A stretch of 64,000 bases of DNA from Cerasicoccus sp. TK19100 (GTDB taxonomy: Bacteria > Verrucomicrobiota > Verrucomicrobiia > Opitutales > Cerasicoccaceae). Positions 1-64,000 of the stretch are shown piece after piece; within the stretch, counting starts at the first letter, position 1; every line of letters begins with the position of its first letter. Position numbers and translations under genes: made by a program. The notes beneath the pieces are model-generated. The model was given only the letters and a program-made list of their open reading frames with translations. It was not told the origin of the DNA and did not search any database. The DNA lies in the NCBI RefSeq assembly GCF_027257155.1, contig NZ_JAPWDU010000010.1:1-64000 (forward strand). Direction: 5' to 3'.

Positions 1-2
1 CC

Positions 3-71
3 GCCCGGGCTCCAGTCGAGCAGCAGATGCGCTCCAGGGCGGTGGCGAGCCAGCCCGGCTTCGGAAAATGA
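3..71 (+). CDS. Possible C-terminal tail of a gene cut by the left window edge
   Basis: A reading frame is open from the first bases and stops with TGA at 69-71, giving about 22 residues ending in Q-P-G-F-G-K. The composition (Arg, Ala, Gln, Ser) looks protein-like, but the opposite strand is also open here, so the strand is uncertain. No function can be assigned. Bases 72-147 hold nothing recognisable. Confidence 0.22.
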   Translation, partial: ARAPVEQQMRSRAVASQPGFGK

Positions 72-147
72 CGCTTCTGCGACGTGTTAGTTCTACCATT
101 CTCGGAAGCATCATTTTCCTAAATAGTGTCAAAAAAGGAAAACACAA

Positions 148-276
148 GGGCGATGCTTCGTCATCGCCGCCACGTTGGAGTCAGCATTTGCCCAATGGGC
201 AAATCTATCGGTCCAGGCTTCGACAAGCTCAGCCCGGGGCAGTATGCTGGCGGCGATGACGAAGCATCGCCCTCCA
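148..276. repeat. REPIN-like paired hairpin element, GGCGATG family
   Basis: Two facing hairpins: stem GGCGATG/CATCGCC with loop CTTCGT (149-168), and the same hairpin inverted at 252-271, followed by CTCC (GGAG on the minus strand). Between them lies a module ATTTGCCC-AAT-GGGCAAAT (186-204) followed by CTATCGGTCC, both of which recur near 29.06 kb. A second copy of the hairpin pair is at 24106-24181 and a single hairpin at 44627-44650. The GGAG plus stem-loop plan is that of REP sequences (family knowledge). Confidence 0.8.
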
Positions 277-283
277 GTAGAGA

Positions 284-1354
284 CTAAAACCCAAAGAGCA
301 TCTTTAAATCGCTCTTTAAATTCTTACCCGGCTTGGCGGTGCCTTCGGGGTTGGACGACGAGAACTCCAGCGTATCGCGGCATTGCCCGGCGAAGGCCTC
401 GGGGTTGAATTCCACCAGGGCAAGGTCGCCCTCTTTCGCGCCATAGGGGAAGGCTTCGGGGCCGAGCGGCGTCCACTTTTTCGGCAGACCATACCAGGTG
501 TATTCGATGTCCCAGCCGCTCACGCCATCCACGGGAATGGACTTGGTTAGCAGGCCCGGATAGCGGTTAATAAACTCCGGCACCGTATTCGTGCCGACTC
601 GCAGCGTGAACGCCGTGGGCAAGCCGTGGAAGTAGCTCTTGAAGTCCTTGAACTCCTGCGTGCGCACGTCGTCCCAGAAATCAACGGGGTCGGCACCAAT
701 CAAATTCAACCCGCTGTAGTCGCCATGATGATTTTTTCCCGTGTAGCCGGCTTCCTTATACCAGCGGTCGAAGTGGCTGGTCTTGCGCAGGCCGATCTCG
801 AAGTGCAGGTGCGCGCGTTGACGCGGAATTGAGTAACCGCCAGCGGAGCGGCCCATCGTGCCGATGCGCTGGCCTCCGGTCACGAAGTCTCCCTCGCGCA
901 GGCCGGTCTCGATATTAGCCAGGTGCGCATAAAGCGTGTAAACGGGCACATCGGCCTCGGGGTGCTCCAGCACAATGTAGCGGCCGTAGCTGCTATTGCC
1001 GGCGACCTTGTTAATATACATCACGCGGCCGGGCATGGCAGCGTAGATGGCGTCGGTCGCCTCGTGGTTGCGATCGCGGCCAATCGGCTTCAGGTCCAGC
1101 CCTTCATGGAAGCGCGAGCCCCCGTTGCGCACGCAGCCAAAAAGTGCGGACTCCGGCCGACCGGACGCCGTGGGCTGGGTGACCTCATCCCACTCCGCCC
1201 CTTCGAAGAAGGCCGGGTTCGGCGTGGGCCAATAAAGAGGCGGCGCCGCCTGGATGATCCCTGGCCACAGGGCCAGCAGGCAGATGAGGAAGGCGGTGAC
1301 GCGACGCTGGCGGAAGAGCATATAGTTAGAAACGGGCTTCGCGGACCTTCTCAT
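284..1354 (-). CDS. M23-family metallopeptidase (LytM/NlpD-like), secreted
   Basis: Zinc endopeptidase of the LytM/M23 family, which cuts peptide cross-links of peptidoglycan in the cell envelope. The metal ligands are visible: H83-x3-D87 (in RFHEGLD), H144 (YAHL) and the HLH motif H182/H184. A hydrophobic segment at about residues 18-36 ending in Q-A-A is a signal peptide. The 28-bp overlap with the upstream lipoprotein gene suggests that the internal Met12 (start at 1321) may be the true start; neither start has a clear ribosome site. About 150 residues after the catalytic core are not recognised. It forms a co-directional run with the lipoprotein and panC. Confidence 0.88.
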   Translation of the reverse strand: MRRSAKPVSNYMLFRQRRVTAFLICLLALWPGIIQAAPPLYWPTPNPAFFEGAEWDEVTQPTASGRPESALFGCVRNGGSRFHEGLDLKPIGRDRNHEATDAIYAAMPGRVMYINKVAGNSSYGRYIVLEHPEADVPVYTLYAHLANIETGLREGDFVTGGQRIGTMGRSAGGYSIPRQRAHLHFEIGLRKTSHFDRWYKEAGYTGKNHHGDYSGLNLIGADPVDFWDDVRTQEFKDFKSYFHGLPTAFTLRVGTNTVPEFINRYPGLLTKSIPVDGVSGWDIEYTWYGLPKKWTPLGPEAFPYGAKEGDLALVEFNPEAFAGQCRDTLEFSSSNPEGTAKPGKNLKSDLKMLFGF

Positions 1355-1826
1355 TCATGATCTTGGTCTCGCCCTGCATTTCCAGCACCATTTGTTCCAG
1401 CTCCGGGTAAGGCACTTCGACAAAGGTGAAGTAGCGGCCATCACTGATGGCACCATCGAGCTGGCGGGCACCAACGGGCTTACCACCGTATTCAAAAATA
1501 ACCACACGGCCGTTATTCGAAACCGACTGGCGGTAAAGCTTGCGCGCGGCTGGCTCGTTCAGGTGGAAGAGCAAGGCATGATCGCCGGAAGCCACCTTGA
1601 CCAACTGAACATTGGTGATGTCCGCCTCCGTAAAGAGCGGCTCGCCGCGCACATTGTAGCTCAAGCCGCTTTGCGGTAGCGTGATGGTGCGGCCGATATC
1701 GCCACTGGAGCCGCCCGCAGCAGACTCAATGTAGAAACGCTTGGACTTCACGGTATCGTCATCCCCGCAACCAGCGAGGAACAGAGCGGCCATCAGAGCG
1801 GCCAGGGTAAGGAGATATTTTGGCAT
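1326..1826 (-). CDS. Lipoprotein resembling the SecD P1-head domain
   Basis: The N-terminus is a lipoprotein signal peptide with lipobox LAGC (Cys20) followed by Gly-Asp-Asp-Asp. The body contains the run ITNVQLVK, then LLFHLNEPAARKL, then RVVIFEYGGKPVGARQL, then ISDGRYFTF. This order (site of action, linear chain with A-A/R, then G-K-P-V and a final glycine-rich strand) resembles the P1 head of SecD and SecD-like lipoproteins. That assignment is inference from pattern; export function is not shown. It lies 9 bp downstream of panC and overlaps the M23 peptidase start. Confidence 0.7.
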   Translation of the reverse strand: MPKYLLTLAALMAALFLAGCGDDDTVKSKRFYIESAAGGSSGDIGRTITLPQSGLSYNVRGEPLFTEADITNVQLVKVASGDHALLFHLNEPAARKLYRQSVSNNGRVVIFEYGGKPVGARQLDGAISDGRYFTFVEVPYPELEQMVLEMQGETKIMNEKVREARF

Positions 1827-1835
1827 GTAAGAAAG

Positions 1836-2678
1836 TTAGAGTGAAATATTATCGATTAAGCGAGTCTGATCCAACCAGACGGCTACGGTCAAGAGGCTTT
1901 GACCACGGTGTACCTCGCGCTCGGGCTTCATGGTGTCGCGGTCAACGATCTCCACGTAAATAATCCGAATGCGACGGCTTTGGCTCAGGTGATGCGTCAC
2001 CTCGGCCTTAATGCGGTCCACGCTCAGGTTGCCCTTGGTTACGATGTCCTGCCCAATCTTGAGCGCCTGCGAAATGCGCACGGCATCGGCGCGCTCGCCA
2101 GGCTCGAGGTAGCGATTGCGTGAACTCATGGCCAGGCCATCGGCTTCGCGGACGATTGGCGCAATGATCACCTCCACCGGGAAAAAGAGGTCCTTAACCA
2201 TCTTTTTGATCACGGCGGCCTGCTGGGCATCCTTTTGACCAAAGACCGCGAAATCCGGGCGGCAGATGTTAAAAAGCGCCGCCACAATCGTCGATACGCC
2301 GCGGAAATGCCCCGGCCGGGAAATGCCACACAGCCCCTGCGAATACTTGGTCTCCTCGACGTAGGTGGAGAACGACGGTGGCAGGATGTCCTCGCGCTCG
2401 GGCATAAAAATGATGTCCGCCCCGCGCGCTTCACAGGCGGCGAGATCTTCGTCCATCTGGCGCGGATAGCGGTCGTAGTCTTCATTGGGCCCGAACTGAG
2501 TCGGGTTAACGAAGATCGAGACGATGACCACATCCGCCTTTTCGCGCACAATATCGATCAGCGACAGGTGGCCGTCATGCAGAGCACCCATCGTCGGTGC
2601 CAGGCCGATCAACTGGCCCTTGCCCCGCAAGCGCGTCACATGGGATTGCATTTCCTCGACTGAGCGTATGATTTGCAT
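1836..2678 (-). CDS. panC: Pantoate--beta-alanine ligase (pantothenate synthetase)
   Basis: Joins pantoate and beta-alanine with ATP to make pantothenate, the precursor of coenzyme A, in the cytoplasm. The sequence has the nucleotidyl-transferase HxxH-type motif in PTMGALHDGH (H34, H37), NPTQFGP near 58-64, FGQKD (146-150) and MSSRN (184-188, the KMSKS-equivalent loop). At 280 residues it has the usual full length. It is the first gene of a minus-strand run followed by the lipoprotein and M23 genes. No panB or panD is visible in the window. Confidence 0.97.
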   Translation of the reverse strand: MQIIRSVEEMQSHVTRLRGKGQLIGLAPTMGALHDGHLSLIDIVREKADVVIVSIFVNPTQFGPNEDYDRYPRQMDEDLAACEARGADIIFMPEREDILPPSFSTYVEETKYSQGLCGISRPGHFRGVSTIVAALFNICRPDFAVFGQKDAQQAAVIKKMVKDLFFPVEVIIAPIVREADGLAMSSRNRYLEPGERADAVRISQALKIGQDIVTKGNLSVDRIKAEVTHHLSQSRRIRIIYVEIVDRDTMKPEREVHRGQSLLTVAVWLDQTRLIDNISL

Positions 2679-2803
2679 AAGGACGTTTGTAACGGTCGGC
2701 CCGCGAATGACACGCTAAAACGTGACACTGGCGTTCCAAATCCGTCGTTGTAACATTTTCATCTTCACAATTCAGGGCATCTCCTCTACGACAAGCTATC
2801 GGA

Positions 2804-3226
2804 ATGAGTGATGTCGATCCCAATGCGAAGCTCATCCTGATCGCCGACGATGATCAGGCAACACGCACCTTTCTCAATGCAGCGGCGCGCAAGCTTGGGC
2901 ATCGCACCATCCAGGTCGACAACGGTAAAGACGCCTTCGACGAGGCGAAGAAAAACCGACCCGACCTGATCCTGCTCGACATCCTCATGCCCGATATCGA
3001 CGGCTACACCGACCTTCGCCTGCTCCGCCTCAACTGGCGCACGCGAGACATCCCTATCGTCGTCATCTCCGGCTATGCCGACCAGGCCGACGCCGATCGC
3101 TGCCTCACCGCCGGGGCAAATTTCTTCCTGCCCAAGCCGGCCACTGTCGCGCAGGTCCGCACCGTGATCAACAAGTTCCTGTCGCCCGCAAGCGCCCCCC
3201 ACGCCCCGAATCAGGCTGAGTCTTAG
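2804..3226 (+). CDS. Single-domain response regulator (receiver only)
   Basis: A CheY-like receiver domain fills almost the whole protein. The acidic pocket is DDD (15-17), the phospho-acceptor is Asp59 in LLDILMPD, the switch residue is Ser89 and the conserved lysine is Lys111 in LPKP. There is no output domain, so it probably acts by protein contact or in a phosphorelay; the nearest large kinase is 55 kb away at 58151. Its last 59 bases overlap the 3' end of the convergent HTH gene. The short tail (about 20 residues) is Pro/Ala rich. Confidence 0.92.
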   Translation: MSDVDPNAKLILIADDDQATRTFLNAAARKLGHRTIQVDNGKDAFDEAKKNRPDLILLDILMPDIDGYTDLRLLRLNWRTRDIPIVVISGYADQADADRCLTAGANFFLPKPATVAQVRTVINKFLSPASAPHAPNQAES

Positions 3227-3566
3227 GGGCCACGAGCACACCCGCCTTCCGGAAAATCGCCTGAGATTCCGCCGTGCTGCGGTTGGTCAACAGTGCCACC
3301 AGCCGGTCCGCAAAATCCTCGGGCTCGTAGTTTGCCGTCTCCAACAGAAAGAGCAGCATCGTGTCACGGTGAAATTGATACGTGTAGCGGGTGCGCCCCT
3401 TCACGTAGCTGGTAAAACGGTGGCCCGGCAGGCGACCGCTCTCATAACAATCGCGGACAAACTGAGGCGTGCGCCCCAGCATGTCTGCGACTTCGCGCGT
3501 GGTAAACCATTTCTGCCCCTCGGGCAGCAGAACTTCAAAGTGAGTCGCGGCGGAAGATTTTTTCAT
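3168..3566 (-). CDS. Helix-turn-helix DNA-binding protein (excisionase/MerR-like fold)
   Basis: 132 residues from the ATG at 3566. A longer open frame reaches 3701 but its extra N-terminus is Cys/Thr-rich and not protein-like. Residues around 20-55 read KWFTTREVADMLGRTPQFVR and on through SGRLPGHRF, a winged-helix-turn-helix pattern of the excisionase/MerR kind, followed by a helical stretch FHRDTMLLFLLETANY. The 3' end overlaps the convergent receiver gene by 59 bp. It sits beside two ribbon-helix-helix genes, so this is a cluster of small DNA-binding proteins. Target and role are unknown. Confidence 0.75.
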   Translation of the reverse strand: MKKSSAATHFEVLLPEGQKWFTTREVADMLGRTPQFVRDCYESGRLPGHRFTSYVKGRTRYTYQFHRDTMLLFLLETANYEPEDFADRLVALLTNRSTAESQAIFRKAGVLVAPKTQPDSGRGGRLRATGTC

Positions 3567-3631
3567 GACGGCTAGGCAAGGTGTAAAGATTAGCAAATAG
3601 TGTACAGTGGTGGTAGTTGACGGACAACAGC

Positions 3632-3838
3632 CTAAGCTCTCCGCCGACTGTAGGGACGCTCCAGGCGCTCCAGCGTGGGCGACACATAGCCCTCCGCGCA
3701 TAGGTGGTCCTTGAGCAGTGATGCAATCAGGCCTGAAAGGGATCGCTGGTCCTCCGAAGCCGCTTGACGAGCCGCCAAATGAAGGCTCGGTGGCAGTGTG
3801 ATCGAAACATTGACAGTGCTTTTGTTCAGTGCTTTCAT
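3632..3838 (-). CDS. Ribbon-helix-helix protein (CopG/Arc type)
   Basis: 68 residues. The N-terminal half shows the RHH pattern: a beta strand VNVSITLPPSL followed by two helices (HLAARQAASEDQ and SLSGLIASLLKDHL). Such proteins dimerise and bind DNA with the strand, often repressing their own promoter, and many serve as antitoxins. No toxin follows directly. It is divergent from the RHH-nuclease gene, with an AT-rich shared upstream region at 3839-3985. Self-regulation is inference. Confidence 0.72.
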   Translation of the reverse strand: MKALNKSTVNVSITLPPSLHLAARQAASEDQRSLSGLIASLLKDHLCAEGYVSPTLERLERPYSRRRA

Positions 3839-3985
3839 AGTGAACGTATTCTCAGAAATTTATCCGCCTCAGGCAACACTAATTTACTATTTTTGTTTAT
3901 TTTATTATTGGCTATTATCCTGCCTTGAGTATCAAAGATTTACACAACGCAATTGATAAGCAGCCCTCAAAAACCGGAAAAAACC

Positions 3986-4630
3986 ATGCCCGCAGACGAT
4001 CAAAAGCACAAAACAGTCGGCGTTTCGTTCCACCCCGACCTCCGCGAACGCGCCAGCGAGCGTTCCCGCGCCCTGGGCCTCTCCTTCAGCCGCTACGTCA
4101 CGCTCTGCGTGGAAGCCGAGCTGAGCGGCCACCCCTCGCAGCTCCTTTCCCAGCCCGGCGTGCCCGCCCCAATGCCGCCCGCCACTGCTTCGGCCCGCGA
4201 CGAGGTTAATTTACAATCGGCCATCGACGCCGGCAGCGACTACTCCGCCGCCAAGGCCGCCTCCATCGACTTCGAGGACGACATCGAGGAAATTCTCCGC
4301 GCCGACGACATCTGCTACACGCGCTACTCCGCCATCGGCAACCTGCGCACAGACTTCCTGATCCAGCACGTCGACGAAAAGACCGACCGCACCGTCCGCA
4401 TCGCCCTGGAGTGCAAGCACAACCTCCGCGGCCGCTACACCGTCACCCTCGGCCAGGCGATCATCCTCAACAGCATGCCACAAATCGACGCCGTCGTCCT
4501 CTGCGTCCCCTACCTAAAGAACTTCGACGAACACGTCCGCGACACCTTCGCCCAGCAAAACATCCCCATCGCCATTCCCGACAACGTCGGCGCCGTCATC
4601 CGCGAAATCGCGGAAAAGACTGCGGGCTGA
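3986..4630 (+). CDS. RHH domain fused to a PD-(D/E)XK-like nuclease domain
   Basis: 214 residues from the ATG at 3986 (GGA about 9 bp upstream); a TTG at 3953 would add 11 residues. Residues 9-46 form a ribbon-helix-helix unit (VGVSFHPDLR, then helices through EAEL). A Pro/Ala-rich linker follows (50-72). The C-terminal domain shows the arrangement of the PD-(D/E)XK superfamily: acidic helix around E101/E102, D123 in LRTDFLI, E142-x-K144 in IALECKHN, and a following helix with Q157. This suggests a DNA-targeted nuclease, but activity is inferred. Divergent from a stand-alone RHH gene. Confidence 0.7.
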   Translation: MPADDQKHKTVGVSFHPDLRERASERSRALGLSFSRYVTLCVEAELSGHPSQLLSQPGVPAPMPPATASARDEVNLQSAIDAGSDYSAAKAASIDFEDDIEEILRADDICYTRYSAIGNLRTDFLIQHVDEKTDRTVRIALECKHNLRGRYTVTLGQAIILNSMPQIDAVVLCVPYLKNFDEHVRDTFAQQNIPIAIPDNVGAVIREIAEKTAG

Positions 4631-4671
4631 GAGATGGATCAGTAACGGCGAATAAATGGCGGTGGAGTGGC

Positions 4672-5318
4672 GGAACGCGACGCTCTGTCGTCGCCTTCAT
4701 TCCATCTGTTCTGCATATGAATTTCTTCTACCAAATAATCCTTCTCCAGCTTTCCTTGGTCTGCGCTGTAAACGGAGCACAGAATGTTTTTAACATAAAA
4801 GAATATGTGACATGCTCGCTTCCAGATGTTTGGGAGTCAGACGGAGCCTACGAACATGAGATTGCAGGCGTTGGCACTATCCATGCCTTAGTTTTAAAGC
4901 ATAAGGATACCTATAATAACCTAGTCATATGCTATCTGGACCCGGTCAACCCTGATATTAGAAAACACGGACCGGAGATTTTAAAGAATTCGTTCTTGGG
5001 CATATCGGCAGCAAAAGCGGCTGAGCAGGGAGAAACGATAGGCGAAAAAGAAGAAAGTGTAAAAGAGGACGCTATATACTATAGACTTTCTATTCGTGCC
5101 TCTGAAGGAAAGGATAGCTACCTTAGGGGAATCTCATTCGAATGGAGAGAAGGTGCGCTCATTTTCCATTACTTGGGATATAGCGACATAGATCCCGCAC
5201 TGTTTGATGTAATATTGAAACAGTTTAAATCAAAAGAGCATAGCCATTCAGAGGTGGTAACGCCATAGACGCCACCTCAGAATCATCGACAGTAAGCGAC
5301 GACAGAGCGTCGCGTTCC
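4672..5318. repeat. Inverted REP-like arms enclosing an AT-rich gene
   Basis: The left arm at 4672-4694 is GGAAC followed by hairpin GCGACG-CTCTGT-CGTCGC. The right arm at 5296-5318 is the exact inverse, 23 bp each, about 600 bp apart. The only gene between them (4717-5268) is much AT-richer than its surroundings. The same hairpin family at 8.4-8.6 kb has stem GCGAAG/CTTCGC with the same CTCTGT/ACAGAG loop, that is, a paired change in the stem. Just outside the right arm (5326-5352) three ATCCGCG-like words follow in direct order. Confidence 0.7.
4717..5268 (+). CDS. AT-rich predicted secreted protein of unknown function
   Basis: 183 residues from the ATG at 4717; the frame is open further upstream but that part overlaps the nuclease gene and is Arg/Pro-rich noise. 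The first 21 residues (MNFFYQIILLQLSLVCAVNG) are a signal peptide ending near Ala. The rest is mixed polar sequence with no family I recognise. Base and codon use are clearly AT-richer than in both neighbours. It is flanked by inverted hairpin arms (4672-4694, 5296-5318), so it may have been carried in. No cysteine pattern or catalytic motif stands out. Confidence 0.7.
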   Translation: MNFFYQIILLQLSLVCAVNGAQNVFNIKEYVTCSLPDVWESDGAYEHEIAGVGTIHALVLKHKDTYNNLVICYLDPVNPDIRKHGPEILKNSFLGISAAKAAEQGETIGEKEESVKEDAIYYRLSIRASEGKDSYLRGISFEWREGALIFHYLGYSDIDPALFDVILKQFKSKEHSHSEVVTP

Positions 5319-5390
5319 TTTAGGCATCCGCGTTCAATCCGCGTCCATCCGCGGCTAAAAAATACGCCTCACTAGCCTACCCTGCCTCAA

Positions 5391-5924
5391 CTACGCCTGC
5401 ACCCGCTCCAGATAAAACTGCAGCTCGGCAATCGACTCGCGGATGTCGTCCAGCGCGCGGTGGGTGCCCTTCTTGGGGAAGCTCAAATCATAGCGTTCCT
5501 GGAAGACGACCTTAAAGCTGCTCACGTCGAGCATGCGGTAATGCAACTTACCCGCGAACTTCGGCAGGTAGCGGTCGACAAATTTGCGGTCCTGCCCAAT
5601 CGAGTTACCGCACAAAATCACCGGTGCCTCGCCCCAGTGCGGCTCTACAGTTTTGACCAGCATTTCGTCGAGCGCAGGCTCAGTCACGCCGCCAGGCACG
5701 CGGTCCACCAGGCCACTTTCGCGATGCGTTTTCTGGCACCATTCGTTCATCTCGGCGAGCACATCGGGCGTCTGAAAAACAGCAGTTTCCCACTCGGCAA
5801 TGGTCTCACTAAAATCGGGCGAGGTGACAATCACCGCCGCCTCCAAGATGCGGTCACTGGCCGGATCGAGTCCGGTCATTTCAAGGTCTAGCCAGCACCA
5901 GGCCGGTTGTTTTTGGTCAGACAT
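5391..5924 (-). CDS. orn: Oligoribonuclease
   Basis: 3'-to-5' exonuclease that degrades very short RNAs (di- to pentanucleotides, including pGpG) to mononucleotides in the cytoplasm. The DEDDh active site is complete: D13 and E15 in LDLEMTGLD, D112 in SIGQDRKF, H155 and D160 in HRALDDI. 177 residues matches the family length. It stands alone between repeats and apt, transcribed on the minus strand. Confidence 0.97.
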   Translation of the reverse strand: MSDQKQPAWCWLDLEMTGLDPASDRILEAAVIVTSPDFSETIAEWETAVFQTPDVLAEMNEWCQKTHRESGLVDRVPGGVTEPALDEMLVKTVEPHWGEAPVILCGNSIGQDRKFVDRYLPKFAGKLHYRMLDVSSFKVVFQERYDLSFPKKGTHRALDDIRESIAELQFYLERVQA

Positions 5925-6017
5925 AATCTGATTTATCGCGCGGTGGGCGTAGAATTTTTTTGCTGAATTCTCTCAGCGTCTCCGCGCCTCTGCGGGATGT
6001 ATTAAAGATGAGTTGAG

Positions 6018-6557
6018 TTATTCGTCTTCGGTAAAGTCGATCACCGTGTAAGCGTCGATGCCTTCCTTGGCGAGTGCTTTGCGGCCGGGGAGTTCGACCA
6101 GGTCGATGATCGCGGCAAAGGCGATGTGCGCGGCACCAAGGCGCTTCATCAGGCGGGCGGCGGCGAGCGCGGTGCCGCCGGTGGCCAGGAGGTCGTCCAC
6201 AATCAGCACGCGCTTGCCCTCGATGAGCGGCGTGTCATGCGTTTCGATGGTGGCCTCGCCATATTCGAGGGCGTAGTCCTCGCTGATCGTCTTAAACGGC
6301 AGCTTGCCCTTTTTGCGGACGAGCACGAGCGGCTTGTGCTGCTGGTAGGCTAGCGCGCCGGCCAGGATAAACCCGCGGGCGTCAATGCCGACGATGGCGT
6401 CAAATTCCTCATCGGTGGCCCAGCCCGCAATGCGGTTGAGCACCGCGCGAAAGGCCGCGGGGTCTTCAAAAAGCGTGGTCACGTCGCGGAAGTTGATCCC
6501 CTCTTTCGGCCAACCCTTAATCGTGCGAATGCTTGCTTTAATGCGTTCAGCTTTCAT
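6018..6557 (-). CDS. apt: Adenine phosphoribosyltransferase
   Basis: Converts adenine and PRPP to AMP in purine salvage. The PRPP-binding motif VLIVDDLLATGGTA is at 117-130, and the N-terminal INFRDVTTLF with IVGIDARGF is typical of bacterial Apt. 179 residues is standard length. It is divergent from the 5-formyl-THF cyclo-ligase gene, with only about 50 bp between the two start codons, so they must share a promoter region. Confidence 0.97.
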   Translation of the reverse strand: MKAERIKASIRTIKGWPKEGINFRDVTTLFEDPAAFRAVLNRIAGWATDEEFDAIVGIDARGFILAGALAYQQHKPLVLVRKKGKLPFKTISEDYALEYGEATIETHDTPLIEGKRVLIVDDLLATGGTALAAARLMKRLGAAHIAFAAIIDLVELPGRKALAKEGIDAYTVIDFTEDE

Positions 6558-6609
6558 ACTACCCGCATCAACGCCTAAAACGGCACCACGCTCAAGACCT
6601 TTCCGCTAC

Positions 6610-7164
6610 ATGTCCTCCAAAGCTGCTCTCCGCCACCTCGCGCTCGCTCGTCGCAGCGCCTTACACCCGGAGGAGCGCGAGGAGCGCGATTTTAAAATCA
6701 TGCAGCGGCTGCTGTCGCTGAAGGATTTTACCTCGGCCGGTTGCGTGCTGTTCTATGTATCGTTCGGCAGCGAAGTCGACACGCACGACATGATGAACCG
6801 CAGCTTTGGCGGCAAAACCGTGCTGGCACCCCGCGTGGACGGCGACAACCTGCACCTGCACGAGCTGACGTCTCTCGACGATTTAAAACCCGGCGCTTAC
6901 GGCATCCTTGAGCCCGATGCCTCGCTGCCCGTGCTCGACCCAGCGAAGGTGGATATTATCATCGTGCCCGGGGCCGCCTTCGATCTGCGCGGCCACCGCA
7001 TCGGCTACGGCAAGGGCTATTACGACCGCCTGCTCAACAACGTCGATGCCCTCAAAATCGGCCTCGCCTACGACCGCCAAATGGTCGAGCAAGTCCCCGA
7101 CGAGCCGCACGACATCCCCGTGGACATCATCATCACCAACGAGCGCATGGTGGACCTGCGGTAA
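6610..7164 (+). CDS. 5-formyltetrahydrofolate cyclo-ligase
   Basis: 184 residues from the ATG at 6610. An upstream open extension lies antisense to apt and is not used. ATP-dependent conversion of 5-formyl-THF to 5,10-methenyl-THF in one-carbon metabolism. The ATP/substrate signature GYGKGYYDR is at 132-140, with the N-terminal basic helix (RHLALARRSAL) and VPGAAFD upstream of it, as in the YgfA family. Divergent from apt, which fits a purine/one-carbon pairing. Confidence 0.95.
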   Translation: MSSKAALRHLALARRSALHPEEREERDFKIMQRLLSLKDFTSAGCVLFYVSFGSEVDTHDMMNRSFGGKTVLAPRVDGDNLHLHELTSLDDLKPGAYGILEPDASLPVLDPAKVDIIIVPGAAFDLRGHRIGYGKGYYDRLLNNVDALKIGLAYDRQMVEQVPDEPHDIPVDIIITNERMVDLR

Positions 7165-7167
7165 GCC

Positions 7168-7315
7168 GTGGCATAGACATCCCGCCTGTGCCCGAATCAA
7201 TGATTTCGAAACGTTGCATCTGCGTAGCATAGGCGTCCCGCCTGTGCACTATTCAAAGATTTCGAAACGTTGGATAAGTGGTGGAGTAAGCGCACAGGCG
7301 GGACGCCTATGCTAC
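7168..7315. repeat. REP-like element: two direct 56-bp units plus one inverted arm
   Basis: A unit starting GTGG-CATAGACATCCCGCCTG (7168) and a second starting GTAGCATAGGCGTCCCGCC (7224-7247) are spaced exactly 56 bp apart; each is followed by the word GATTTCGAAACGTTG. The third arm at 7292-7315 is the exact inverse of 7224-7247 (24 bp). The inner stem is AGGCG-TCC-CGCCT and the arm begins with GTAG, as in REP sequences. It lies between two convergent genes. Confidence 0.8.
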
Positions 7316-7320
7316 ATCGA

Positions 7321-7650
7321 TCAATGATTCCCTGCCAGCTTGAGCGTCACCACGCCGCCGATAATCAGCGCGACGCCGAGCCAACGCAGCACGCTGGAGG
7401 CATCGCCAAACACCAGCACCCCGACGACAAACGTGCCAGCCGCGCCAATGCCCGTCCACACCGCGTAAGCCGTGCCGATGGGGATCTGCTTTTGCGCCAT
7501 CCAGAGGAAATAGCCGCTGATTGCCATCGATACGATTGCGATGATAATCCCCAGGGCGACCTTGTTCGTCGTCTGAGAAATTTTGAGCCCAATTGGCCAG
7601 CCGATTTCACAGAGACCGGCCAGAAAAAGGAACAACCAAGCCTGGCCCAT
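7321..7650 (-). CDS. SMR-family exporter, SugE/Gdx type
   Basis: 109 residues with four predicted membrane helices. The essential membrane glutamate is E15 in GLCEIGWPIGLK, and the signature GTAYAVWTGIGA (59-70) with GDAS later is that of SugE/Gdx proteins, which in studied cases export guanidinium, rather than of EmrE-type drug pumps. It works as an antiparallel dimer (family knowledge). Its ATG overlaps the stop of the upstream zinc-ribbon gene (TAATG), so translation is probably coupled. No guanidine riboswitch is visible because the gene is internal to an operon. Confidence 0.92.
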   Translation of the reverse strand: MGQAWLFLFLAGLCEIGWPIGLKISQTTNKVALGIIIAIVSMAISGYFLWMAQKQIPIGTAYAVWTGIGAAGTFVVGVLVFGDASSVLRWLGVALIIGGVVTLKLAGNH

Positions 7651-8369
7651 TAAAGCTCCCAGTAAACGATGCGCCCGCAGTTTTCGCAGTGGACGGGCTC
7701 GCTTTTCTGGCGCGTAGCGGACTCGGTTTCGCTGGATACCTTAAGGTGGCAGCCGCCGCATTTATGATCCTCAATCGCCGACACAAATGGCGGCTTCGGC
7801 CGACGCCTTTTCACGCGCTCATAGGACTGCAAATACCTGGCATTGCACGCAGACATTTCCTTGGCGACATCGGCCTTGGCCGCTTCGATCTCACCCTTGA
7901 GCGTTTGCTCGCGGTCTTGCAGCGTCTCGATCTCGTCGCGAAACAGCTGCAAGCGCTCGTCACTCTCGGCCTTGGCTTTGGCAAATTGTTCGTTCCCCTC
8001 GTCGATCTCGAGCATCAGGCCGATCTCGGCTTCTTCCAGCTCATTTACCTTGTTTTCGGTCAGCTCGATCTCGTGCGTCAGCGCCTGGTATTCGTCGTTT
8101 TTCTTAACCTGCAGTTGCTGGTTTTTGTATTTCACGATCTGCTCCTCGGCGGACTTCACGTCGTTGTCGAGGTCCTTGCGGCGCACTTCGAGTTGCTGGA
8201 GCTCCTTGTGAGCGGCGGCAATGGCGGCTTCCTCCTCGGCGATCTTGGCCTGATACTTCGCCAACTCGAGCGGAATGGTCTTGAGCGATTGCTCAATGTT
8301 GTAGAGCCGCGAGTCGCGGTCCTGTAAGATCAAAAGCTGCTCAATTTCGGGGTCCACGCTCTGCATCAT
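7650..8369 (-). CDS. Coiled-coil protein with C4 zinc ribbon (DUF164-like)
   Basis: 239 residues. Positions about 20-175 are a long charged coiled coil (many Glu/Lys/Gln heptads). The C-terminus carries a zinc ribbon, with cysteines C204, C207, C228 and C231 in KCGGCH and HCENCG. This domain order is that of the widespread bacterial zinc-ribbon family formerly called DUF164, thought to bind nucleic acid; its exact role is not settled. It is the first gene of a two-gene unit with the SMR exporter, joined by a TAATG overlap. Confidence 0.9.
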   Translation of the reverse strand: MMQSVDPEIEQLLILQDRDSRLYNIEQSLKTIPLELAKYQAKIAEEEAAIAAAHKELQQLEVRRKDLDNDVKSAEEQIVKYKNQQLQVKKNDEYQALTHEIELTENKVNELEEAEIGLMLEIDEGNEQFAKAKAESDERLQLFRDEIETLQDREQTLKGEIEAAKADVAKEMSACNARYLQSYERVKRRRPKPPFVSAIEDHKCGGCHLKVSSETESATRQKSEPVHCENCGRIVYWEL

Positions 8370-8420
8370 GCACCGGGCGGCGCGGCGATAAAGTCTTTTC
8401 TGCGAGGAAATGTGGGGGGC

Positions 8421-8594
8421 AGTGGATCGCGAACTTCCACGTTCGCATACTACCGCTCTTCAATAAACCGCTCCAATGGCAGCACAGCTGCGTCTCAAAA
8501 GTGACAGTTTATAAGCGAACGTGTAAGTTCGCGATCCGCCAGCGCTGCCTTGAAGTGACGGATTATAAGCGAAGACAGAGCTTCGCGTTCCGCC
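8421..8594. repeat. REP-like hairpin cluster, GCGAnn family (three arms)
   Basis: Three hairpins in the 8370-8686 gap. The first is GCGAAC-TTCCAC-GTTCGC (8429-8446). The second is the inverse orientation with a changed loop, GCGAAC-GTGTAA-GTTCGC (8515-8532), followed by GATCCGCC. The third is GCGAAG-ACAGAG-CTTCGC (8569-8586), followed by GTTCCGCC. Arms two and three are preceded by a direct repeat (AGTGACnGnTTATAAGC). The C-to-G change in stem three is matched on the other side. The rest of the gap (8370-8420, 8595-8686) shows nothing. Confidence 0.8.
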
Positions 8595-8686
8595 AGCATT
8601 AATAACCGACCAACCGCCACCGACTGCCCCACCCACGATATGCGCTTGCCCCAGCGGGGGTTATTGCCCAGAACTGCGCGTTTCGC

Positions 8687-9721
8687 ATGTTTAGCTTTTC
8701 CCAACTGGCTATTGAGAGCCTCGCCTACGCCGAGCCGCCCGAAGTCTGGACTTCGGACGATATCGAGGCGCGCCTGGCCCCACTGTATGAGCGGCTCAAG
8801 CTGCCCGCCGGTCGCCTTGAGCTGATGACCGGCATTCGCGAGCGCCGCTTCTGGCCGCTGGGTCACCGCCCGTCCGCCGCCTCCGCTGAAGCCGGCAAGA
8901 AGGCGCTCGCGCAGTCTAAGTTTGGCCCGGGCGACATCGACCTCGTCATCCACTGCGCCGTTTGCCGCGACCGCCTAGAGCCCGCCACCGCAGCCGCCGT
9001 CCACCACGAACTCGGCCTCGGCCAGCACTGCCAGCTCTTTGATTTATCCAACGCCTGCCTGGGCTTCATCAACGGCCTCATGGTCGCGGGCGGCCTGATT
9101 GAGAGCGGGCAAGTCCGCCGCGTGCTCCTCGTTTCCGGCGAAAACGGGCGCCCGCTGATCGAGCGCACGCTCCGCGTCCTGCTGGAGGGCGAGCACACGC
9201 GCAAGAGCGTGAAGCCGTATTTTGCGAACCTCACCATCGGTGCCGGCGCCGTGGCTGCGGTCCTCTGCCGCGCCGAGGAGACCGACGCCCCCTGCCCCCG
9301 CATCATCGGCGGCGTGACGGGCAGCGACTCCACCGCGAACCAACTTTGCCAGGGCGACTCAGCCGGCGGCGAGCTGGATATGCAAACCGACTCCGAGGCG
9401 CTGCTCGCAGCGGGCGTGGGCCTTGCCCAACAAACCTGGACGCGCTTCCAGGACCACACCGGTTGGACAACCGATACGCCCGACCGCGTGATCTGCCACC
9501 AGGTCGGCCGACGCCACCAGCGTGCGCTTTTTGAAGGCCTCGGCCTCGCACTCGACAAGGATTTTTCCACCTTTGAGGAATGGGGCAACGTCGGCTCCGT
9601 CTCCCTGCCGCTCACCCTCGCCAAGGCCCGCGAAACCGGCGCGCTGACCACCGGCTCCAAGGCCGCGCTGCTCGGCATCGGCAGCGGCCTCGTCTGCGCG
9701 ATGCTCGCCCTGGAATGCTAG
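8687..9721 (+). CDS. oleA: OleA-like thiolase: acyl-CoA head-to-head condensing enzyme
   Basis: Thiolase-fold enzyme of the FabH/KAS III superfamily. The catalytic triad is visible: C124 in SNACLGFING, H271 in CHQVGRRHQ, N301 in WGNVGS. The stretch VCRDRLEPATA (92-102, with E98) is an OleA hallmark; in OleA this glutamate helps the non-decarboxylative Claisen joining of two fatty acyl-CoAs to a beta-keto acid. 344 residues fits. The next gene, two bases downstream, is OleB-like, which supports OleA over FabH. The later partners OleC and OleD are not adjacent. Confidence 0.88.
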   Translation: MFSFSQLAIESLAYAEPPEVWTSDDIEARLAPLYERLKLPAGRLELMTGIRERRFWPLGHRPSAASAEAGKKALAQSKFGPGDIDLVIHCAVCRDRLEPATAAAVHHELGLGQHCQLFDLSNACLGFINGLMVAGGLIESGQVRRVLLVSGENGRPLIERTLRVLLEGEHTRKSVKPYFANLTIGAGAVAAVLCRAEETDAPCPRIIGGVTGSDSTANQLCQGDSAGGELDMQTDSEALLAAGVGLAQQTWTRFQDHTGWTTDTPDRVICHQVGRRHQRALFEGLGLALDKDFSTFEEWGNVGSVSLPLTLAKARETGALTTGSKAALLGIGSGLVCAMLALEC

Positions 9722-9723
9722 CC

Positions 9724-10590
9724 ATGGAACTTCCCGCCAACATCCGCGCGCTGTATCCTTTTGCGTCCCACTGGCTGGAAACGCCGGCCGGCCGCCTGCA
9801 CTACGTCGACGAGGGCGCGGGCGACCCCGTGATCATGCTCCACGGCAACCCGACATGGTCCTTCTTTTACCGCGACGTCATTAAAGACCTGTCCGCGACC
9901 CACCGCTGCATCGCGCCCGACCACATCGGCTGTGGTCTCTCGGACAAACCACAGCAGTGGACCTACCGTCTGCAGGACCACATCGACAACGTCAAGGCGC
10001 TCGTCAACGAGCTCGGGCTGGAGTCGTTTTCGCTGATCGTCCACGACTGGGGCGGCGCGATCGGCATGGGCCTCGCCGAAGCCATGCCCGACAAGGTCAA
10101 GCGGATCGTCGTGCTCAACACCGCAGCCTTCCGCTCGCAGCGCATCCCCAAGCGCATCGCCCTGTGCAAGGTCCCCGGCTTCGGCGAATGGATCGTGCGC
10201 GGGTTCAACGCCTTTGCCGCGCCGGCGCTGACCATGGCCTCGTCCAAGGGCCTCTCCGCCGATGTCAAAGCCGGCTTCATTTTCCCCTACAACAACTGGG
10301 CCAACCGCATCGCAACCCACCGCTTCGTGGCGGACATCCCGCTGGACGCCTCACACCCCAGCTACGCCACGCTCCAGCGCGTGGAAGAGGGCCTCGCGCA
10401 GTTCAAAGACCGCCCGATGCTCATCCTGTGGGGCCAAAAAGACTTCTGCTTCAACAACCACTTCCTCGCCGAATGGCGCGCCCGCTTCCCTGACGCCCAA
10501 GTCCAGCTCTACCCCGACTGCGACCACTACGTCCTCGAAGACGCCGGCGCTGAGGCCAGAGGTGTGATCGCGGAGTTTTTGCGGGGGTGA
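9724..10590 (+). CDS. oleB: OleB-like alpha/beta hydrolase (beta-lactone decarboxylase)
   Basis: 288 residues from the ATG at 9724, two bases after oleA. Haloalkane-dehalogenase-like alpha/beta hydrolase: oxyanion loop HGNPTW (40-45), nucleophile Asp108 in VHDWGG, catalytic His268 in CDHYVLED. In the Ole pathway OleB decarboxylates the beta-lactone made by OleC to give a cis-olefin with a long chain. Without context it could be called a haloalkane dehalogenase; adjacency to oleA makes OleB more likely. Translationally close to oleA, so one operon. Confidence 0.87.
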   Translation: MELPANIRALYPFASHWLETPAGRLHYVDEGAGDPVIMLHGNPTWSFFYRDVIKDLSATHRCIAPDHIGCGLSDKPQQWTYRLQDHIDNVKALVNELGLESFSLIVHDWGGAIGMGLAEAMPDKVKRIVVLNTAAFRSQRIPKRIALCKVPGFGEWIVRGFNAFAAPALTMASSKGLSADVKAGFIFPYNNWANRIATHRFVADIPLDASHPSYATLQRVEEGLAQFKDRPMLILWGQKDFCFNNHFLAEWRARFPDAQVQLYPDCDHYVLEDAGAEARGVIAEFLRG

Positions 10591-10790
10591 TGGGGTCTTA
10601 GATGGTCAAAACCCAGGCCAACGCACTTTGCGTGCGAATTGTGCTTATTTACTCGCAGCATAAAGAAGTCACCGAAACCGAAATTAGCCTGTTTCTGCCT
10701 GTGAAATGAAGCTTACCCTTTAACAAAGCTTTACATGTGCGGTCTGAAGGCTATCATGAAAACTCACCAAGCCTGCCCAAACCACTGCTT

Positions 10791-12257
10791 ATGAAACACG
10801 TTATTATCCTACTTGCGGCCAGCCTCTCCTCGGCATCGCTCAGTGCACTCGATTTCGAGTTTAAAAACAACTTGGGAAACCTCAGCTCGGACAATGTCTG
10901 GCTGATGTGGCAGCAGACCGGCGGCACGTTCTCGGTCTCCTACACCAATCAAAGCAACCAAGTCATTAATTTAACGCGGGATCACTTCAGCAACCAGCTC
11001 ACCACGCCCATTCAACTAAGCGACGTGAAAAGCATGAACCTGAGCAACGTCAACAGCGGCATCCTCTACTTTGGCCTGGATGAGACTGGCGGCGGCAACC
11101 CGTTTAATTTGAGCGCCGCGCCATCGCCCCAAACGGCAACCTACGCCTACGAAGAAGTGGAGATGACCTTTCAAGGCAATCAGGGCGACCAGGGCGATTT
11201 AACCGCGGTCAATTACTACAGCTTTCCAATCAATGTGCAGACCTACGGCACGAAGAATGGCGTCCCGAACACGCCATTTCAAAGCTCCGGCTTTGGTACC
11301 AACACCCGTCAGGCCTCCTACGCTCAGTTGATGCAGACCTTCGCCTCGCCGACGCCCAGTGGCTACAATCCAGTCATCCAAAACAGCAACAGCCAAACCG
11401 TGCGCATCCTCGGGCCAGCCGCCTACTATTTCCAAAACGGCAGCACCACACAGTTTAGCACTGGCCCCTACCATACCTTTCAAGGCTACCTTGGCCAAGT
11501 GTATGCCAACCAGCAAGCGGCCACCAACCCAACCACAACCACGCTCACCTACAGTGGCAACGGCGGCTACTCCGCTGACGTGACTGTGACCCAGCACGGC
11601 GAACCCGGCAGCGAGACGTACGGCATCACCATTGACAACGTCGTCTCCAACACCAACACGACGCCCACACCGGTCAGCGGCAGTATCGTGGTCAACCCTG
11701 ACGAGGCGGGCAACACGCCGCTGTCCACGCTAATCTACACCGGCACTTGGAATGATAACATGGGCACGGTGAGCCAAGCCATCATCGACTCAGGCTTACT
11801 CGACACGTTGGTCGCCTCCCTTTCGGCTTCTTTCATCACGGGCGCGGTCAACAGCAAAACGGATTTCCCCGGCAGCGGCGCAACTCCACCCTTGAATGAG
11901 TTTCGCTTCCAAGAGTCCCTGGAGTGGTTTATGCAAAATGCGGGCAACGCCACCACCGACCCCGGGCTATATTTCGAGCAATTGCAGGGCACGCCATCAG
12001 CGCTCACCGAAGCTTATTACGATCCGTTCCTGGCGACTATTTCGGAGCTGGCTGGTTACTCTATCTACGGCAGCCCGTATGCCGACCGCTATGGCGAATG
12101 GGGCGTCGATTTGAACTCCACGGTTTTTGGCCCGGACTTAGACCCGGTGGACAAGTGGGTCATCACGCTGGGAACCGTTCCCGAGCCGTCCCACTACGCC
12201 ATGATCGCGGGCGCTGTTGCGCTTCTGGGCGTCGTCTGGCTGCGCCGCCGCCGTTAG
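10791..12257 (+). CDS. PEP-CTERM surface protein
   Basis: 488 residues from the ATG at 10791, which starts a clear signal peptide (KHVIILLAASLSSASLSA). The C-terminus is a PEP-CTERM sorting signal: VPEPSHYAM, a hydrophobic helix, then RRRR. Such proteins are cut by an exosortase and anchored to or released from the surface in exopolysaccharide-making bacteria (family knowledge). The body is Asn/Thr/Ser/Gly-rich and not related to a family I recognise. An intrinsic terminator follows at 12284. Confidence 0.9.
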   Translation: MKHVIILLAASLSSASLSALDFEFKNNLGNLSSDNVWLMWQQTGGTFSVSYTNQSNQVINLTRDHFSNQLTTPIQLSDVKSMNLSNVNSGILYFGLDETGGGNPFNLSAAPSPQTATYAYEEVEMTFQGNQGDQGDLTAVNYYSFPINVQTYGTKNGVPNTPFQSSGFGTNTRQASYAQLMQTFASPTPSGYNPVIQNSNSQTVRILGPAAYYFQNGSTTQFSTGPYHTFQGYLGQVYANQQAATNPTTTTLTYSGNGGYSADVTVTQHGEPGSETYGITIDNVVSNTNTTPTPVSGSIVVNPDEAGNTPLSTLIYTGTWNDNMGTVSQAIIDSGLLDTLVASLSASFITGAVNSKTDFPGSGATPPLNEFRFQESLEWFMQNAGNATTDPGLYFEQLQGTPSALTEAYYDPFLATISELAGYSIYGSPYADRYGEWGVDLNSTVFGPDLDPVDKWVITLGTVPEPSHYAMIAGAVALLGVVWLRRRR

Positions 12258-12283
12258 GATAACCTACATTCTTTTAAACGAAG

Positions 12284-12308
12284 CGCCGGTTGCCAACCGG
12301 CGTTTTTT
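12284..12308 (+). terminator. Intrinsic terminator after the PEP-CTERM gene
   Basis: An 8-bp perfect stem, CGCCGGTT/AACCGGCG with loop GCC, is followed at once by six T (12303-12308), 26 bp after the stop codon. Confidence 0.9.
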
Positions 12309-12344
12309 GTTGCCTCGGGCGAAGGTCTGCCAAGCAATGGCGGC

Positions 12345-13592
12345 GTGAATTGGATCATTGTTGCTTTTCTCGTTTTGCTCATCGCCAAGACCGCGATGGA
12401 GTTTCGCCTGTCGTCGCTGAATCGCAAGGAAGTGCTCGCGAACAAGGACCGCATCCCCGAGGCCTACCGCGATGTCGTGGACGAGGAGACCTACCGCAAG
12501 TCCGTCGACTACACGCTGGAGAAGAACGCCTTTGGCCGCAAAGAGCTGATCTATGACGCCGTAGTGCTGGCGCTGATCGTCGCCACCGGTTTCCTCGCGT
12601 GGCTGTATAATGCGCTAACCGGCGCGATCGGCGAAGGCGTCTGGGGCCAGGCCGTGGTATTGTTTTTAACGTTGATCATCATTGGTCTGCCGAGTCTGCC
12701 CTCAGACTACCTGAGCACCTTTAAGCTGGAGGCCAAGTTCGGCTTTAACAAGTCCACCGTCGGTCTGTGGATCAGCGACAAGCTAAAGGGCTTTGCGATC
12801 GGCGCGGTGCTCGGCATCCCGGCGCTGGCGCTGCTGCTGAGCATTTTCAACTGGTTGCCAAAAAGCTGGTGGTTCTGGGGCTTTATTGTCCTTTTCTGCT
12901 ATCAGTTGATCGTGATGGTGCTCGCCCCGCGCGTGATCATACCGCTCTTCAACAAGCTGACACCCATGGAGGAAGGCCCGCTGCGCGACCGCCTGCTGGC
13001 CCTCGGCGAACGCACGGGATTCAACGCTAAGACCATCCTCGTGATGGACGGCAGCAAGCGCTCCGGCCACTCCAATGCATTCTTCACCGGCTTTGGCAAG
13101 TTTCGCAAAATCGTGCTCTTCGACACCCTCATCGAGCAGTTGGAACCCGTCGAGTTGGAAGCAGTCCTCGCCCACGAAATCGGCCACTACAAAAAAGGTC
13201 ACATCCCGAAGTTTCTCGTTGGCGCGTTCTTCGTGGGGCTGTTCTTCTTCGGCGTCATGGGCTGGCTGGCCACCCAGGATTTATTTTACACGAGCTTCGG
13301 GTTCGACCCGGCCTCCGGTATGGCTCCGGTGCTGCTACTCTTCATGCTGATCAGCGGGTTGTTCACGTTCTGGTTCACGCCGCTCTCCAACCGCTTCTCC
13401 CGCAAAAACGAGTACGAGGCCGACGCCTACGCGCGCCAGATGATGAACGACGACCCAATGCCGCTCGTCACCAGCTTGCACAAGATGTATGAGAAAAACC
13501 TCAGCAACCTGACCCCGCATCCGACCTTTAGCTGGTTCTACTATTCGCACCCCAATCTGAAGGAGCGCGAAGCAGCCTTGAAAGCCGGATAG
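12345..13592 (+). CDS. M48-family membrane metalloprotease (Ste24-like)
   Basis: 415 residues with about seven membrane helices. The zinc motif HEIGH is at 277-281 (H277, E278, H281), with the third ligand in NEYEADAYA later in the chain. Domain layout matches the CAAX prenyl protease 1 (Ste24) group, where the N-terminal membrane region is followed by the M48 peptidase core. In bacteria members probably handle membrane-protein quality control; that role is inferred. Start is GTG at 12345: the nearby ATG at 12337 runs into TGA after two codons. Confidence 0.93.
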   Translation: MNWIIVAFLVLLIAKTAMEFRLSSLNRKEVLANKDRIPEAYRDVVDEETYRKSVDYTLEKNAFGRKELIYDAVVLALIVATGFLAWLYNALTGAIGEGVWGQAVVLFLTLIIIGLPSLPSDYLSTFKLEAKFGFNKSTVGLWISDKLKGFAIGAVLGIPALALLLSIFNWLPKSWWFWGFIVLFCYQLIVMVLAPRVIIPLFNKLTPMEEGPLRDRLLALGERTGFNAKTILVMDGSKRSGHSNAFFTGFGKFRKIVLFDTLIEQLEPVELEAVLAHEIGHYKKGHIPKFLVGAFFVGLFFFGVMGWLATQDLFYTSFGFDPASGMAPVLLLFMLISGLFTFWFTPLSNRFSRKNEYEADAYARQMMNDDPMPLVTSLHKMYEKNLSNLTPHPTFSWFYYSHPNLKEREAALKAG

Positions 13593-13614
13593 TTTTTAAC
13601 TACGGATAGCGCCG

Positions 13615-14514
13615 ATGAACACGGATTATCTTCGCCGCTTTCTGCTACTAATTGCGTTCCTGCTTGCCCATTGTGCCTGCGCAGAAACCGTCCGTGTCGC
13701 CAGTTACAATCTTTACAACTACCTCGATACCAACCGCTGGGTGGATGGCCATTACCGTATGGACTACCCTAAGCCAGAGGCCGACAAAGTCGCCGCGCGC
13801 AAGGTGATCGTCGCCGCCAATGCGGACATCCTCGCCCTACAGGAAATCGGCGGCCCGCTCCACCTCGAGGAACTCCGGCAGGACCTGAAAAAAGACGGCC
13901 TCGACTACCCCTACGCCGAGTGCTTGATCGGCCCGGACGAAGACCGCCGCATCGCCGTGCTGTCGAAAATCCCCTTCACCGCCACCGGCCACACCGCGCT
14001 CGATTTCAAGTATTTCGACGGGCGCGAGGTCATCAAGCGCGGCCTGCTGGAGGTGCAGTTTGGCGAGGGCGACGCGGCGTGGACCTTGTTCGTTGTCCAT
14101 TTGAAAAGCCGCTGGACTGACCGCGACGATGACCCACAGTCCGGCCAACGCCGGACCGGTGAAGCACAGGCGGCCCGGGACTTTATTCGCGACAAGTATC
14201 CACCGGAAACGGAGCCGCGTTACCTCGTCGTAGGCGACTTCAACGACTCCAAACGCGCGGCCCCGGTCCGGCGCTTTCTCAGCGTCGGCGACACCGAGCT
14301 GACCCAGCTGCTCGACGCTGGCGACTCGCGCGGCGAAGCCTGGACCTTTCACTACCGCGCCGAGGACAAATACGAGCGCGTCGATTTCATCCTGGCCTCA
14401 CCGGCGCTATTTCCCGCAATCGCGGACGGCACATCCGTCATCTACGACGGCCAACCCGAGACCAGCCAAGCCAGCGACCATCGCCTGATTTACGTGGATT
14501 TAGCGGTGGAGTAG
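13615..14514 (+). CDS. Secreted endonuclease/exonuclease/phosphatase-family protein
   Basis: 299 residues with a signal peptide (residues 1-23, ending A-C-A). EEP-fold motifs are in order: ASYNLYNYLD, LALQEIGG (metal-binding Glu), VVHLKSR, VVGDFNDSK and the final SQASDHRLIYVDL (catalytic His). The family includes nucleases and phosphodiesterases; the substrate cannot be told from sequence. Starts 22 bp after the M48 protease and is co-directional, so possibly one transcript. Followed by a REP-like hairpin overlapping the stop region. Confidence 0.9.
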   Translation: MNTDYLRRFLLLIAFLLAHCACAETVRVASYNLYNYLDTNRWVDGHYRMDYPKPEADKVAARKVIVAANADILALQEIGGPLHLEELRQDLKKDGLDYPYAECLIGPDEDRRIAVLSKIPFTATGHTALDFKYFDGREVIKRGLLEVQFGEGDAAWTLFVVHLKSRWTDRDDDPQSGQRRTGEAQAARDFIRDKYPPETEPRYLVVGDFNDSKRAAPVRRFLSVGDTELTQLLDAGDSRGEAWTFHYRAEDKYERVDFILASPALFPAIADGTSVIYDGQPETSQASDHRLIYVDLAVE

Positions 14515-14515
14515 C

Positions 14516-14541
14516 GTAGGTCGGTCACTTTAGTGGCCGAC
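14516..14541. repeat. Single REP-like hairpin, GTAGGTCGG family
   Basis: GTAG at 14516-14519 is followed by stem TCGGTCACT/AGTGGCCGA (14521-14540) with one T:G pair. A related GTAGGTCGG hairpin is at 27398-27418. It lies directly after the EEP gene stop codon and could also mark a transcript end. Confidence 0.6.
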
Positions 14542-14600
14542 ATATGGTATTAGCCGTGCAGATTATCCGTCCCAAAACCGACTTAGCCAACCAATCAGCG

Positions 14601-14761
14601 GGTAGCGCAGGCGCGTCTCACGCCGCACCCCATTGGAGTGGCGATGGTTTTCATCTGTCTCTCGGTAGCTGTTGAAATAAAGCGGTTCTCTAAACTATCG
14701 TTATACAAATTCACTCGCAACCTTCAGCATGGGGTGCGGCGCGAGACGCGCCTGCGCTACC
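14601..14761. repeat. REPIN-like inverted pair, long arms
   Basis: The left arm begins GGTAGCGCAGGCGCGTCTCA (14601) and the right arm ends GAGACGCGCCTGCGCTACC (14743-14761). The arms are about 32 bp, also including ATGGGGTGCGGCG facing CGCCGCACCCCAT. The outer GTAGC and the TCTC loop tie it to the 140-bp family at 21.4, 25.8 and 27.4 kb, but its spacer is different and it is longer (161 bp). Confidence 0.75.
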
Positions 14762-14859
14762 TCAAAGTGGATGAGAGTTCGCGAAACTTATTTCCACGCA
14801 TAGGCCCAATCGAAAAGGCGGATGGCTAAAGCCAACCGCCCACGCCACTCCGATGTGGC

Positions 14860-14891
14860 GGCTTGTCCCGCTCAGCGGGACAAGCCCTACC
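14860..14891. repeat. REP-like hairpin, GTAGGGCTTGTCCCGC family
   Basis: A perfect 12-bp stem, GGCTTGTCCCGC/GCGGGACAAGCC with loop TCA (14860-14886), is followed by CTACC (GGTAG on the minus strand). The same arm occurs at 29095-29130. Just left of it (14818-14840) is another short inverted word, GCGGATGGCT/AGCCAACCGC. Confidence 0.7.
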
Positions 14892-14895
14892 TTCA

Positions 14896-14929
14896 TAAAA
14901 AAGCGGCACCCATTGCTGGGTGCCGCTTT
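14896..14929 (-). terminator. Intrinsic terminator of the IPT lipoprotein gene
   Basis: An 11-bp perfect stem, AAGCGGCACCC/GGGTGCCGCTT with a six-base loop (14901-14928), is bordered on the left by a run of A (14897-14902). Read on the minus strand this is a hairpin followed by T residues, downstream of the gene ending at 14990. Confidence 0.88.
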
Positions 14930-14943
14930 CAAAATCATAGCCC

Positions 14944-14985
14944 ATTTGCGCAACGCGCAAATCTCTGGATGCAACGGCACGTTGC
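14944..14985. repeat. Composite hairpin module, copy inverted at 28955
   Basis: Two small hairpins joined by CTCTGGAT: ATTTGCGC-AAC-GCGCAAAT (14944-14962) and GCAACG-GCA-CGTTGC (14971-14985). The same two hairpins with linker ATCCATAG occur in the opposite order and orientation at 28955-28996. It lies in the 3' untranslated part of the IPT lipoprotein gene, before the terminator. Confidence 0.7.
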
Positions 14986-14989
14986 CTGC

Positions 14990-15979
14990 CTATTCGAAGA
15001 CTTCGATGATCTCGACTTCTTGTTCTTTGACGATCACTTCGCGCGGCTGGCCTTGGGCCGAGCTGCCGGAGGGCGGGTAAGACCACTTGTTGTCCGAGCC
15101 CGAGGGGCTGCTGACGATGACCGGGACCTGCAACTCGTTGTAGCCGGGGGCGGAAACAAAAAGGAGGCCAGTGCCGGGCTTGCCGCCTTCGATCGGGACA
15201 TTGACCGAACGGGCACCGGCGGGGATGGCCACCTCGGGCATCACCACGCTATTGGGCACGTTGGTCATCACGCTGATCGGCAGGCCAACGTTGGAGGTCG
15301 GGAATTCGACGGCAAAGGCAACCGAGGTGCGCTCGCCGGGGCGGAGCTTGATCTGCGCGGGGACGACGGTCAGCTTCGAAGCGTCGACATGGAAGCGGCC
15401 AAGGTCGGTCACACCATTACCGCTCACGAGCTCGGCGCGGTAGGACTGGTTGGGCGCAAGCGCCGGAACATTAAAGGTCAGTGAAGTCGGCGACTGGTAG
15501 GTGGTGTCCGCCTCGAAACCGCCAATCACGATCTTGTCGAAATCGGTGAAGCCGCGGCCAACGACCGGGATTTCCGCGCCCACGGGGCCACGCACGGATT
15601 CAATCGCCGTCACGTAGCGGTCGGTGATCTCGAGTTTGTAAATTTTGGTGATCTCCGAGTGGTCGTTTTCGCGCTGGTAATCGAGGAAGTAATAATACTT
15701 TGCCTCGCTGCGACCTTCAGGGATCGCGTAGTCGTATTCGAAAATATTTTTGCCGACATCACTCTGCACCATGTTGCGCTCGACGCCGTCGACGACGACC
15801 TTAGGCTGGTAAGAGCTGCTGGAGATGGCACCGTCGTCACTGGATACCGACATGCTCAGGGTGTAGATCCCCGAAGCGTTTTGCGGCACACGAGTGCTGG
15901 TCAGGTTGTTGATCGATGGGCCGCAACCAGTTAGTAAACCAGCTGCCGCAATGAGAATCAGGTAAAATTTTGCTTTCAT
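14990..15979 (-). CDS. Lipoprotein with an IPT/TIG domain
   Basis: 329 residues from the ATG at 15979, chosen because it starts a lipoprotein signal (lipobox LLTGC, Cys19); the frame is open further upstream but that part is divergent noise. A mid-protein stretch (AIESVRGPVGAEIPVVGRGF, then IVIGGFEADT and LTFNVPAL) is the IPT/TIG immunoglobulin-like fold found in surface and transport proteins. The rest is beta-rich and unassigned. The C-terminal tail is highly acidic. An intrinsic terminator follows; it is divergent from hemW. Confidence 0.85.
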   Translation of the reverse strand: MKAKFYLILIAAAGLLTGCGPSINNLTSTRVPQNASGIYTLSMSVSSDDGAISSSSYQPKVVVDGVERNMVQSDVGKNIFEYDYAIPEGRSEAKYYYFLDYQRENDHSEITKIYKLEITDRYVTAIESVRGPVGAEIPVVGRGFTDFDKIVIGGFEADTTYQSPTSLTFNVPALAPNQSYRAELVSGNGVTDLGRFHVDASKLTVVPAQIKLRPGERTSVAFAVEFPTSNVGLPISVMTNVPNSVVMPEVAIPAGARSVNVPIEGGKPGTGLLFVSAPGYNELQVPVIVSSPSGSDNKWSYPPSGSSAQGQPREVIVKEQEVEIIEVFE

Positions 15980-16008
15980 CCTAGGTTGATGATAGACAAA
16001 CAACGAAC

Positions 16009-17238
16009 ATGCAATGTTCGCAAGCAAAACCCGTAAATAACCACGCCAGAGCCATAATTCGCCCCGGGCTGTATTTGCACGTGCCCTTTTGCGCCACGAC
16101 TTGTGACTTTTGCGCGTTTTACCAAGAGGCACCCCGCCGCGCCGACTTGCTGCGCTATCTCGACGGCATCGAGCGCGAGCTCGACCAATGGCGTGCCGAG
16201 TGGGATGCCCGCAGCGATTTTTTACCAGCCCTTGACGCCCAGGCCGGGCTCACGGTCTTTTTCGGCGGCGGCACCCCGGGGCTCCTCGCCGCGCCAGACC
16301 TCGCCCGCCTTTGCCAAGCCGTGCGCGAGCGCGCGCCGGGGCCCATTGCGGAGTGGACCGTCGAGATGGCACCTTCCACGGTCAAGGCGGACAAAGTCGC
16401 CGCGATGCGCGAGGCCGGCGTGAACCGAATTTCCATGGGCGTGCAGAGTTTTGACGAATCGCTGCTGGAAAAGCTCGGCCGCCGTCACAGCCCCAAACAA
16501 GTCCAGCAGGCCTACGAAACGCTCCGCGCGGGCGGTTGTGACAACGTCAACCTCGACCTGATCTTCGCCGTGCCGGGCCAGACCCGCGCTCAGTGGGCTG
16601 AGGACATGCGACGCGCCATCGAGCTGCAACCCGAGCACCTGTCCACCTATTGCCTGACCTTCGAGGAGGACACCAAGCTATGGGTCAAGCTGTCCAAGGG
16701 CGAGTTCAAGCGCGACGTCGCGCAGGAAGCCGAGCTGTATCAGTTCACCTGGGAGACGCTCGGTGCCGCCGGTTATCCGCAATACGAGGTGTCGAACTTC
16801 GCGCGCCCAGGTTACGCTTGCGCGCACAACGTTAGCACCTGGCATATGGGCCAATGGCGCGGCGTGGGCCCCTCGGCCGCCAGCCAATGGCGCAACTGGC
16901 GCTGGAGCAACCCCAGCGACCTCAACCGATGGCTCGATGGGCTCGACCAACGCACGCCCGAGACCTTGCCCGAAACCGCGGTAGACGTCGTACCACTCTC
17001 GCCCGAGCTGCTCGCCGCCGATGCGCTGATCTTCGGCCTGCGCCTCAATGAGGGCGTGGACCTCGCGGCGCTGCGGGCGCGTTTTCCTTCCGCCGACTGG
17101 GCCAGCTACGACGCGCTTTGGGCGGAACTGCTCGCGGAAAGCCTGGTCGAACGGCAAGGCGACACCCTCCGCCTGACCGACGAAGGCCGCATGCTGGCGG
17201 ATGCCGTGGGCGGGCGTATTTTGGAGGCCGAGGTTTAA
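16009..17238 (+). CDS. hemW: HemW-like radical SAM protein
   Basis: 409 residues. The radical-SAM cluster motif is C28-x3-C32-x2-C35 in PFCATTCDFC, and the SAM-binding GGGTP is at 86-90. The segment MGVQSFDE and the C-terminal HemW-type domain (SNFARPG, then HN..W with G-x-G-P-S-A) identify HemW, a heme chaperone once annotated as oxygen-independent coproporphyrinogen oxidase. True HemN proteins have a fourth cysteine in CxxxCxxCxC, absent here. Divergent from the IPT lipoprotein, 29 bp between starts. Confidence 0.9.
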   Translation: MQCSQAKPVNNHARAIIRPGLYLHVPFCATTCDFCAFYQEAPRRADLLRYLDGIERELDQWRAEWDARSDFLPALDAQAGLTVFFGGGTPGLLAAPDLARLCQAVRERAPGPIAEWTVEMAPSTVKADKVAAMREAGVNRISMGVQSFDESLLEKLGRRHSPKQVQQAYETLRAGGCDNVNLDLIFAVPGQTRAQWAEDMRRAIELQPEHLSTYCLTFEEDTKLWVKLSKGEFKRDVAQEAELYQFTWETLGAAGYPQYEVSNFARPGYACAHNVSTWHMGQWRGVGPSAASQWRNWRWSNPSDLNRWLDGLDQRTPETLPETAVDVVPLSPELLAADALIFGLRLNEGVDLAALRARFPSADWASYDALWAELLAESLVERQGDTLRLTDEGRMLADAVGGRILEAEV

Positions 17239-17274
17239 CTTGGCGCACCGACCGCCGTCTATTAGTAAGTATCC

Positions 17275-18948
17275 ATGGCGCTTAGTCCCACAGCAAAGCG
17301 AAACCTTATCATCAGCAGCGTCCTGCTGCTGTTGCTCGTCGCGGCTACACCGTTTGCCTGGCAAAAGATCAAGGAAACCCGCGCCGCCGATCTCGCGGCC
17401 GACGCCCTGAAACAGATCGAAGACGAAAACTACGGTGCCGCGTGGGAGTCTGCCAAGGCCGCCTATGCGCTCGATCCAGACAACCCCGAAGTCGCGCGCA
17501 CGCTGGCCGGTATTCTCAACGAGGCCCAGCCCGACGAGGCACCCGCGCTTTGGGAAAAAGTTTACGCGCTCACCGGCGACGAGGCCGACCTGCTCGCGTG
17601 GTTCGACAGCGAGCTGCGCATGCAAAACATGTCTGCCCTGCGCCGGCTCTCCGAGCGGCTCGCCAAGGACTTCCCCAACTCACCCGACGCCCTGCAACGC
17701 CGCGCACAGAGTGCACTCTTTAACAACCAGCTCGATCAGGCGATCAACCTGCTCCGCACCGCCGCGCAGCATCCCGATGCCACTGCGGACGTGCAATTTG
17801 GCTACGTAAAGCTCAGCCAGCGCAGCGAAAATGAGGCCATCCGCAGTGCCGGCATTGACTGGCTGAAGCAAATGGCGCAGCGCCCGGACGACATCGGACT
17901 GCAGGCCGCCCGCTCGCTGCTGACAATGCCCGGCCTCTCCCGGGAGCAGTTGCTCAGCTACGCCGAAAAGCTGGCGCAGCACCCCATGGCCACCCGCGAA
18001 GACCGCCTCGCGGAGATCGTCATCCGCCGCCAAACCGGCGAGCAGTCCATGGACGAGCTTTTGGCCGAAGCGCAGAGCCTTTTCGCGCTCGAAGACCCGG
18101 GCGAGCTCGTCGAGCTGGGCCGCTGGCTCAACCAGCAGGGCCGCTCAGCAGACTTCCTGGAGCTCGTCGATTTCGACACCGCCATTTCCCGCCGCGACTT
18201 GTTCCTGGTCTGGATCGACTCCATGGCGATCACCCAGCAATGGGCCGAGCTGGATAAAGTCGTCGACCGCCCGCGCCTGCCGCTGGACCCGTTTACCATC
18301 GTCCTGTTTCGCTCCCGCATCCAGCAGGAGCTGGGCAACGACCGAGTGAGCAACCTCATCTGGGGCCGCGCGCTGCTCACTGCCGACGACAGCATCAGCA
18401 AGCTGGAGTTTGCCTACGACTACGCCCTGAAAATGGGCTGGAGCGAGCGCGCCAACGAAGTGCTCGAAAAGCTCGTTAAAATACCCGCCACCCAGCGCAA
18501 GGCCTTCGAGGAAATGCTCAAGCTCAACCAGCGTTCGGGCGACGTGCTCGCCCTGCAAAGCGCCCTGCGCCGCATGGCGGAGAAATACCCGCACGACAAC
18601 GACGTGGCCAACGACCTGGCCTATGTCAACCTGCTCCAAGGCGAGGACATCCAGGGCTCCTACGACACCGCCGTCCGCCTGCTGCGCGAGAGCAGCCAGC
18701 CCTTTCTGGCCAACATCATTACCCACGCGCTCGCGCTCTATCTGGGCGGCGAAAAGCAACTGGCGCTGGACCAGCTCTACCCGCTGGCCATCAACTGGAG
18801 CGAGACCCGCCCCCGCGACCGCGCCATCTACGCCGCCATCCTCGCCGCCAACGGCCACAAGCGCGAAGCCCAGGACATGATCCGCGACGTCGACCCCGAG
18901 GAGCTGCTCCCCCCCGAACGCGAAATCCTCCGCGAAGCGCAGCTGTAG
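17275..18948 (+). CDS. Membrane-anchored TPR-repeat protein
   Basis: 557 residues. One membrane helix near residues 11-29 (LIISSVLLLLLVAATPFAW) anchors a long, Ala/Leu-rich helical chain with TPR-like units, for example ALKQIEDENYGAAWESAK and AYALDPDNPEVARTLAG. The rest is probably outside the membrane in the periplasm (inference from the single anchor). Such proteins act as scaffolds; the partner is unknown. Followed 8 bp later by an unrelated hypothetical gene with a good ribosome site. Confidence 0.85.
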   Translation: MALSPTAKRNLIISSVLLLLLVAATPFAWQKIKETRAADLAADALKQIEDENYGAAWESAKAAYALDPDNPEVARTLAGILNEAQPDEAPALWEKVYALTGDEADLLAWFDSELRMQNMSALRRLSERLAKDFPNSPDALQRRAQSALFNNQLDQAINLLRTAAQHPDATADVQFGYVKLSQRSENEAIRSAGIDWLKQMAQRPDDIGLQAARSLLTMPGLSREQLLSYAEKLAQHPMATREDRLAEIVIRRQTGEQSMDELLAEAQSLFALEDPGELVELGRWLNQQGRSADFLELVDFDTAISRRDLFLVWIDSMAITQQWAELDKVVDRPRLPLDPFTIVLFRSRIQQELGNDRVSNLIWGRALLTADDSISKLEFAYDYALKMGWSERANEVLEKLVKIPATQRKAFEEMLKLNQRSGDVLALQSALRRMAEKYPHDNDVANDLAYVNLLQGEDIQGSYDTAVRLLRESSQPFLANIITHALALYLGGEKQLALDQLYPLAINWSETRPRDRAIYAAILAANGHKREAQDMIRDVDPEELLPPEREILREAQL

Positions 18949-18956
18949 GGAGCGCC

Positions 18957-19658
18957 ATGAGTCTCCCGCGCCACATCAGTCATTACTTCGAGCACGACAA
19001 GGGACCGCTGCTCAGCATTTGCGACCTGGACGAGGCCGACACCCAACGAATCATCGAGCAGGAGCGTCATGCCCCAACCGGATTTAACCGCTTCGCCGAA
19101 GGTAAGGCGTTCTTTGATTATCGCCGCCTCGCCGACGACCTGACGATGGAGCTCTACACCGAGCGGTTTCAACGCCCCGCACCGCGACGCCCTTTTTACG
19201 CGGTCCTGGGCGATGCGGACGTCGTAGGTGGCCTGTATCGCGATCCGTATAAAATCCATATCCCGATCGAGCACTTCGCCGACGGCGAGCTGACCTTTAT
19301 GTGCCCGGATCACTTTCACCTGGTCACCCTGAACCAAATCCCGGCCAAACAACACTTCGGCTACCAACTACCCAGCGATTACACCGCCGAAAAGTATCCC
19401 TACTTCGGCAAGCTCCTCACCTACGAAGAGCTCTGCGCCGGCTATCACTCCCTCGGCATCGCCGCCCACCTGGAGCAAATGCACCAACGCCTCAACTGGT
19501 ATCGCTACCTCGAAGCGCAAATCTGGGTAGAGCCCGCACAACTCCGGGAGCGCTGCCAGGACTGGCTCGAAGTCACCCCCGAGCCCTGGACCCACAGCAA
19601 CGTGACCTACCTGCAGAATTATAAGCAGGTGGCCAAATCAAATAGTCCAATATACTAA
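18957..19658 (+). CDS. Conserved-looking hypothetical cytoplasmic protein
   Basis: 233 residues, no signal peptide or membrane segment. GGGAG at 18948-18952, ending 4 bp before the ATG, is a clear ribosome site. Tyr, His and aromatic residues are frequent (DHFHLV, YRYLEAQIW). I recognise no family. It follows the TPR gene closely and probably shares its transcript. The sequence ends right before an AT-rich gene, so a shift in base composition falls at its stop codon. Confidence 0.8.
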   Translation: MSLPRHISHYFEHDKGPLLSICDLDEADTQRIIEQERHAPTGFNRFAEGKAFFDYRRLADDLTMELYTERFQRPAPRRPFYAVLGDADVVGGLYRDPYKIHIPIEHFADGELTFMCPDHFHLVTLNQIPAKQHFGYQLPSDYTAEKYPYFGKLLTYEELCAGYHSLGIAAHLEQMHQRLNWYRYLEAQIWVEPAQLRERCQDWLEVTPEPWTHSNVTYLQNYKQVAKSNSPIY

Positions 19659-19664
19659 TTGCAT

Positions 19665-20138
19665 ATGGAAAAAGAAGAATTCGATTTGGGGTTTGTTTTA
19701 GATGCAAGAAAAGTAGTTGAGAAAACCTTAACAATAATTGCTCAGCACAGAAGCATTGATCGTGCTGATGTCAAAGACTCACTTTTAGAACTCATCGCCG
19801 TTTATTACTCAAAGCCTTTTCTAGGATCTGATCGAGCTTACGAACATGATAGAGGGTGGAAACATAAGCTTGATGTCGAACGAATAGGATTCACGGATAG
19901 TGAAAAAGAAATTCATAAGTTAGTATTAGAATGGCGCAGCGGATATGTTGCCCACATGGATCAATCTAAAAGATTTCAAGACGTAGTCATAGAAAAGGAT
20001 GAGCAGGGACGAAAAGTCGGTTTTCAAAGTCTAAGCAGCTATGATGGCCAACCGTTAACTTCAGGGCACGTAGATAAAGTTGAAGTAAATCTCACTAGGA
20101 TCCTAGGATTTCTTATAGCGGAAATGCACTCAGCATAG
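19665..20138 (+). CDS. AT-rich HEPN-like protein (possible RNase)
   Basis: 157 residues from the ATG at 19665. The chain is helical and includes R91-x5-H97 in EWRSGYVAHMD, the same pattern as the R-x4-6-H motif of HEPN-domain ribonucleases (often written LRNKxxAH in relatives). The preceding helix LLELIAVYYSKPF fits the two-helix HEPN core. HEPN proteins are common in toxin-antitoxin, abortive-infection and CRISPR systems (family knowledge). No nucleotidyltransferase or antitoxin partner is adjacent. Codon use is much AT-richer than both neighbours, so it was probably acquired. Confidence 0.62.
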   Translation: MEKEEFDLGFVLDARKVVEKTLTIIAQHRSIDRADVKDSLLELIAVYYSKPFLGSDRAYEHDRGWKHKLDVERIGFTDSEKEIHKLVLEWRSGYVAHMDQSKRFQDVVIEKDEQGRKVGFQSLSSYDGQPLTSGHVDKVEVNLTRILGFLIAEMHSA

Positions 20139-20160
20139 TAAATCGAATAAATCTCCCCCC

Positions 20161-20622
20161 ATGATTCGCCCTTACCAGCCCGACGACTACCTTGCCATTG
20201 CGGAGATTTTCCCGCGGGCCGTGCACGAGATAGCGTGCGCGGTTTACACCCCCGAACAATGCCACGCGTGGTCGGAAACGAAGCCCAACCCCGATCATTG
20301 GCGGCAACGCTGTGAGCAGAAACAGCCATTTATTTATGAGCGCGACGGAGAAGTAGTCGGCTTTCTGGAGCTGGAGCCCGATGGTCATATCGATTGCTGC
20401 TACGTCCACCCGAAGGCCGCGCGCAGTGGCGTGGGAACGGCTCTCATCCAGCATGCGGTCGCCACGGCCTTTGCCCGCGGACTCGACCGCCTGCATGTCG
20501 AGGCCTCCATTTGCGCGAAGCCCGTTTTTGAGAAGCAGGGCTTTCGAGTCCTTTACGAAAACAATGTGAACATACGCGGCGTCGATTTGATCAATTACAA
20601 AATGGAGCTGAAAAAAGTATGA
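20161..20622 (+). CDS. GNAT-family N-acetyltransferase
   Basis: 153 residues. N-terminal IRPYQPDDYLAIAEIF is the typical first strand and helix of GNAT enzymes; the acetyl-CoA binding loop is in HPKAARSGVGTALIQHAV, and FEKQGFRVLYEN is the final conserved part. Substrate unknown. Its last four bases overlap the next gene's start (ATGA), so the two are coupled. Confidence 0.9.
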   Translation: MIRPYQPDDYLAIAEIFPRAVHEIACAVYTPEQCHAWSETKPNPDHWRQRCEQKQPFIYERDGEVVGFLELEPDGHIDCCYVHPKAARSGVGTALIQHAVATAFARGLDRLHVEASICAKPVFEKQGFRVLYENNVNIRGVDLINYKMELKKV

Positions 20623-21068
20623 CGCGCCACCAAATCCTCATCCTGCTAGTTTGCATCACCAACTTCGCCCACGCCCAATATTTTGTTGAAGGTGAAGGCG
20701 ACAAATCGCCTCATCGACTCGATCAAAAATACGCCGGCAAGTTGGATTTCCTCGAAGGAAATTACGTGATGGAAATTAGCATTGGCGAAGCATCCACCGA
20801 TTGGTGGGCGCAGATGGAAGCAACCTACCAAGAACTAGTCGCTTCACTCGAATATGCGGATGCGCGACGTCTGGAAATTTCGCAAAAGGCGTGGGAATTG
20901 GCTTACGAAACGGACCGGCAGTTTTTCTTCGCCGACCCAGATCTGCGATTAAAGATCGGGCGGGAAGGTGAGGTTCTCTCGAAGCTCGAATTCATGCGCC
21001 GCATTCGGAAGCGCGCGTTGGACTTGGCCGAATATCGGGTGATTTTTGCTAGATCCGAGACACCATAG
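20619..21068 (+). CDS. Small predicted secreted protein, unknown
   Basis: 149 residues with an N-terminal signal peptide (HQILILLVCITNFAHA). The ATG overlaps the GNAT stop codon. The mature part is helical and charged (KIGREGEVLSKLEFMRRIRKRALDL in two pieces) with no family I recognise. It is the last gene before a 606-bp gene-free stretch filled by repeats. Confidence 0.72.
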   Translation: MTRHQILILLVCITNFAHAQYFVEGEGDKSPHRLDQKYAGKLDFLEGNYVMEISIGEASTDWWAQMEATYQELVASLEYADARRLEISQKAWELAYETDRQFFFADPDLRLKIGREGEVLSKLEFMRRIRKRALDLAEYRVIFARSETP

Positions 21069-21112
21069 CCAAAGTGAAGCACGGATGCAGCGTCAAAGCC
21101 GGGCGCTTGTGG

Positions 21113-21300
21113 TCCTGAATCCAGGCGTGTGTTGCTCCATTGCCACCGGCTGTGATGCTCCCTACGGCCACGGGCGTAAAGGGCTTACGCCCATGAGCGA
21201 AGGCGAGTTACGTCCCGGGACGTAGATGGGCTACGTCCATGGACGTAAAGTCCAACACTGTCGTGGATGTTGCATCGAAACACGGCTGGATTCAGGGCAA
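21113..21300. repeat. Nested palindrome block in the 21.07-21.67 kb gap
   Basis: Outer arms: CCTGAATCCAG (21114-21124) faces CTGGATTCAGG (21287-21297), with CGTGT/ACACG nearby. Inside are three palindromes in a row: GGGCGTAA-AGGGC-TTACGCCC (21172-21192), TACGTCCCGGGACGTA (21209-21224) and TACGTCCATGGACGTA (21232-21247). The last two differ only in the centre. No gene is seen in 21069-21674; it holds this block, the next element, and short AT-rich sequence. Confidence 0.7.
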
Positions 21301-21352
21301 CATAGTGCTGGATTCTGGGTCACTGTCGGGGCGGCATTGCAGTGTAATGCAA

Positions 21353-21494
21353 GGTAGCGCGGCGCGTCTCCGCGCCGCAAGCTGGGCCCGAGAGCGGTAT
21401 CAGTTCGTGAAATGGTGCCATGGCGCAACCCGTTATTCACGAACCGATGGGTACTAGTCGCCAATCCTTGCGGACCGAGACGGTCCGCGCTACC
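21353..21494. repeat. 140-bp REPIN-like element, copy 1 (GTAGC family)
   Basis: Left hairpin: GGTAGC then GCGGCGCG-TCTC-CGCGCCGC (21359-21378). Right hairpin, inverted: GCGGACCG-AGA-CGGTCCGC (21470-21488) then GCTACC. An inner stem CAGTTCGTGAA faces TTCACGAAC in the spacer. Length 142 bp, nearly equal to the copies at 25841 (139) and 27426 (142). The two arms of this copy have different stem bases but each pairs fully. Confidence 0.85.
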
Positions 21495-21674
21495 TTTTGC
21501 ATGCTCGCTGTGCATTAAATGAACAGCAAGTGCATTCGTTGCCCTGAGGCGCACCGATTCGACACAATCAGGCATACTTCGATTAATTTGCTATTTTACT
21601 AATTAGCAACGACTTACCAACAAAGCGAGTCGCCCGAAAGTCCACTTGGCACGGCCCGCGCATCTATAGCGGGC

Positions 21675-24074
21675 ATGGACACCTCTGAAAAACACAACTC
21701 TGCCTATCAATTTCTGATCATCTCGCTGGTCGCGGTGTTTGCGCTGTGGTTTGGGCTGCGGTTCGGGTCGACGACTGGCATCGGGCTCATGCTGCTGGGG
21801 CTGGCCTTTAGCGGTGCGGTTTACGGCATCTTCCGCATGCGACGTCACCGCAAGGCGCTGGAGCTGACGTTTGCACAGGGCCTCGCCTACTGGCCGATGT
21901 GGCTCCTGGTCAAGCTGCGCTACCGCGTCAACATCGAGGGGCTGGAAAACATGCCGCGCGAGGGCAAGGTGCTCGTCATCAGCAACCACGTTTCCTACAT
22001 GGACGCCGTCGTGCTGGGCGTCTGCCTGCCGCGCAAGCTGCGCTTTTTGAGCAATGACACGCTGCAAACCAAGCCGATACTCGGCCCGATGCTCCGCCTG
22101 GCCGGTGTGGTGCCCGTTAGCCCGACCAAGGCGCGGGCAGCGATCCGCACCGCCGTGGAAAAGCTCGATGAGGGCGAGGCGGTGGTGATTTTCCCCGAAG
22201 GCCACCTGACGCGCGATGGCCTCGTGGCACCGTTTCAGGACGGTTTCCGCCTGATCGCCCGCAAGGCAAATGCCCCCGTGCTGCCGGTTTACCTTGACGG
22301 ATTGTGGGGCTCCATTTTCAGTTTTGAGGGTGGCCGCTTCTTCTGGAAGCTGCCGCGCCGGGGACGACCGCAGATTCGCATCGTCGTCGGCAATCCCATC
22401 TCTACCGACATGTCTGCTGCCGAAGCTCGCCAAACCGTCCTCGATCACGGGGCCGACGCCTTCCAGGAAAAGCCCGAACTGACCGGCCATTTGGGCGGGT
22501 GGGTCATCGACCGCCTCAGCGAGCGCCTGGACGACATCGCCGTCGTCGACCACGCCATGGGGCGCAAGGAAATGAAGGCCGGCGTGCTGTGCGCTGTCGC
22601 GCTGAACCTGTCCCAATCGATCCGCGAGCACTGCCCGGAAAAGCGCGTGGGCATCGTCCTGCCCCCCGGCCTGGGCGGCATCATTGCGAACCTGGCCGTG
22701 TCGCTGGCCGGCAAGACGCCGGTCAATCTAAACTTCACCCTCGGCAAGGCGGCGCTAGAGCGTTGTTTCGAAAAGGCCGAGCTACGGACCGTTATTTCGG
22801 CCGCCGCCGTGCGCACGCAGATCGATGGCCGGATGCCGGGCTTCCCCTGGCCGGAGCACACGCTCGACGTCAAGGAGATGCTCGAAGCGCTGCCGAAGTG
22901 GAAAATTATCAAGACCCTGATCGGCCTCAAGCTGACCGGCTCCAAGGCCGCGCGCCGCCGTTTCGACGTGCCCGAGCGCGGCGACAATGCCGAGGCCGCG
23001 CTGCTCTTCACCAGTGGCAGCGATGGCGATCCGAAGGGCGTCGTCCTAACGCACCGCAACATCATCGGCAACGCCCTACAGGTCACCGAATGCGGCGTGC
23101 TGCCCAAAGGCGAAACGCTCATGGCGAACTTGCCCATTTTCCACAGTTTTGGTTTCACGGTGCAAATCTGGACCGCGCTCGGCGTCGGCGTAAAAGTCGT
23201 CGCCACGCCCTCCCCGCTCGACTTCAAGAAAGCCGCCGACGCGATCGAGCAAGAGCAGTGCACCATTCTGCTGGGGACACCGACCTTCTTCCGCCCGTAT
23301 CTGAAACGCGTCGAACCCGAGAAGCTCAAGACGCTGAAGATCGTGGTCGCTGGCGCGGAAAAGACACCTGCCGGTTTCCACGACGCGTGGGAAGAACGCT
23401 TCCCGGGCTCGCATTACCTGGAGGGCTACGGCCTCACGGAAACGACACCCGTCGTCTCTTGCAACGTGCCCGACGTCCCCAGCGACGGTCAGGCACCGGC
23501 CACTATTCGCAAGCGCCGTGGCTCCGTGGGCAAGCTCTTCAAGGGCATGGCCGCGCGCATCGAATGCCCGGACAGTGGACAGGAACTGCCCATCGACCAA
23601 GTCGGCATTCTCTGTTTGCGCGGCGTGAATATTTTTGACGGCTACCTCGGCGACCCCGAGCGCACCAAGGACGTGATCGATGACGAGGGCTGGTTCCGCA
23701 CGGGCGACCTCGCGCGTTGCGACTCAGATGGCTTCCTTTACATCGAGGGCCGCCTGAGCCGGTTCTCCAAAATTGGCGGTGAAATGGTCCCCCACGGCAC
23801 CGTGGAAACCACGCTCGCCAAGGCGTTCGACGTCGCCGAAAGCGAGACGCCGCAAATGGCCGTTTCCGCCCGGAACGACGACGCCAAGGGTGAAGCGCTG
23901 GTGCTCTTTACCACGCTCGACATCGACGAGGCCACCGTGCGCGACAAAGCCAAAGACGCCGGCCTCGCCAACCTCTGGACGCCCAAAATCGTTCGCAAAG
24001 TCGAGGTCATCCCCATGCTCCCGACAGGCAAGCTCGACCTCAAGGGGTTGAAGAAGCTCGCGGAAGAGGCGTAG
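21675..24074 (+). CDS. Two-domain phospholipid acyltransferase / acyl-ACP synthetase (Aas-like)
   Basis: 799 residues. Residues 12-55 hold two membrane helices. The acyltransferase (LPLAT/PlsC) block has H105-x4-D110 in NHVSYMD and FPEGHLTRDG (173-182). From about residue 290 an AMP-forming acyl-activating domain follows, with its P-loop LLFTSGSDGDPKGV at 443-456, GYGLTETTPV and a final PTGKLDLKGLKK. E. coli Aas has the same order and re-acylates lyso-phospholipids using acyl-ACP. The LplT transporter found fused or adjacent in many species is not present. Not OleC: it lacks that family's context. Confidence 0.9.
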   Translation: MDTSEKHNSAYQFLIISLVAVFALWFGLRFGSTTGIGLMLLGLAFSGAVYGIFRMRRHRKALELTFAQGLAYWPMWLLVKLRYRVNIEGLENMPREGKVLVISNHVSYMDAVVLGVCLPRKLRFLSNDTLQTKPILGPMLRLAGVVPVSPTKARAAIRTAVEKLDEGEAVVIFPEGHLTRDGLVAPFQDGFRLIARKANAPVLPVYLDGLWGSIFSFEGGRFFWKLPRRGRPQIRIVVGNPISTDMSAAEARQTVLDHGADAFQEKPELTGHLGGWVIDRLSERLDDIAVVDHAMGRKEMKAGVLCAVALNLSQSIREHCPEKRVGIVLPPGLGGIIANLAVSLAGKTPVNLNFTLGKAALERCFEKAELRTVISAAAVRTQIDGRMPGFPWPEHTLDVKEMLEALPKWKIIKTLIGLKLTGSKAARRRFDVPERGDNAEAALLFTSGSDGDPKGVVLTHRNIIGNALQVTECGVLPKGETLMANLPIFHSFGFTVQIWTALGVGVKVVATPSPLDFKKAADAIEQEQCTILLGTPTFFRPYLKRVEPEKLKTLKIVVAGAEKTPAGFHDAWEERFPGSHYLEGYGLTETTPVVSCNVPDVPSDGQAPATIRKRRGSVGKLFKGMAARIECPDSGQELPIDQVGILCLRGVNIFDGYLGDPERTKDVIDDEGWFRTGDLARCDSDGFLYIEGRLSRFSKIGGEMVPHGTVETTLAKAFDVAESETPQMAVSARNDDAKGEALVLFTTLDIDEATVRDKAKDAGLANLWTPKIVRKVEVIPMLPTGKLDLKGLKKLAEEA

Positions 24075-24105
24075 GCGAGAGCGCGCGACATTAGCCCAAG
24101 TTAAA

Positions 24106-24181
24106 CTGGAGGGCGATGCTTCGTCATCGCCGTAGCATGCTCCAACCAACGTGGCGGCGATGACAAAGCATCGCCCTCCAG
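24106..24181. repeat. REPIN-like pair, GGCGATG family, short spacer
   Basis: Left: CTGGAG then hairpin GGCGATG-CTTCGT-CATCGCC (24112-24131). Right: inverse hairpin GGCGATG-ACAAAG-CATCGCC (24156-24175) then CTCCAG. GGAG stands directly before the stem, as in GGAG-type REPs. The loop of the right arm differs by one base from the left. Confidence 0.85.
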
Positions 24182-24222
24182 CTCAAGCACAAGGTATATA
24201 AACACACCAATTTACTATTCCC

Positions 24223-24927
24223 ATGTGGTCACCCAGCAAAACCCAAGTCCACGAATACGGCATACGCGATGGCGGTGAAACCGTCGTGCTGCTCGATGGC
24301 ATTGGCCCGAAGTTCCGGCATCTTGATAAGATGATCAACACCCTTGCCGCGCCCAAACGCCGCGTGCTGTTGATCGATTACCCGAGCACGCGCAACACGA
24401 TCGAAGCCCTCGTCGATGATGAGCTCGCACCCGCGATCGCTGGCGCTGGGATCGACGCCGACCAGCCGTTGCACTTTGTCACCTTTTCGATGGGCGGGAT
24501 CATGGCGCGTCAGTATTTGAAGCACCACCAGCCAGATAATCTGCATCGCGTCGTCCACATCGCCCCGCCCAACCACGGCAGCGAAGTCGCCGACTGGCTG
24601 AAGAAGGTGCCGCTGTTTCGCTCACGCTTTGGCAAAGCCGGCCAGCAACTCGTCACCGACGCCAGCTCCCTGCCCAACCGCATCGGCCCGGCCAACTACG
24701 AGGCCGGCGTCATCGCCGGCTGCAAGTCGCTGGACCCGTGGTTCGCGTGGATGTTTAACGGCCCGCACGACGGCAAGGTCTCGGTGGAAAGCGCGCGCCT
24801 CGACGGCATGCGGGACTTCGCCATCGTCCCCTCCAACCACTACCTGATCATGAACCACCCGAAAACCCTGGAGCTGACCCACCGCTTCCTGGCCGAAGGT
24901 AACTTTGGGGAACATTCCGGCAATTGA
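24223..24927 (+). CDS. Lipase-like alpha/beta hydrolase
   Basis: 234 residues, no clear signal peptide. The nucleophile elbow is F-S89-M-G-G in HFVTFSMGGIMARQYL, the oxyanion region is VVLLDGIG, and the final His is likely in PSNHYLIM. The pattern HFVTxSMGG..R with later APPNHGSEVADWL is that of the PGAP1/EstA-like lipases. Substrate is unknown. Located after the Aas-like gene and a REPIN element, so probably its own transcript. Confidence 0.87.
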   Translation: MWSPSKTQVHEYGIRDGGETVVLLDGIGPKFRHLDKMINTLAAPKRRVLLIDYPSTRNTIEALVDDELAPAIAGAGIDADQPLHFVTFSMGGIMARQYLKHHQPDNLHRVVHIAPPNHGSEVADWLKKVPLFRSRFGKAGQQLVTDASSLPNRIGPANYEAGVIAGCKSLDPWFAWMFNGPHDGKVSVESARLDGMRDFAIVPSNHYLIMNHPKTLELTHRFLAEGNFGEHSGN

Positions 24928-24959
24928 CTAATCATTAAGACCAATGCACGGTTATATCT

Positions 24960-25142
24960 ATGGACGATGACCACGCCAGGCCATGCCAAGAGTGGCGTCA
25001 AACAATCGAACACCGATTGGAAGAGATTCAGCATAATAGGGTAAGAACTGTTAAAGCCGAACAAGTTCATGCGAAGCTGTTTGCATTGCTTAAATTGGGG
25101 CCTGAGCATATAAATCATCTCGCATCACGACTATCCAAATGA
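24960..25142 (+). CDS. Truncated addiction-module component (RelB-type antitoxin remnant)
   Basis: 60 residues. The stretch EWRQTIEHRLEEIQHNRV then AEQVHAKLFALL matches the C-terminal half of the putative addiction-module component family, where the usual pattern is WxxElxRRlxeldsGxV followed by eeVxarL. The normal N-terminal half of about 25 residues is missing, and the upstream frame closes with a stop 24 bp before the ATG. No ParE/RelE toxin follows. Its stop overlaps the next gene's ATG (ATGA). Probably a remnant or an orphan. Confidence 0.55.
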   Translation: MDDDHARPCQEWRQTIEHRLEEIQHNRVRTVKAEQVHAKLFALLKLGPEHINHLASRLSK

Positions 25143-25828
25143 CCACTCACCAAGCCCGCAGCCTGTTGCTCAAAACCTTTATCGGCTTTCTGATCCTAAC
25201 CGCATTGACCGGCATTGTGTCGGTGCTGATGGGGGACTTCGGGGAGCTGCAGCTCAAGGTGATGGCGACGACGTTTTCCATCTCCGCGGCGAGCATCTGT
25301 GCGATGTCCTGCGCGGCGTTTATTGAAAAGCGCAGCCCCGTCGCGCTCGGCTGGACGGGGTTGGGCATTTGCTTCGTGGGTGAGGCACTGCTGCTCGCGG
25401 GCATGTGGGCAGAGATCGATAGTGAGTATTTCTGGAAGGCTACGCTGACCATGATCGTGCTCGGGCTAGGCTTCGCGCACGCGCTGCTCTTGCAACTGCC
25501 CCGGCTGGATGAAGGTCACGACTGGGTGCAACCGGTGGCAGGCGGCTGCATCGCAGGCCTCGCGGCGATGATCATTGCCGCCTTCTGGGGAGAGGTCGAC
25601 AACGAGGGCTACTACCGCGTCATGATCGTCGTGTCGATCATTGTGGTCCTGGTGACGCTCGTCATCCCCGTGCTGATGAAGCTGGCGAAGCCAGTGGCCG
25701 AAGTGCCGGTCGCGCCTGCGTTCGCGAAACCGAAAACGGGGAACGGCGAACTCGTGCTGACGAAGCTGGATGGCGATTATTATCAGGACGCCAGCGGCGC
25801 GAAATATCGTGTGGAGCGGGTGCCTTGA
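25139..25828 (+). CDS. Polytopic membrane protein, unknown
   Basis: 229 residues with about six hydrophobic helices over residues 12-185, then a Pro/Ala-rich linker and a soluble tail (GELVLTKLDGDYYQDASGA). No transporter motif is recognised. Overlaps the preceding small gene by four bases, so translation is probably coupled. Followed 12 bp later by a 140-bp repeat element. Confidence 0.8.
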   Translation: MTTHQARSLLLKTFIGFLILTALTGIVSVLMGDFGELQLKVMATTFSISAASICAMSCAAFIEKRSPVALGWTGLGICFVGEALLLAGMWAEIDSEYFWKATLTMIVLGLGFAHALLLQLPRLDEGHDWVQPVAGGCIAGLAAMIIAAFWGEVDNEGYYRVMIVVSIIVVLVTLVIPVLMKLAKPVAEVPVAPAFAKPKTGNGELVLTKLDGDYYQDASGAKYRVERVP

Positions 25829-25840
25829 GTTGGATCGGAA

Positions 25841-25979
25841 GGTAGCGCGGACCGTCTCGGTCCGCAAGGATTGAGGGAACAATTCAATCAGTTCGCTAAT
25901 CCTGATTACGCCATTGAGCCTTTCACGAACTGAATCAGTATATTGCCACAGCTTGCGGAGCGAGACGCTCCGCGCTACC
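25841..25979. repeat. 140-bp REPIN-like element, copy 2 (GTAGC family)
   Basis: Left: GGTAGC then GCGGACCG-TCT-CGGTCCGC (25847-25865) then AAGG. Right: inverse hairpin GCGGAGCG-AGA-CGCTCCGC (25955-25973) then GCTACC. An inner stem CAGTTCG faces CGAACTG in the spacer. 139 bp. Compared with copy 1 and 3, the middle stem pairs change together on both sides. Confidence 0.88.
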
Positions 25980-26069
25980 AAAGCTGATTGATTAGACCCA
26001 GCCACATTGCCCGAATAGTCTTGCCCGCGGGCGGGTTGGCGGCTTTCGTAATTCGCTTTTCGTAATACC

Positions 26070-27320
26070 ATGTCTGAAGATCCCTACATCCAGCAACTTT
26101 TCGCAGAACGCATCGGCGGTGCCCAATACGGCAAGGACGACGCCATCTATAAGTTCGAGAAGATCAAGCGCGCCAAGCAAGCCGCCAAGAAGGAAAAGCC
26201 CGACGTCGAGCTGATCGACATGGGCGTTGGCGAGCCCGACGAAATGGCTTTCCCCGAAGTCGTTTCCGCCCTCATAACCGAAGCCGGCAAGCCCGAGAAC
26301 CGCGGCTACGCTGACAACGGTGGTGCAGACTTCAAGCAAGCCGTCGCCCGCCACATGAAGAAGGTTTACGGCGTCGAAATCGATGCGGCGACCGAAGTTT
26401 GCCACTCCATCGGCTCCAAGACCGCACTGTCGCTGATCCCAGCATGCTTCATCAACCCGGGCGACTACGTGCTGATGACCACACCGGGCTACCCGGTGTT
26501 TGGCACGCATGCCAAGTATTACGGTGGCAAGGTGCACAACCTCCCGCTGACCGCCGAGAACAACTTCCTGCCCGACCTGAAGAGCATCCCCGCGGACGTT
26601 CTGGAGAAGGCCAAGGTCCTCGTGATCAATTACCCGAACAACCCGACCGGCGCTTCGGCCACGGTGGCGTTTTTCGAGGAGGTCATCGCCTTTGCCAAGG
26701 CCAACAATATCGTCGTGTTGCAAGACGCCGCCTACGCTGCCTTGGTGTTCGAGGGCGTCAAGCCGATGTCGATCCTGCAGGTTCCCGGCGGTAAGGATGT
26801 GGCCATCGAGCTGCACTCCCTCTCCAAGAGCTACAACATGACCGGCTGGCGCATCGGCTGGGTCTGCGGCAACCCGCTCATGGTCAAGGCCTACTCCGAC
26901 GTGAAGGACAACAGCGACTCCGGCCAGTTCCTGGCGATCCAAAAGGCCGCCGCGACCGCACTCGACAACCCACAGATCACTGAAGAAATCGCTGCCAAGT
27001 ATTCGCGCCGCATGGACATGCTGGTCAAGACACTGACCGAGGCCGGCTTCAGCGTGAAAAAGCCCAAGGGCAGCTTCTTCCTCTACACCGCCATTCCGCA
27101 AAGCGCCGAAACGCCAGAGGGCAAGAAGGTCGAATTCAAGACCGCCGAAGACTTCTCACAATTCCTGATCCGCGAGCTGCTCATCAGCACCGTGCCGTGG
27201 GACGACGCTGGCACCTTCGTCCGCTTCTCCGTAACCTTCGCCGCCAAGGGCAAGGAAGCTGAGCAAAAGACCGTCGACGAAATCAAGAACCGCCTCGATG
27301 CGTGCTCGTTCGAGTTTTAA
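26070..27320 (+). CDS. dapL: LL-diaminopimelate aminotransferase
   Basis: Class I/II PLP-dependent aminotransferase that turns tetrahydrodipicolinate directly into LL-diaminopimelate for lysine and peptidoglycan, bypassing the acylated steps. 416 residues. The N-terminal IDMGVGEPDEMAFPEVV with NRGYADNGG, and the PLP lysine K253 in SLSKSYNMTGWRIGW, are DapL signatures; NYPNNPTG is the usual substrate-binding loop. DapL is known from Verrucomicrobia and Chlamydiae. A terminator lies 45 bp downstream. Confidence 0.95.
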   Translation: MSEDPYIQQLFAERIGGAQYGKDDAIYKFEKIKRAKQAAKKEKPDVELIDMGVGEPDEMAFPEVVSALITEAGKPENRGYADNGGADFKQAVARHMKKVYGVEIDAATEVCHSIGSKTALSLIPACFINPGDYVLMTTPGYPVFGTHAKYYGGKVHNLPLTAENNFLPDLKSIPADVLEKAKVLVINYPNNPTGASATVAFFEEVIAFAKANNIVVLQDAAYAALVFEGVKPMSILQVPGGKDVAIELHSLSKSYNMTGWRIGWVCGNPLMVKAYSDVKDNSDSGQFLAIQKAAATALDNPQITEEIAAKYSRRMDMLVKTLTEAGFSVKKPKGSFFLYTAIPQSAETPEGKKVEFKTAEDFSQFLIRELLISTVPWDDAGTFVRFSVTFAAKGKEAEQKTVDEIKNRLDACSFEF

Positions 27321-27364
27321 CTCGAACGAAGATTAAAGATTAAAAATTAAAGGAAAAAGTTTTC

Positions 27365-27394
27365 AACCGGGCGTCGTGAGGCGTCCGGTTTTTT
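27365..27394 (+). terminator. Intrinsic terminator after dapL
   Basis: AACCGG (27365-27370) pairs with CCGGTT (27385-27390), with an inner GCG/CGT part, and runs into six T (27389-27394). Confidence 0.8.
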
Positions 27395-27397
27395 GTC

Positions 27398-27418
27398 GTA
27401 GGTCGGTTGCAAACTGAC
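27398..27418. repeat. Single REP-like hairpin, GTAGGTCGG family
   Basis: GTAG (27398-27401) followed by stem GTCGGTT/AACTGAC with one mismatch. Related to the hairpin at 14516. It lies just ahead of the 140-bp element. Confidence 0.5.
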
Positions 27419-27425
27419 TAAAGAA

Positions 27426-27567
27426 GGTAGCGCGGAGCGTCTCCGCTCCGCAAGGATTGGTGCAATGGATCGATAGGTTCGCGTAACGCACCTTGCGCTA
27501 AACCGCTTTTAACGAACTGATGTTGCGTTCGGGCACCGCTTGCGGAGCGGAGACGCTCCGCGCTACC
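27426..27567. repeat. 140-bp REPIN-like element, copy 3 (GTAGC family)
   Basis: Left: GGTAGC then GCGGAGCG-TCTC-CGCTCCGC (27432-27451) then AAGGATTGG, a tail shared with copy 2. Right: inverse hairpin GCGGAGCG-GAGA-CGCTCCGC (27542-27561) then GCTACC. The spacer holds GTTCG facing CGAAC. Both arms match perfectly here. 142 bp, between convergent genes. Confidence 0.9.
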
Positions 27568-27573
27568 TCTTTT

Positions 27574-28179
27574 TTATTCAGACGCGATGACCTCATCCAA
27601 ATACAAAGGCTGCGCGCTGACCACGTTCTCGACCGCGCTGACTTGCTCCATGGCGTCGGGGACCGTCTCGGGGGCCTTGGCACCGAGGGTTACGATGTAG
27701 GCATCGGGAGCGTCTGCCCGCTCGCGAATGCGGTAGCCGAAGGGGCGAATCGCGTCGGCGAGTTCATTGCTGGCGGTGCCGGGCTCCACCGTTACGACCA
27801 ACTTGTCTGCCGCCATGACGCGGACGCTGTCGACCATCGGGCCGCGCGGCTTTTTGACGATCGTTTCCTCGATGCGCAATAGTTGCTCGGGCAGCTCGCC
27901 TTCGAGAATGAGCACGCGGCAGTAAGTTCTCTCCGCCGGATGTTCGTAGAGCTTCGTCGCCTTGATGAAGTCGGACTCCATCGGCACGAGACGCTCGGCG
28001 TAGGCCTGTAAAATTCCGGGCACTGCCTCGCGCTGGATTTCCGTATCGGTCATCGGGGCCTCGATGGCGGGGTCCGGCGCATCGTGTTCACGGGCGCGCT
28101 TAGCCTTGATAATCGAGACCATCACGGCCCCCATCAGCGCGCCAAAGGCAAAAATAATGAGTCGCTGCTTAAACTTCAT
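27574..28179 (-). CDS. Membrane-anchored hypothetical protein
   Basis: 201 residues from the ATG at 28179. One N-terminal membrane helix (LIIFAFGALMGAVMVSII) with a basic flank, then a soluble domain that mentions two similar sub-parts (ILEGELPEQLLRIE and VVTVEPGTASNELADAI). The second part, with its final PDAMEQVSAVENVVSAQPLYLDEV, looks like a small alpha/beta ferredoxin-like fold. No family recognised. Its start overlaps the end of the upstream membrane gene by 11 bp. Confidence 0.75.
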   Translation of the reverse strand: MKFKQRLIIFAFGALMGAVMVSIIKAKRAREHDAPDPAIEAPMTDTEIQREAVPGILQAYAERLVPMESDFIKATKLYEHPAERTYCRVLILEGELPEQLLRIEETIVKKPRGPMVDSVRVMAADKLVVTVEPGTASNELADAIRPFGYRIRERADAPDAYIVTLGAKAPETVPDAMEQVSAVENVVSAQPLYLDEVIASE

Positions 28180-28462
28180 TGCCGGGTTGCGCCTCCTTGC
28201 GCTTTTCGTGCTCACGGTGCGCCCACATCACGCAAAGGACAAAGCTGATGGCCGGTGCCCAGACCTTGGCGGCCAGCTCCGCTCCGAGGCGGAAGCCGTG
28301 CAGCATGCGGTCGAGGATGGCCTTATCGGGGTTGGTCAGCGCGCCGACGATGATAAACACCACCGCCCCCGTCACCGCCAGAAACAGCACGATGCTGAAA
28401 AAGATGGCGAGGAACCGCAGGGGCCAGCGCACGAAGCCGGGAAGTTTTGAACCGCTACTCAT
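28169..28462 (-). CDS. Small membrane protein, two to three helices
   Basis: 97 residues from the ATG at 28462; the longer frame to 28570 overlaps the divergent thioesterase and looks non-coding. Two hydrophobic helices (LAIFFSIVLFLAVTGAVVFIIVGAL in two pieces; VWAPAISFVLCVMW) and a charged tail. Function unknown. Overlaps the next gene by 11 bp, so the two are one unit. Confidence 0.75.
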   Translation of the reverse strand: MSSGSKLPGFVRWPLRFLAIFFSIVLFLAVTGAVVFIIVGALTNPDKAILDRMLHGFRLGAELAAKVWAPAISFVLCVMWAHREHEKRKEAQPGNEV

Positions 28463-28550
28463 GAAGCAAAACCAACATGTTCGCGCCGGAAGTTGCCCGC
28501 GCCAAGTCAAAATGCTTGGCAAACGGCCACAGCCGTCCATCCTGCCTCGC

Positions 28551-28955
28551 GTGATCTCATGGACGAGCAATATTCGCGTGCGCTACGCCGAGACCGACGG
28601 CATGGGCATTGTTTACCACTCGAATTACTTTGTGTGGTTCGAGCTGAGCCGGGTGGAAATGCTCGAAGGCATCGGCCTGTCCTACCGCGAGATCGAGTCC
28701 CGCGGCTACCTGCTGCCGGTGCTCGACGTCTCCGCCAGCTATAAAAAGCCTGCCTATTTCGACGACCGGGTGACGGTGACGGCGTTCCTCGACGAGCTGC
28801 CCAGCCTGCGGATAAACTTCAGCTATGAGGTCCGCCGCGGCGAGGACCTGCTCGTCACCGGGACATCGCGGCACGCATTCATGTCCCGCGAAGGCCGCCC
28901 CATCAAGCCGCCCAAGGACCTCGTGGACCATTTCGCGCAGTATTTTGCAAAATAG
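28551..28955 (+). CDS. YbgC/FadM-type acyl-CoA thioesterase (hot-dog fold)
   Basis: 134 residues from GTG at 28551; an ATG at 28512 would add 13. Motifs of the 4-hydroxybenzoyl-CoA thioesterase family: RVRYAETDGMGIVYHSNYFVW in two parts (the Asp of ETD-x-MGIVYH is catalytic), then FELSRVEML and the final RHAFM. Members hydrolyse short- or long-chain acyl-CoA. Divergent from a pair of membrane genes and followed by a repeat block. Confidence 0.9.
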   Translation: MISWTSNIRVRYAETDGMGIVYHSNYFVWFELSRVEMLEGIGLSYREIESRGYLLPVLDVSASYKKPAYFDDRVTVTAFLDELPSLRINFSYEVRRGEDLLVTGTSRHAFMSREGRPIKPPKDLVDHFAQYFAK

Positions 28956-28996
28956 CAACGTGCCGTTGCATCCATAGATTTGCCCATTGGGCAAAT
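28955..28996. repeat. Composite hairpin module, inverse of 14944-14985
   Basis: GCAACG-TGC-CGTTGC (28955-28969), linker ATCCATAG, then ATTTGCCC-ATT-GGGCAAAT (28978-28996). The same composite, inverted, sits at 14944. Stem bases differ (GCCC/GGGC here, GCGC/GCGC there) but remain paired. Confidence 0.75.
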
Positions 28997-29012
28997 GGCC
29001 CATCAAACTAAA

Positions 29013-29133
29013 AAAGGTAGGGCGCAGTCTCCAGACAAGCCGCCACAGTTGAGTGGCATTTGCCATGGCAAATCTATCGGTCCAGCAGGATGCTGGCGGC
29101 TTGTCCCGCTGAGCGGGACTGCGCCCTACCTTT
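29013..29133. repeat. REPIN-like element, GGTAGGGC family
   Basis: Outer arms AAAGGTAGGGCGCAGTC (29013-29029) and GACTGCGCCCTACCTTT (29117-29133) are exact inverses. The right arm includes hairpin GTCCCGC-TGA-GCGGGAC. The middle holds ATTTGCCATGGCAAAT (29058-29073) followed by CTATCGGTCCAG, as in the element at 148-276. It thus combines modules seen in three other elements. Confidence 0.82.
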
Positions 29134-29138
29134 AGCTT

Positions 29139-29726
29139 TCAGCCTTCAAATCCATACTGATCCAGCATATCCGTCAGCACGTGGATCAGCGCTTCTTTGT
29201 GGGGGAGGCTTTTCTGGGCCTCGACGCAACAGCTGAGATATTCCAGCATCTGGGCCAGGCCCGGGGACTTGCGATTGTTCTGCGCGAGCCAGTCGTAAAA
29301 ATACTCAATCGCGGCGATCCAGTCTTCCAGCGAGTCGGGGGAATCGTCCACATGGTCGGCGAGCAGATTGAAGCCCGTGGGCGCGTAGGGGTGCTCCTTG
29401 GCGTGCTCATCAAAGGCTTCCACGAGCAGGGAAAATTGCTTTGGCGTGGCGCAGGCGCGAGCCGTCTGGATAAAGGCGCGCTCACCCAAATGGGCCTCTC
29501 CCTGCAGGAAAGCGCCTTCGGACAGGGCGTTGAGCCATGGCATGTATTGCGATTTGTCGTCGCCTGCTTGTTCCTGGGCCAGTTCCTCGATATCGGGCAT
29601 GGTGTGGGAGTTTAGGACTCGCCCAACCCAAATCAACGCCGGATTTTCCCGCTCTTTATCAACGGCTTGCGCAAGCTGGGGCAGAAAATTCGCGGATGGG
29701 GCCAAAAACGGGTTGCGCTGATGCAT
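29139..29726 (-). CDS. Hypothetical helical cytoplasmic protein
   Basis: 195 residues, acidic, helical, without signal peptide or membrane helix. Cys-Cys in [10 protein letters not shown] and repeated Trp/Tyr positions ([14 protein letters not shown]) are visible. No known family recognised. Divergent from pyrG with 80 bp between starts. Confidence 0.75.
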
Positions 29727-29806
29727 GCGTCCGCCTTTTTATTGAGACCCGGGTAGCGGTCGTCTCCGCCGCCCGTTTTTCATTTTTAGACGACGAAATT
29801 TGTCTC

Positions 29807-31477
29807 ATGGCTGACCAAGCGGAAACCTCCAACACGAAGTACATTTTCATCACCGGCGGCGTGGTGTCGTCCCTGGGTAAGGGGCTGACCGCGGGCGCGC
29901 TGGGCGCGCTGCTCGAACAGCGCGGGCTGACCTGCCGTCTGCAAAAGTTCGACCCGTATCTGAACGTCGATCCCGGCACGATGAGCCCCTTCCAACATGG
30001 TGAGGTGTATGTGCTCGACGACGGCGCGGAGACCGACCTGGACCTCGGCCACTACGAGCGCTTCACCAGCGGCACGCTTTCCAGCAATAACAACCTGACC
30101 TCCGGCCAAATTTACGAAGAGATCATCCAGAAGGAGCGCCGTGGCGACTTCCTCGGCAAGACCGTGCAGGTGATCCCCCACGTCACCGACGAAATCAAGA
30201 AGCACATCTACGGCGGTGCCGGCGAGGGCGACGAAAGAGTCGACGTGCTCATCACCGAGATTGGTGGCACCGTGGGCGACATCGAGGGTCTGCCCTTCCT
30301 GGAAGCCATGCGCCAGTTTGCGCTCGAATTAGGCCGCGACAACGTGCTGTTTATCCACGTTACGCTGATTCCGTTCCTCAAAGCCGCGGGTGAGCTGAAG
30401 ACCAAGCCCAGCCAGCAATCCGTCGCCAAGCTGCGCGAGATCGGCATTCAGCCGGACATCCTGGTGTGCCGCACGGAGCAGCCGATCAGCCTGGATATCC
30501 GCCAAAAGCTGAGCCTGTTTTGCAACATCCCGGTCAAGGCGGTCATCGAAGAGATGGACGTCGAAACCTCCATTTACGAGCTGCCCATTTGCCTGGCCAA
30601 GGAAAGCCTGGACGACCTCGTGGTCGACCACCTGCGCCTCAATGCGCCCGACAGCGACATGGCCGAGTGGATGTCTGTCGTGCGCCGCCTGAAGTTCCCC
30701 GCCAACCGCGTGGACGTCGGCGTCGTCGGCAAATACATCGAGCTGCAGGACGCATATAAGAGCGTTTACGAAAGCCTCACCCATGCCGGTGTTTCCAACG
30801 ATTGCGGCGTGAACATTGTCCGCATTGATTCCGAAGCCATCGAAGAAGACGGTGCCGAGGCACACCTCAAGGGCCTGGGCGGCATCCTCGTCCCCGGTGG
30901 TTTTGGTGATCGCGGTATCGAAGGGAAAATCGCCGCCGCCGCCTACGCTCGCGAAAAGATGATCCCCTACTTTGGGCTGTGCCTGGGCATGCAGATTCTC
31001 GTGATCGAGTATGCCCGCCACGTGGCCGGCTACCCCAAGGCGAACAGCCTGGAGTTTGACCCATCCTGCGACAGCGCCGTGATCAACATCATGGCCGACC
31101 AGGTCAACGTGACCGACAAGGGTGCCACCATGCGCCTGGGTGCCTACCCGTGCAAGCTGACGCCTGACACCCATTCCTGGGCGGCCTACGCCAACGTGTT
31201 TGACGCCCCCAAGGACGGCGGCGACTTCATCATCCACGAACGCCACCGCCACCGCTTCGAGTTTAACAACGATTTCCGCGAAATCCTGGAGCGCTGCGGT
31301 CTGCGCATTGCGGGCGTCAACCCCGAGCGCGACCTGGTGGAAATCGCTGAAGTCTTCGACCATCCGTGGATGGTGGGCGTGCAGTTCCACCCGGAATTCA
31401 AGTCCAAGCCCAACCACGCGCACCCGCTCTTTGCCGCCTTCATTGCGGCCGCGATCAAGCGCAACAAGAACGGCTAA
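29807..31477 (+). CDS. pyrG: CTP synthase
   Basis: 556 residues from the ATG at 29807; the open extension upstream overlaps the divergent gene and is not used. Makes CTP from UTP, ATP and glutamine. The N-terminal amidoligase half begins [16 protein letters not shown] and contains [19 protein letters not shown] and [14 protein letters not shown]. The C-terminal class I glutaminase has nucleophile C392 in FGLCLGMQ and the His-Glu pair in QFHPEFKS. Three bases separate it from the AraC-type gene. Confidence 0.98.
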
Positions 31478-31480
31478 GCC

Positions 31481-32494
31481 ATGGCCGCCAGCCAACCCCA
31501 GGGTCCGGTTTTGCAGGGCATCGAAGTCGATGTGCAGCATGTCGGTCGTTCGGATTGGCACAGTGGCGTAGACAACAATACGCCGTGGAAAACACCCCGC
31601 ACACTCTCCTACCAGGAGCTATGGTTCTTCTGGCGTGGCAGTTGCCGCATCCTCGCCAATGGCCAGCAGCATGACATCCATCAGGGCGAGCTGTTTTGGT
31701 TTCGCCCCGGCGTGGAGTATCAGGTCATCCAGGACCACGACCGTCCGATAGGCACAAACTTCGCCATCTTCAATTTAAAGAAAGACGGCGAGTCCCTGCA
31801 GGAGCTGCCCGCCGATTGGCCGGTGCATATAGACTTGGTCGAGGCCGACCTCGCCGAGACCGTTACCCGCCACATTGTGGAGCTGTATTGGCAATGCTAC
31901 GTGGATTACAAGGACTCCCCCGACGCCGAAAATCTACGCTCGAATCCGTATTTCCAGTACATCAACGACCACTACCAATACCTGATCTTTGCCCCGCTGC
32001 CGATCAGTATTTACGCGCCCAGGGTGAAGGCGGACCAGCCTTCCATTCTGACCGCCGACACCCTCTTCCGCGGCCTGCTGATGGAAATCCTGGCCCAGGC
32101 CCAGCGCAACAAAGGCAACAACTCCGACAGCCACGACCGCTATCAGCGCCGCCTCATCTCGCGCATCGCAACGGGCATTCAACAGGATCCGGCCGCCAAA
32201 ATCACCACCGCCGAGCTTGCCCGGCAGTGCGGCTACAGCGCAGATTACTTTTCCCGCGTGTTCAAAAAGATCATGCACTGTAGCCCGCAGAGCTATCAAG
32301 TTTACGCGCGCATTAACAAAGCCTGCCTGCTCCTGCGAGAGTCAGACTTGCTTATCAAGCAGATCGCGCTCAAGCTTGGTTACTGTAACGAATACTTTTT
32401 CTCCCGCCAGTTTAAGGAGGTAACCGGCCGCAGCCCCAGTAGTTATCGGAAAAGGGGGACAGAGCCCAAGCCCCTGGAGAACGAGGCTAGCTAA
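31481..32494 (+). CDS. AraC-family transcription regulator with cupin-like N-terminus
   Basis: 337 residues. The N-terminal part (about 20-110) reads as a cupin sensor (FWRGSCRILANGQQHDIH, then GELFWFRPGVEYQV). The C-terminal 100 residues hold two helix-turn-helices: TTAELARQCGYSADYFSRVF and IKQIALKLGYCNEYFFSRQF, followed by the family tail G-x-S-P-S-S-Y-R. Placed 3 bp after pyrG and 43 bp before the heparinase-like gene, which is its most likely target (inference). The effector is probably a sugar or uronate. Confidence 0.93.
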   Translation: MAASQPQGPVLQGIEVDVQHVGRSDWHSGVDNNTPWKTPRTLSYQELWFFWRGSCRILANGQQHDIHQGELFWFRPGVEYQVIQDHDRPIGTNFAIFNLKKDGESLQELPADWPVHIDLVEADLAETVTRHIVELYWQCYVDYKDSPDAENLRSNPYFQYINDHYQYLIFAPLPISIYAPRVKADQPSILTADTLFRGLLMEILAQAQRNKGNNSDSHDRYQRRLISRIATGIQQDPAAKITTAELARQCGYSADYFSRVFKKIMHCSPQSYQVYARINKACLLLRESDLLIKQIALKLGYCNEYFFSRQFKEVTGRSPSSYRKRGTEPKPLENEAS

Positions 32495-32536
32495 TCCAAT
32501 TGACGCAATGCGCGTAATTGGCGGTGATAGTAAACG

Positions 32537-34405
32537 ATGAGAATTTCCAACCTGCTCGCTGCCCTGTTGGCGCTGCTGATCCACCTCACCCCCGCTCAAG
32601 GAGAAACCGTGAATTCCGTACTTGCGAATGCACCCACCGCGCACCCGCGCCTGTTCCTCAATGCCAAAACGCTGGAGGAAATTAACGTCAATATCGAGGC
32701 CGACCCTTTGCTTGGTCAAACGCGCGACCACATTATCGAGCTCGCCGATGAAATGACCAACCTGCCCCCACTGGAGCGCATCGTGGAAGGCCGGCGTCTG
32801 CTGGACGTATCCCGTACGTGCCTACGCCGCATGTGCTACCTTGGCCTGGCTTATCAACTCACCGGCAACCCGAAATATGCCCAAAGCGCCGAAGAACAAA
32901 TGCTCGCGGTAGCGGCCTTTTCCGATTGGAACCCATCACACTACCTCGACACCGCGGAGATGACTGCCGCGCTCGCCATCGGCTACGACTGGTGCTACGC
33001 CGCGCTCAGCCCGGAGTCGCGCGAAATCATCCGGCAAGCGATCATCGAAAAGGGTCTCCAGTCATCGCTTGAGGGCAACAAATGGTGGATCACCGGGCAT
33101 AATAATTGGAACCAGGTTTGCCACGCTGGCATGGTCATAGGCGCACTCGTCATATATGAAGAGGAACCTACGCTGGCCGAGCAGATGATCCAGCGCGCAC
33201 TGGACAACATTCATCACGGCATGGAGGTCTATGCACCGGATGGCAATTACCCCGAAGGCCCGATGTACTGGAGCTACGGCACCAGCTTTAACGTGCTTCT
33301 AATCGATGCCCTGCAGTCCGTGCTCGGCACGGATTTCGACCTTGCGGCGACGCCGGGCTTCCTTGACTCGGCGGAGTATTACCTCCACGCCAGCGGACCG
33401 AGTGGCGACTATTTTAACTACGCCGATTGCAACACGCGCGGTGGCGTTGCCCCACCGGTGTTCTGGTTTGCTGAGCAAAGCGATGATGCTTCCTTGCTAT
33501 GGACTCAGCGCACTAGGCTACAGGAATTTCTTGCTGGAAACCACAAGCCGGATGGTGCCAGTATGCGCATTTTCCCCATGACGCTCATCTGGGCGAGCCA
33601 GTTGAGCGAGGCACCTGCACCAGAGAAACTCAGCTGGAGCGGCAATGGCGAGGTCCCCGTCGGTATGCACCGCAGCAGTTGGGAAGATCCGCGCGCGGTC
33701 TTTATCGGTATTAAAGGCGGATCGGGGAGCGCGGGGCATGGCCACATGGATACCGGCGTCTTTGTCATGGAGGCCGACGGCGTGCGCTGGGCCATCGATC
33801 TGGGCATGCAGGACTACCACAGCCTCGAAAGCAAAGGCGTGAAGCTCTGGGGTGAAGATCGCTGGAAAGTCTTCCGCCTGAACAACCACAGCCACAGCAT
33901 TGTCACCGTCGATGGCCAGTTGCTCTCCGTAACCGGCTCCGCGCCCATCACGAAGCACGAGTCCGAAGGCGATTTTCCTCACACGATCCTCGATACGAGC
34001 AGCGCTTACACGGACCAGCTTGCCCAGGCACAGCGGGGCGTCGGCCTGCACCAAAGCGGGGCAGTGTTCATCCAGGATGAGTTGCAGGCACCGGCCCACG
34101 AAGTGCAAATTCGCTGGGCCATGATTACCCGGGCCGACGTTTCAATCGACAATGATCACCAAGCGACGCTTCGCCAGGAAGGTGAGCAATTAACGCTCAA
34201 AGTGCTCTCTCCCGCCGAGGTCCAGATGACCGTTGTCGACATAGAAACGCCGCCGAACGATTACGACGAAAAGAACCCGAATGCCAAGCGGCTGGAGCTC
34301 ACCGCCACCATCCCCGCCAACGCCCGGGAAACGCTTAGCATTCTCCTCCAGCCCGGCAGCGTGCCATCGGTGAATTTGCGCCCCCTCCCGCTCGCCCAGT
34401 GGTAA
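32537..34405 (+). CDS. Heparinase II/III-family polysaccharide lyase, secreted
   Basis: 622 residues with a signal peptide (residues 1-22). The N-terminal half is an alpha/alpha toroid (helices around YLGLAYQLTGNPKYAQSA; ITGHNNWNQVCHAGMVIGAL; YPEGPMYWSYGTSFN), and the C-terminal half is the beta-sandwich seen in heparinase II/III and alginate lyases (GSGSAGHGHMDTGVFVMEADG; NNHSHSIVTVDGQL). Asn-Asn-Trp-Asn and Tyr residues are in the place of the usual catalytic residues. Cuts a uronic-acid polysaccharide, exact substrate unknown. Next to an AraC regulator. Confidence 0.88.
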   Translation: MRISNLLAALLALLIHLTPAQGETVNSVLANAPTAHPRLFLNAKTLEEINVNIEADPLLGQTRDHIIELADEMTNLPPLERIVEGRRLLDVSRTCLRRMCYLGLAYQLTGNPKYAQSAEEQMLAVAAFSDWNPSHYLDTAEMTAALAIGYDWCYAALSPESREIIRQAIIEKGLQSSLEGNKWWITGHNNWNQVCHAGMVIGALVIYEEEPTLAEQMIQRALDNIHHGMEVYAPDGNYPEGPMYWSYGTSFNVLLIDALQSVLGTDFDLAATPGFLDSAEYYLHASGPSGDYFNYADCNTRGGVAPPVFWFAEQSDDASLLWTQRTRLQEFLAGNHKPDGASMRIFPMTLIWASQLSEAPAPEKLSWSGNGEVPVGMHRSSWEDPRAVFIGIKGGSGSAGHGHMDTGVFVMEADGVRWAIDLGMQDYHSLESKGVKLWGEDRWKVFRLNNHSHSIVTVDGQLLSVTGSAPITKHESEGDFPHTILDTSSAYTDQLAQAQRGVGLHQSGAVFIQDELQAPAHEVQIRWAMITRADVSIDNDHQATLRQEGEQLTLKVLSPAEVQMTVVDIETPPNDYDEKNPNAKRLELTATIPANARETLSILLQPGSVPSVNLRPLPLAQW

Positions 34406-34447
34406 CGCATACTTGTCAAAGCCAGCCGCCGCAATCATCGTGACGCG

Positions 34448-35245
34448 ATGAATTGCTCGGATGCCTTTATCAACGTCAGCAGCCTTACCGTCCAACGTGG
34501 CGACACCACGATTTTGCAGGACGTCGATTGGCGTGTGGAGCGCGGGCAGCACTGGGCGATTCTGGGAGCCAACGGCTCAGGCAAAACCTCGCTGCTCAAG
34601 GCGCTGACCGCCTACCTGACCCCGAGCCGCGGCGTGATCCAAGTCGACGGGCAGACCTACGGCAAAAGCAATTGGCCCAAGCTGCGTCAGCGTATTGGAC
34701 TCGTCAGCTCCGGCATTTCACAGCAAGTGCCTCTCGACGAAATCGCTTTAAAAACCGTGCTCAGCGGGCCCGTCGCTCAGCTCGGCTACTGGACGCGGGA
34801 GGCCGACACGACCAACGAAACGCTCGCCCGCGAATGCCTTCAGCGCATGGGCGCCGTCCACCTCGCCGAGCGCCCGTGGATGCACCTCAGCCAGGGCGAG
34901 CGGCAGCGGGTATTCATTGCCCGCGCCCTGATGACGCAGCCGGTGCTGCTCATCCTCGACGAACCTTGCGCCGGGCTCGACCCCGTGATGCGCGAACAAT
35001 TCCTGAGCAGCGTCAGCAGCCTCATGCGCGAAGACTACGCGCCCAACATCGTGCTCGTCACCCACCACGTTGAGGAAATTGTGCCGGGTTTCTCGCACAC
35101 CCTCGTGCTCAAAGACGGCCACGCACTGCGCCAAGGGCCAACCATCGACGTCCTGACCAACGACTGCCTCAGCGACGCCTTCAATGCACCGATTCACATT
35201 GAGCAACGCAATGGACGCTGGCGGCTGGAGCTGACCAGCGCATAA
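34448..35245 (+). CDS. ABC transporter ATP-binding protein (ModF/YlmA-like), orphan
   Basis: 265 residues with a single nucleotide-binding domain: Walker A GANGSGKTS (40-48), ABC signature LSQGERQRV (near 147), Walker B VLLILDEPCAGLD, and H-loop VTHHVEEI. The order WAILGANGSGKTSLL and VTHHVEEIVPGF is typical of the ModF/YlmA group, which are often without a partner permease. No permease or binding protein lies nearby, so the function is open. It follows the lyase by 43 bp, perhaps on the same transcript. Confidence 0.88.
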   Translation: MNCSDAFINVSSLTVQRGDTTILQDVDWRVERGQHWAILGANGSGKTSLLKALTAYLTPSRGVIQVDGQTYGKSNWPKLRQRIGLVSSGISQQVPLDEIALKTVLSGPVAQLGYWTREADTTNETLARECLQRMGAVHLAERPWMHLSQGERQRVFIARALMTQPVLLILDEPCAGLDPVMREQFLSSVSSLMREDYAPNIVLVTHHVEEIVPGFSHTLVLKDGHALRQGPTIDVLTNDCLSDAFNAPIHIEQRNGRWRLELTSA

Positions 35246-35322
35246 CCCGGGCCTTACAATCGGATAATATCCGGACACGGTCAACGAGCTCGTCGGCCAG
35301 ATGACGCAAGGCAGCGCAGCCA

Positions 35323-36273
35323 TTAGCTGTCGCTCAATTCGGGGATCGCCACATCCTTGATCCAGCCGGCGATCGCCTTCTTGCCTTCGCCGCCGAGCCC
35401 ATGCCCCTCGCTCTCGATGGGGATCATCGTCAGCTTCGCGCGTGCCTCCTCGATCTTGCCGTTGAAATACTCCTGCCACTCGCGGGACTTCGATTTCTCG
35501 CCGTAAACGACGAGAACCAGCTTGCGACTGGCGCCGCGAAATTCCATATCCGGGCTGGTGCCGCCCTCATGCAGCACAAAGGCGTTGAAGTAATCGCAAA
35601 AGCCGTCCCATTTTTGATCGAGCCCCGAGCCGATGTTGTGCGCACCACTGCTCGTGCCCGCCACGATGCGCACGTTGGGGTCGATGTTCGGGATCAGCTC
35701 GATGACTTTTTGTAAAAGCGGCTGCTGCATTTCCCAGTGCTTGTCGATGTCGCCATCGTTCACCGCAATGCGCGGGAATTTCTTGTTGGGATACGGCATG
35801 GCCAGCACGATGAATTCCTTAAAATCCACAATGCCATTGGCCTTGTTGGGGTCCGAGGAACCACCACCACCGGTATACCACATCAGCAACGGCGAAGGCT
35901 TGGTCGGGTCATAATTTTCCGGAATGCGCACGCCAATTTCCGGCGCGTTGCCGCCATTCATGCCGGACAGCTCCGGCGCAGAAACAGCAAAAGTATTCCC
36001 CGGGCGGACGCGCTCATCAATGCCACGGTAGGGATCGTTCATCTCCTTGACCCACGCGGCGATGTATTCGTTGTCGCCCTCGGAGAGCTTGTCCAGACCG
36101 AGCTGAAAACGCAGCCCATCACTGCGCTCAATGGTGACGGTGTCTCCATTGACCGACAATACTTTGGCCTCCATCGTCCGGCCCTGCGTATCCGTAAATG
36201 TGCGGTAGTCCTCCGCCCACGCCACAGCGCCAGCCACCAAACACATTATAACCAAAAGCATTCTCATCACCAT
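35323..36273 (-). CDS. Secreted SHD1-domain alpha/beta hydrolase-like protein
   Basis: 316 residues (a start at 36267 is equally possible). Signal peptide MRMLLVIMCLVAGAVAWA. Residues about 22-70 form an SLA1-homology-domain-1-like unit (YRTFTDTQGRTMEAKVLSV, then FQLGLDKLSEGDNEYIAAW), a module common in Planctomycetes and Verrucomicrobia. The rest is a hydrolase fold with GTSSGAHN as a nucleophile elbow and MPYPNKK; the late His in ESEGHGLGG may complete a triad. Substrate unknown; PHB-depolymerase-like esterase is one option. Confidence 0.82.
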   Translation of the reverse strand: MVMRMLLVIMCLVAGAVAWAEDYRTFTDTQGRTMEAKVLSVNGDTVTIERSDGLRFQLGLDKLSEGDNEYIAAWVKEMNDPYRGIDERVRPGNTFAVSAPELSGMNGGNAPEIGVRIPENYDPTKPSPLLMWYTGGGGSSDPNKANGIVDFKEFIVLAMPYPNKKFPRIAVNDGDIDKHWEMQQPLLQKVIELIPNIDPNVRIVAGTSSGAHNIGSGLDQKWDGFCDYFNAFVLHEGGTSPDMEFRGASRKLVLVVYGEKSKSREWQEYFNGKIEEARAKLTMIPIESEGHGLGGEGKKAIAGWIKDVAIPELSDS

Positions 36274-36329
36274 AACAGTGATAAATTGCCTTAGCTTTCG
36301 AGGATGGCCAGCTAAATCAATGCAAGCGA

Positions 36330-37430
<1,101 letters not shown>

Positions 37431-37525
37431 AATAAGGTTGGGTTGAAAGGAAACCGGCTAAGCAATGCGGATTCCCGCCCGGGGTCAATGGTGAATCGCG
37501 GGCAATAATCCTTGCCACAGCGAAC

Positions 37526-37546
37526 GTCATATGCCAGCATATGCCC
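37526..37546. promoter_or_regulatory. Candidate VapB operator: CATATGCC direct repeat
   Basis: CATATGCC occurs at 37528 and again 10 bp later at 37538, one helical turn apart and overlapping the vapB start codon. VapB-type antitoxins repress their own operon by binding near the start. The role is inferred from place and spacing. Confidence 0.35.
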
Positions 37547-37774
37547 ATGAAAACGGCCAAAATATTCAGCAACGGTCGCAGCCTCGCGGTCCGCATCCCG
37601 CGGGATTGGCTGGGTGACGCCAAAGAAGTCGAGCTGGAGCAAGACGGCGACACGATTCACATTCGCCCCCGCCGGACCACCCTGGGTGAATTGGCAAAGC
37701 GCTGCGCCAAGCGCCCGGTTAAACTCGAGCGGTTCCCGCAGACCACCACCCCTCCCCCCGGCTTCGGCGGATGA
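37541..37774 (+). CDS. vapB: VapB-type antitoxin (AbrB/MazE fold)
   Basis: 77 residues. N-terminal swapped-hairpin DNA-binding domain: MKTAKIFSNGRSLAVRIPRDW followed by VELEQDGDTIHIRPR, the SpoVT/AbrB pattern. The C-terminal arm (LAKRCAKRPVKLERFPQTT) would wrap the toxin. Start may be the second ATG (37547). Its stop overlaps the VapC start by ATGA. Confidence 0.9.
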   Translation: MPMKTAKIFSNGRSLAVRIPRDWLGDAKEVELEQDGDTIHIRPRRTTLGELAKRCAKRPVKLERFPQTTTPPPGFGG

Positions 37775-38151
37775 TCCTGCTCGACACCTCGGCGGTCATC
37801 AAGCTGCTCCGTGGCGAAGACGCCCCGTTGGCACTTGCAGACGAATCAGTCGGCTTGTCATCCATTGTTGTAATGGAATTGCACACAGGCGTCTTTCACG
37901 GCGGCGGCACCAAGGAACGCAAATGCGTGCAGGAATTTCTTCAAGCCGTGGAGCAATTTCCCTTCGATGAAGCCGCCGCAATCTCCGCCGCCAAAGTTCG
38001 CGCCGAGCTGTGGAGCCAAGGCACGCCAATCGGCGACTATGACGTGCTCATTGCCGGGCACGCAATCGCCCTCGGGCTGAATTTACTCACAGACAACGTG
38101 CGCCACTTCGAGCGAGTAGATGGCCTACAGGTGATTCCTTGGCGAAGCTGA
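37771..38151 (+). CDS. vapC: VapC-type toxin, PIN-domain ribonuclease
   Basis: 126 residues. PIN-domain acidic residues: D5 (LLDTS), E36 (VMELHTG), D89/D91 (IGDYDVLIAGHA) and D108 (LLTDNVRHF). Members cut tRNA or rRNA with magnesium. Overlaps the vapB stop by four bases, the usual TA arrangement. Ends 10 bp before a REP-like element. Confidence 0.93.
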   Translation: MILLDTSAVIKLLRGEDAPLALADESVGLSSIVVMELHTGVFHGGGTKERKCVQEFLQAVEQFPFDEAAAISAAKVRAELWSQGTPIGDYDVLIAGHAIALGLNLLTDNVRHFERVDGLQVIPWRS

Positions 38152-38161
38152 ACCGGCGCTT

Positions 38162-38249
38162 GGCGGATCGCGAACTTCCACGTTCGCATATATTCCACGA
38201 CTTGAAATTCAGTTGGATAGTAAGCGAACGTGGAAGTTCGCGATCCGCC
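38162..38249. repeat. REPIN-like pair, GCGAAC family
   Basis: Left GGCGGATC then hairpin GCGAAC-TTCCAC-GTTCGC (38170-38187). Right inverse hairpin GCGAAC-GTGGAA-GTTCGC (38224-38241) then GATCCGCC. The arms are exact inverses over 26 bp. Same family as at 8.4 kb and at 4.7/5.3 kb. Confidence 0.87.
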
Positions 38250-38349
38250 TTGGATCCGCGTTCGCCATTCGCTATTCGCCCTCGACTCCCCCTTTGACTT
38301 TGCCCGGCGCGGCGTTATCAATCCGTAGCAACCGTTATCCGCGATCGCT

Positions 38350-39294
38350 ATGGATTCAAATATCGTTACCAAACTTTCCCGGCTGCGCCAGAGTCTGGAG
38401 TCCGTCATTGTCGGCAAGCCCGGTGCCATGCAAGGCGTGCTGATCGCCCTCGTTTGCGACGGGCACCTGTTGATCGAAGATATGCCCGGCGTCGGCAAAA
38501 CGATCCTCGCTCGGACACTGGCCAAGTCCATCGCCGGCGACTTCAAGCGCATCCAGTTCACGCCCGACTTGCTGCCGTCGGATGTGACCGGAGTCTCGGT
38601 GTTCAACCGCCAAAGCAACGAGTTTGAGTTCCGCGCCGGGCCGGTGTTCGCCAACGTCCTACTGGCCGACGAGATCAACCGCGCCACCCCGCGCACGCAG
38701 TCCAGCCTGCTCGAAGCCATGGGCGAAAAGACTGTCACCGTCGACGGCGTGACGCGCGATTTGCCGTCGTTGTTTTTCGTGATCGCCACGCAAAACCCGA
38801 TCGAGCTCAAGGGCACCTTCTCCCTGCCCGAGGCGCAGTTGGATCGCTTTTTCGGCAAGCTCTCTCTCGGCTACCCAAGCGTCGAGGAGGAGGCGCGCGT
38901 CATGCAGATGCAAGTGCGGCATCACCCCGTGCTCGACGTGGAGCCGGTCATATCGGTTAACGAAGTTCGCGAAGCGCAAGCCGCCGTGCGCGAGATTCAC
39001 ATAGAGCCCAACATCCTCGACTACATCGCGCGCATCATGGCCGCCACGCGCGACGACGAGCGCCTCGCCGTCGGTGCCAGCCCGCGCGGCTCACTCGCCC
39101 TGATGCGCGCCAGCCAGGCACAGAGCCTCTTCAAAGGCGACGACTACGTGAAGCCCGACACCGTCAAAGAAGTCGCTAGCTTCGTCCTCGCGCACCGTGT
39201 AATTTTAAAGACACGCTCGGTGGTCAATGTCGAGTCCGCCTCGGGCGTGATCAACGACATCCTGCAAGGCGTCGAGGCACCGATCACGCAGTAA
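38350..39294 (+). CDS. MoxR-family AAA+ ATPase
   Basis: 314 residues. Walker A in MPGVGKTILARTL, Walker B in LLADEINRATPRTQ, sensor 1 in IATQNPIE and the MoxR-type lid (GASPRGSLALMRASQA). MoxR ATPases act as chaperones for metal-centre or surface proteins and usually sit with DUF58 and transglutaminase-like genes. First gene of a three-gene operon. Confidence 0.95.
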   Translation: MDSNIVTKLSRLRQSLESVIVGKPGAMQGVLIALVCDGHLLIEDMPGVGKTILARTLAKSIAGDFKRIQFTPDLLPSDVTGVSVFNRQSNEFEFRAGPVFANVLLADEINRATPRTQSSLLEAMGEKTVTVDGVTRDLPSLFFVIATQNPIELKGTFSLPEAQLDRFFGKLSLGYPSVEEEARVMQMQVRHHPVLDVEPVISVNEVREAQAAVREIHIEPNILDYIARIMAATRDDERLAVGASPRGSLALMRASQAQSLFKGDDYVKPDTVKEVASFVLAHRVILKTRSVVNVESASGVINDILQGVEAPITQ

Positions 39295-39297
39295 CCC

Positions 39298-40569
39298 ATG
39301 AACGCCACCGAGCAGAAGCGCCAACGCATCAACCGCAGTCTGACGCTGTTGGGCTCAGGCATGCTGTTTATGATGGGGTGGAATTTTGGCAACGCTGCCC
39401 TGTTGCTCACCGGTGTTTTTATCCCCGCGTTCAGCTTTTGCTGTGCGTTGATCGTCATGCAACAGCGCAAGCTGATCCGCGTGCGCCGCGTGTGCGTGGA
39501 CGGTGCCTGCGAAGGCGAACGCGTCGAGGTAAAGCTCACCATTCAGAACCGGCATTGGTTTCCCATTTTCCGGCTGCTGGTGGAAGATCATTTCGAGCCC
39601 GAAATGGAGGCTGAGCAATACTTCAGCCTGCCCGGTGTGCTCCCGCCCCACTCGGCCACGGAGTTTCACTACAACGCGGAGTGCTACCTGGACCGCGGGC
39701 GCTACACCCTGGGCCCGGTCAACGTGCAGCTGGCCGACCCGCTGGACATCTTTATCTTCTCGCAGCGGCTCGATGTGCGGCAGCCTTTTTCCGTGTTTCC
39801 CCACGTTTACGACATGCCCGCGAGCCCGCCCGGCATCGGCACGCCGGACGCTATACCCGAAGGCCTGCCGCGCGCCCGCGCTGGCGACAGCGACCTGCAA
39901 CTCGGCGTGCGCGAATACGTGCCCGGCGATCCCTACCGCCACGTTCACTGGCCGCAGACCGCGCGCGCGGGCGAGCTGATGGTGCGCGAGTACGAGCAGA
40001 TTACGCCCGCCAATACTTACCTGCTGCTCGACCTTTCGCTGGCCGGTCGCGCGGGCACGGGTAAGTTCTCCACCGAGGAATACGGTGTGCAGTTGGTCGC
40101 CAGCCTCGCCGCCAAGACCATCCATGGCGGCCAGCCGGCGGGCGTCCTCATCAACAGCGAGCCACAGATTTTCATCGAAATGGACTACGGTCACCAGCAC
40201 CTCGTCGGCATTCTCGACGCGCTGATCCCGGTCCGCGAAACATCCAACGAAACGCTTTACCGACAGTTGCAGGCGCACCCGGAAATCATCCGCGACGGCT
40301 CGACCTTCTGGCTGATTTTGCGGCGGACCAATTTCACCATTGCCGAGCTCGATGAACTGCTGGAGCTCTTCGCCTGGAAGCCTTGCCAGGTATTTTTGGT
40401 GATCATTGATGACGAAGGCATGGTCGCCTTCGAAACCACACCGCAGGAGCGCGCTCAACGACCGGACCGCCACGCCCTCGCCGCCGAAATCGGCGACCGC
40501 GTGGACTCCGTCTGGTGGGTAGACCTCGAACAAGGCCTCGAACAAGCCATGAAAGGCGGCCCGCTGTGA
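39298..40569 (+). CDS. DUF58-domain protein
   Basis: 423 residues. Two N-terminal membrane helices (residues about 18-55), then a beta-rich part and the DUF58/VWA-like domain with its hallmark LGVREYVPGDPYRHVHWPQTARAGELMVREYE in pieces. Starts 3 bp after moxR. Works with MoxR in an unknown envelope process. Confidence 0.92.
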   Translation: MNATEQKRQRINRSLTLLGSGMLFMMGWNFGNAALLLTGVFIPAFSFCCALIVMQQRKLIRVRRVCVDGACEGERVEVKLTIQNRHWFPIFRLLVEDHFEPEMEAEQYFSLPGVLPPHSATEFHYNAECYLDRGRYTLGPVNVQLADPLDIFIFSQRLDVRQPFSVFPHVYDMPASPPGIGTPDAIPEGLPRARAGDSDLQLGVREYVPGDPYRHVHWPQTARAGELMVREYEQITPANTYLLLDLSLAGRAGTGKFSTEEYGVQLVASLAAKTIHGGQPAGVLINSEPQIFIEMDYGHQHLVGILDALIPVRETSNETLYRQLQAHPEIIRDGSTFWLILRRTNFTIAELDELLELFAWKPCQVFLVIIDDEGMVAFETTPQERAQRPDRHALAAEIGDRVDSVWWVDLEQGLEQAMKGGPL

Positions 40570-41663
40570 GAGCGTTAACCCCGCACATTTTCCACGGCGC
40601 GCTGATCGCGAGCCTGGGCATTCTGCCTCTCTGGTCCGGTGGCTGGGGGACGCTCACCACCAGCACTGCCCTCGGTCTTTCGATCACGATTTTCTTCGGC
40701 GTCGCGGTCGCAATCGCGCTCAACGAATACCTCGTTAAAGTCAGCGATCTCGACTGGGAATACCTGGACGGGCGTTGGAAAATTGCCCTGCCCATCGCCA
40801 TCGTATTGGCCGGTGCCAACCTGATGGCGGGCGAGGAACTGCCCCGCCGCGTCGCCATGGGTATCGGCTTCGGGCTAATCGGGCTGACCGCGCTGCGCTC
40901 CCAATCGCAGACCGATGTGCTGCTCCGTGTGGGCGTGCTGCTGGCGTTGATTGGTGCCTTTTGGGGGCTGGCAGGCATTCGCTTTTTCTGGTGCGTGCCG
41001 GTCATCCTGCTGCTCGCGCTTCAGATGAGCTACGACCCGCCCGAGTCGCGCGCCTACCTCTCGTGGCGGGACCATGGGCAATTGGCGCTAATCATCGTGG
41101 GGCTGGCCGCCGGGCTGGTATCGGTGTTTGTCATCATCGGCTTTTTGCTCCACCTGATCGGCATCGATCTCAACCCAAGCGAGCCGCCCTACCAAGCCAT
41201 GCAACGCACCGCCGAGCCGCGCAGCCTGCAAATTCGCTGGTGGGACTTCGTCATCCTCGCAGCCGCCGCGTATTTTCTATTGCCGTATCTGACCCGATTT
41301 TTCAGCAAACAGGAGGACAGCGCTGAGCCGGACTTCCAGTCGGGCGACCACCCGGCCCACCGCATTGCGGAGCAGTTCAAACGTGCGCTCGGTCGGCAGT
41401 CGCCCCGCGAGCAAGTCATCTACAGCTACCACGCAATGCTCAAGGCGTTGATCAAGCTCGGCTTCGTGCACGACATTGCCACCACCCCCGCCGACATCGC
41501 CCGCCAACTGCAAACACAGCGCAACGTGCCAAGCGCACTCTGCCAGCCCGTCAGCGAGCTCTTCTACCGCGCCTGCTACACCGCGCAAACCATCACCGCG
41601 CAAGATGCCGCGCAAATGGAGTCGTTAACCAAGCGCCTCGTCGAGGCCTACCGGGAAACTTAA
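40566..41663 (+). CDS. Membrane protein with C-terminal DUF4129 domain
   Basis: 365 residues from GTG at 40566, overlapping the DUF58 stop. About seven membrane helices, then a cytoplasmic DUF4129-like tail (AEQFKRALGRQSPREQVIYS, YHAMLKALIKLGF and SELFYRACYTAQTIT). In related operons this is joined to or followed by a transglutaminase-like protein; here none follows, as the next gene is convergent. Its stop overlaps the PEP-CTERM gene's stop by four bases. Confidence 0.88.
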   Translation: MRALTPHIFHGALIASLGILPLWSGGWGTLTTSTALGLSITIFFGVAVAIALNEYLVKVSDLDWEYLDGRWKIALPIAIVLAGANLMAGEELPRRVAMGIGFGLIGLTALRSQSQTDVLLRVGVLLALIGAFWGLAGIRFFWCVPVILLLALQMSYDPPESRAYLSWRDHGQLALIIVGLAAGLVSVFVIIGFLLHLIGIDLNPSEPPYQAMQRTAEPRSLQIRWWDFVILAAAAYFLLPYLTRFFSKQEDSAEPDFQSGDHPAHRIAEQFKRALGRQSPREQVIYSYHAMLKALIKLGFVHDIATTPADIARQLQTQRNVPSALCQPVSELFYRACYTAQTITAQDAAQMESLTKRLVEAYRET

Positions 41664-42346
41664 GCTTGGCGACGCCGCCAGAGCAGACCGCCGAGTGCCA
41701 CGGCCCCCATCATGAGCGCGTAGGTTTGCGGCTCGGGGACGAGCGTTAAATTCACCTCATCCAGCGCCACGTAGTCTCCATTTAAATTACCAGGCGAGAA
41801 GGCGAGGAAAAGCCGTTCACCAGACATGCCACTCGTCACAGAACCAACGCCCGTTAGCGAGCGTTCCTCCATCGTGGTGCTGGTGGTTGCCAATACCGTG
41901 CCACTGGCAACAATTGTTTCCACCGTGCCTTGGTCGGTGTCGGTGGTCGTCGTTAAGAGCCGCCAGGCAATGGTGTCCGAGCTTTCCACGCTCTGGTGAT
42001 TGCCCACAAAAAAGCTTAGGTCGAAGGTATCGCCCTCAGACAAATCATAGCCGGTATCGATGTAAAAACCGCGCAGTTCCGTGGCACCGGAATTAGCCCC
42101 AACCACGGAATACCAACTACCGTCGGCCGGGGTGATCGTGTTGCGCTGCAAGAAGCCTTGGTCGAGATTCAGGTCGGCCGACAAGGGCGTTGGCGAGCTG
42201 TCGATCCACCAATTCGTGAGCGTCTCAAAGCTGCCGTTGTTCAGATAGTCTGGCGCGGTGCCATCAATGATGACCAAGCCGTGGCTGGCCGTGGCCGCAA
42301 GTGCGCCGAACGCAGAAATGCAAAGGGTTTGTTTCAATGAGATCAT
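41660..42346 (-). CDS. PEP-CTERM surface protein
   Basis: 228 residues with an N-terminal signal (LCISAFGALAATASHG). The C-terminus is the sorting signal LVPEPQTYAL, a hydrophobic helix, then WRRRQA. The middle (NNGSFETLTNWWI; FDLSFFVGN; LDEVNLTLV) resembles a carbohydrate-binding-like jelly roll. Exosortase substrate by inference. Confidence 0.88.
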   Translation of the reverse strand: MISLKQTLCISAFGALAATASHGLVIIDGTAPDYLNNGSFETLTNWWIDSSPTPLSADLNLDQGFLQRNTITPADGSWYSVVGANSGATELRGFYIDTGYDLSEGDTFDLSFFVGNHQSVESSDTIAWRLLTTTTDTDQGTVETIVASGTVLATTSTTMEERSLTGVGSVTSGMSGERLFLAFSPGNLNGDYVALDEVNLTLVPEPQTYALMMGAVALGGLLWRRRQA

Positions 42347-42523
42347 AACTGGGGTAATGGTTACCTGTATGCTATCACGCAGACAAAGGCTGTCAATCCC
42401 AAGCTCAGCCAGGCTGCGAGCGCGCCTTTCCCCACTCCCAAACGCCTGTCGCTCAACGAATAAAAAACTTCCGCCAAATTGGGCCTCGACTCACTGCTAT
42501 TTCGTGCAGTTATTTAGAGGGTC

Positions 42524-44608
42524 ATGACGCCCGCAGAAGGACTTAAAAAACATTTCGGCTTCGAGCAATTTCGCGAGCCGCAGGACGAGATCGTCGCCTC
42601 GATCCTCGGCGGGCGCGATACGTTGGTCATCATGCCCACCGGCGGCGGCAAGAGCCTTTGCTACCAGCTGCCCGCACTGATGCTCCCCGGGGTGACGCTC
42701 GTCATCTCCCCCCTCATCGCGCTGATGAAGGACCAGGTCGACGCGCTCAACAACCGCGGCATCGCGGCGGCCATGATCAACAGCTCGCAAAGCTGGGATG
42801 AGCAGCGCGCCTGCCTGGATGACCTCCGCCGCGGCGAGCTAAAGCTCGTCTACGTCGCCCCCGAGCGCTTCCGTGCGCAGTCGTTTATTGATTCGCTCAA
42901 GGGCGTAAAGATCTCGCTGTTCGCGGTCGACGAGGCGCACTGTATTTCCCAATGGGGCCACGACTTCCGTCCCGATTACCAGCGCCTCGGCGAAGCCCTC
43001 GAAAAGATCGGCCACCCAACCTGCGCCGCCTTTACCGCAACGGCCACGCCAGAGGTCCGCGAAGACATCGCCGCCAATTTAAAACTCCGCCAACCGGCGA
43101 CGTTTGTCTCCGGTTTTGGCCGCGACAACCTCAGCTTTGCGATCAAGCAAATCGACAAGCGCAAGGACAAGATCAAGCGCGTGCGCCAGCTCATCGACAA
43201 CAACGGCGTGGGCATCATCTACTGCGCGCGCCGCAAGTCCGTGGAGGAGGTGTCGTCGCTGCTGCGCGAGGAGTTCGTCGAGCACGTCATTTACCACGGC
43301 GGCATGACGCCCAATGAGCGCGACGCGGCGCAGGACCGCTTTGTCCGGGGCGCGGTCCCCATCGCCGTCGCCACCAACGCCTTCGGCATGGGCATCGACC
43401 GCGCGGACATCCGCTTCGTCTGCCACTACGAAATGCCGGGCAGCATCGAGGCTTACTATCAGGAGGCCGGCCGCGCCGGGCGCGATGGCAAGCCCGCCTA
43501 CTGCGAGATGCTTTTCTGCTATGCCGACAAGACCACGCAGGAGTTTTTTATCGAAGGCGCCAACCCCACGCTGAGCCTCATCCACAGCATTTACTCTGTG
43601 ATGCAAAGGAGCGCCAACGAACAAGCCGAAGCGTTTCTCTCCATCGAGGAAATCTGCGATACTTTGCCGGGCAAAGTAAACGGCATGGCCGTCAGCTCCG
43701 CGCTCAGCCAGCTGCGTCGCGCGGGCGTTATCGAGCGCTTCGACGTGCCGGGCTCACGCCTGCGCGGCACCCGCATCGTCAAACAAGCGCGCACCGCGGG
43801 TGACCTCGGCCTCGACGCCCGCGCGTTGCTCATCAAGCGGCAGCGCGACGAGGACAAGCTTCGCCGTCTCATCCAATTTGCCTACGCCAAGAGCTGCCGC
43901 CAGCAGTGGATTCTCGAATACTTTGAAGACGCCGACGCCGCCGAGTGCGGCCAGTGCGACCGCTGCCGCCATCGCGGGGGCGACGTGAAACCCGTCGACG
44001 ACGAACAGGCCCTCATCGTGAAAAAGGCCCTCAGCGGCGTGGCCCGCATGAGCGATCGCCAGGGCCGCCACCAATGGCGCGCGCGCTACGGCCGCGACCG
44101 CGTGGTCAAGTGCCTCACCGGCAGCCAAGCCAAGACGATCCTCGAGCCCGGCCTCGACAAGCTCTCCACCCACGGCCTGCTCAAGAAGCACGGCACGGAG
44201 TTCGTCAGCAAGCTGCTCGACGAGCTGGAGAACAGCGGCTACCTGACCGTGACCGATGGCGAGTATCCCCTGCTCGAGCTCACCGAAACCGGCAGCAAGG
44301 TGATGTTTGGCGAAACGATGCCGCGTCTCAGTTGGCCCGAGTTGGAAACCGCCCCCCACGCCGAGCCCGACGACGCCCTCTACGAGCAGCTCGTCAAACT
44401 GCGCAACGAGATGCGCCGCAAGCGCGGCAACCCGCCCGCCTACACGATCTTCCCCAACACCGTCCTCCAGCAAATGGCCGCCCTCAAGCCAGCCACCGCC
44501 GAGGAAGCCATGTCGATCAAAGGCATCGGCCCCGGCAAAGCCCGCAGCATCCTCCCACCCTTCCTGGAGATCATCAACGGCAGCATCCCCGAAGTGGCAA
44601 CGGCCTAG
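42524..44608 (+). CDS. recQ: ATP-dependent DNA helicase RecQ
   Basis: 694 residues, 3'-to-5' helicase in recombination and repair. Walker A MPTGGGKSL (38-46), DEAH at 136-139, motif HCISQWGHDFRPDY, motif VI GRAGRDG, a zinc-binding region with C-x2-C-x2-C in AECGQCDRCRH, RQC winged helix, and a C-terminal HRDC domain (YTIFPNTVLQQMAALKP, IKGIGPGKA). Complete RecQ architecture. Confidence 0.97.
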   Translation: MTPAEGLKKHFGFEQFREPQDEIVASILGGRDTLVIMPTGGGKSLCYQLPALMLPGVTLVISPLIALMKDQVDALNNRGIAAAMINSSQSWDEQRACLDDLRRGELKLVYVAPERFRAQSFIDSLKGVKISLFAVDEAHCISQWGHDFRPDYQRLGEALEKIGHPTCAAFTATATPEVREDIAANLKLRQPATFVSGFGRDNLSFAIKQIDKRKDKIKRVRQLIDNNGVGIIYCARRKSVEEVSSLLREEFVEHVIYHGGMTPNERDAAQDRFVRGAVPIAVATNAFGMGIDRADIRFVCHYEMPGSIEAYYQEAGRAGRDGKPAYCEMLFCYADKTTQEFFIEGANPTLSLIHSIYSVMQRSANEQAEAFLSIEEICDTLPGKVNGMAVSSALSQLRRAGVIERFDVPGSRLRGTRIVKQARTAGDLGLDARALLIKRQRDEDKLRRLIQFAYAKSCRQQWILEYFEDADAAECGQCDRCRHRGGDVKPVDDEQALIVKKALSGVARMSDRQGRHQWRARYGRDRVVKCLTGSQAKTILEPGLDKLSTHGLLKKHGTEFVSKLLDELENSGYLTVTDGEYPLLELTETGSKVMFGETMPRLSWPELETAPHAEPDDALYEQLVKLRNEMRRKRGNPPAYTIFPNTVLQQMAALKPATAEEAMSIKGIGPGKARSILPPFLEIINGSIPEVATA

Positions 44609-44626
44609 ATTACCTACCTCTAAACT

Positions 44627-44650
44627 GGAGGGCGATTCTCCGCAATCGCC
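44627..44650. repeat. Single REP-like hairpin, GGCGATT variant
   Basis: GGAG (44627-44630) followed by GGCGATT-CTCCGC-AATCGCC. Relative to the GGCGATG/CATCGCC family, the last stem pair has changed from G-C to T-A on both sides, and the loop is different. No inverted partner is nearby. Confidence 0.75.
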
Positions 44651-44669
44651 GCTGCGTTTTGTGCCGTGC

Positions 44670-45005
44670 TCAAACCGTCCTCGCGAAAAATGACTTACCT
44701 TTCACGGCTAAGAAAATAAAAACTACGAGGGCAATGGCCGTTCCTATCGGCGGGCTGATCAGCAGTAACAACGAGTAGGCAATCAAAAACCAAAATAGCC
44801 ACTTCGCTCGATAGTGATGTTTGGTAATCGCAACAAAAACCATAATCAAACCTATCGTTGAGAGACCGCCAAGTAGCGCGAAAGCCCCTTGCGGAATCTG
44901 TATTCCAAGTAAAACAATTAAGAAAAGCGCTATATTTGAAACGACCAATAAAATGACGCCGTTTTTCGCAGTGTTTTTACCGTGTGCAGTAGAGCTGGTT
45001 TCCAT
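44670..45005 (-). CDS. AT-rich membrane protein, unknown
   Basis: 111 residues with three to four membrane helices (GVILLVVSNIALFLIVLLGI; ALLGGLSTIGLIMVFVAI; WLFWFLIAYSLLLLI; GTAIALVVFIFLAV). No family recognised. AT-richer than recQ. First of three minus-strand genes in an AT-rich patch. Confidence 0.7.
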   Translation of the reverse strand: METSSTAHGKNTAKNGVILLVVSNIALFLIVLLGIQIPQGAFALLGGLSTIGLIMVFVAITKHHYRAKWLFWFLIAYSLLLLISPPIGTAIALVVFIFLAVKGKSFFARTV

Positions 45006-45415
<410 letters not shown>

Positions 45416-45877
45416 TCATTTTACGATCTTGGCCGACCAAGGGCCTGTGTTCGCATACCCAGAATACGGTCTTCCGTTTAAAAACCATTCTCCAATAATG
45501 CCATTTTCTGTGATTTCTCCTGTCCAAGTTGTTTCCGGTAATGAGATGTATGGAGCAGTCGGTTTTGGGTTCATCTGAATTAAGAGATGAGAACCTGATA
45601 CTCTTCCGGTTATGTCTGCCTTGGTTTCATTTCCATCGTTGAAAGCCGCACGCCCACTTAGAGTTCCTTGCATTTGCTCAATGGACATCACAAATGTTTC
45701 TTTTGTTTTTCTTTCAGGATCAATCCATTCGGCTGCCCAATCTCCGGATAGATCCATAGATGGGGCTCCATTATCATCAAGTGTGAAGTCCTCTACTGAA
45801 TACTCTTTTTTTTGGTTACACCCCAACAAGAGGAACAGACTGAAAAATATAAGTAGGGTTAAAATCTTGTGTGTCAT
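45416..45877 (-). CDS. AT-rich lipoprotein, unknown
   Basis: 153 residues. Lipoprotein signal with lipobox LLLGC (Cys19). The mature part is rich in Thr/Gly with short beta strands (LSGDWAAEW, GTLSGRAAF, WTGEITENGIIGEWF), the pattern of a small beta-barrel lipid- or ligand-binding lipoprotein. No family assigned. AT-rich, in line with its neighbours. Confidence 0.75.
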   Translation of the reverse strand: MTHKILTLLIFFSLFLLLGCNQKKEYSVEDFTLDDNGAPSMDLSGDWAAEWIDPERKTKETFVMSIEQMQGTLSGRAAFNDGNETKADITGRVSGSHLLIQMNPKPTAPYISLPETTWTGEITENGIIGEWFLNGRPYSGYANTGPWSAKIVK

Positions 45878-45952
45878 ATTCTTTCTCCTAACGTTTGAGC
45901 TGACTCGATGAAGCGCTAGCGGAATTGAGTCTAGCGACTGGTTCTGCCTCGG

Positions 45953-46330
45953 TTAATGCGTCCAGCCATTTGCGACCGATATAATACACAAGACGAAAAT
46001 TGACCCGCCAAAGGCGAGCTCCAATGCGATTTCTGTCCAGAACTTAACAGGAGCATCCTCTCTCGATACTCCATTGTTCCAAGGGACGAGATTCTTCCAT
46101 GTATAACCACTCAACATTTGAGCGACGGCATGTATGAGGAAGAATCCGAAGAATATTCCACCACCCAAAAGGACTGTCACTTCACTACTCAATTTTTCTT
46201 GGTAGTGCGATAAGGTTCCCATCGATAAGAAAATGAACAATACAGCAATTAATGCACCGATAGTGTTGTATCTTTCCTTTGGGATATTCATTTTCTGAAC
46301 AGAACTTAAGCTATACATGCAATCTTTCAT
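45953..46330 (-). CDS. AT-rich membrane protein, unknown
   Basis: 125 residues (possibly starting at the internal Met14). Three membrane helices (IGALIAVLFIFLSMGTL; TVLLGGGIFFGFFLIHAVAQ; IALELAFGGSIFVLCIISVA). No motif recognised. Confidence 0.65.
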   Translation of the reverse strand: MKDCMYSLSSVQKMNIPKERYNTIGALIAVLFIFLSMGTLSHYQEKLSSEVTVLLGGGIFFGFFLIHAVAQMLSGYTWKNLVPWNNGVSREDAPVKFWTEIALELAFGGSIFVLCIISVANGWTH

Positions 46331-46868
46331 GCACGATCCTAAATATTTTCAAACTAACAATGATTTTTATTTAGGCGAATAATCCTGCAAGACATGAAAC
46401 CATTTCACCACGAGTTCGCGACCATCCTGGGTTGTTGGAGGTGGTTTGCGAAGGATGTCTTAAAGCCCCATGGAAAGATTCCAAAAAGCCACTACTGTTG
46501 TTGGGACGACAACAGTGGCTATGTTGCCTCAACAACAGTAGTGTTGTTTCCTAAACACAGCATGCGTCTTTTTCAAAACATAGCATAGGGCTTTTTCAAA
46601 AAGAAGCAGTAGGCTTTTCGGAAAAGAAGCATAGGGCTTTTTGAAAAACACCCAGCAGGGGAACGCACTTTTTTGCTCAGGTGCTTCGGTTGGCGTGCTT
46701 TGGTGCGGCGATGCATTGGGAAAATTCAGGCACGGCTCAGTAGCGCCAGGCCCTAAAGTCGCGGCAGACTGAGCCGATAACATTGACACCCATTACGCAC
46801 ATGGGTTACTAATAACCGCACAAAGCACGCGGGCGCGTGCCCATTAATACTTTTAGCTCCACCCAAAA
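46331..46868. other. Gene-free stretch of 538 bp with hairpin and tandem repeats
   Basis: No gene seen. Contents: a bulged hairpin at 46488-46519 (GCCA and CTGTTGT facing ACAACAG and TGGC), the 23-bp tandem repeat (next entry), and ordinary sequence from 46652 to the PEP-CTERM start. Confidence 0.7.
46560..46651. repeat. Four-copy 23-bp tandem repeat with inner palindrome
   Basis: Exact 23-bp period: units begin GCATGCGTCTTTTTC (46560), GCATAGGGCTTTTTC (46583), GCAGTAGGCTTTTCG (46606) and GCATAGGGCTTTTTG (46629). Each unit has a small inverted repeat around its middle (CTTTTTCAAAAAG or CTTTTCGGAAAAG), so pairing is kept when bases differ. A fifth, more degenerate unit may precede it at about 46535. 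The period is not a multiple of three, so it is not a protein repeat, and there are no unique spacers as in CRISPR. Confidence 0.85.
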
Positions 46869-47561
46869 ATGCTCCTTAAAACTTTGCTCGTTTCGACCCT
46901 CGTCGCGCCGTCCATGTTGTTGGCGCAAACCGTCCTGATTAACTTTGGTGGCTCCACCACGGGGCAGCCCGAGACGTGGAACAACTTTTCGGAAACCGAC
47001 CTCGCCGTGCTGAGTAGCGACCTCCTAGACACCACCGGCACTGGCACCGGCATTCAGTTGGAGACGACCGACGCCTTTTATGGCATCAACGGCAATGGCA
47101 CCACCTCCGCGTCAGCCCCCTACCCCAGCTCGGCGACGGGTAATTCCTTCTACGATGCCAACAGCACCTGGGGCAGCGGCAGCGGCAACGACTTGGCCGT
47201 GCTGGAGTTCTCCGGACTGGACGTTGGCAAGACCTACAGTTTCACCCTCTATGCCTCACGTATTGGCCCATCGGACAACCGATCCTCGCTCTACACGCTA
47301 CAGGGGGAGAACAGTGGTTCGGCCGCGCTGAACGCCACTGGCAACATCACCTCCACGGTGACCGTTAGCGACATCACACCGACGGCGGGCGGCCTCATTA
47401 CGCTGACCATTTCACCCGATGCCGCGAACAACAACAGCAGCGGCTTCATCTACCTTGGCGTCGTGGAAATGACCGCCGTCCCCGAGCCTGCCACCGTCGC
47501 TCTGGGCATGGCTACGGCCGCGTTTGCCGGCTGTGTCTGGCTGCGACGCCGTCGCCGTTAA
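46869..47561 (+). CDS. PEP-CTERM surface protein
   Basis: 230 residues with signal peptide (LLVSTLVAPSMLLA). C-terminal sorting signal AVPEPATVAL, hydrophobic stretch, WLRRRRR. The body is Gly/Ser/Thr-rich with VLINFGGSTTGQPETWNNFS at its start and a beta-sandwich-like middle (GKTYSFTLYASRIG). The third such protein in the window; no exosortase gene is in view. Confidence 0.9.
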   Translation: MLLKTLLVSTLVAPSMLLAQTVLINFGGSTTGQPETWNNFSETDLAVLSSDLLDTTGTGTGIQLETTDAFYGINGNGTTSASAPYPSSATGNSFYDANSTWGSGSGNDLAVLEFSGLDVGKTYSFTLYASRIGPSDNRSSLYTLQGENSGSAALNATGNITSTVTVSDITPTAGGLITLTISPDAANNNSSGFIYLGVVEMTAVPEPATVALGMATAAFAGCVWLRRRRR

Positions 47562-47578
47562 TCACGCCCAACGCACTT

Positions 47579-48550
47579 TCATTTTCCCATCCGCCCCTTG
47601 CGATACGCCAGCGGGGTCACGCCGAGTTGGGCCTTAAAGACGCGGTGAAATTGCTCCACCGAGCCAAAGCCGGCATCGAGCGCGACATCCAGCACCGAGC
47701 GGTCGGAATGCAGCAGTAGCGGGATTGCCCGCTCCAGCCGCAGGGCTTGCACGTAGCTGGTGAAAGTCTGGCCGAGCGAGGCCTTAAATTTCCGCGAAAA
47801 CGCCGCCGGGCTCATCCCGACCGCCACAGCAATCTCGTCCAGGCTAAATGGCTCAGCCAAGCGCTGTTCCATATAGTTGAGCGCGCGGCGCATGCTGGTA
47901 TCCAGCCGGCGCTGATCTCCGGCGAGCTGCTCGCCCACGACCTCCAACCCCTGCAGCAGCCAATGCCGGATGCCCTCCGCCGTAAACGACGCCAGCAGCT
48001 GCTGCATCGCGTGATGGTAGCGACTCCCGGCAAAGCCAATGGTCGGCAGCGGCTCGGCCGCCTCTAATAAAAAGGCCAGGCAAGCCCGATGCGCATCGTG
48101 GATTTTTGCCTGCGTGCGCTGAATCACGGCGTCCACCCAATAGTCGACGGCCTCGCGCCAATCCGGCAGCAGCGCCTGGCAGTGATGCAGCGCCAATTGC
48201 CGCAGCCGGGCCTCGTCCTCGGCGTTGACCGGTTGTGCCGTGGAGAGCGCGCGTCGGCGCAGTTCGAGGATGCGCAATTGCAGGCTGCGCTGCCACTGCG
48301 CGGCGTCACAGGCCTCTCGCCAATCCTTGCCCAGCGCTCCCTTTCGCGCCGCGGTGCGGTAGATCAACCCGTCACCCGGACGAAAATCCCAGCAATCCAG
48401 CCGCGCCGTGGTGTTGGTGTCCGGCACGACCGTGGTCTGCACCGGAAAGCCCAAACCTGCCTGCGCCAGGCACGCTTGCAGGGCGTCCACCGGGATCGGT
48501 CCACCGTAGATACAGTCATGCAAGGCCTCGTTGTAGTCATTAAATGACAC
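47579..48550 (-). CDS. AraC-family transcription regulator
   Basis: 323 residues from GTG at 48550; the frame extends to 48700, but that would overlap the divergent PhyH gene. The C-terminal 100 residues hold two HTHs (SLDEIAVAVGMSPAAFSRKF; VLDVALDAGFGSVEQFHRVF) and the family tail GVTPLAYRKG. The large N-terminal sensor (about 215 residues) is not a cupin I recognise; it is rich in His/Arg/Leu. It probably controls the divergent PhyH gene (inference from the shared 55-bp intergenic region). Confidence 0.88.
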   Translation of the reverse strand: MSFNDYNEALHDCIYGGPIPVDALQACLAQAGLGFPVQTTVVPDTNTTARLDCWDFRPGDGLIYRTAARKGALGKDWREACDAAQWQRSLQLRILELRRRALSTAQPVNAEDEARLRQLALHHCQALLPDWREAVDYWVDAVIQRTQAKIHDAHRACLAFLLEAAEPLPTIGFAGSRYHHAMQQLLASFTAEGIRHWLLQGLEVVGEQLAGDQRRLDTSMRRALNYMEQRLAEPFSLDEIAVAVGMSPAAFSRKFKASLGQTFTSYVQALRLERAIPLLLHSDRSVLDVALDAGFGSVEQFHRVFKAQLGVTPLAYRKGRMGK

Positions 48551-48605
48551 AATTATGGCAATAATTGGCGCGAAACCGTCATCTGGCGATGTTATAATGG
48601 TCGGC

Positions 48606-49457
48606 ATGAACACCATTAGCACCGTCACCCCCACCATGCACACCCCGGCCCGCAGCCTGGACGAAAAGCTTTCCTGGACGGCGAGCGCTGCTGCGCGCAA
48701 GCCACTACAGTTCGGCCTGAGCGACGCCGAGCTCGCCCAATACCAAGAGCAAGGTTACTTGGTGAAAAAGGGCCTGCTGGCGGATCTCGCTGGCTCCCTC
48801 CAAGCGCAGGCCGACGACCTGCTGGCGATGGAAGAGCTGCAGGGCGCGCACAATCTCCGCCTCGAGCGCACGGGCGAAAACCAAGTCATCTGGAAAATCG
48901 ATCCCTTTACCGACCTGCATCCCTTCTGGAGCCGCTTGACGCGCGACCGCCGTATCTGCGATGTGCTGGCCACCATTTACGAGGGCCGCGAACCACGGCT
49001 GATGAAAGACAAGCTCATCTACAAGCCGCCACACACCCACGGCAACAAGCTGCACCAGGACTACACCTGGTGGCAGGGCCTGCCGACGAGCGCGATCTCC
49101 GTCTGCATCGCCGTGGACTATACCACCATCGAAAACGGCGCGACCACCCTCTACCCCGGCCTGCATAAGAACGGCCTCATCAACGAACCCGGCGAGCTAA
49201 CGTTCCTCGACCCCAAGGTCGTCGACGGCGTCGAGCCGGATGTCGTCTGCGCCGAGCCGGGCGACGTGATTTTCTTTGGCTGCTTCACCCCGCACGAGGC
49301 CGGACCGAACAACACCAATGGCTTCCGCCGCCAAATATTCCTGAGCTACAACGACTCAGCCGACGGCGAATGGCGCGCCGCGCATTACGACCACTTTTTC
49401 AGCTACCGCCTGCGCGGTGCCAGTGAGGAAGACCGCCAGGCCGCGTATTATCTGTAG
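48606..49457 (+). CDS. Phytanoyl-CoA dioxygenase-family (PhyH) oxygenase
   Basis: 283 residues from ATG 48606. Fe(II)/2-oxoglutarate oxygenase: iron ligands H150-x-D152 (LHQDYTW) and H230 (FTPHEAG), with 2-oxoglutarate-binding R241 or R242. PhyH-family members hydroxylate varied small molecules; the substrate is unknown. Divergent from an AraC regulator. A TATAAT word at 48593-48598 lies only 8 bp from the start codon, which would imply a leaderless message if used. Confidence 0.9.
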   Translation: MNTISTVTPTMHTPARSLDEKLSWTASAAARKPLQFGLSDAELAQYQEQGYLVKKGLLADLAGSLQAQADDLLAMEELQGAHNLRLERTGENQVIWKIDPFTDLHPFWSRLTRDRRICDVLATIYEGREPRLMKDKLIYKPPHTHGNKLHQDYTWWQGLPTSAISVCIAVDYTTIENGATTLYPGLHKNGLINEPGELTFLDPKVVDGVEPDVVCAEPGDVIFFGCFTPHEAGPNNTNGFRRQIFLSYNDSADGEWRAAHYDHFFSYRLRGASEEDRQAAYYL

Positions 49458-49518
49458 GCGCGCTGGGTAGGCCAACGCATTTACCGGAAGGGCCGGTTTG
49501 AGATAAATTTACCCGTTT

Positions 49519-49601
49519 GTGATGTAGGGCTCACGCTTGCGTGATGCCGTAGCTGGCGTTGTGGCAATGGCGGCATCACGCAAGCGTGAGCCCTACATCA
49601 C
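49519..49601. repeat. REPIN-like inverted pair with 31-bp perfect arms
   Basis: The left arm (49519-49549) begins GTGATGTAGGGC and includes TCACGC-TT-GCGTGA; the right arm (49571-49601) is its exact inverse over 31 bp, with a 21-bp spacer. GTAG stands ahead of the inner hairpin, as in REPs. It lies between two convergent genes. Confidence 0.9.
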
Positions 49602-49627
49602 GACAACAAATCTTTCGAGCGAGCCCC

Positions 49628-49840
49628 CTAGCCGTTCTGCGGCTTAAACATGGCGGCGTCGATGATCGACCAGATGTTGATAATCCAGCCCAGCCAGAAG
49701 ACCCACAGCACGGCGGCAAGCACAAACATGACGAGCGCCTTCATCATGCGGCCCTGGACGAGCTGCCCCAGACCGGGAATGAAAAAACTACATACGGCGG
49801 CAATCACGTTGCCCGTTGATCCTTGTCCTGCGTTTGACAT
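49628..49840 (-). CDS. Small membrane protein with two helices
   Basis: 70 residues from ATG 49840. Two helices (VIAAVCSFFIPGLGQLVQGR; MKALVMFVLAAVLWVFWLGWI) with FIPGLGQLVQGR between, the pattern of small TM2-like membrane proteins. A close-by Asn/Gly-rich N-terminus. Function unknown. Confidence 0.75.
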   Translation of the reverse strand: MSNAGQGSTGNVIAAVCSFFIPGLGQLVQGRMMKALVMFVLAAVLWVFWLGWIINIWSIIDAAMFKPQNG

Positions 49841-49970
49841 AAACACACCATAGCGCACTTGCGCGCATCTGCAAATTACAATTTCGCGGTGCTTTTATCA
49901 CTGCATTAATAAAAGCCAGAACGCATTATATTATGCTGGCAACTGCACGCGGCACTGGCAGGCTGAAACC

Positions 49971-50726
49971 GTGAACCTTGCCAACGCACTTCAATTCCTC
50001 GCTCAAGTCGACACCAATAGCTCCGCCTACGATATCGGCTACAACATTGGCTACATGGTCGGCGTCGCCCTGATGGTCATCATCCTGCTCGCCGTGCCGA
50101 TCCTGATGGTGGTTTCCATCGTCAAGTTCTTCAAGACGAAGAGCGCCGGCTGGTTGGTCTTGGCGATTCTATGCGGCCTGCCGCTGTTGGCCTTCGTCGG
50201 CCTGTTTGGCTATGGCATGTATATCGGCTTCACCAACGTCCAGAACACGATCGCCGAAGAGCAGATCGAGGGGAAGGACCGCGTCGTACAGGTGCTGGAA
50301 TCTCCACTGATGCTCGCAATCCCGGACCACTGGAAAATGCTCAAGCTCATGGATGGGGACCCCAGCCTGCAAATGGGCAACCTCTACAAAGAAGAATACG
50401 TCATGGCCTACGCCAATGCGAAGTCGGACTTCTTCATCGATGCGAGCCAGTTGAGCGATAACACCATTTTCGAACTGGAGGCCAATCTGGGCGACCCCGT
50501 TGTCGGCGAGCGCAAAGAATATCAGGTCAACGGCATGGACGTTTTCGAAACCGAGCTATCCGGCGAGATCGACGACCTGAATATCGTCTACAAATGCTAC
50601 ATCCTGGACGGAGTGGAAAACATGTATCAGGTCATCACCTGGACGCTCAATTCCAAGCGCGACAGCGCCATGCCTAATTTTGACACGATGATCCGGTCTG
50701 CCCAAGAGCAGGCGGCGGCCAACTGA
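49971..50726 (+). CDS. Membrane-anchored hypothetical protein
   Basis: 251 residues from GTG 49971. Two membrane helices (about 28-56 and 63-88: VALMVIILLAVPILMVVSIV; AGWLVLAILCGLPLLAFVGL), then a soluble domain with alternating strands and helices. Family not recognised. Confidence 0.78.
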   Translation: MNLANALQFLAQVDTNSSAYDIGYNIGYMVGVALMVIILLAVPILMVVSIVKFFKTKSAGWLVLAILCGLPLLAFVGLFGYGMYIGFTNVQNTIAEEQIEGKDRVVQVLESPLMLAIPDHWKMLKLMDGDPSLQMGNLYKEEYVMAYANAKSDFFIDASQLSDNTIFELEANLGDPVVGERKEYQVNGMDVFETELSGEIDDLNIVYKCYILDGVENMYQVITWTLNSKRDSAMPNFDTMIRSAQEQAAAN

Positions 50727-50731
50727 ATTGA

Positions 50732-51553
50732 CTACGTGCGCTTGGCGCAGATGGAACACTCAGCCGAGGTGTCGCCTGCTGGGCGAGGGTGGCCGCAGGC
50801 ATAGTTGAGCTCGAACTTGCCGGGCTTGAGGTCGTGGTCGACCGTCACGCGCTGGTCAAAGACGAAGCACTCGCCCTCCCACTTACTCTGCTCTTTAGGG
50901 GTCGTTTCCAGGTATTTTAAAATGCCGCCTTCCAGGTGGTAAACCTCGGCAAAGCCCTCGCGCTTCATGAGCGCCGTGGCCTTCTCGCAGCGGATGCCGC
51001 CCGTGCAATACATGGCCACCTTGGGCTGCTTTTTGGGGTCCAGGTTTTGCGCGACCCATTCCGGGAAATGGCGAAAGTCTTCGGTGTTGGGCTCGATGGC
51101 ACCCTTAAATTTACCCAGCATCGTCTCGTAGTCGTTGCGCGTGTCGATGACGACGACTTCCGGGTCCGCCAGCAACTCGTTCCAGCGCTCGGGGCCCACG
51201 TATTCACCGGCCTGGGTCAGCGGGTCAATCCCCGGCACGCCCATGGTGACGATTTCCTTCTTCAGGCGGACGCGGACCGTCTCCCGGCGAAAAGGATTCT
51301 GGTCGGCATAGGAAAATTTGGCGACCAGCCCGGCCATGCGCTCGTCCGCGCGAAGCGTGGACAGCAGTTGGCCAATGCCAGCCTCGGGCCCGGCGACGGT
51401 GCCATTAACCCCCTCATGGGCGATCAGCAGGATGCCGCGCAGCCCGGCCTCGTCGCAGAGGGTTTGCAAGCGCGGCTGCCACGCCTCGAAATCCTGAAAA
51501 TCGAAGAAGTGGTAAAGCGCGGCGATGTGCGTCTGCTCGGTGGTCTGGTCCAT
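50732..51553 (-). CDS. trhO: Rhodanese-domain tRNA uridine hydroxylase (TrhO/YceA)
   Basis: 273 residues from ATG 51553; a GTG at 51613 would add 20 residues but would run into the divergent peptidase's upstream region. N-terminal ferredoxin-like half with LLIAHEGVNGTVAGP, then rhodanese half with VVIDTRNDYE and C183 in YCTGGIRCEKA. TrhO makes 5-hydroxyuridine at tRNA position 34 (family knowledge). The C-terminal cysteine-rich tail of the E. coli protein is reduced here to C-G-H and C-S-I-C. Confidence 0.92.
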   Translation of the reverse strand: MDQTTEQTHIAALYHFFDFQDFEAWQPRLQTLCDEAGLRGILLIAHEGVNGTVAGPEAGIGQLLSTLRADERMAGLVAKFSYADQNPFRRETVRVRLKKEIVTMGVPGIDPLTQAGEYVGPERWNELLADPEVVVIDTRNDYETMLGKFKGAIEPNTEDFRHFPEWVAQNLDPKKQPKVAMYCTGGIRCEKATALMKREGFAEVYHLEGGILKYLETTPKEQSKWEGECFVFDQRVTVDHDLKPGKFELNYACGHPRPAGDTSAECSICAKRT

Positions 51554-51680
51554 ATCTGCAAACCCCACGAGATCGCACACAGCACGCGTGAAGTCAATGA
51601 TTTGGTGGCTCACGAATCTTTCCCTAAACCGTAACAAGAATAATCTTCTCAGGCCAAAAACTGTCGATACTATTTGCGGC

Positions 51681-52733
51681 ATGAAGATTTTCCAGTGCGA
51701 CGAATGTGGCCAACTGCTCTTTTTCGAAAACACCCACTGCGGCTCCTGCGGGAGCCAGCTGGGCTACCTGTGGCGACAGAATATGCTCAGCGCGGTCATC
51801 GAAAAAGACGGCGCACTGGAGGCCGTCGCCAGCCCCAAGGCCCGGTATAAGTTCTGCGCTAACCGCGAGCACGACGTCTGCAACTGGCTCGTGCCGGAAG
51901 CAAACGAAGACCCGTATTGCCGTGCGTGCGAGCTCAACAGCACCATCCCGGATCTCAGCATTCCGGAGAACCTCCGCGACTGGCGGAAGCTGGAATACGC
52001 CAAGCACCGGCTGGTCTACAGCCTGCTGCGCCTGCAACTGCCCCTCGTCAGCAAAAAAGACGATGCCGAGGGCGGACTCCAGTTCGACTTCCTGGCCAAT
52101 GTTCAGGGCGAAGACCCAATAATGACCGGACACGACGGCGGCCTGATCACGCTGAACATTGCCGAGGCGGACTCTGTCCACCGCGAAGCCACGCGCAAGA
52201 GCATGCATGAGCCCTACCGCACGATGATCGGCCACTTCCGCCACGAGGTGGGCCATTATTACTGGGATGTGCTCGTGGCCAATAATCCCCAAGCGCTGGA
52301 GAAGTTCCGCATTTTGTTTGGCGACAACACGCTCGACTACGGCAAAGCGCTGGAAGCGTATTACCAGAATGGCCCGGCGGCGAACTGGTCGGAAACATTT
52401 GTCAGCGCCTACGCCACCATGCACCCCTGGGAAGACTGGGCCGAAACCTGGGCCCACTACCTGCACGTAATGGACACCATGGAGACGGCTTACTCCTTTG
52501 GCATGAGCCTCGATGCCCAGCTAAAGTCGCCGGCCACCGTGCAGATGCAGGCAGACTTCGATCCGTATAACCAGCCCGATTTCGAGCCGATTCTCAACGC
52601 CTGCCTGCCGATCACCTTTGCGGTCAACAGCCTGAACCGCGGCATGGGCCAGCCCGATCTTTACCCGTTCGTGCTACCGCCCGCCGTAGTCGAAAAGCTG
52701 CGCTTCGTCCACCAGTTAATCCAGCCAGAATAA
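51681..52733 (+). CDS. Putative zinc-dependent peptidase with N-terminal zinc ribbon
   Basis: 350 residues from ATG 51681. N-terminal zinc ribbon: C6-x2-C9 and C20-x2-C23 (FQCDECG, HCGSCG), further cysteines C59, C67, C80 and C83. The zincin motif H188-E-V-G-H192 in RHEVGHYYWDVL marks the peptidase core; the third ligand is probably in HPWEDWAETWAHY. This matches a family of uncharacterised putative zinc-binding metallopeptidases. No signal peptide, so cytoplasmic. Confidence 0.87.
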   Translation: MKIFQCDECGQLLFFENTHCGSCGSQLGYLWRQNMLSAVIEKDGALEAVASPKARYKFCANREHDVCNWLVPEANEDPYCRACELNSTIPDLSIPENLRDWRKLEYAKHRLVYSLLRLQLPLVSKKDDAEGGLQFDFLANVQGEDPIMTGHDGGLITLNIAEADSVHREATRKSMHEPYRTMIGHFRHEVGHYYWDVLVANNPQALEKFRILFGDNTLDYGKALEAYYQNGPAANWSETFVSAYATMHPWEDWAETWAHYLHVMDTMETAYSFGMSLDAQLKSPATVQMQADFDPYNQPDFEPILNACLPITFAVNSLNRGMGQPDLYPFVLPPAVVEKLRFVHQLIQPE

Positions 52734-52791
52734 TTTACATCAATCAATTGCCTTGCATCGAACTCAATCAAGTCAATAAATTGTATTAAGC

Positions 52792-54591
52792 ATGCAAGCA
52801 CGTGTATTGATCAGTCTGTTGCTCTTCCTGGTCACGTCCGCTCTGGCCAGTGCCGGAGACATTACGGCACCGGAGAAGCTGAAACTGGAAAACGGGGATG
52901 AAATCGATGTCGAGGTGGATAAAATGGTCGGCAATTCGGTGCATTTCTTTAACCTCGTATCCGGCGATGCTGAGGTTCTCGAACTGAAGCAGCTGACTAC
53001 CGATACCCGATTTAAGCTGATCGAATGGGCCACTCAGGACCTCATTGAGAAGGGTAAGCTAAACATCAATGTCCGCTACACCGCCATCCGGGAGATGAGG
53101 CAAGGCCGTGAGCTGGCACGATACGACATCGTCGTCGACAACCAGTCCGCATTTATTTTTCCGGAAGCGTTCCAGATCAGCACCAAGATTTATCGGTTCA
53201 GCTTCGACCTCGAAGATCAGGGAAATGGAATGCACGCCTACAAGCTAAGTAGCCTCAACGGCAGCAGAGGCCCAACCTCCGAGAAGCAGCTCTTTGCGGA
53301 AAGCGTCCTGAGAATGGAAACCCGCAACCAAATCAGCACCATGCCGCCGTTTAACTGGATTCGTCTGTTTGGTGAACCGTTTGAGCTGAATGGTAATGAT
53401 GACACCCCCAGCAATGTGTATTTGTCCGCCGTACAACTAAAAATAATCTACGAGGGCAAAACCTTGTACGAGCAGATCACCCCCAACCGCACTCGCGAAT
53501 ACATCGAGGCCAAGCAAGGGGGCATCAAAGAGACGGATGAAGAAGTCTTCGAGGCCGATGACGAGCCGGAAACCAAAGACCGCATCGCCGGTGCCTCCAG
53601 GCCGCAACCCACTCCGGAAGCGGAAACCAAATCAAAGGTGCTCTCGAAAGCCCCCGATATATCCTACGGTTCCATCGTCATCATTCAGTCAGACAAGGGC
53701 TCCGGCACCGGCTTTCTCATGGAGATGAAAGGCCGCACGTTCATGGTGACCAATTCCCACGTCGTTACCGGCGCAGACTACCTGACGGCCAAGACCAGCA
53801 ATGGACACGAGCTGTATTTACCCAGAGCATTTTTCGCCTGCAAGGACCGTGACCTGGCCCTGTTTCCGATCAATCATGAAGGCGAATACCTGAAGCTTCC
53901 GGAGAATTTCGACGACATTAAAATTGGCGACGCCGTTACCGTTTATGGCAACGAAGCCGGTGCGTCCGTGGTCACCCAACTAAGCGGAGAAGTCAACGGC
54001 GTTGGCCCGGTTCGAGTGGAAATCGACGCCAAATTCGTGGAAGGCAACAGCGGCAGCCCCGTCATCCACCACGACACCAAAGGCGTCATCGGCCTGGCCA
54101 CCTACTACATCGAGTACAATACGCCGGAGGCCGACCGCGGTGCCGGGGATTACTTCGAACGTAAAGGCGATAGGAAGAAGACGCGACGCCGCTTTGCCGA
54201 GCGCATCGACAACGCCAGCGAATGGCAAAGCGTCAACCTGCCCATGCTCAAAAGGGAGAAAGAGGCACTCGACGAATACGAAGATTTCCTCAACGGCGTT
54301 TATCTCATTGCCCGCGGCATCACCGAGAATAGCCGGGTCATCTCGCCGTCCCAGGGAACGAGGGGCGTTGAGGACATTCTGGAGGATTTTCATGACAGCT
54401 TCCACGGCGGCTACCACGGCAATAAGCGCGCGGTGGATGACCTGAAAAAGCGGCTCATCACCCACTTGGAAGCGCGCCGCTCACTGGTCGAAAAAGAGGT
54501 GACCACCTATTTCCTGGTCGAGGAACTCAACCGCTTGGGTTCCAAGAGTCGCTGGCTCAAGGAATACGTCGAAGGCGTTTACTACCGCTAG
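52792..54591 (+). CDS. Secreted trypsin-like serine protease
   Basis: 599 residues with a signal peptide (residues 1-21). The first 290 residues are a novel-looking N-terminal region, starting KLKLENGDEIDVEVD. The protease core has a complete triad: H323 (TNSHVV), D354 (CKDRDLALF), S420 (GNSGSP). The C-terminal 170 residues are helical and charged. No PDZ domain, unlike HtrA/DegP. Substrate unknown; periplasmic or secreted. Confidence 0.88.
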   Translation: MQARVLISLLLFLVTSALASAGDITAPEKLKLENGDEIDVEVDKMVGNSVHFFNLVSGDAEVLELKQLTTDTRFKLIEWATQDLIEKGKLNINVRYTAIREMRQGRELARYDIVVDNQSAFIFPEAFQISTKIYRFSFDLEDQGNGMHAYKLSSLNGSRGPTSEKQLFAESVLRMETRNQISTMPPFNWIRLFGEPFELNGNDDTPSNVYLSAVQLKIIYEGKTLYEQITPNRTREYIEAKQGGIKETDEEVFEADDEPETKDRIAGASRPQPTPEAETKSKVLSKAPDISYGSIVIIQSDKGSGTGFLMEMKGRTFMVTNSHVVTGADYLTAKTSNGHELYLPRAFFACKDRDLALFPINHEGEYLKLPENFDDIKIGDAVTVYGNEAGASVVTQLSGEVNGVGPVRVEIDAKFVEGNSGSPVIHHDTKGVIGLATYYIEYNTPEADRGAGDYFERKGDRKKTRRRFAERIDNASEWQSVNLPMLKREKEALDEYEDFLNGVYLIARGITENSRVISPSQGTRGVEDILEDFHDSFHGGYHGNKRAVDDLKKRLITHLEARRSLVEKEVTTYFLVEELNRLGSKSRWLKEYVEGVYYR

Positions 54592-54625
54592 TCAACCTAT
54601 CGGGCAGATCACGCACGCTATCAGA

Positions 54626-55612
54626 CTACGCAGGCTGGTTTGCCGAAATGCAGTGCAGCGCACCCCCCTCTTCGAGGAGCAGGCGACAATCGATCGGTAC
54701 GATCTCGCGACCTGGGAAGCACTCGCGCAGCGTCCCCAACGCCCAATCGTCGGGCGTTTTCTGGCCAAAAACGGGTGCCAACACCGCGCCATTGACCAAG
54801 ACGTAGTTCGCATAGCTGGCGGGCAGCTCCTCGCCGTCGCTATTGAGCACCGGGTCCGGCAGCGGGAGCTCCATCACTGAGCCAAAGCGCTCCTTGAGCA
54901 TGTCGTGATTTTCCTTAAGCGCGGGCATGCGCTGGCTGGAGACACAGAGTACGGAGTCTTCGGCGAAAAAACGAGCCAGGTTGTCAATGTGGCCGTCGGT
55001 ATCGTCGTTGGGGAGCTCGGCGGGTAGCCAGACAACTTCGTGAACGCCCAGCACTTCCTGGAAAACGCGCTCGTAGTCCGCTCGCGTCGCTCCGATGTTA
55101 CGGTTCGGATTCAGCAGGACCGGAGTCGTCGTCAACATCACGCCAGCGCCGTCGACTTCGATCGCCCCGCCTTCGAGGATCAGGCTTTGCGTATCGCAGG
55201 GCAGCCCCAAGGCTTCGGCCATGCGAGGCGGCGCAGCATTGTCCAGATCCCACGGCTCAAATTTACCGCCCCAGGCGTTAAAAGTCCAATTCGTCACGAT
55301 GACCTGCTCACCCTCTTTAACAAAGATCGGGCCATGGTCCCGGCACCAGACATCGTTGGTCGGGTGGTCGTAAAGCCAGACATTTTCCCAGACCGCACCC
55401 GCCATGCGCAGTTGATTGCGGATCGCGACATGCGCCTCCTCGGCGGCGTTGATATTCACCCGCTGATAGCGGCTAGCGACCGCAGCAATCTCGGCAAACT
55501 TCTCGGCCACGGCCTCATGCTTTTGGGGCCAGATATGCAGCGACACCGGCCACGAAAGCCAGAGCGCGGTTTGCGGTTCCCATTCAGCGGGCATGCGGCG
55601 GGGGGATTTCAT
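54626..55612 (-). CDS. aguA: Agmatine deiminase
   Basis: 328 residues. Converts agmatine to N-carbamoylputrescine and ammonia. Family motifs: VWCRDHGPIF, ILEGGAIEVD, NDDTDGHIDNLARF and the nucleophile C321 in EGGALHCISANQ. Lies downstream of aguB on the minus strand with a hairpin element between, so they probably form one operon for putrescine from arginine via agmatine. Confidence 0.95.
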   Translation of the reverse strand: MKSPRRMPAEWEPQTALWLSWPVSLHIWPQKHEAVAEKFAEIAAVASRYQRVNINAAEEAHVAIRNQLRMAGAVWENVWLYDHPTNDVWCRDHGPIFVKEGEQVIVTNWTFNAWGGKFEPWDLDNAAPPRMAEALGLPCDTQSLILEGGAIEVDGAGVMLTTTPVLLNPNRNIGATRADYERVFQEVLGVHEVVWLPAELPNDDTDGHIDNLARFFAEDSVLCVSSQRMPALKENHDMLKERFGSVMELPLPDPVLNSDGEELPASYANYVLVNGAVLAPVFGQKTPDDWALGTLRECFPGREIVPIDCRLLLEEGGALHCISANQPA

Positions 55613-55640
55613 GATATCTTTTATAAAGGAGCGGTGGAGA

Positions 55641-55724
55641 AACTACGAATGGCGCAGATGAGCGCAGATCATTACTACATGTATCGAACAAAATCATCCG
55701 CGCTCATCTGCGCGATTTGTAGTT
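55641..55724. repeat. Inverted-repeat element between aguB and aguA
   Basis: AACTAC-GAATGGCGCAGATGAGCGC (from 55641) faces GCGCTCATCTGCGC-GATTTGTAGTT (to 55724), 27-bp arms with two mismatches. GTAG/CTAC ends as in the other REP-like elements. Inside the presumed aguBA transcript, so the RNA would fold here. Confidence 0.8.
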
Positions 55725-55731
55725 AAAAAAA

Positions 55732-56607
55732 TCAGTCCAAAAAGCGCTTCGTCAACCCATCGTAGGCGTCGATACGGCGGTCGCGGAAAAACGGCCAGAT
55801 GCGGCGAAAGTCTTCCTGCGCCTTGAGGTCGCATTGGACGATGGCCACGCCGGACTCCTGCTCCATGCGGTGCTTGAGCTGGCCGTAGTAATCGCTGACA
55901 AAGCTGCGGCCCCAAAACTCCGTATCACCCTCGGTGCCGACACGGTTGACCGCGACAACGTGGCAGCCGTTGGCCACGGCATGCCCGCGCTGAACGGTTT
56001 CCCAGGCGTTGTGTTGGGCGTCGCCCAGCTCGGCTTTTTCTTCGGGCAGCCAACCGATCGCCGTCGGATAGAAGAGGATATCCGCGCCCTTGAGCGCCGT
56101 CAGCCGCGCGGCTTCGGGATACCACTGGTCCCAGCAAATGCACACGCCCAGCTTGCCAAATCGCGTTTCCCAGACCTGAAAACCCAGGTCGCCCGGAGTG
56201 AAGTAAAACTTCTCTTCGAAGCCCGGGTCTTGCGGGATGTGCATCTTGCGATACTTGCCCAACAGCGAGCCATCGGCGTCGATGATCGCGGCGGTGTTGT
56301 GATAAAGCCCCGGCGCGCGGCGCTCGAAGGTCGGCACAATGATCACCACGCCCAGCTCTTTCGCCAGCGCCTGCATGGCCTCTACGCAAGGGCCGGGAAT
56401 CGGCTCGGCCAAGTCAAACTGCTCGGTATCCTGCGTGATGCAGAAATAGAGCGTGTTAAACATTTCCGGCAGGCAAATGACCTGCGCGCCCTGCTTTGCC
56501 GCCTCGATAATCAGCTCTCGGGCTTGGGCAACATTGGACGCCGGCTCGGCCTGCATCGCCATTTGGATAAGGCCGATCGAGACAGTGCGTGGAGTTTGTT
56601 CGGGCAT
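55732..56607 (-). CDS. aguB: N-carbamoylputrescine amidohydrolase
   Basis: 291 residues, nitrilase superfamily. The Glu-Lys-Cys triad is E48 (LPEMFN), K121 (GKYRKMHIP) and C158 (CICWDQWYPE). The CWDQWYPEAARL stretch and strong neighbourhood with agmatine deiminase identify AguB, which completes agmatine-to-putrescine conversion. First gene of the pair. Confidence 0.95.
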   Translation of the reverse strand: MPEQTPRTVSIGLIQMAMQAEPASNVAQARELIIEAAKQGAQVICLPEMFNTLYFCITQDTEQFDLAEPIPGPCVEAMQALAKELGVVIIVPTFERRAPGLYHNTAAIIDADGSLLGKYRKMHIPQDPGFEEKFYFTPGDLGFQVWETRFGKLGVCICWDQWYPEAARLTALKGADILFYPTAIGWLPEEKAELGDAQHNAWETVQRGHAVANGCHVVAVNRVGTEGDTEFWGRSFVSDYYGQLKHRMEQESGVAIVQCDLKAQEDFRRIWPFFRDRRIDAYDGLTKRFLD

Positions 56608-56700
56608 GATTTTGCAGGCGTATAGGATCAGCGGCGGTGCGCAAGCTTCAACTGCCGGGACCGCTGAGTCTGCTGAATAATGTTAAAAACAATGGGTAAG

Positions 56701-57270
56701 CTAGGCCGGCAATGGCGGCGGCTCTTTCTTCGGTTTGCGGGTAAGATCTACGATGCCCCAGATGATCAGGCCAGCGCCCGCTGCCAGGCCGAGAAAGATC
56801 AGGCAAAGCGATAGCAGGACATCCTTCATGAAGCCCCATAAATCATTGGGACCAAAGGAAAACGGACGCTTACCCTCGAAGCCCGATAGCTGGATCTCCA
56901 ACGTGGTCGGTGCGGTCACTTGCACGTAGCCAACCGAACGCCCTTTGGTTTCACCCGAGGAAAAGCTGAACGAACGGTCCGAATGAAATTCCAACTGCGT
57001 GCCTGCCTCATCCGTAATCGCCACCTGAAATCCGTCGGGCAGCGATTCGGGCTTGTCGTAGAGAACACCGTCGATCATGGCGCGGTATTGGTTGTAGAGG
57101 AAATAATTACCAGGCTCCTCCGCGTGGTAAGTCAACTCACCCGGCCCCATAAACTGCGGGTTGCTCTCCATGCTTTCGATTAACGGAAGCAGAATCCAGA
57201 CAACCATGATAGCGAAACCGGAAATCCCCACCAGGACGCCTGAAATGATTTTGATGATACCTTTCTTCAT
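56701..57270 (-). CDS. Membrane protein with extracytoplasmic domain, unknown
   Basis: 189 residues. Two membrane helices, one at residues about 8-32 and one at about 148-172, with a beta-rich domain between (GNYFLYNQYRAMIDG; DRSFSFSSGETKGRSVGYV). C-terminus KPKKEPPPLP. Family not recognised. Follows the clpS partner gene by 4 bp. Confidence 0.78.
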   Translation of the reverse strand: MKKGIIKIISGVLVGISGFAIMVVWILLPLIESMESNPQFMGPGELTYHAEEPGNYFLYNQYRAMIDGVLYDKPESLPDGFQVAITDEAGTQLEFHSDRSFSFSSGETKGRSVGYVQVTAPTTLEIQLSGFEGKRPFSFGPNDLWGFMKDVLLSLCLIFLGLAAGAGLIIWGIVDLTRKPKKEPPPLPA

Positions 57271-57274
57271 CCGG

Positions 57275-57787
57275 CTAGTCCTCGATGTCCTCGTCGTCGT
57301 CTAAATCGTCCGTCTCATCGAAGTCGTCAAAGCCGAAGCTCTCCGGTATCAGCTGCACGACGAGCATTTCCTGAAAACGCGCCAGAAAGCTGTAGCACAT
57401 AAATGGCTTGTGCTCCTCGGGGCGCAGGGCATCGGGCTCAATCATATCCCGCTCCAGCGCCTGTTCGGAAAAGCGGCTGAGGAAGGCCTCGCGAATCTTC
57501 AAACGCACAGCCGATGCGGCGCGCAGGGCGCTTTCGGCGTCTGTCTCTGAAAACTCCACTGGGTGCTCCGGCGTCATTTGGTTGAGCACTTCGACCAGGT
57601 AGCTGGCGTCTTCACGAAGCTGCTCCAGCAAACTGTCGCGCCAGGCTTCCAGCAGAATCTCGTCGTCATCGGGCGCGCCATTCATGTCAATGGCCACCTG
57701 TAGCCGCAACCGTTTCTCGATGGGTTCGATCACGTCCAACAGAGCCTGCACGTAAAACGGGCTAATCTTGAGGGCTAGCTTAGGCAT
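57275..57787 (-). CDS. ClpS-linked hypothetical protein (DUF2017-like)
   Basis: 170 residues, helical, ending in a long acidic tail (Asp/Glu after about residue 152). Its start overlaps the clpS stop by 8 bp. In Actinobacteria a DUF2017 protein sits in this place after clpS, and the pattern here (helices and charged C-terminus) is compatible, though I cannot confirm the family. Likely acts with ClpS/ClpAP. Confidence 0.75.
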   Translation of the reverse strand: MPKLALKISPFYVQALLDVIEPIEKRLRLQVAIDMNGAPDDDEILLEAWRDSLLEQLREDASYLVEVLNQMTPEHPVEFSETDAESALRAASAVRLKIREAFLSRFSEQALERDMIEPDALRPEEHKPFMCYSFLARFQEMLVVQLIPESFGFDDFDETDDLDDDEDIED

Positions 57788-58076
57788 CGCGTTCTAGTTT
57801 CGCGTTGAGTTGCCACTTGTGCAATTCGTGAACGTAGGTTTCCGCCTCCTCGCGGCCACCGGACCAAACAATCGAGCGGCCGAGTTCATGAACTTCCAGC
57901 ATGTGCTTGCGCGCCTTGTCATCATCGAACCCCAGCACGCGGCGAAAGACCAGCACCACGTAGCTCATCAGGTTCACCGGGTCATTGAGCACAACGACGT
58001 TCCACGGCAGCTCCGTGGCAACCGAGGTATCCGTCTCGCTTTCGGTGAATGGACTGCTGGTAGCCATATTAAACAT
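57780..58076 (-). CDS. clpS: ClpS adaptor of the ClpAP protease
   Basis: 98 residues (a start at 58067 is also possible). Typical ClpS core: WNVVVLNDPVNLMSYVVLVF with the N-degron pocket in NDPVNLMSYV, and later HMLEVHELGRSIVWSGGREE. Delivers N-end-rule substrates to ClpA. First gene of a run of three. Confidence 0.95.
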   Translation of the reverse strand: MFNMATSSPFTESETDTSVATELPWNVVVLNDPVNLMSYVVLVFRRVLGFDDDKARKHMLEVHELGRSIVWSGGREEAETYVHELHKWQLNAKLERDA

Positions 58077-58150
58077 TGCAGAGGATCAATCTAAGCCGAT
58101 CTCGGTCAAGATCAAGCCTCGCCCGCAATGTAAGCCCGGGAATTGATCAT

Positions 58151-60874
58151 TCAGGAATCCAGCAGGAACGATTCCAGCGACGCACGAATCAGCGCGCCCT
58201 CCTTGGAGAGTTGCCCCAGCGCCTCATCCACGCCCTCGCGGTCGTGCCGCTTGGCGGCGTCCTCCAGGCATGCCGCACATTGCCCCAGCCGGATAGCCCG
58301 GAGCAGGCCGGCAGCCCCCTTCAGCGAGTGCGCGTAGTGCTTGAGCGCATCGTAATCGTGGGCTCCATCGGAGGGGAAAAACTCAGCCAACTCCTGAGCA
58401 AAGCTGTCGTTAAACATGCGTGCAGCAAGCACCATGTCTTCCTGATCTTCCTCGTCGAGCTGTAGGGCAATCGTGGCGGGCTCATACTGAGGCCCCGAGA
58501 CGGTCACCTTTGCATCCCGCTCCAGGCGGTCCAGCACTTGCACGAGCACTTCGCGCATCTTGGCGGCGCGGAAGGGCTTGGTCAGGTAGCCGTCCATACC
58601 GGCGTCGAGGCAGACCTGCTCATCGCCGCGCATGGCCCGTGCGGTCATGGCAATGATCGGTGTGCGGCGGTTCAGATTGGCCTCGATATCACGGATGCGG
58701 CGCGTGGCATCCAGCCCGTCCATCTTCGGCATTTGCACGTCCATCAAGACCAGATCGAACACAAGGGTCTGAAAGGTATCCACGGCTTCCTGCCCGTCAT
58801 TGGCCACCGTTACCTCGTGCCCGAGCTTGGTCAGCCGCTGTAGTGCCACCTCCTGGTTGATCAGATTATCCTCAGCCAGCAAGATGCGCAGGCGGGGCAT
58901 CTCATCGCCGCGCGGCATGGGGATCGGCGCGCGCGAAGAGCCGGTTTTCAGCAGCTTTTGCTGACCCAGCGAAAGACCAAAGACATCCAGCACCGCCTCA
59001 CGTAAGTCGTTCTGCTTGATCGGCTTGGTTAAAAAACGTCCAATGCCCATCTGCCGCCCGCGCTCACGCTCTTCCTGCGTAATTGCGGACGTGAGGATCA
59101 TCATCCTGATATCGCGCAGTTGGCTGCGACTGTGCACCAGCGAGGCAATGTCCGTGCCGCTGAGGCCCGGCATCTGCTGGTCGAGCAAAAGGAGCTGAAA
59201 TGGCGCGCCGTCGGCAATGGCCCGCTCCATCCGTGCAATCGCCTTTACGCCGTCATCACAAGTCGTTGGCAAAAGCCCCCAGTGTCGGCAAACCTCGTCC
59301 AGAATCTGGCGATTGGTTAAATTGTCATCCACGATCAGCACCCGACAGCCGTTCAGCTCTTCCAGATTGAGCATTTCCGTCTCGGTCTCGCTGCTGACGA
59401 TGCCCACATCCAGCTCAACGCTGAAGGTCGCGCCTTTGCCCAGCTCACTGTCCACGAAGACGTCGCCGCCCATCATGCGCGCCAGCTTGCGCGAGATAGA
59501 TAAGCCCAGGCCAGTGCCGCCGTATTTGCGCGTCGTGGACGAGTCACCCTGCGTGAAGGTTTCGAAAATATTATCCAACCGGTTTTCGCTAATGCCAATG
59601 CCGGTGTCGGAAACCTCGATCAACAGCTTCAGCCGATCGCCGCTTACTGCCGACTGACGGGCGGCGATGATGACCTCGCCCTCTTCGGTGAATTTTACGG
59701 CGTTGCTAACGAGGTTGTTCAGCACTTGGCGGAAGCGAATTGGGTCGCCGGAGACCACCGTCGGCAAGCTCGGGTCGATCTTAACCGCCAATTCCAGCCC
59801 GCGGTCCCGTGTAATCGAGACAAACTGGTCCACCGTGTCCTCAATGGCCTCGCGCAGGTCGAAGTCGATATTTTCCAGCTCAAGCTGCCCGGCCTCGATC
59901 TTGGAAAAGTCGAGAATGTCGTTCACCAGGGCCAGCAGCGTGTTACTGCAGTTGAGAACCGTTTGGATGTACCGCTCCTGGTCAGGCGAAATATCGCTCT
60001 CCAGGCAAAGCTCGCTCATCCCGATAATGCCGTTAATCGGCGTGCGGATTTCGTGGCTCATGTTCGCCAGGAAGTCGCTTTTGGCTTTGTTAGCCTGCTC
60101 GGCACGCTGGATCGCCATGCGCAAGCGATTCTCCGTCTGACGAGCCTCGGAAATATCCCGGCTGACCGACACCAGCCCAATGCACAGGCGGTTGTGATCG
60201 AAAACGGGCATTTTCGTGGTCTGTAGCCAGAAGGCCCCGCCATTGCGAATCTGGAACAAGCCCACGTGGTTGACGATCGGCTTGAGCGTGGTGAGCACCT
60301 CCTGATCGGTCTCGCCAACCCAGCGCGCGGTCTCACGGGTAACGAAATCGCCAACAGATTTTCCCACCTCCTGGCCGGGATACTGCGTCTCCAGCGTCCG
60401 CTGAAACGCACGGTTGGTGATGACGAAGCGCCCATGGATGTCCGTAAAGTAAACGTAGTCCAGCGTGTGATCCATCAGGATTTGCAGCAGACGCAGCTCA
60501 CTACGCGGGTTGAGGATCATCTGCCCGTTGACGACCGGGTTTTCCATGATGATCAGCCAGACGCTGTCGGGCGATTCCGGATCGGCCTGCATCATCGCCT
60601 CTAACACCAGATTCTGGCTGCCAGCGATGCGTAGCTTACCATGCCAGGCTTCGTTACTGGCATTGGAGAACAAAGACTCCAAGTCCTGGCTAGCCTGGGC
60701 GGTCGTCATCAGCTCGGACAACAATTGCCCAACACCACTGCCGCCCTCAGCGCCAATAAGCCTTAAAAACACCTCATTGCAATGAACGATCGCCCCGCTG
60801 CGATTGCACAGCGCGTAGGGCCAAGGAATCACCTTGGCCAGGTTATCAGTCATTGACGGGGTGATATTACTCAT
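58151..60874 (-). CDS. Hybrid sensor histidine kinase (PAS-PAS-HK-REC-REC-Hpt)
   Basis: 907 residues, no transmembrane helices, so cytoplasmic. Two PAS-like sensor domains (about 10-110 and 130-245), HisKA with H274 in [12 protein letters not shown], HATPase with NLVSNAVKF and DTGIGIS, then two receiver domains with phospho-acceptors D565 and D712 (first [10 protein letters not shown], second [10 protein letters not shown]), and a final Hpt with H849 in HSLKGAAG. A complete phosphorelay in one protein. Its output partner is not adjacent; the lone receiver at 2804 is one candidate. Confidence 0.93.
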
Positions 60875-60951
60875 TATTGAAACAAAAAACCCTTACAAAT
60901 TGTAACCCATTTGACAAATAAAAACCTCGTCACCGTCCTGACGTACAAAAC

Positions 60952-61089
60952 ATGCCCGAAGATCCAAAGACCTCGAACGATGAGTCGGCCAAGCCCGAAA
61001 AGAAGCCTTGGCCAATGGCCTACGTAATCGCAGCGATTGCGCTATTTATCCTACTGTTTAACCTCTATACTTGGCTAACCGCCGAATAG
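60952..61089 (+). CDS. Small single-helix membrane protein (45 residues)
   Basis: ATG at 60952 to TAG at 61087: 45 residues. Hydrophilic first half (MPEDPKTSNDESAKPEKKP) then one membrane helix (AYVIAAIALFILLFNLYTWL). It is the only gene on the plus strand between two divergent/convergent minus genes, with coding-like composition. A Pro/Lys-rich N-terminus with a C-terminal helix resembles small tail-anchored envelope proteins. Function unknown. Confidence 0.62.
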   Translation: MPEDPKTSNDESAKPEKKPWPMAYVIAAIALFILLFNLYTWLTAE

Positions 61090-61098
61090 GTTGATTGG

Positions 61099-61120
61099 GT
61101 AGCGCCGCGCGCGCGGCTAC
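61099..61120. repeat. Single REP-like hairpin, GTAGCGCCGCG
   Basis: GTAG (61099) and CTAC (61117-61120) border a run of alternating GC (CGCCGCGCGCGCGGC), an imperfect stem. It overlaps the stop codon of the solute-binding gene. Confidence 0.45.
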
Positions 61121-61986
61121 ATGCCGACCCAGCGGCTCACGACGCGATTTAGCTCACCATTAGAGGCCCAGGTCGCCACCAGGTTGTTGACCTCTTGCAA
61201 GAGCTCCGGATTGTCCCGGTTGACACCCCAGACCATTTGGTCCACGGAGAGCACCGGTCGAGCGGGAGTCACCCCGCGATTCTGGTAAGTGCCTGCCAGC
61301 CAGTAAATGGTCGGCGCATCATGGATAAGCACTTCGATCTCGCCGTCGGCGACCGCTTGCGCGCCCTCCTCGGCTGAGTCGTAAGTAATCAAAGTCGCAT
61401 TGGGGAAACTGGACTGCACGAGAAACTCCCCGGTCGTGCCAGCCTCGGCCCCGACCTTGCCCTTCATATTGCCGATCAGGCCGGGCAAACCGTATTTTTG
61501 CGTATTTTTGCGCATCACGAGAGCCATCTGCCCGCTGTTCATGTAGGGCGTGGTCATGGCGATAATCGCGTTACGCTGGGGCGTGTAGTTCATGCCCGCC
61601 ATCAGGATATCGATCTTGTTGTTCTGCAGCGCTGGCATCAAATCTTCCCAGTCCAGCTCGATGAAGCGGACTTCCTTGTTCATGTCGCGCGCCATCATGC
61701 GAGCCAAGTCGATTTCCAGCCCGGTCAGTTGGCCGTTCTGCTTGTAAACAAAGGGCGGCATGTCCGCTGACACCCCGACCCGCAGGATATTGGGCGACGG
61801 GCCGATGAAAGTCGCCGGTGAGGACTTGCTCGAACTGCCACCATCGCTTTCACAACCGGACAAGCCAAACAGGCCAATCAGCAGGGCCCCAATCAGGAGC
61901 AGACGTGCAAATACACTGGAGCCAAAGTTTCCAGCCGACAGGAGCTTAGGGGTTACAAAAATCACAAGTGGATTCCGAGAGAACAC
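61117..61986 (-). CDS. Solute-binding protein family 3 lipoprotein
   Basis: 289 residues. Lipoprotein signal with lipobox LSGC (Cys45); a long N-region may mean a shorter true start. Amino-acid/polar-solute binding fold (SBP_bac_3): LRVGVSADMPPFVYKQNGQL, then GLEIDLARMMARDM, then MAGMNYTPQRN. No ABC permease or ATPase is next to it, so it may work with a distant transporter or as a sensor. Confidence 0.92.
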   Translation of the reverse strand: MFSRNPLVIFVTPKLLSAGNFGSSVFARLLLIGALLIGLFGLSGCESDGGSSSKSSPATFIGPSPNILRVGVSADMPPFVYKQNGQLTGLEIDLARMMARDMNKEVRFIELDWEDLMPALQNNKIDILMAGMNYTPQRNAIIAMTTPYMNSGQMALVMRKNTQKYGLPGLIGNMKGKVGAEAGTTGEFLVQSSFPNATLITYDSAEEGAQAVADGEIEVLIHDAPTIYWLAGTYQNRGVTPARPVLSVDQMVWGVNRDNPELLQEVNNLVATWASNGELNRVVSRWVGM

Positions 61987-62085
61987 GGTAGGTTGGTCAA
62001 GTATAGACTGGGGTGGGTTCCATTTTCAAAGCGCCATTGACAAAGCGTTTTCCGCGCCGATTTGCCTGAGACACACCCTAAACTA

Positions 62086-63609
62086 TCATTTCCCCCACAA
62101 AGATTGCACGGCCCTCACCAAACCATCGATCGAGGCCTGCTTCGCCAGGCGGTCCACCGGCAGCCCGATTTGGCGCATGCGCTCGGCGGTTTTGGGGCCA
62201 ATCGCCACGCCCTTGGGGCGGCGCGCGCCCTCGCCGGGTTGCAGGTTTTTCGCCTGCTGGACAAAGCCGTCCACCGCGCTCGAGCTGGCAAACGTAATCG
62301 CATCGGCACCAGCCTCGCGAAAGCGCATCGCAGCCGGATCATCGTCTAGATTGGTCAAATCAGTCCGGTAAACGGGGAACACGTCCACGATCGCATGGCC
62401 CTCCTCCAGGCGTTCGATCAGCACGTCGCGATTGCGGTTACCCGTCACGACGAGCACGGTCTCGTTGTCGAGCGTCTCTTCGCGTAGAAGTGTTTCGGCC
62501 AGGTTTTCCGCCACCGCCTCCTCGGGCACCAGGTCCACCGCGAGTCGTTGCTCGCGCACGGCACTGGCGGTCGTTTCACCAATGCAGGCGATCCGCATGC
62601 CCCCAAAGCTCCGCAAGTCGTCGAACTGCCGGTAAAACTTCTCGAAGAAATACTTCACGCCATTGGGGCTGGTGAACACAATCCAGCGGTAGTTCCAGAG
62701 CGTCGGCCAAATGTCTTCGCCGGTCGATTCTTCGTCCTCGCTGATCGAAATGAGCGGCAGCTCCAGCACCTCCGCGCCAAGCTGGCTTAACGCGGCGGAC
62801 AGCTCACTTGACTGCGAGCGGCTACGCGTCACCACCACGCGCTTGCCAAAGAGCGGGCGCTGCTCGAACCAGCCAATTTTCGCGCTGAGCTTGGCCACAT
62901 CGCCAATCACCACCACGGCGGGCGAGCTGAGGCCTGCGGCGTCCTTGTCGGCCACGGCGTTGGCCAGGGTGGAGATCAGACTGCGCTGGCGGGGCGTTGT
63001 CGCCCATTGGACGATGGCCACCGGCGTCTCTGGCTCGAGCCCGGCCTTGAGCAGGCGCTCAGTGATCTCGCCGAGGTGGCCCATGCCCATGTAAATACAC
63101 AGCGTGCCGCCGACCTTGGCAAACTCCTCAAAGCGCACGTGCATCTCGTGCTTGTCCGGATCTTCGTGGCCGGTCAGAAACGCGACCGACGAGCTGTGCT
63201 CACGGTGCGTTAGCGGGATCCCCGCGTAGGCTGCCGAAGCCAGCGCGGCCGTCACCCCGGGCACGATTTCATAGGAAACACCGTCGTTGACGAGCGTCTC
63301 GGCCTCTTCACCGCCTCGGCCAAAAATAAACGGATCGCCGCCCTTGAGCCGCACGACCATGAGGCCCTTCTTCGCGCGATTGACGAGGATTTTCTCGATC
63401 TCCTCCTGCGGAATCGCGTGGAAGCCCTTCTGCTTACCGACGTAAATCTTCTCACAGCCGACCTTGGTCCACTTGAGCAGCTCGGGGTTGGCGAGGTAGT
63501 CATACACCAGCGCATCACAGCGCTCGATCAGCTCCTTCGCACGCACGGTCACCAGCCCGGTATCCCCCGGCCCGGCACCCACTAAAAATACTTTTCCAGG
63601 CGTCGACAT
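62086..63609 (-). CDS. cobA-hemD: Fused uroporphyrinogen-III methyltransferase and synthase (CobA-HemD)
   Basis: 507 residues. Residues 1-250: SUMT, with FLVGAGPGDTGLVTVRA, then VRLKGGDPFIFGRGGEE and the later LCIYMGMG. Residues about 255-507: uroporphyrinogen-III synthase (RVVVTRSRSQSSELSAAL; WIVFTSPNGVKYFFEKF; ITFASSSAVDGFV). Acts at the branch of heme, siroheme and cobalamin synthesis. Such fusions are known from several phyla. No hemB, hemC or hemL nearby. Confidence 0.95.
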   Translation of the reverse strand: MSTPGKVFLVGAGPGDTGLVTVRAKELIERCDALVYDYLANPELLKWTKVGCEKIYVGKQKGFHAIPQEEIEKILVNRAKKGLMVVRLKGGDPFIFGRGGEEAETLVNDGVSYEIVPGVTAALASAAYAGIPLTHREHSSSVAFLTGHEDPDKHEMHVRFEEFAKVGGTLCIYMGMGHLGEITERLLKAGLEPETPVAIVQWATTPRQRSLISTLANAVADKDAAGLSSPAVVVIGDVAKLSAKIGWFEQRPLFGKRVVVTRSRSQSSELSAALSQLGAEVLELPLISISEDEESTGEDIWPTLWNYRWIVFTSPNGVKYFFEKFYRQFDDLRSFGGMRIACIGETTASAVREQRLAVDLVPEEAVAENLAETLLREETLDNETVLVVTGNRNRDVLIERLEEGHAIVDVFPVYRTDLTNLDDDPAAMRFREAGADAITFASSSAVDGFVQQAKNLQPGEGARRPKGVAIGPKTAERMRQIGLPVDRLAKQASIDGLVRAVQSLWGK

Positions 63610-63619
63610 CAGTTAAAAT

Positions 63620-64000
63620 TTAATACGAGGACGAAAAAAAACCAACAATACAGTCAAGATTGCGAACACAGATTTGGATGTGGTCCTGCTTATTCAAACC
63701 CGCACCGGGGTACAACGGTTCTCCCTCCGAGAAGAAGCCACGAACCGTGTCGTATGAAGGCAATGAATTCTCCTCTCTGGTGCTGTGCAACCACTCAAAA
63801 ACAAAACAATCCAAATAGCGTAGCTTGGCATCCTTCCCTTTATTTTCAGGAATAGTCAGATCGAATTCTTCCAGATTTTTCCAATAAGAGACGAGGGATT
63901 CGTGAGTCCTGGCCACTTCGGCTAAATACTCGGAATCGATCAAATTCAGACAATTGCCAAATCGGATTACCGCTCCGATAACCGCAGGCTGATCATATTT
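63620..64000 (-). CDS. Partial gene at the right edge; conserved-looking hypothetical
   Basis: The frame is open to the last base; no start codon is needed inside the window (TTG 63943 could be used, but the residues upstream, with AVIGAVIRFGNCLN, look coding). The visible 126 residues end in YPGAGLNKQDHIQICVRNLD and C-I-V-G-F-F. I recall similar hypothetical proteins with a late FDTVRG, LYPGAG and HIQICVRN pattern, but their function is unknown to me. AT-richer than cobA-hemD. Confidence 0.68.
   Translation of the reverse strand, partial: KYDQPAVIGAVIRFGNCLNLIDSEYLAEVARTHESLVSYWKNLEEFDLTIPENKGKDAKLRYLDCFVFEWLHSTREENSLPSYDTVRGFFSEGEPLYPGAGLNKQDHIQICVRNLDCIVGFFSSSY

Follow-up and report, generated by a model that had tools for sequence, protein, structure and literature searches.

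RHH-REL, a 214-residue protein encoded in the 64,000-nucleotide stretch of Cerasicoccus DNA that we analysed (the window; order Opitutales), joins a ribbon-helix-helix (RHH) head to a C-terminal domain that resembles the PD-(D/E)XK nucleases. We view RHH-REL as a putative two-domain DNA-binding regulator, with the restriction endonuclease (REase)-fold part acting as a DNA-engaging or signal-input module, and give this view an even chance of being correct. Many anti-virus defence operons begin with the gene of a sister protein in which the same C-terminal domain carries an XRE head, and this suggests a regulator of a little-known type and not a plain DNA-cutting enzyme.

The two domains of RHH-REL

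The RHH-REL open reading frame begins with ATG, and its features and those of the adjoining genes are collected in the table. As a single query the protein gave no match in Pfam, NCBIfam or the PDB. The fusion of an RHH unit to a PD-(D/E)XK-like domain, proposed in the initial annotation, is nevertheless backed by predicted fold, residue conservation and weak sequence matches.

Features of the RHH-REL locus (positions in the window)
Feature	Positions	Strand	Basis or remark
HTH_17/excisionase-like (Phage_Cox-like) gene	3168..3566	-	third module member; HTH_17 E 3.4e-5; present in 77 of 273 genomes of this order
Solo RHH gene, divergent from RHH-REL	3632..3838	-	weak Pfam RHH_5/DUF6364; position kept in most related loci
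Operator-like site GTGAACGTATTCTCAG	3840..3855	.	abuts solo-RHH start codon
Conserved AT-rich promoter-like stretch between divergent genes	3883..3918	.	alignment of six intergenic regions
RHH-REL gene	3986..4630	+	RHH head and PD-(D/E)XK-like C-terminal domain; orthologue alignment, AlphaFold2, fold matches, dN/dS 0.03-0.19 in both domains
Probable RHH DNA-binding domain, residues 7-48	4004..4129	+	sequence pattern; weak NikA-like/CcdA/MazE6 matches; solo-RHH profile in register
PD-(D/E)XK-like domain, residues 73-205	4202..4600	+	AlphaFold2, foldseek, MTES_1575 in relatives, hhalign to XRE-fused family
Active-site motif D123, E142-C143-K144, N146, L155-G156-Q157	4352..4456	+	(nearly) invariant, residue 144 K or R; codons at 4352 (D123), 4409 (E142; E142-C143-K144 at 4409-4417), 4415 (K144) and 4454 (Q157, to 4456)

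The head follows a canonical strand-helix-helix pattern (KTVGVSF-PELRERA..RA..LGLSFS.YVTLCVEAEL). In the AlphaFold2 model it contains helices at residues 17-29 and 36-46, while the strand is absent from the monomer; the pLDDT of the head is low, which may reflect a strand that takes shape on dimerisation only. Matches of the heads to RHH families were weak (NikA-like, 0.0034; CcdA, 0.03; MazE6, 0.3; the NikA-like and CcdA matches being Pfam matches found in relatives), and the head reached no curated RHH family cut-off. Compared with the solo-RHH profile, with the C-terminal domain profile as negative control, it gave an in-register match (E 4e-4, probability 36). The assignment of residues ~7-48 as a probable RHH domain, drawn from sequence pattern and profile, is the weaker one.

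An alignment of 16 orthologues across Opitutales revealed that D123, F124, E142, C143, N146, L155, G156, Q157 and P175 of the C-terminal domain are invariant. D123, E142, K144 and Q157 are where the initial annotation had placed them, and conservation of the motif over these orthologues argues against a chance arrangement. When the two fusion types are taken together (22 domain sequences, reaching down to 23% identity), the aspartate is present in all 22 and the glutamate in 21, the remaining one having an aspartate, while position 144 is lysine in 14 and arginine in 8. The PD-(D/E)XK signature, an aspartate followed by (D/E)xK at strands 2 and 3, is accordingly found (D in 22/22, E or D in 22/22).

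AlphaFold2 placed helices at residues 96-106 and 147-162 and strands at 111-117, 120-129, 136-143 and 169-173, which is the alpha-beta-beta-beta-alpha-beta core of the PD-(D/E)XK fold; modelled alone, the domain had a mean pLDDT of 85.4 and a pTM of 0.77. The restriction-endonuclease-like folds that structure prediction had been expected to return were recovered in a foldseek comparison with the PDB, which was led by XisH (E 1.9e-4 and 7.8e-4, probability 1.0), followed by NucS, PspGI, BamHI, PaqCI, MspJI, Can2/Card1 and Hef; the single E-values are modest, yet the top of the list belongs mostly to one superfamily, PD-(D/E)XK. The DSSP strand limits (129 + 136 = 123 + 142 and, in domain numbering, 57 + 64 = 51 + 70) suggest a beta2/beta3 hairpin register that, in both models, would pair D123 opposite E142 and put K144 on the E142 face. 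The Pfam family REase_MTES_1575 was matched by 10 of the 22 domain members (best E 1.3e-5), with the scores shown lying under the family cut-off. Searches of PHROGs and PADLOC with the domain yielded scattered weak matches alone.

Among four Cerasicoccus species, pairwise dN/dS was ~0.03-0.12 for the RHH region and 0.10-0.19 for the C-terminal domain, indicating purifying selection on both. The linker between them (residues 51-72) is variable, with dN/dS of ~0.09-0.32 or saturated.

A conserved divergent module in a housekeeping setting

The divergent stand-alone RHH gene and the small HTH gene, here typed as HTH_17, that had been noted beside RHH-REL are real and conserved. Related loci in several families have RHH-REL divergent from an operon of solo RHH, in some cases a small extra gene (orf114), and HTH_17; orf114 is missing from Cerasicoccus, where it was either lost or never present. 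It was located at L038 5247-5591, L079 6806-7129 and L080 5240-5578, has no Pfam match and shares the pattern IDTG..L..G..W.A.AK..C. In the window, the convergent response-regulator gene (2804-3226) shares 59 bases (3168-3226) with the HTH_17 gene. Elsewhere in the same genome (contig C2; L104 2308-3041), a region that may be prophage-like holds two tandem HTH_17-like genes, of which one is a distant family match.

Within its own family, 9 of 10 genomes carry RHH-REL; elsewhere in Opitutales its distribution is patchy. Of three Cerasicoccus relatives inspected, each has panC and the response-regulator gene beside it and two also have orn/apt, while in a sister genus it lies near rlmN/cysS/thrS (gene names judged by eye from sequence). 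The setting is housekeeping and outside any defence island. No methyltransferase gene was seen beside RHH-REL in the loci inspected by eye, and no integrase-bearing element was noticed around the module in those loci. The RHH-type profile had no match in viral contigs or phages, and a plasmid search returned one weak match that covers part of the RHH only. These data lend no support to the role in defence or mobile-element control that had been suggested for RHH-REL itself.

The HTH_17 family is broader than RHH-REL, and many of the genomes that carry it are of 0.7-1.1 Mb. In such genomes it is kept without RHH-REL (L082-L101), often opposite an XRE-type gene and with a small coiled ORF between. 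Within the family of the window organism, Cerasicoccus has RHH-REL and no XRE gene, genome G117 has the XRE gene and no RHH-REL, and genus g2 has both. In G117 the HTH_17 gene is divergent from the XRE-type regulator, so the position of RHH-REL is there filled by a regulator.

In 11 of 12 loci, the sequence GTGAAC-N4-GNTCAC or a close variant is located at most ~12 nt from the solo-RHH start codon. Per locus, at most 4 of 2000 shuffles reached such a site, figures that are optimistic because these loci also served to define the motif. L081, a locus where we found no solo RHH gene, also lacks the site, which could belong to the solo RHH rather than to RHH-REL. The tandem and inverted repeats of the intergenic region are short and chance-like. 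The self-regulation suggested for the gene is plausible, as the promoter is divergent and the operator-like site conserved.

XRE-headed sisters at defence operons

The same C-terminal domain also occurs fused to a Cro/C1-type HTH (XRE) instead of the RHH head. An hhalign comparison of the RHH-type and XRE-fused domain families gave a probability of 99.5 over 134 columns, and the XRE-type profile retrieves the window gene at E 1e-15. In the tree, the RHH- and XRE-fused domains split on one branch (support 100/99) and the RHH side tracks taxonomy, which points to one head exchange followed by mainly vertical descent.

The genes beside the XRE-headed sisters were typed with PADLOC and Pfam. Of the 17 loci that could be evaluated, at least 10, as a raw count, adjoin defence or restriction-modification (RM) genes, mostly with the sister directly ahead. 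The neighbours are HmaA (L063), BrxF-BrxC/DUF6079 (L067 and L076), BrxA-BrxB-BrxC (L073), a type I methyltransferase with specificity subunit (L068), a type III methyltransferase (L070), an Eco57I-type methyltransferase some 660 bp on (L069), a Z1 helicase with a type III methyltransferase (L071), a DrmD-like helicase with HEC-06 (L077) and, on a viral contig, a type II methyltransferase with an XhoI REase (L102). Two further loci have likely defence neighbours (L075, a weak JetB; L105, DUF499/PglZ-like by eye), this typing found none at L064, L065, L066 and L072, and L074 is ambiguous. Many start and stop codons at these loci overlap. One sister (L071 5604-6299; also L026) has a degenerate XRE head and an aspartate for the glutamate of the ExK motif (VDCKYN).

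The XRE-headed sisters thus occupy, at the head of defence and RM operons, the place of a controller protein such as a C protein or BrxR. These XRE-HTH and REase-fold proteins of Opitutales and one viral contig apparently form an undescribed family of defence-operon regulators, and the defence reading fits them, most adjoining such operons.

Readings of RHH-REL and comparison with known systems

In the regulator reading, the RHH head, presumably as a dimer, would bind an operator in the divergent promoter common to RHH-REL and the solo-RHH/HTH_17 operon, and RHH-REL would thereby control its own module. The PD-(D/E)XK domain would most likely be the signal-input or DNA-engaging part and not a free restriction enzyme; it may bind DNA or DNA ends and possibly cut them, the metal-site aspartate and glutamate being kept by selection. 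Our data show the domain architecture, the predicted fold, the conserved motif, the conserved module and a domain in common with the XRE-headed proteins that lead defence operons; from these we infer dimeric DNA binding, a regulatory function, a role for the metal site and which of the RHH proteins uses the operator. The regulator is favoured because the sisters are operon leaders, the module is one of divergent regulators and no methyltransferase was seen beside it by eye; the conserved operator-like site, vertical inheritance in a housekeeping setting and the low dN/dS of both domains are consistent with it. What runs counter is that nearly every relative retains the aspartate and glutamate, more than a mere dimerisation scaffold would call for and exactly the pattern expected of an active nuclease; the weak sequence-level evidence for the RHH head and the possible tie of the operator-like site to the solo RHH also count against it. 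Conservation of the aspartate and glutamate implies that the metal site matters, and the domain may therefore sense or cut DNA.

It is possible, though we hold it doubtful, that RHH-REL is a self-regulated active nuclease whose RHH head targets DNA sites for metal-dependent nicking or cutting in repair, element control or defence. The (near) invariance of D123 and E142, a predicted hairpin register that would set one opposite the other, and fold neighbours that are mostly active nucleases all agree with this, as does the precedent of C protein-REase fusions, which both regulate and cut (PMC3850674). However, position 144 is arginine in 8 of the 22 sequences, no methyltransferase that could shield the host DNA against restriction was seen beside RHH-REL, the housekeeping locus is vertically inherited and the sister domains sit where controller proteins do. 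An unlikely third reading is a factor for element excision or chromosome structure of the XisH, Cox or CdbA type, which would act in a nucleoprotein complex with the HTH_17 protein and the solo RHH and not as a promoter regulator; the top PDB fold match is indeed an excision-controlling factor, the HTH_17 gene resembles Phage_Cox/excisionase and its family persists in genomes of 0.7-1.1 Mb, but XisH is matched at the level of fold alone (14-17% identity, nothing in Pfam) and no integrase-bearing element was noticed around the module. A toxin-antitoxin-like arrangement in which the solo RHH would be the antitoxin is very improbable despite the resemblance of RHH heads to the CcdA and MazE6 antitoxins, as the genes are divergent and not a co-transcribed pair, number three or four, are inherited vertically over a family and include no known toxin family.

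Comparison with described systems places the putative regulator RHH-REL near several of them. Like the C protein-REase fusion CR.NsoJS138I (PMC3850674), it carries an HTH-type regulator and a REase-fold domain in one chain, but its head is RHH and not XRE, it lacks a methyltransferase partner, no PvuII similarity was found and cutting is here putative; the adjacent methyltransferase typical of C proteins is absent beside RHH-REL, by eye, and present at several XRE-headed sisters. The BrxR/CapW WYL regulators (PMC9122601, PMC9122589, PMC9122588) are, like the XRE-headed sisters, encoded at the start of defence operons of various types (BREX, RM and others), whereas in our proteins the REase-fold domain replaces WYL (no Pfam WYL match) and RHH-REL lies outside defence loci. 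Co-localisation with defence genes was reported for 48% of BrxR homologues and is therefore not obligatory. XisH (2inb, 2okf), the closest solved fold, is a single-domain REase-fold protein tied to the control of DNA excision; its solved chains have 128-129 residues and no DNA-binding head, and RHH-REL has no XisH Pfam match at E<=10. REase_MTES_1575 (PF18741) is the sole Pfam REase family that many relatives reach, and the window protein has no match to it. The RM-proximal repressor RptR (PMC12255303) is likewise a small regulator linked to restriction systems, but it forms homodimers, each monomer being small and made up of four alpha helices, and no REase-like domain is described for it. 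None of the C protein-REase fusions, BrxR/CapW and RptR has the combination seen here, and we found no published account of XRE- or RHH-headed REase-fold regulators in the open-access PMC literature.

More broadly, and tentatively, Opitutales may possess a regulator class with exchangeable XRE and RHH heads and a catalytically competent REase-fold sensor, in which the XRE form would control many kinds of defence operon through its sensing or cleavage of foreign DNA, whereas the form with an RHH head would be a domesticated core regulator. How defence operons are switched on is poorly known; WYL proteins, C proteins and RptR make up most of the dedicated regulators described. In the little-studied order Opitutales, RHH-REL belongs to a defined, conserved module of three to four genes for small DNA-binding proteins, and the sharing of a REase-fold domain between proteins that lead defence operons and an RHH protein of the core genome makes it possible to test directly for a nuclease fold acting as transcription-factor sensor.
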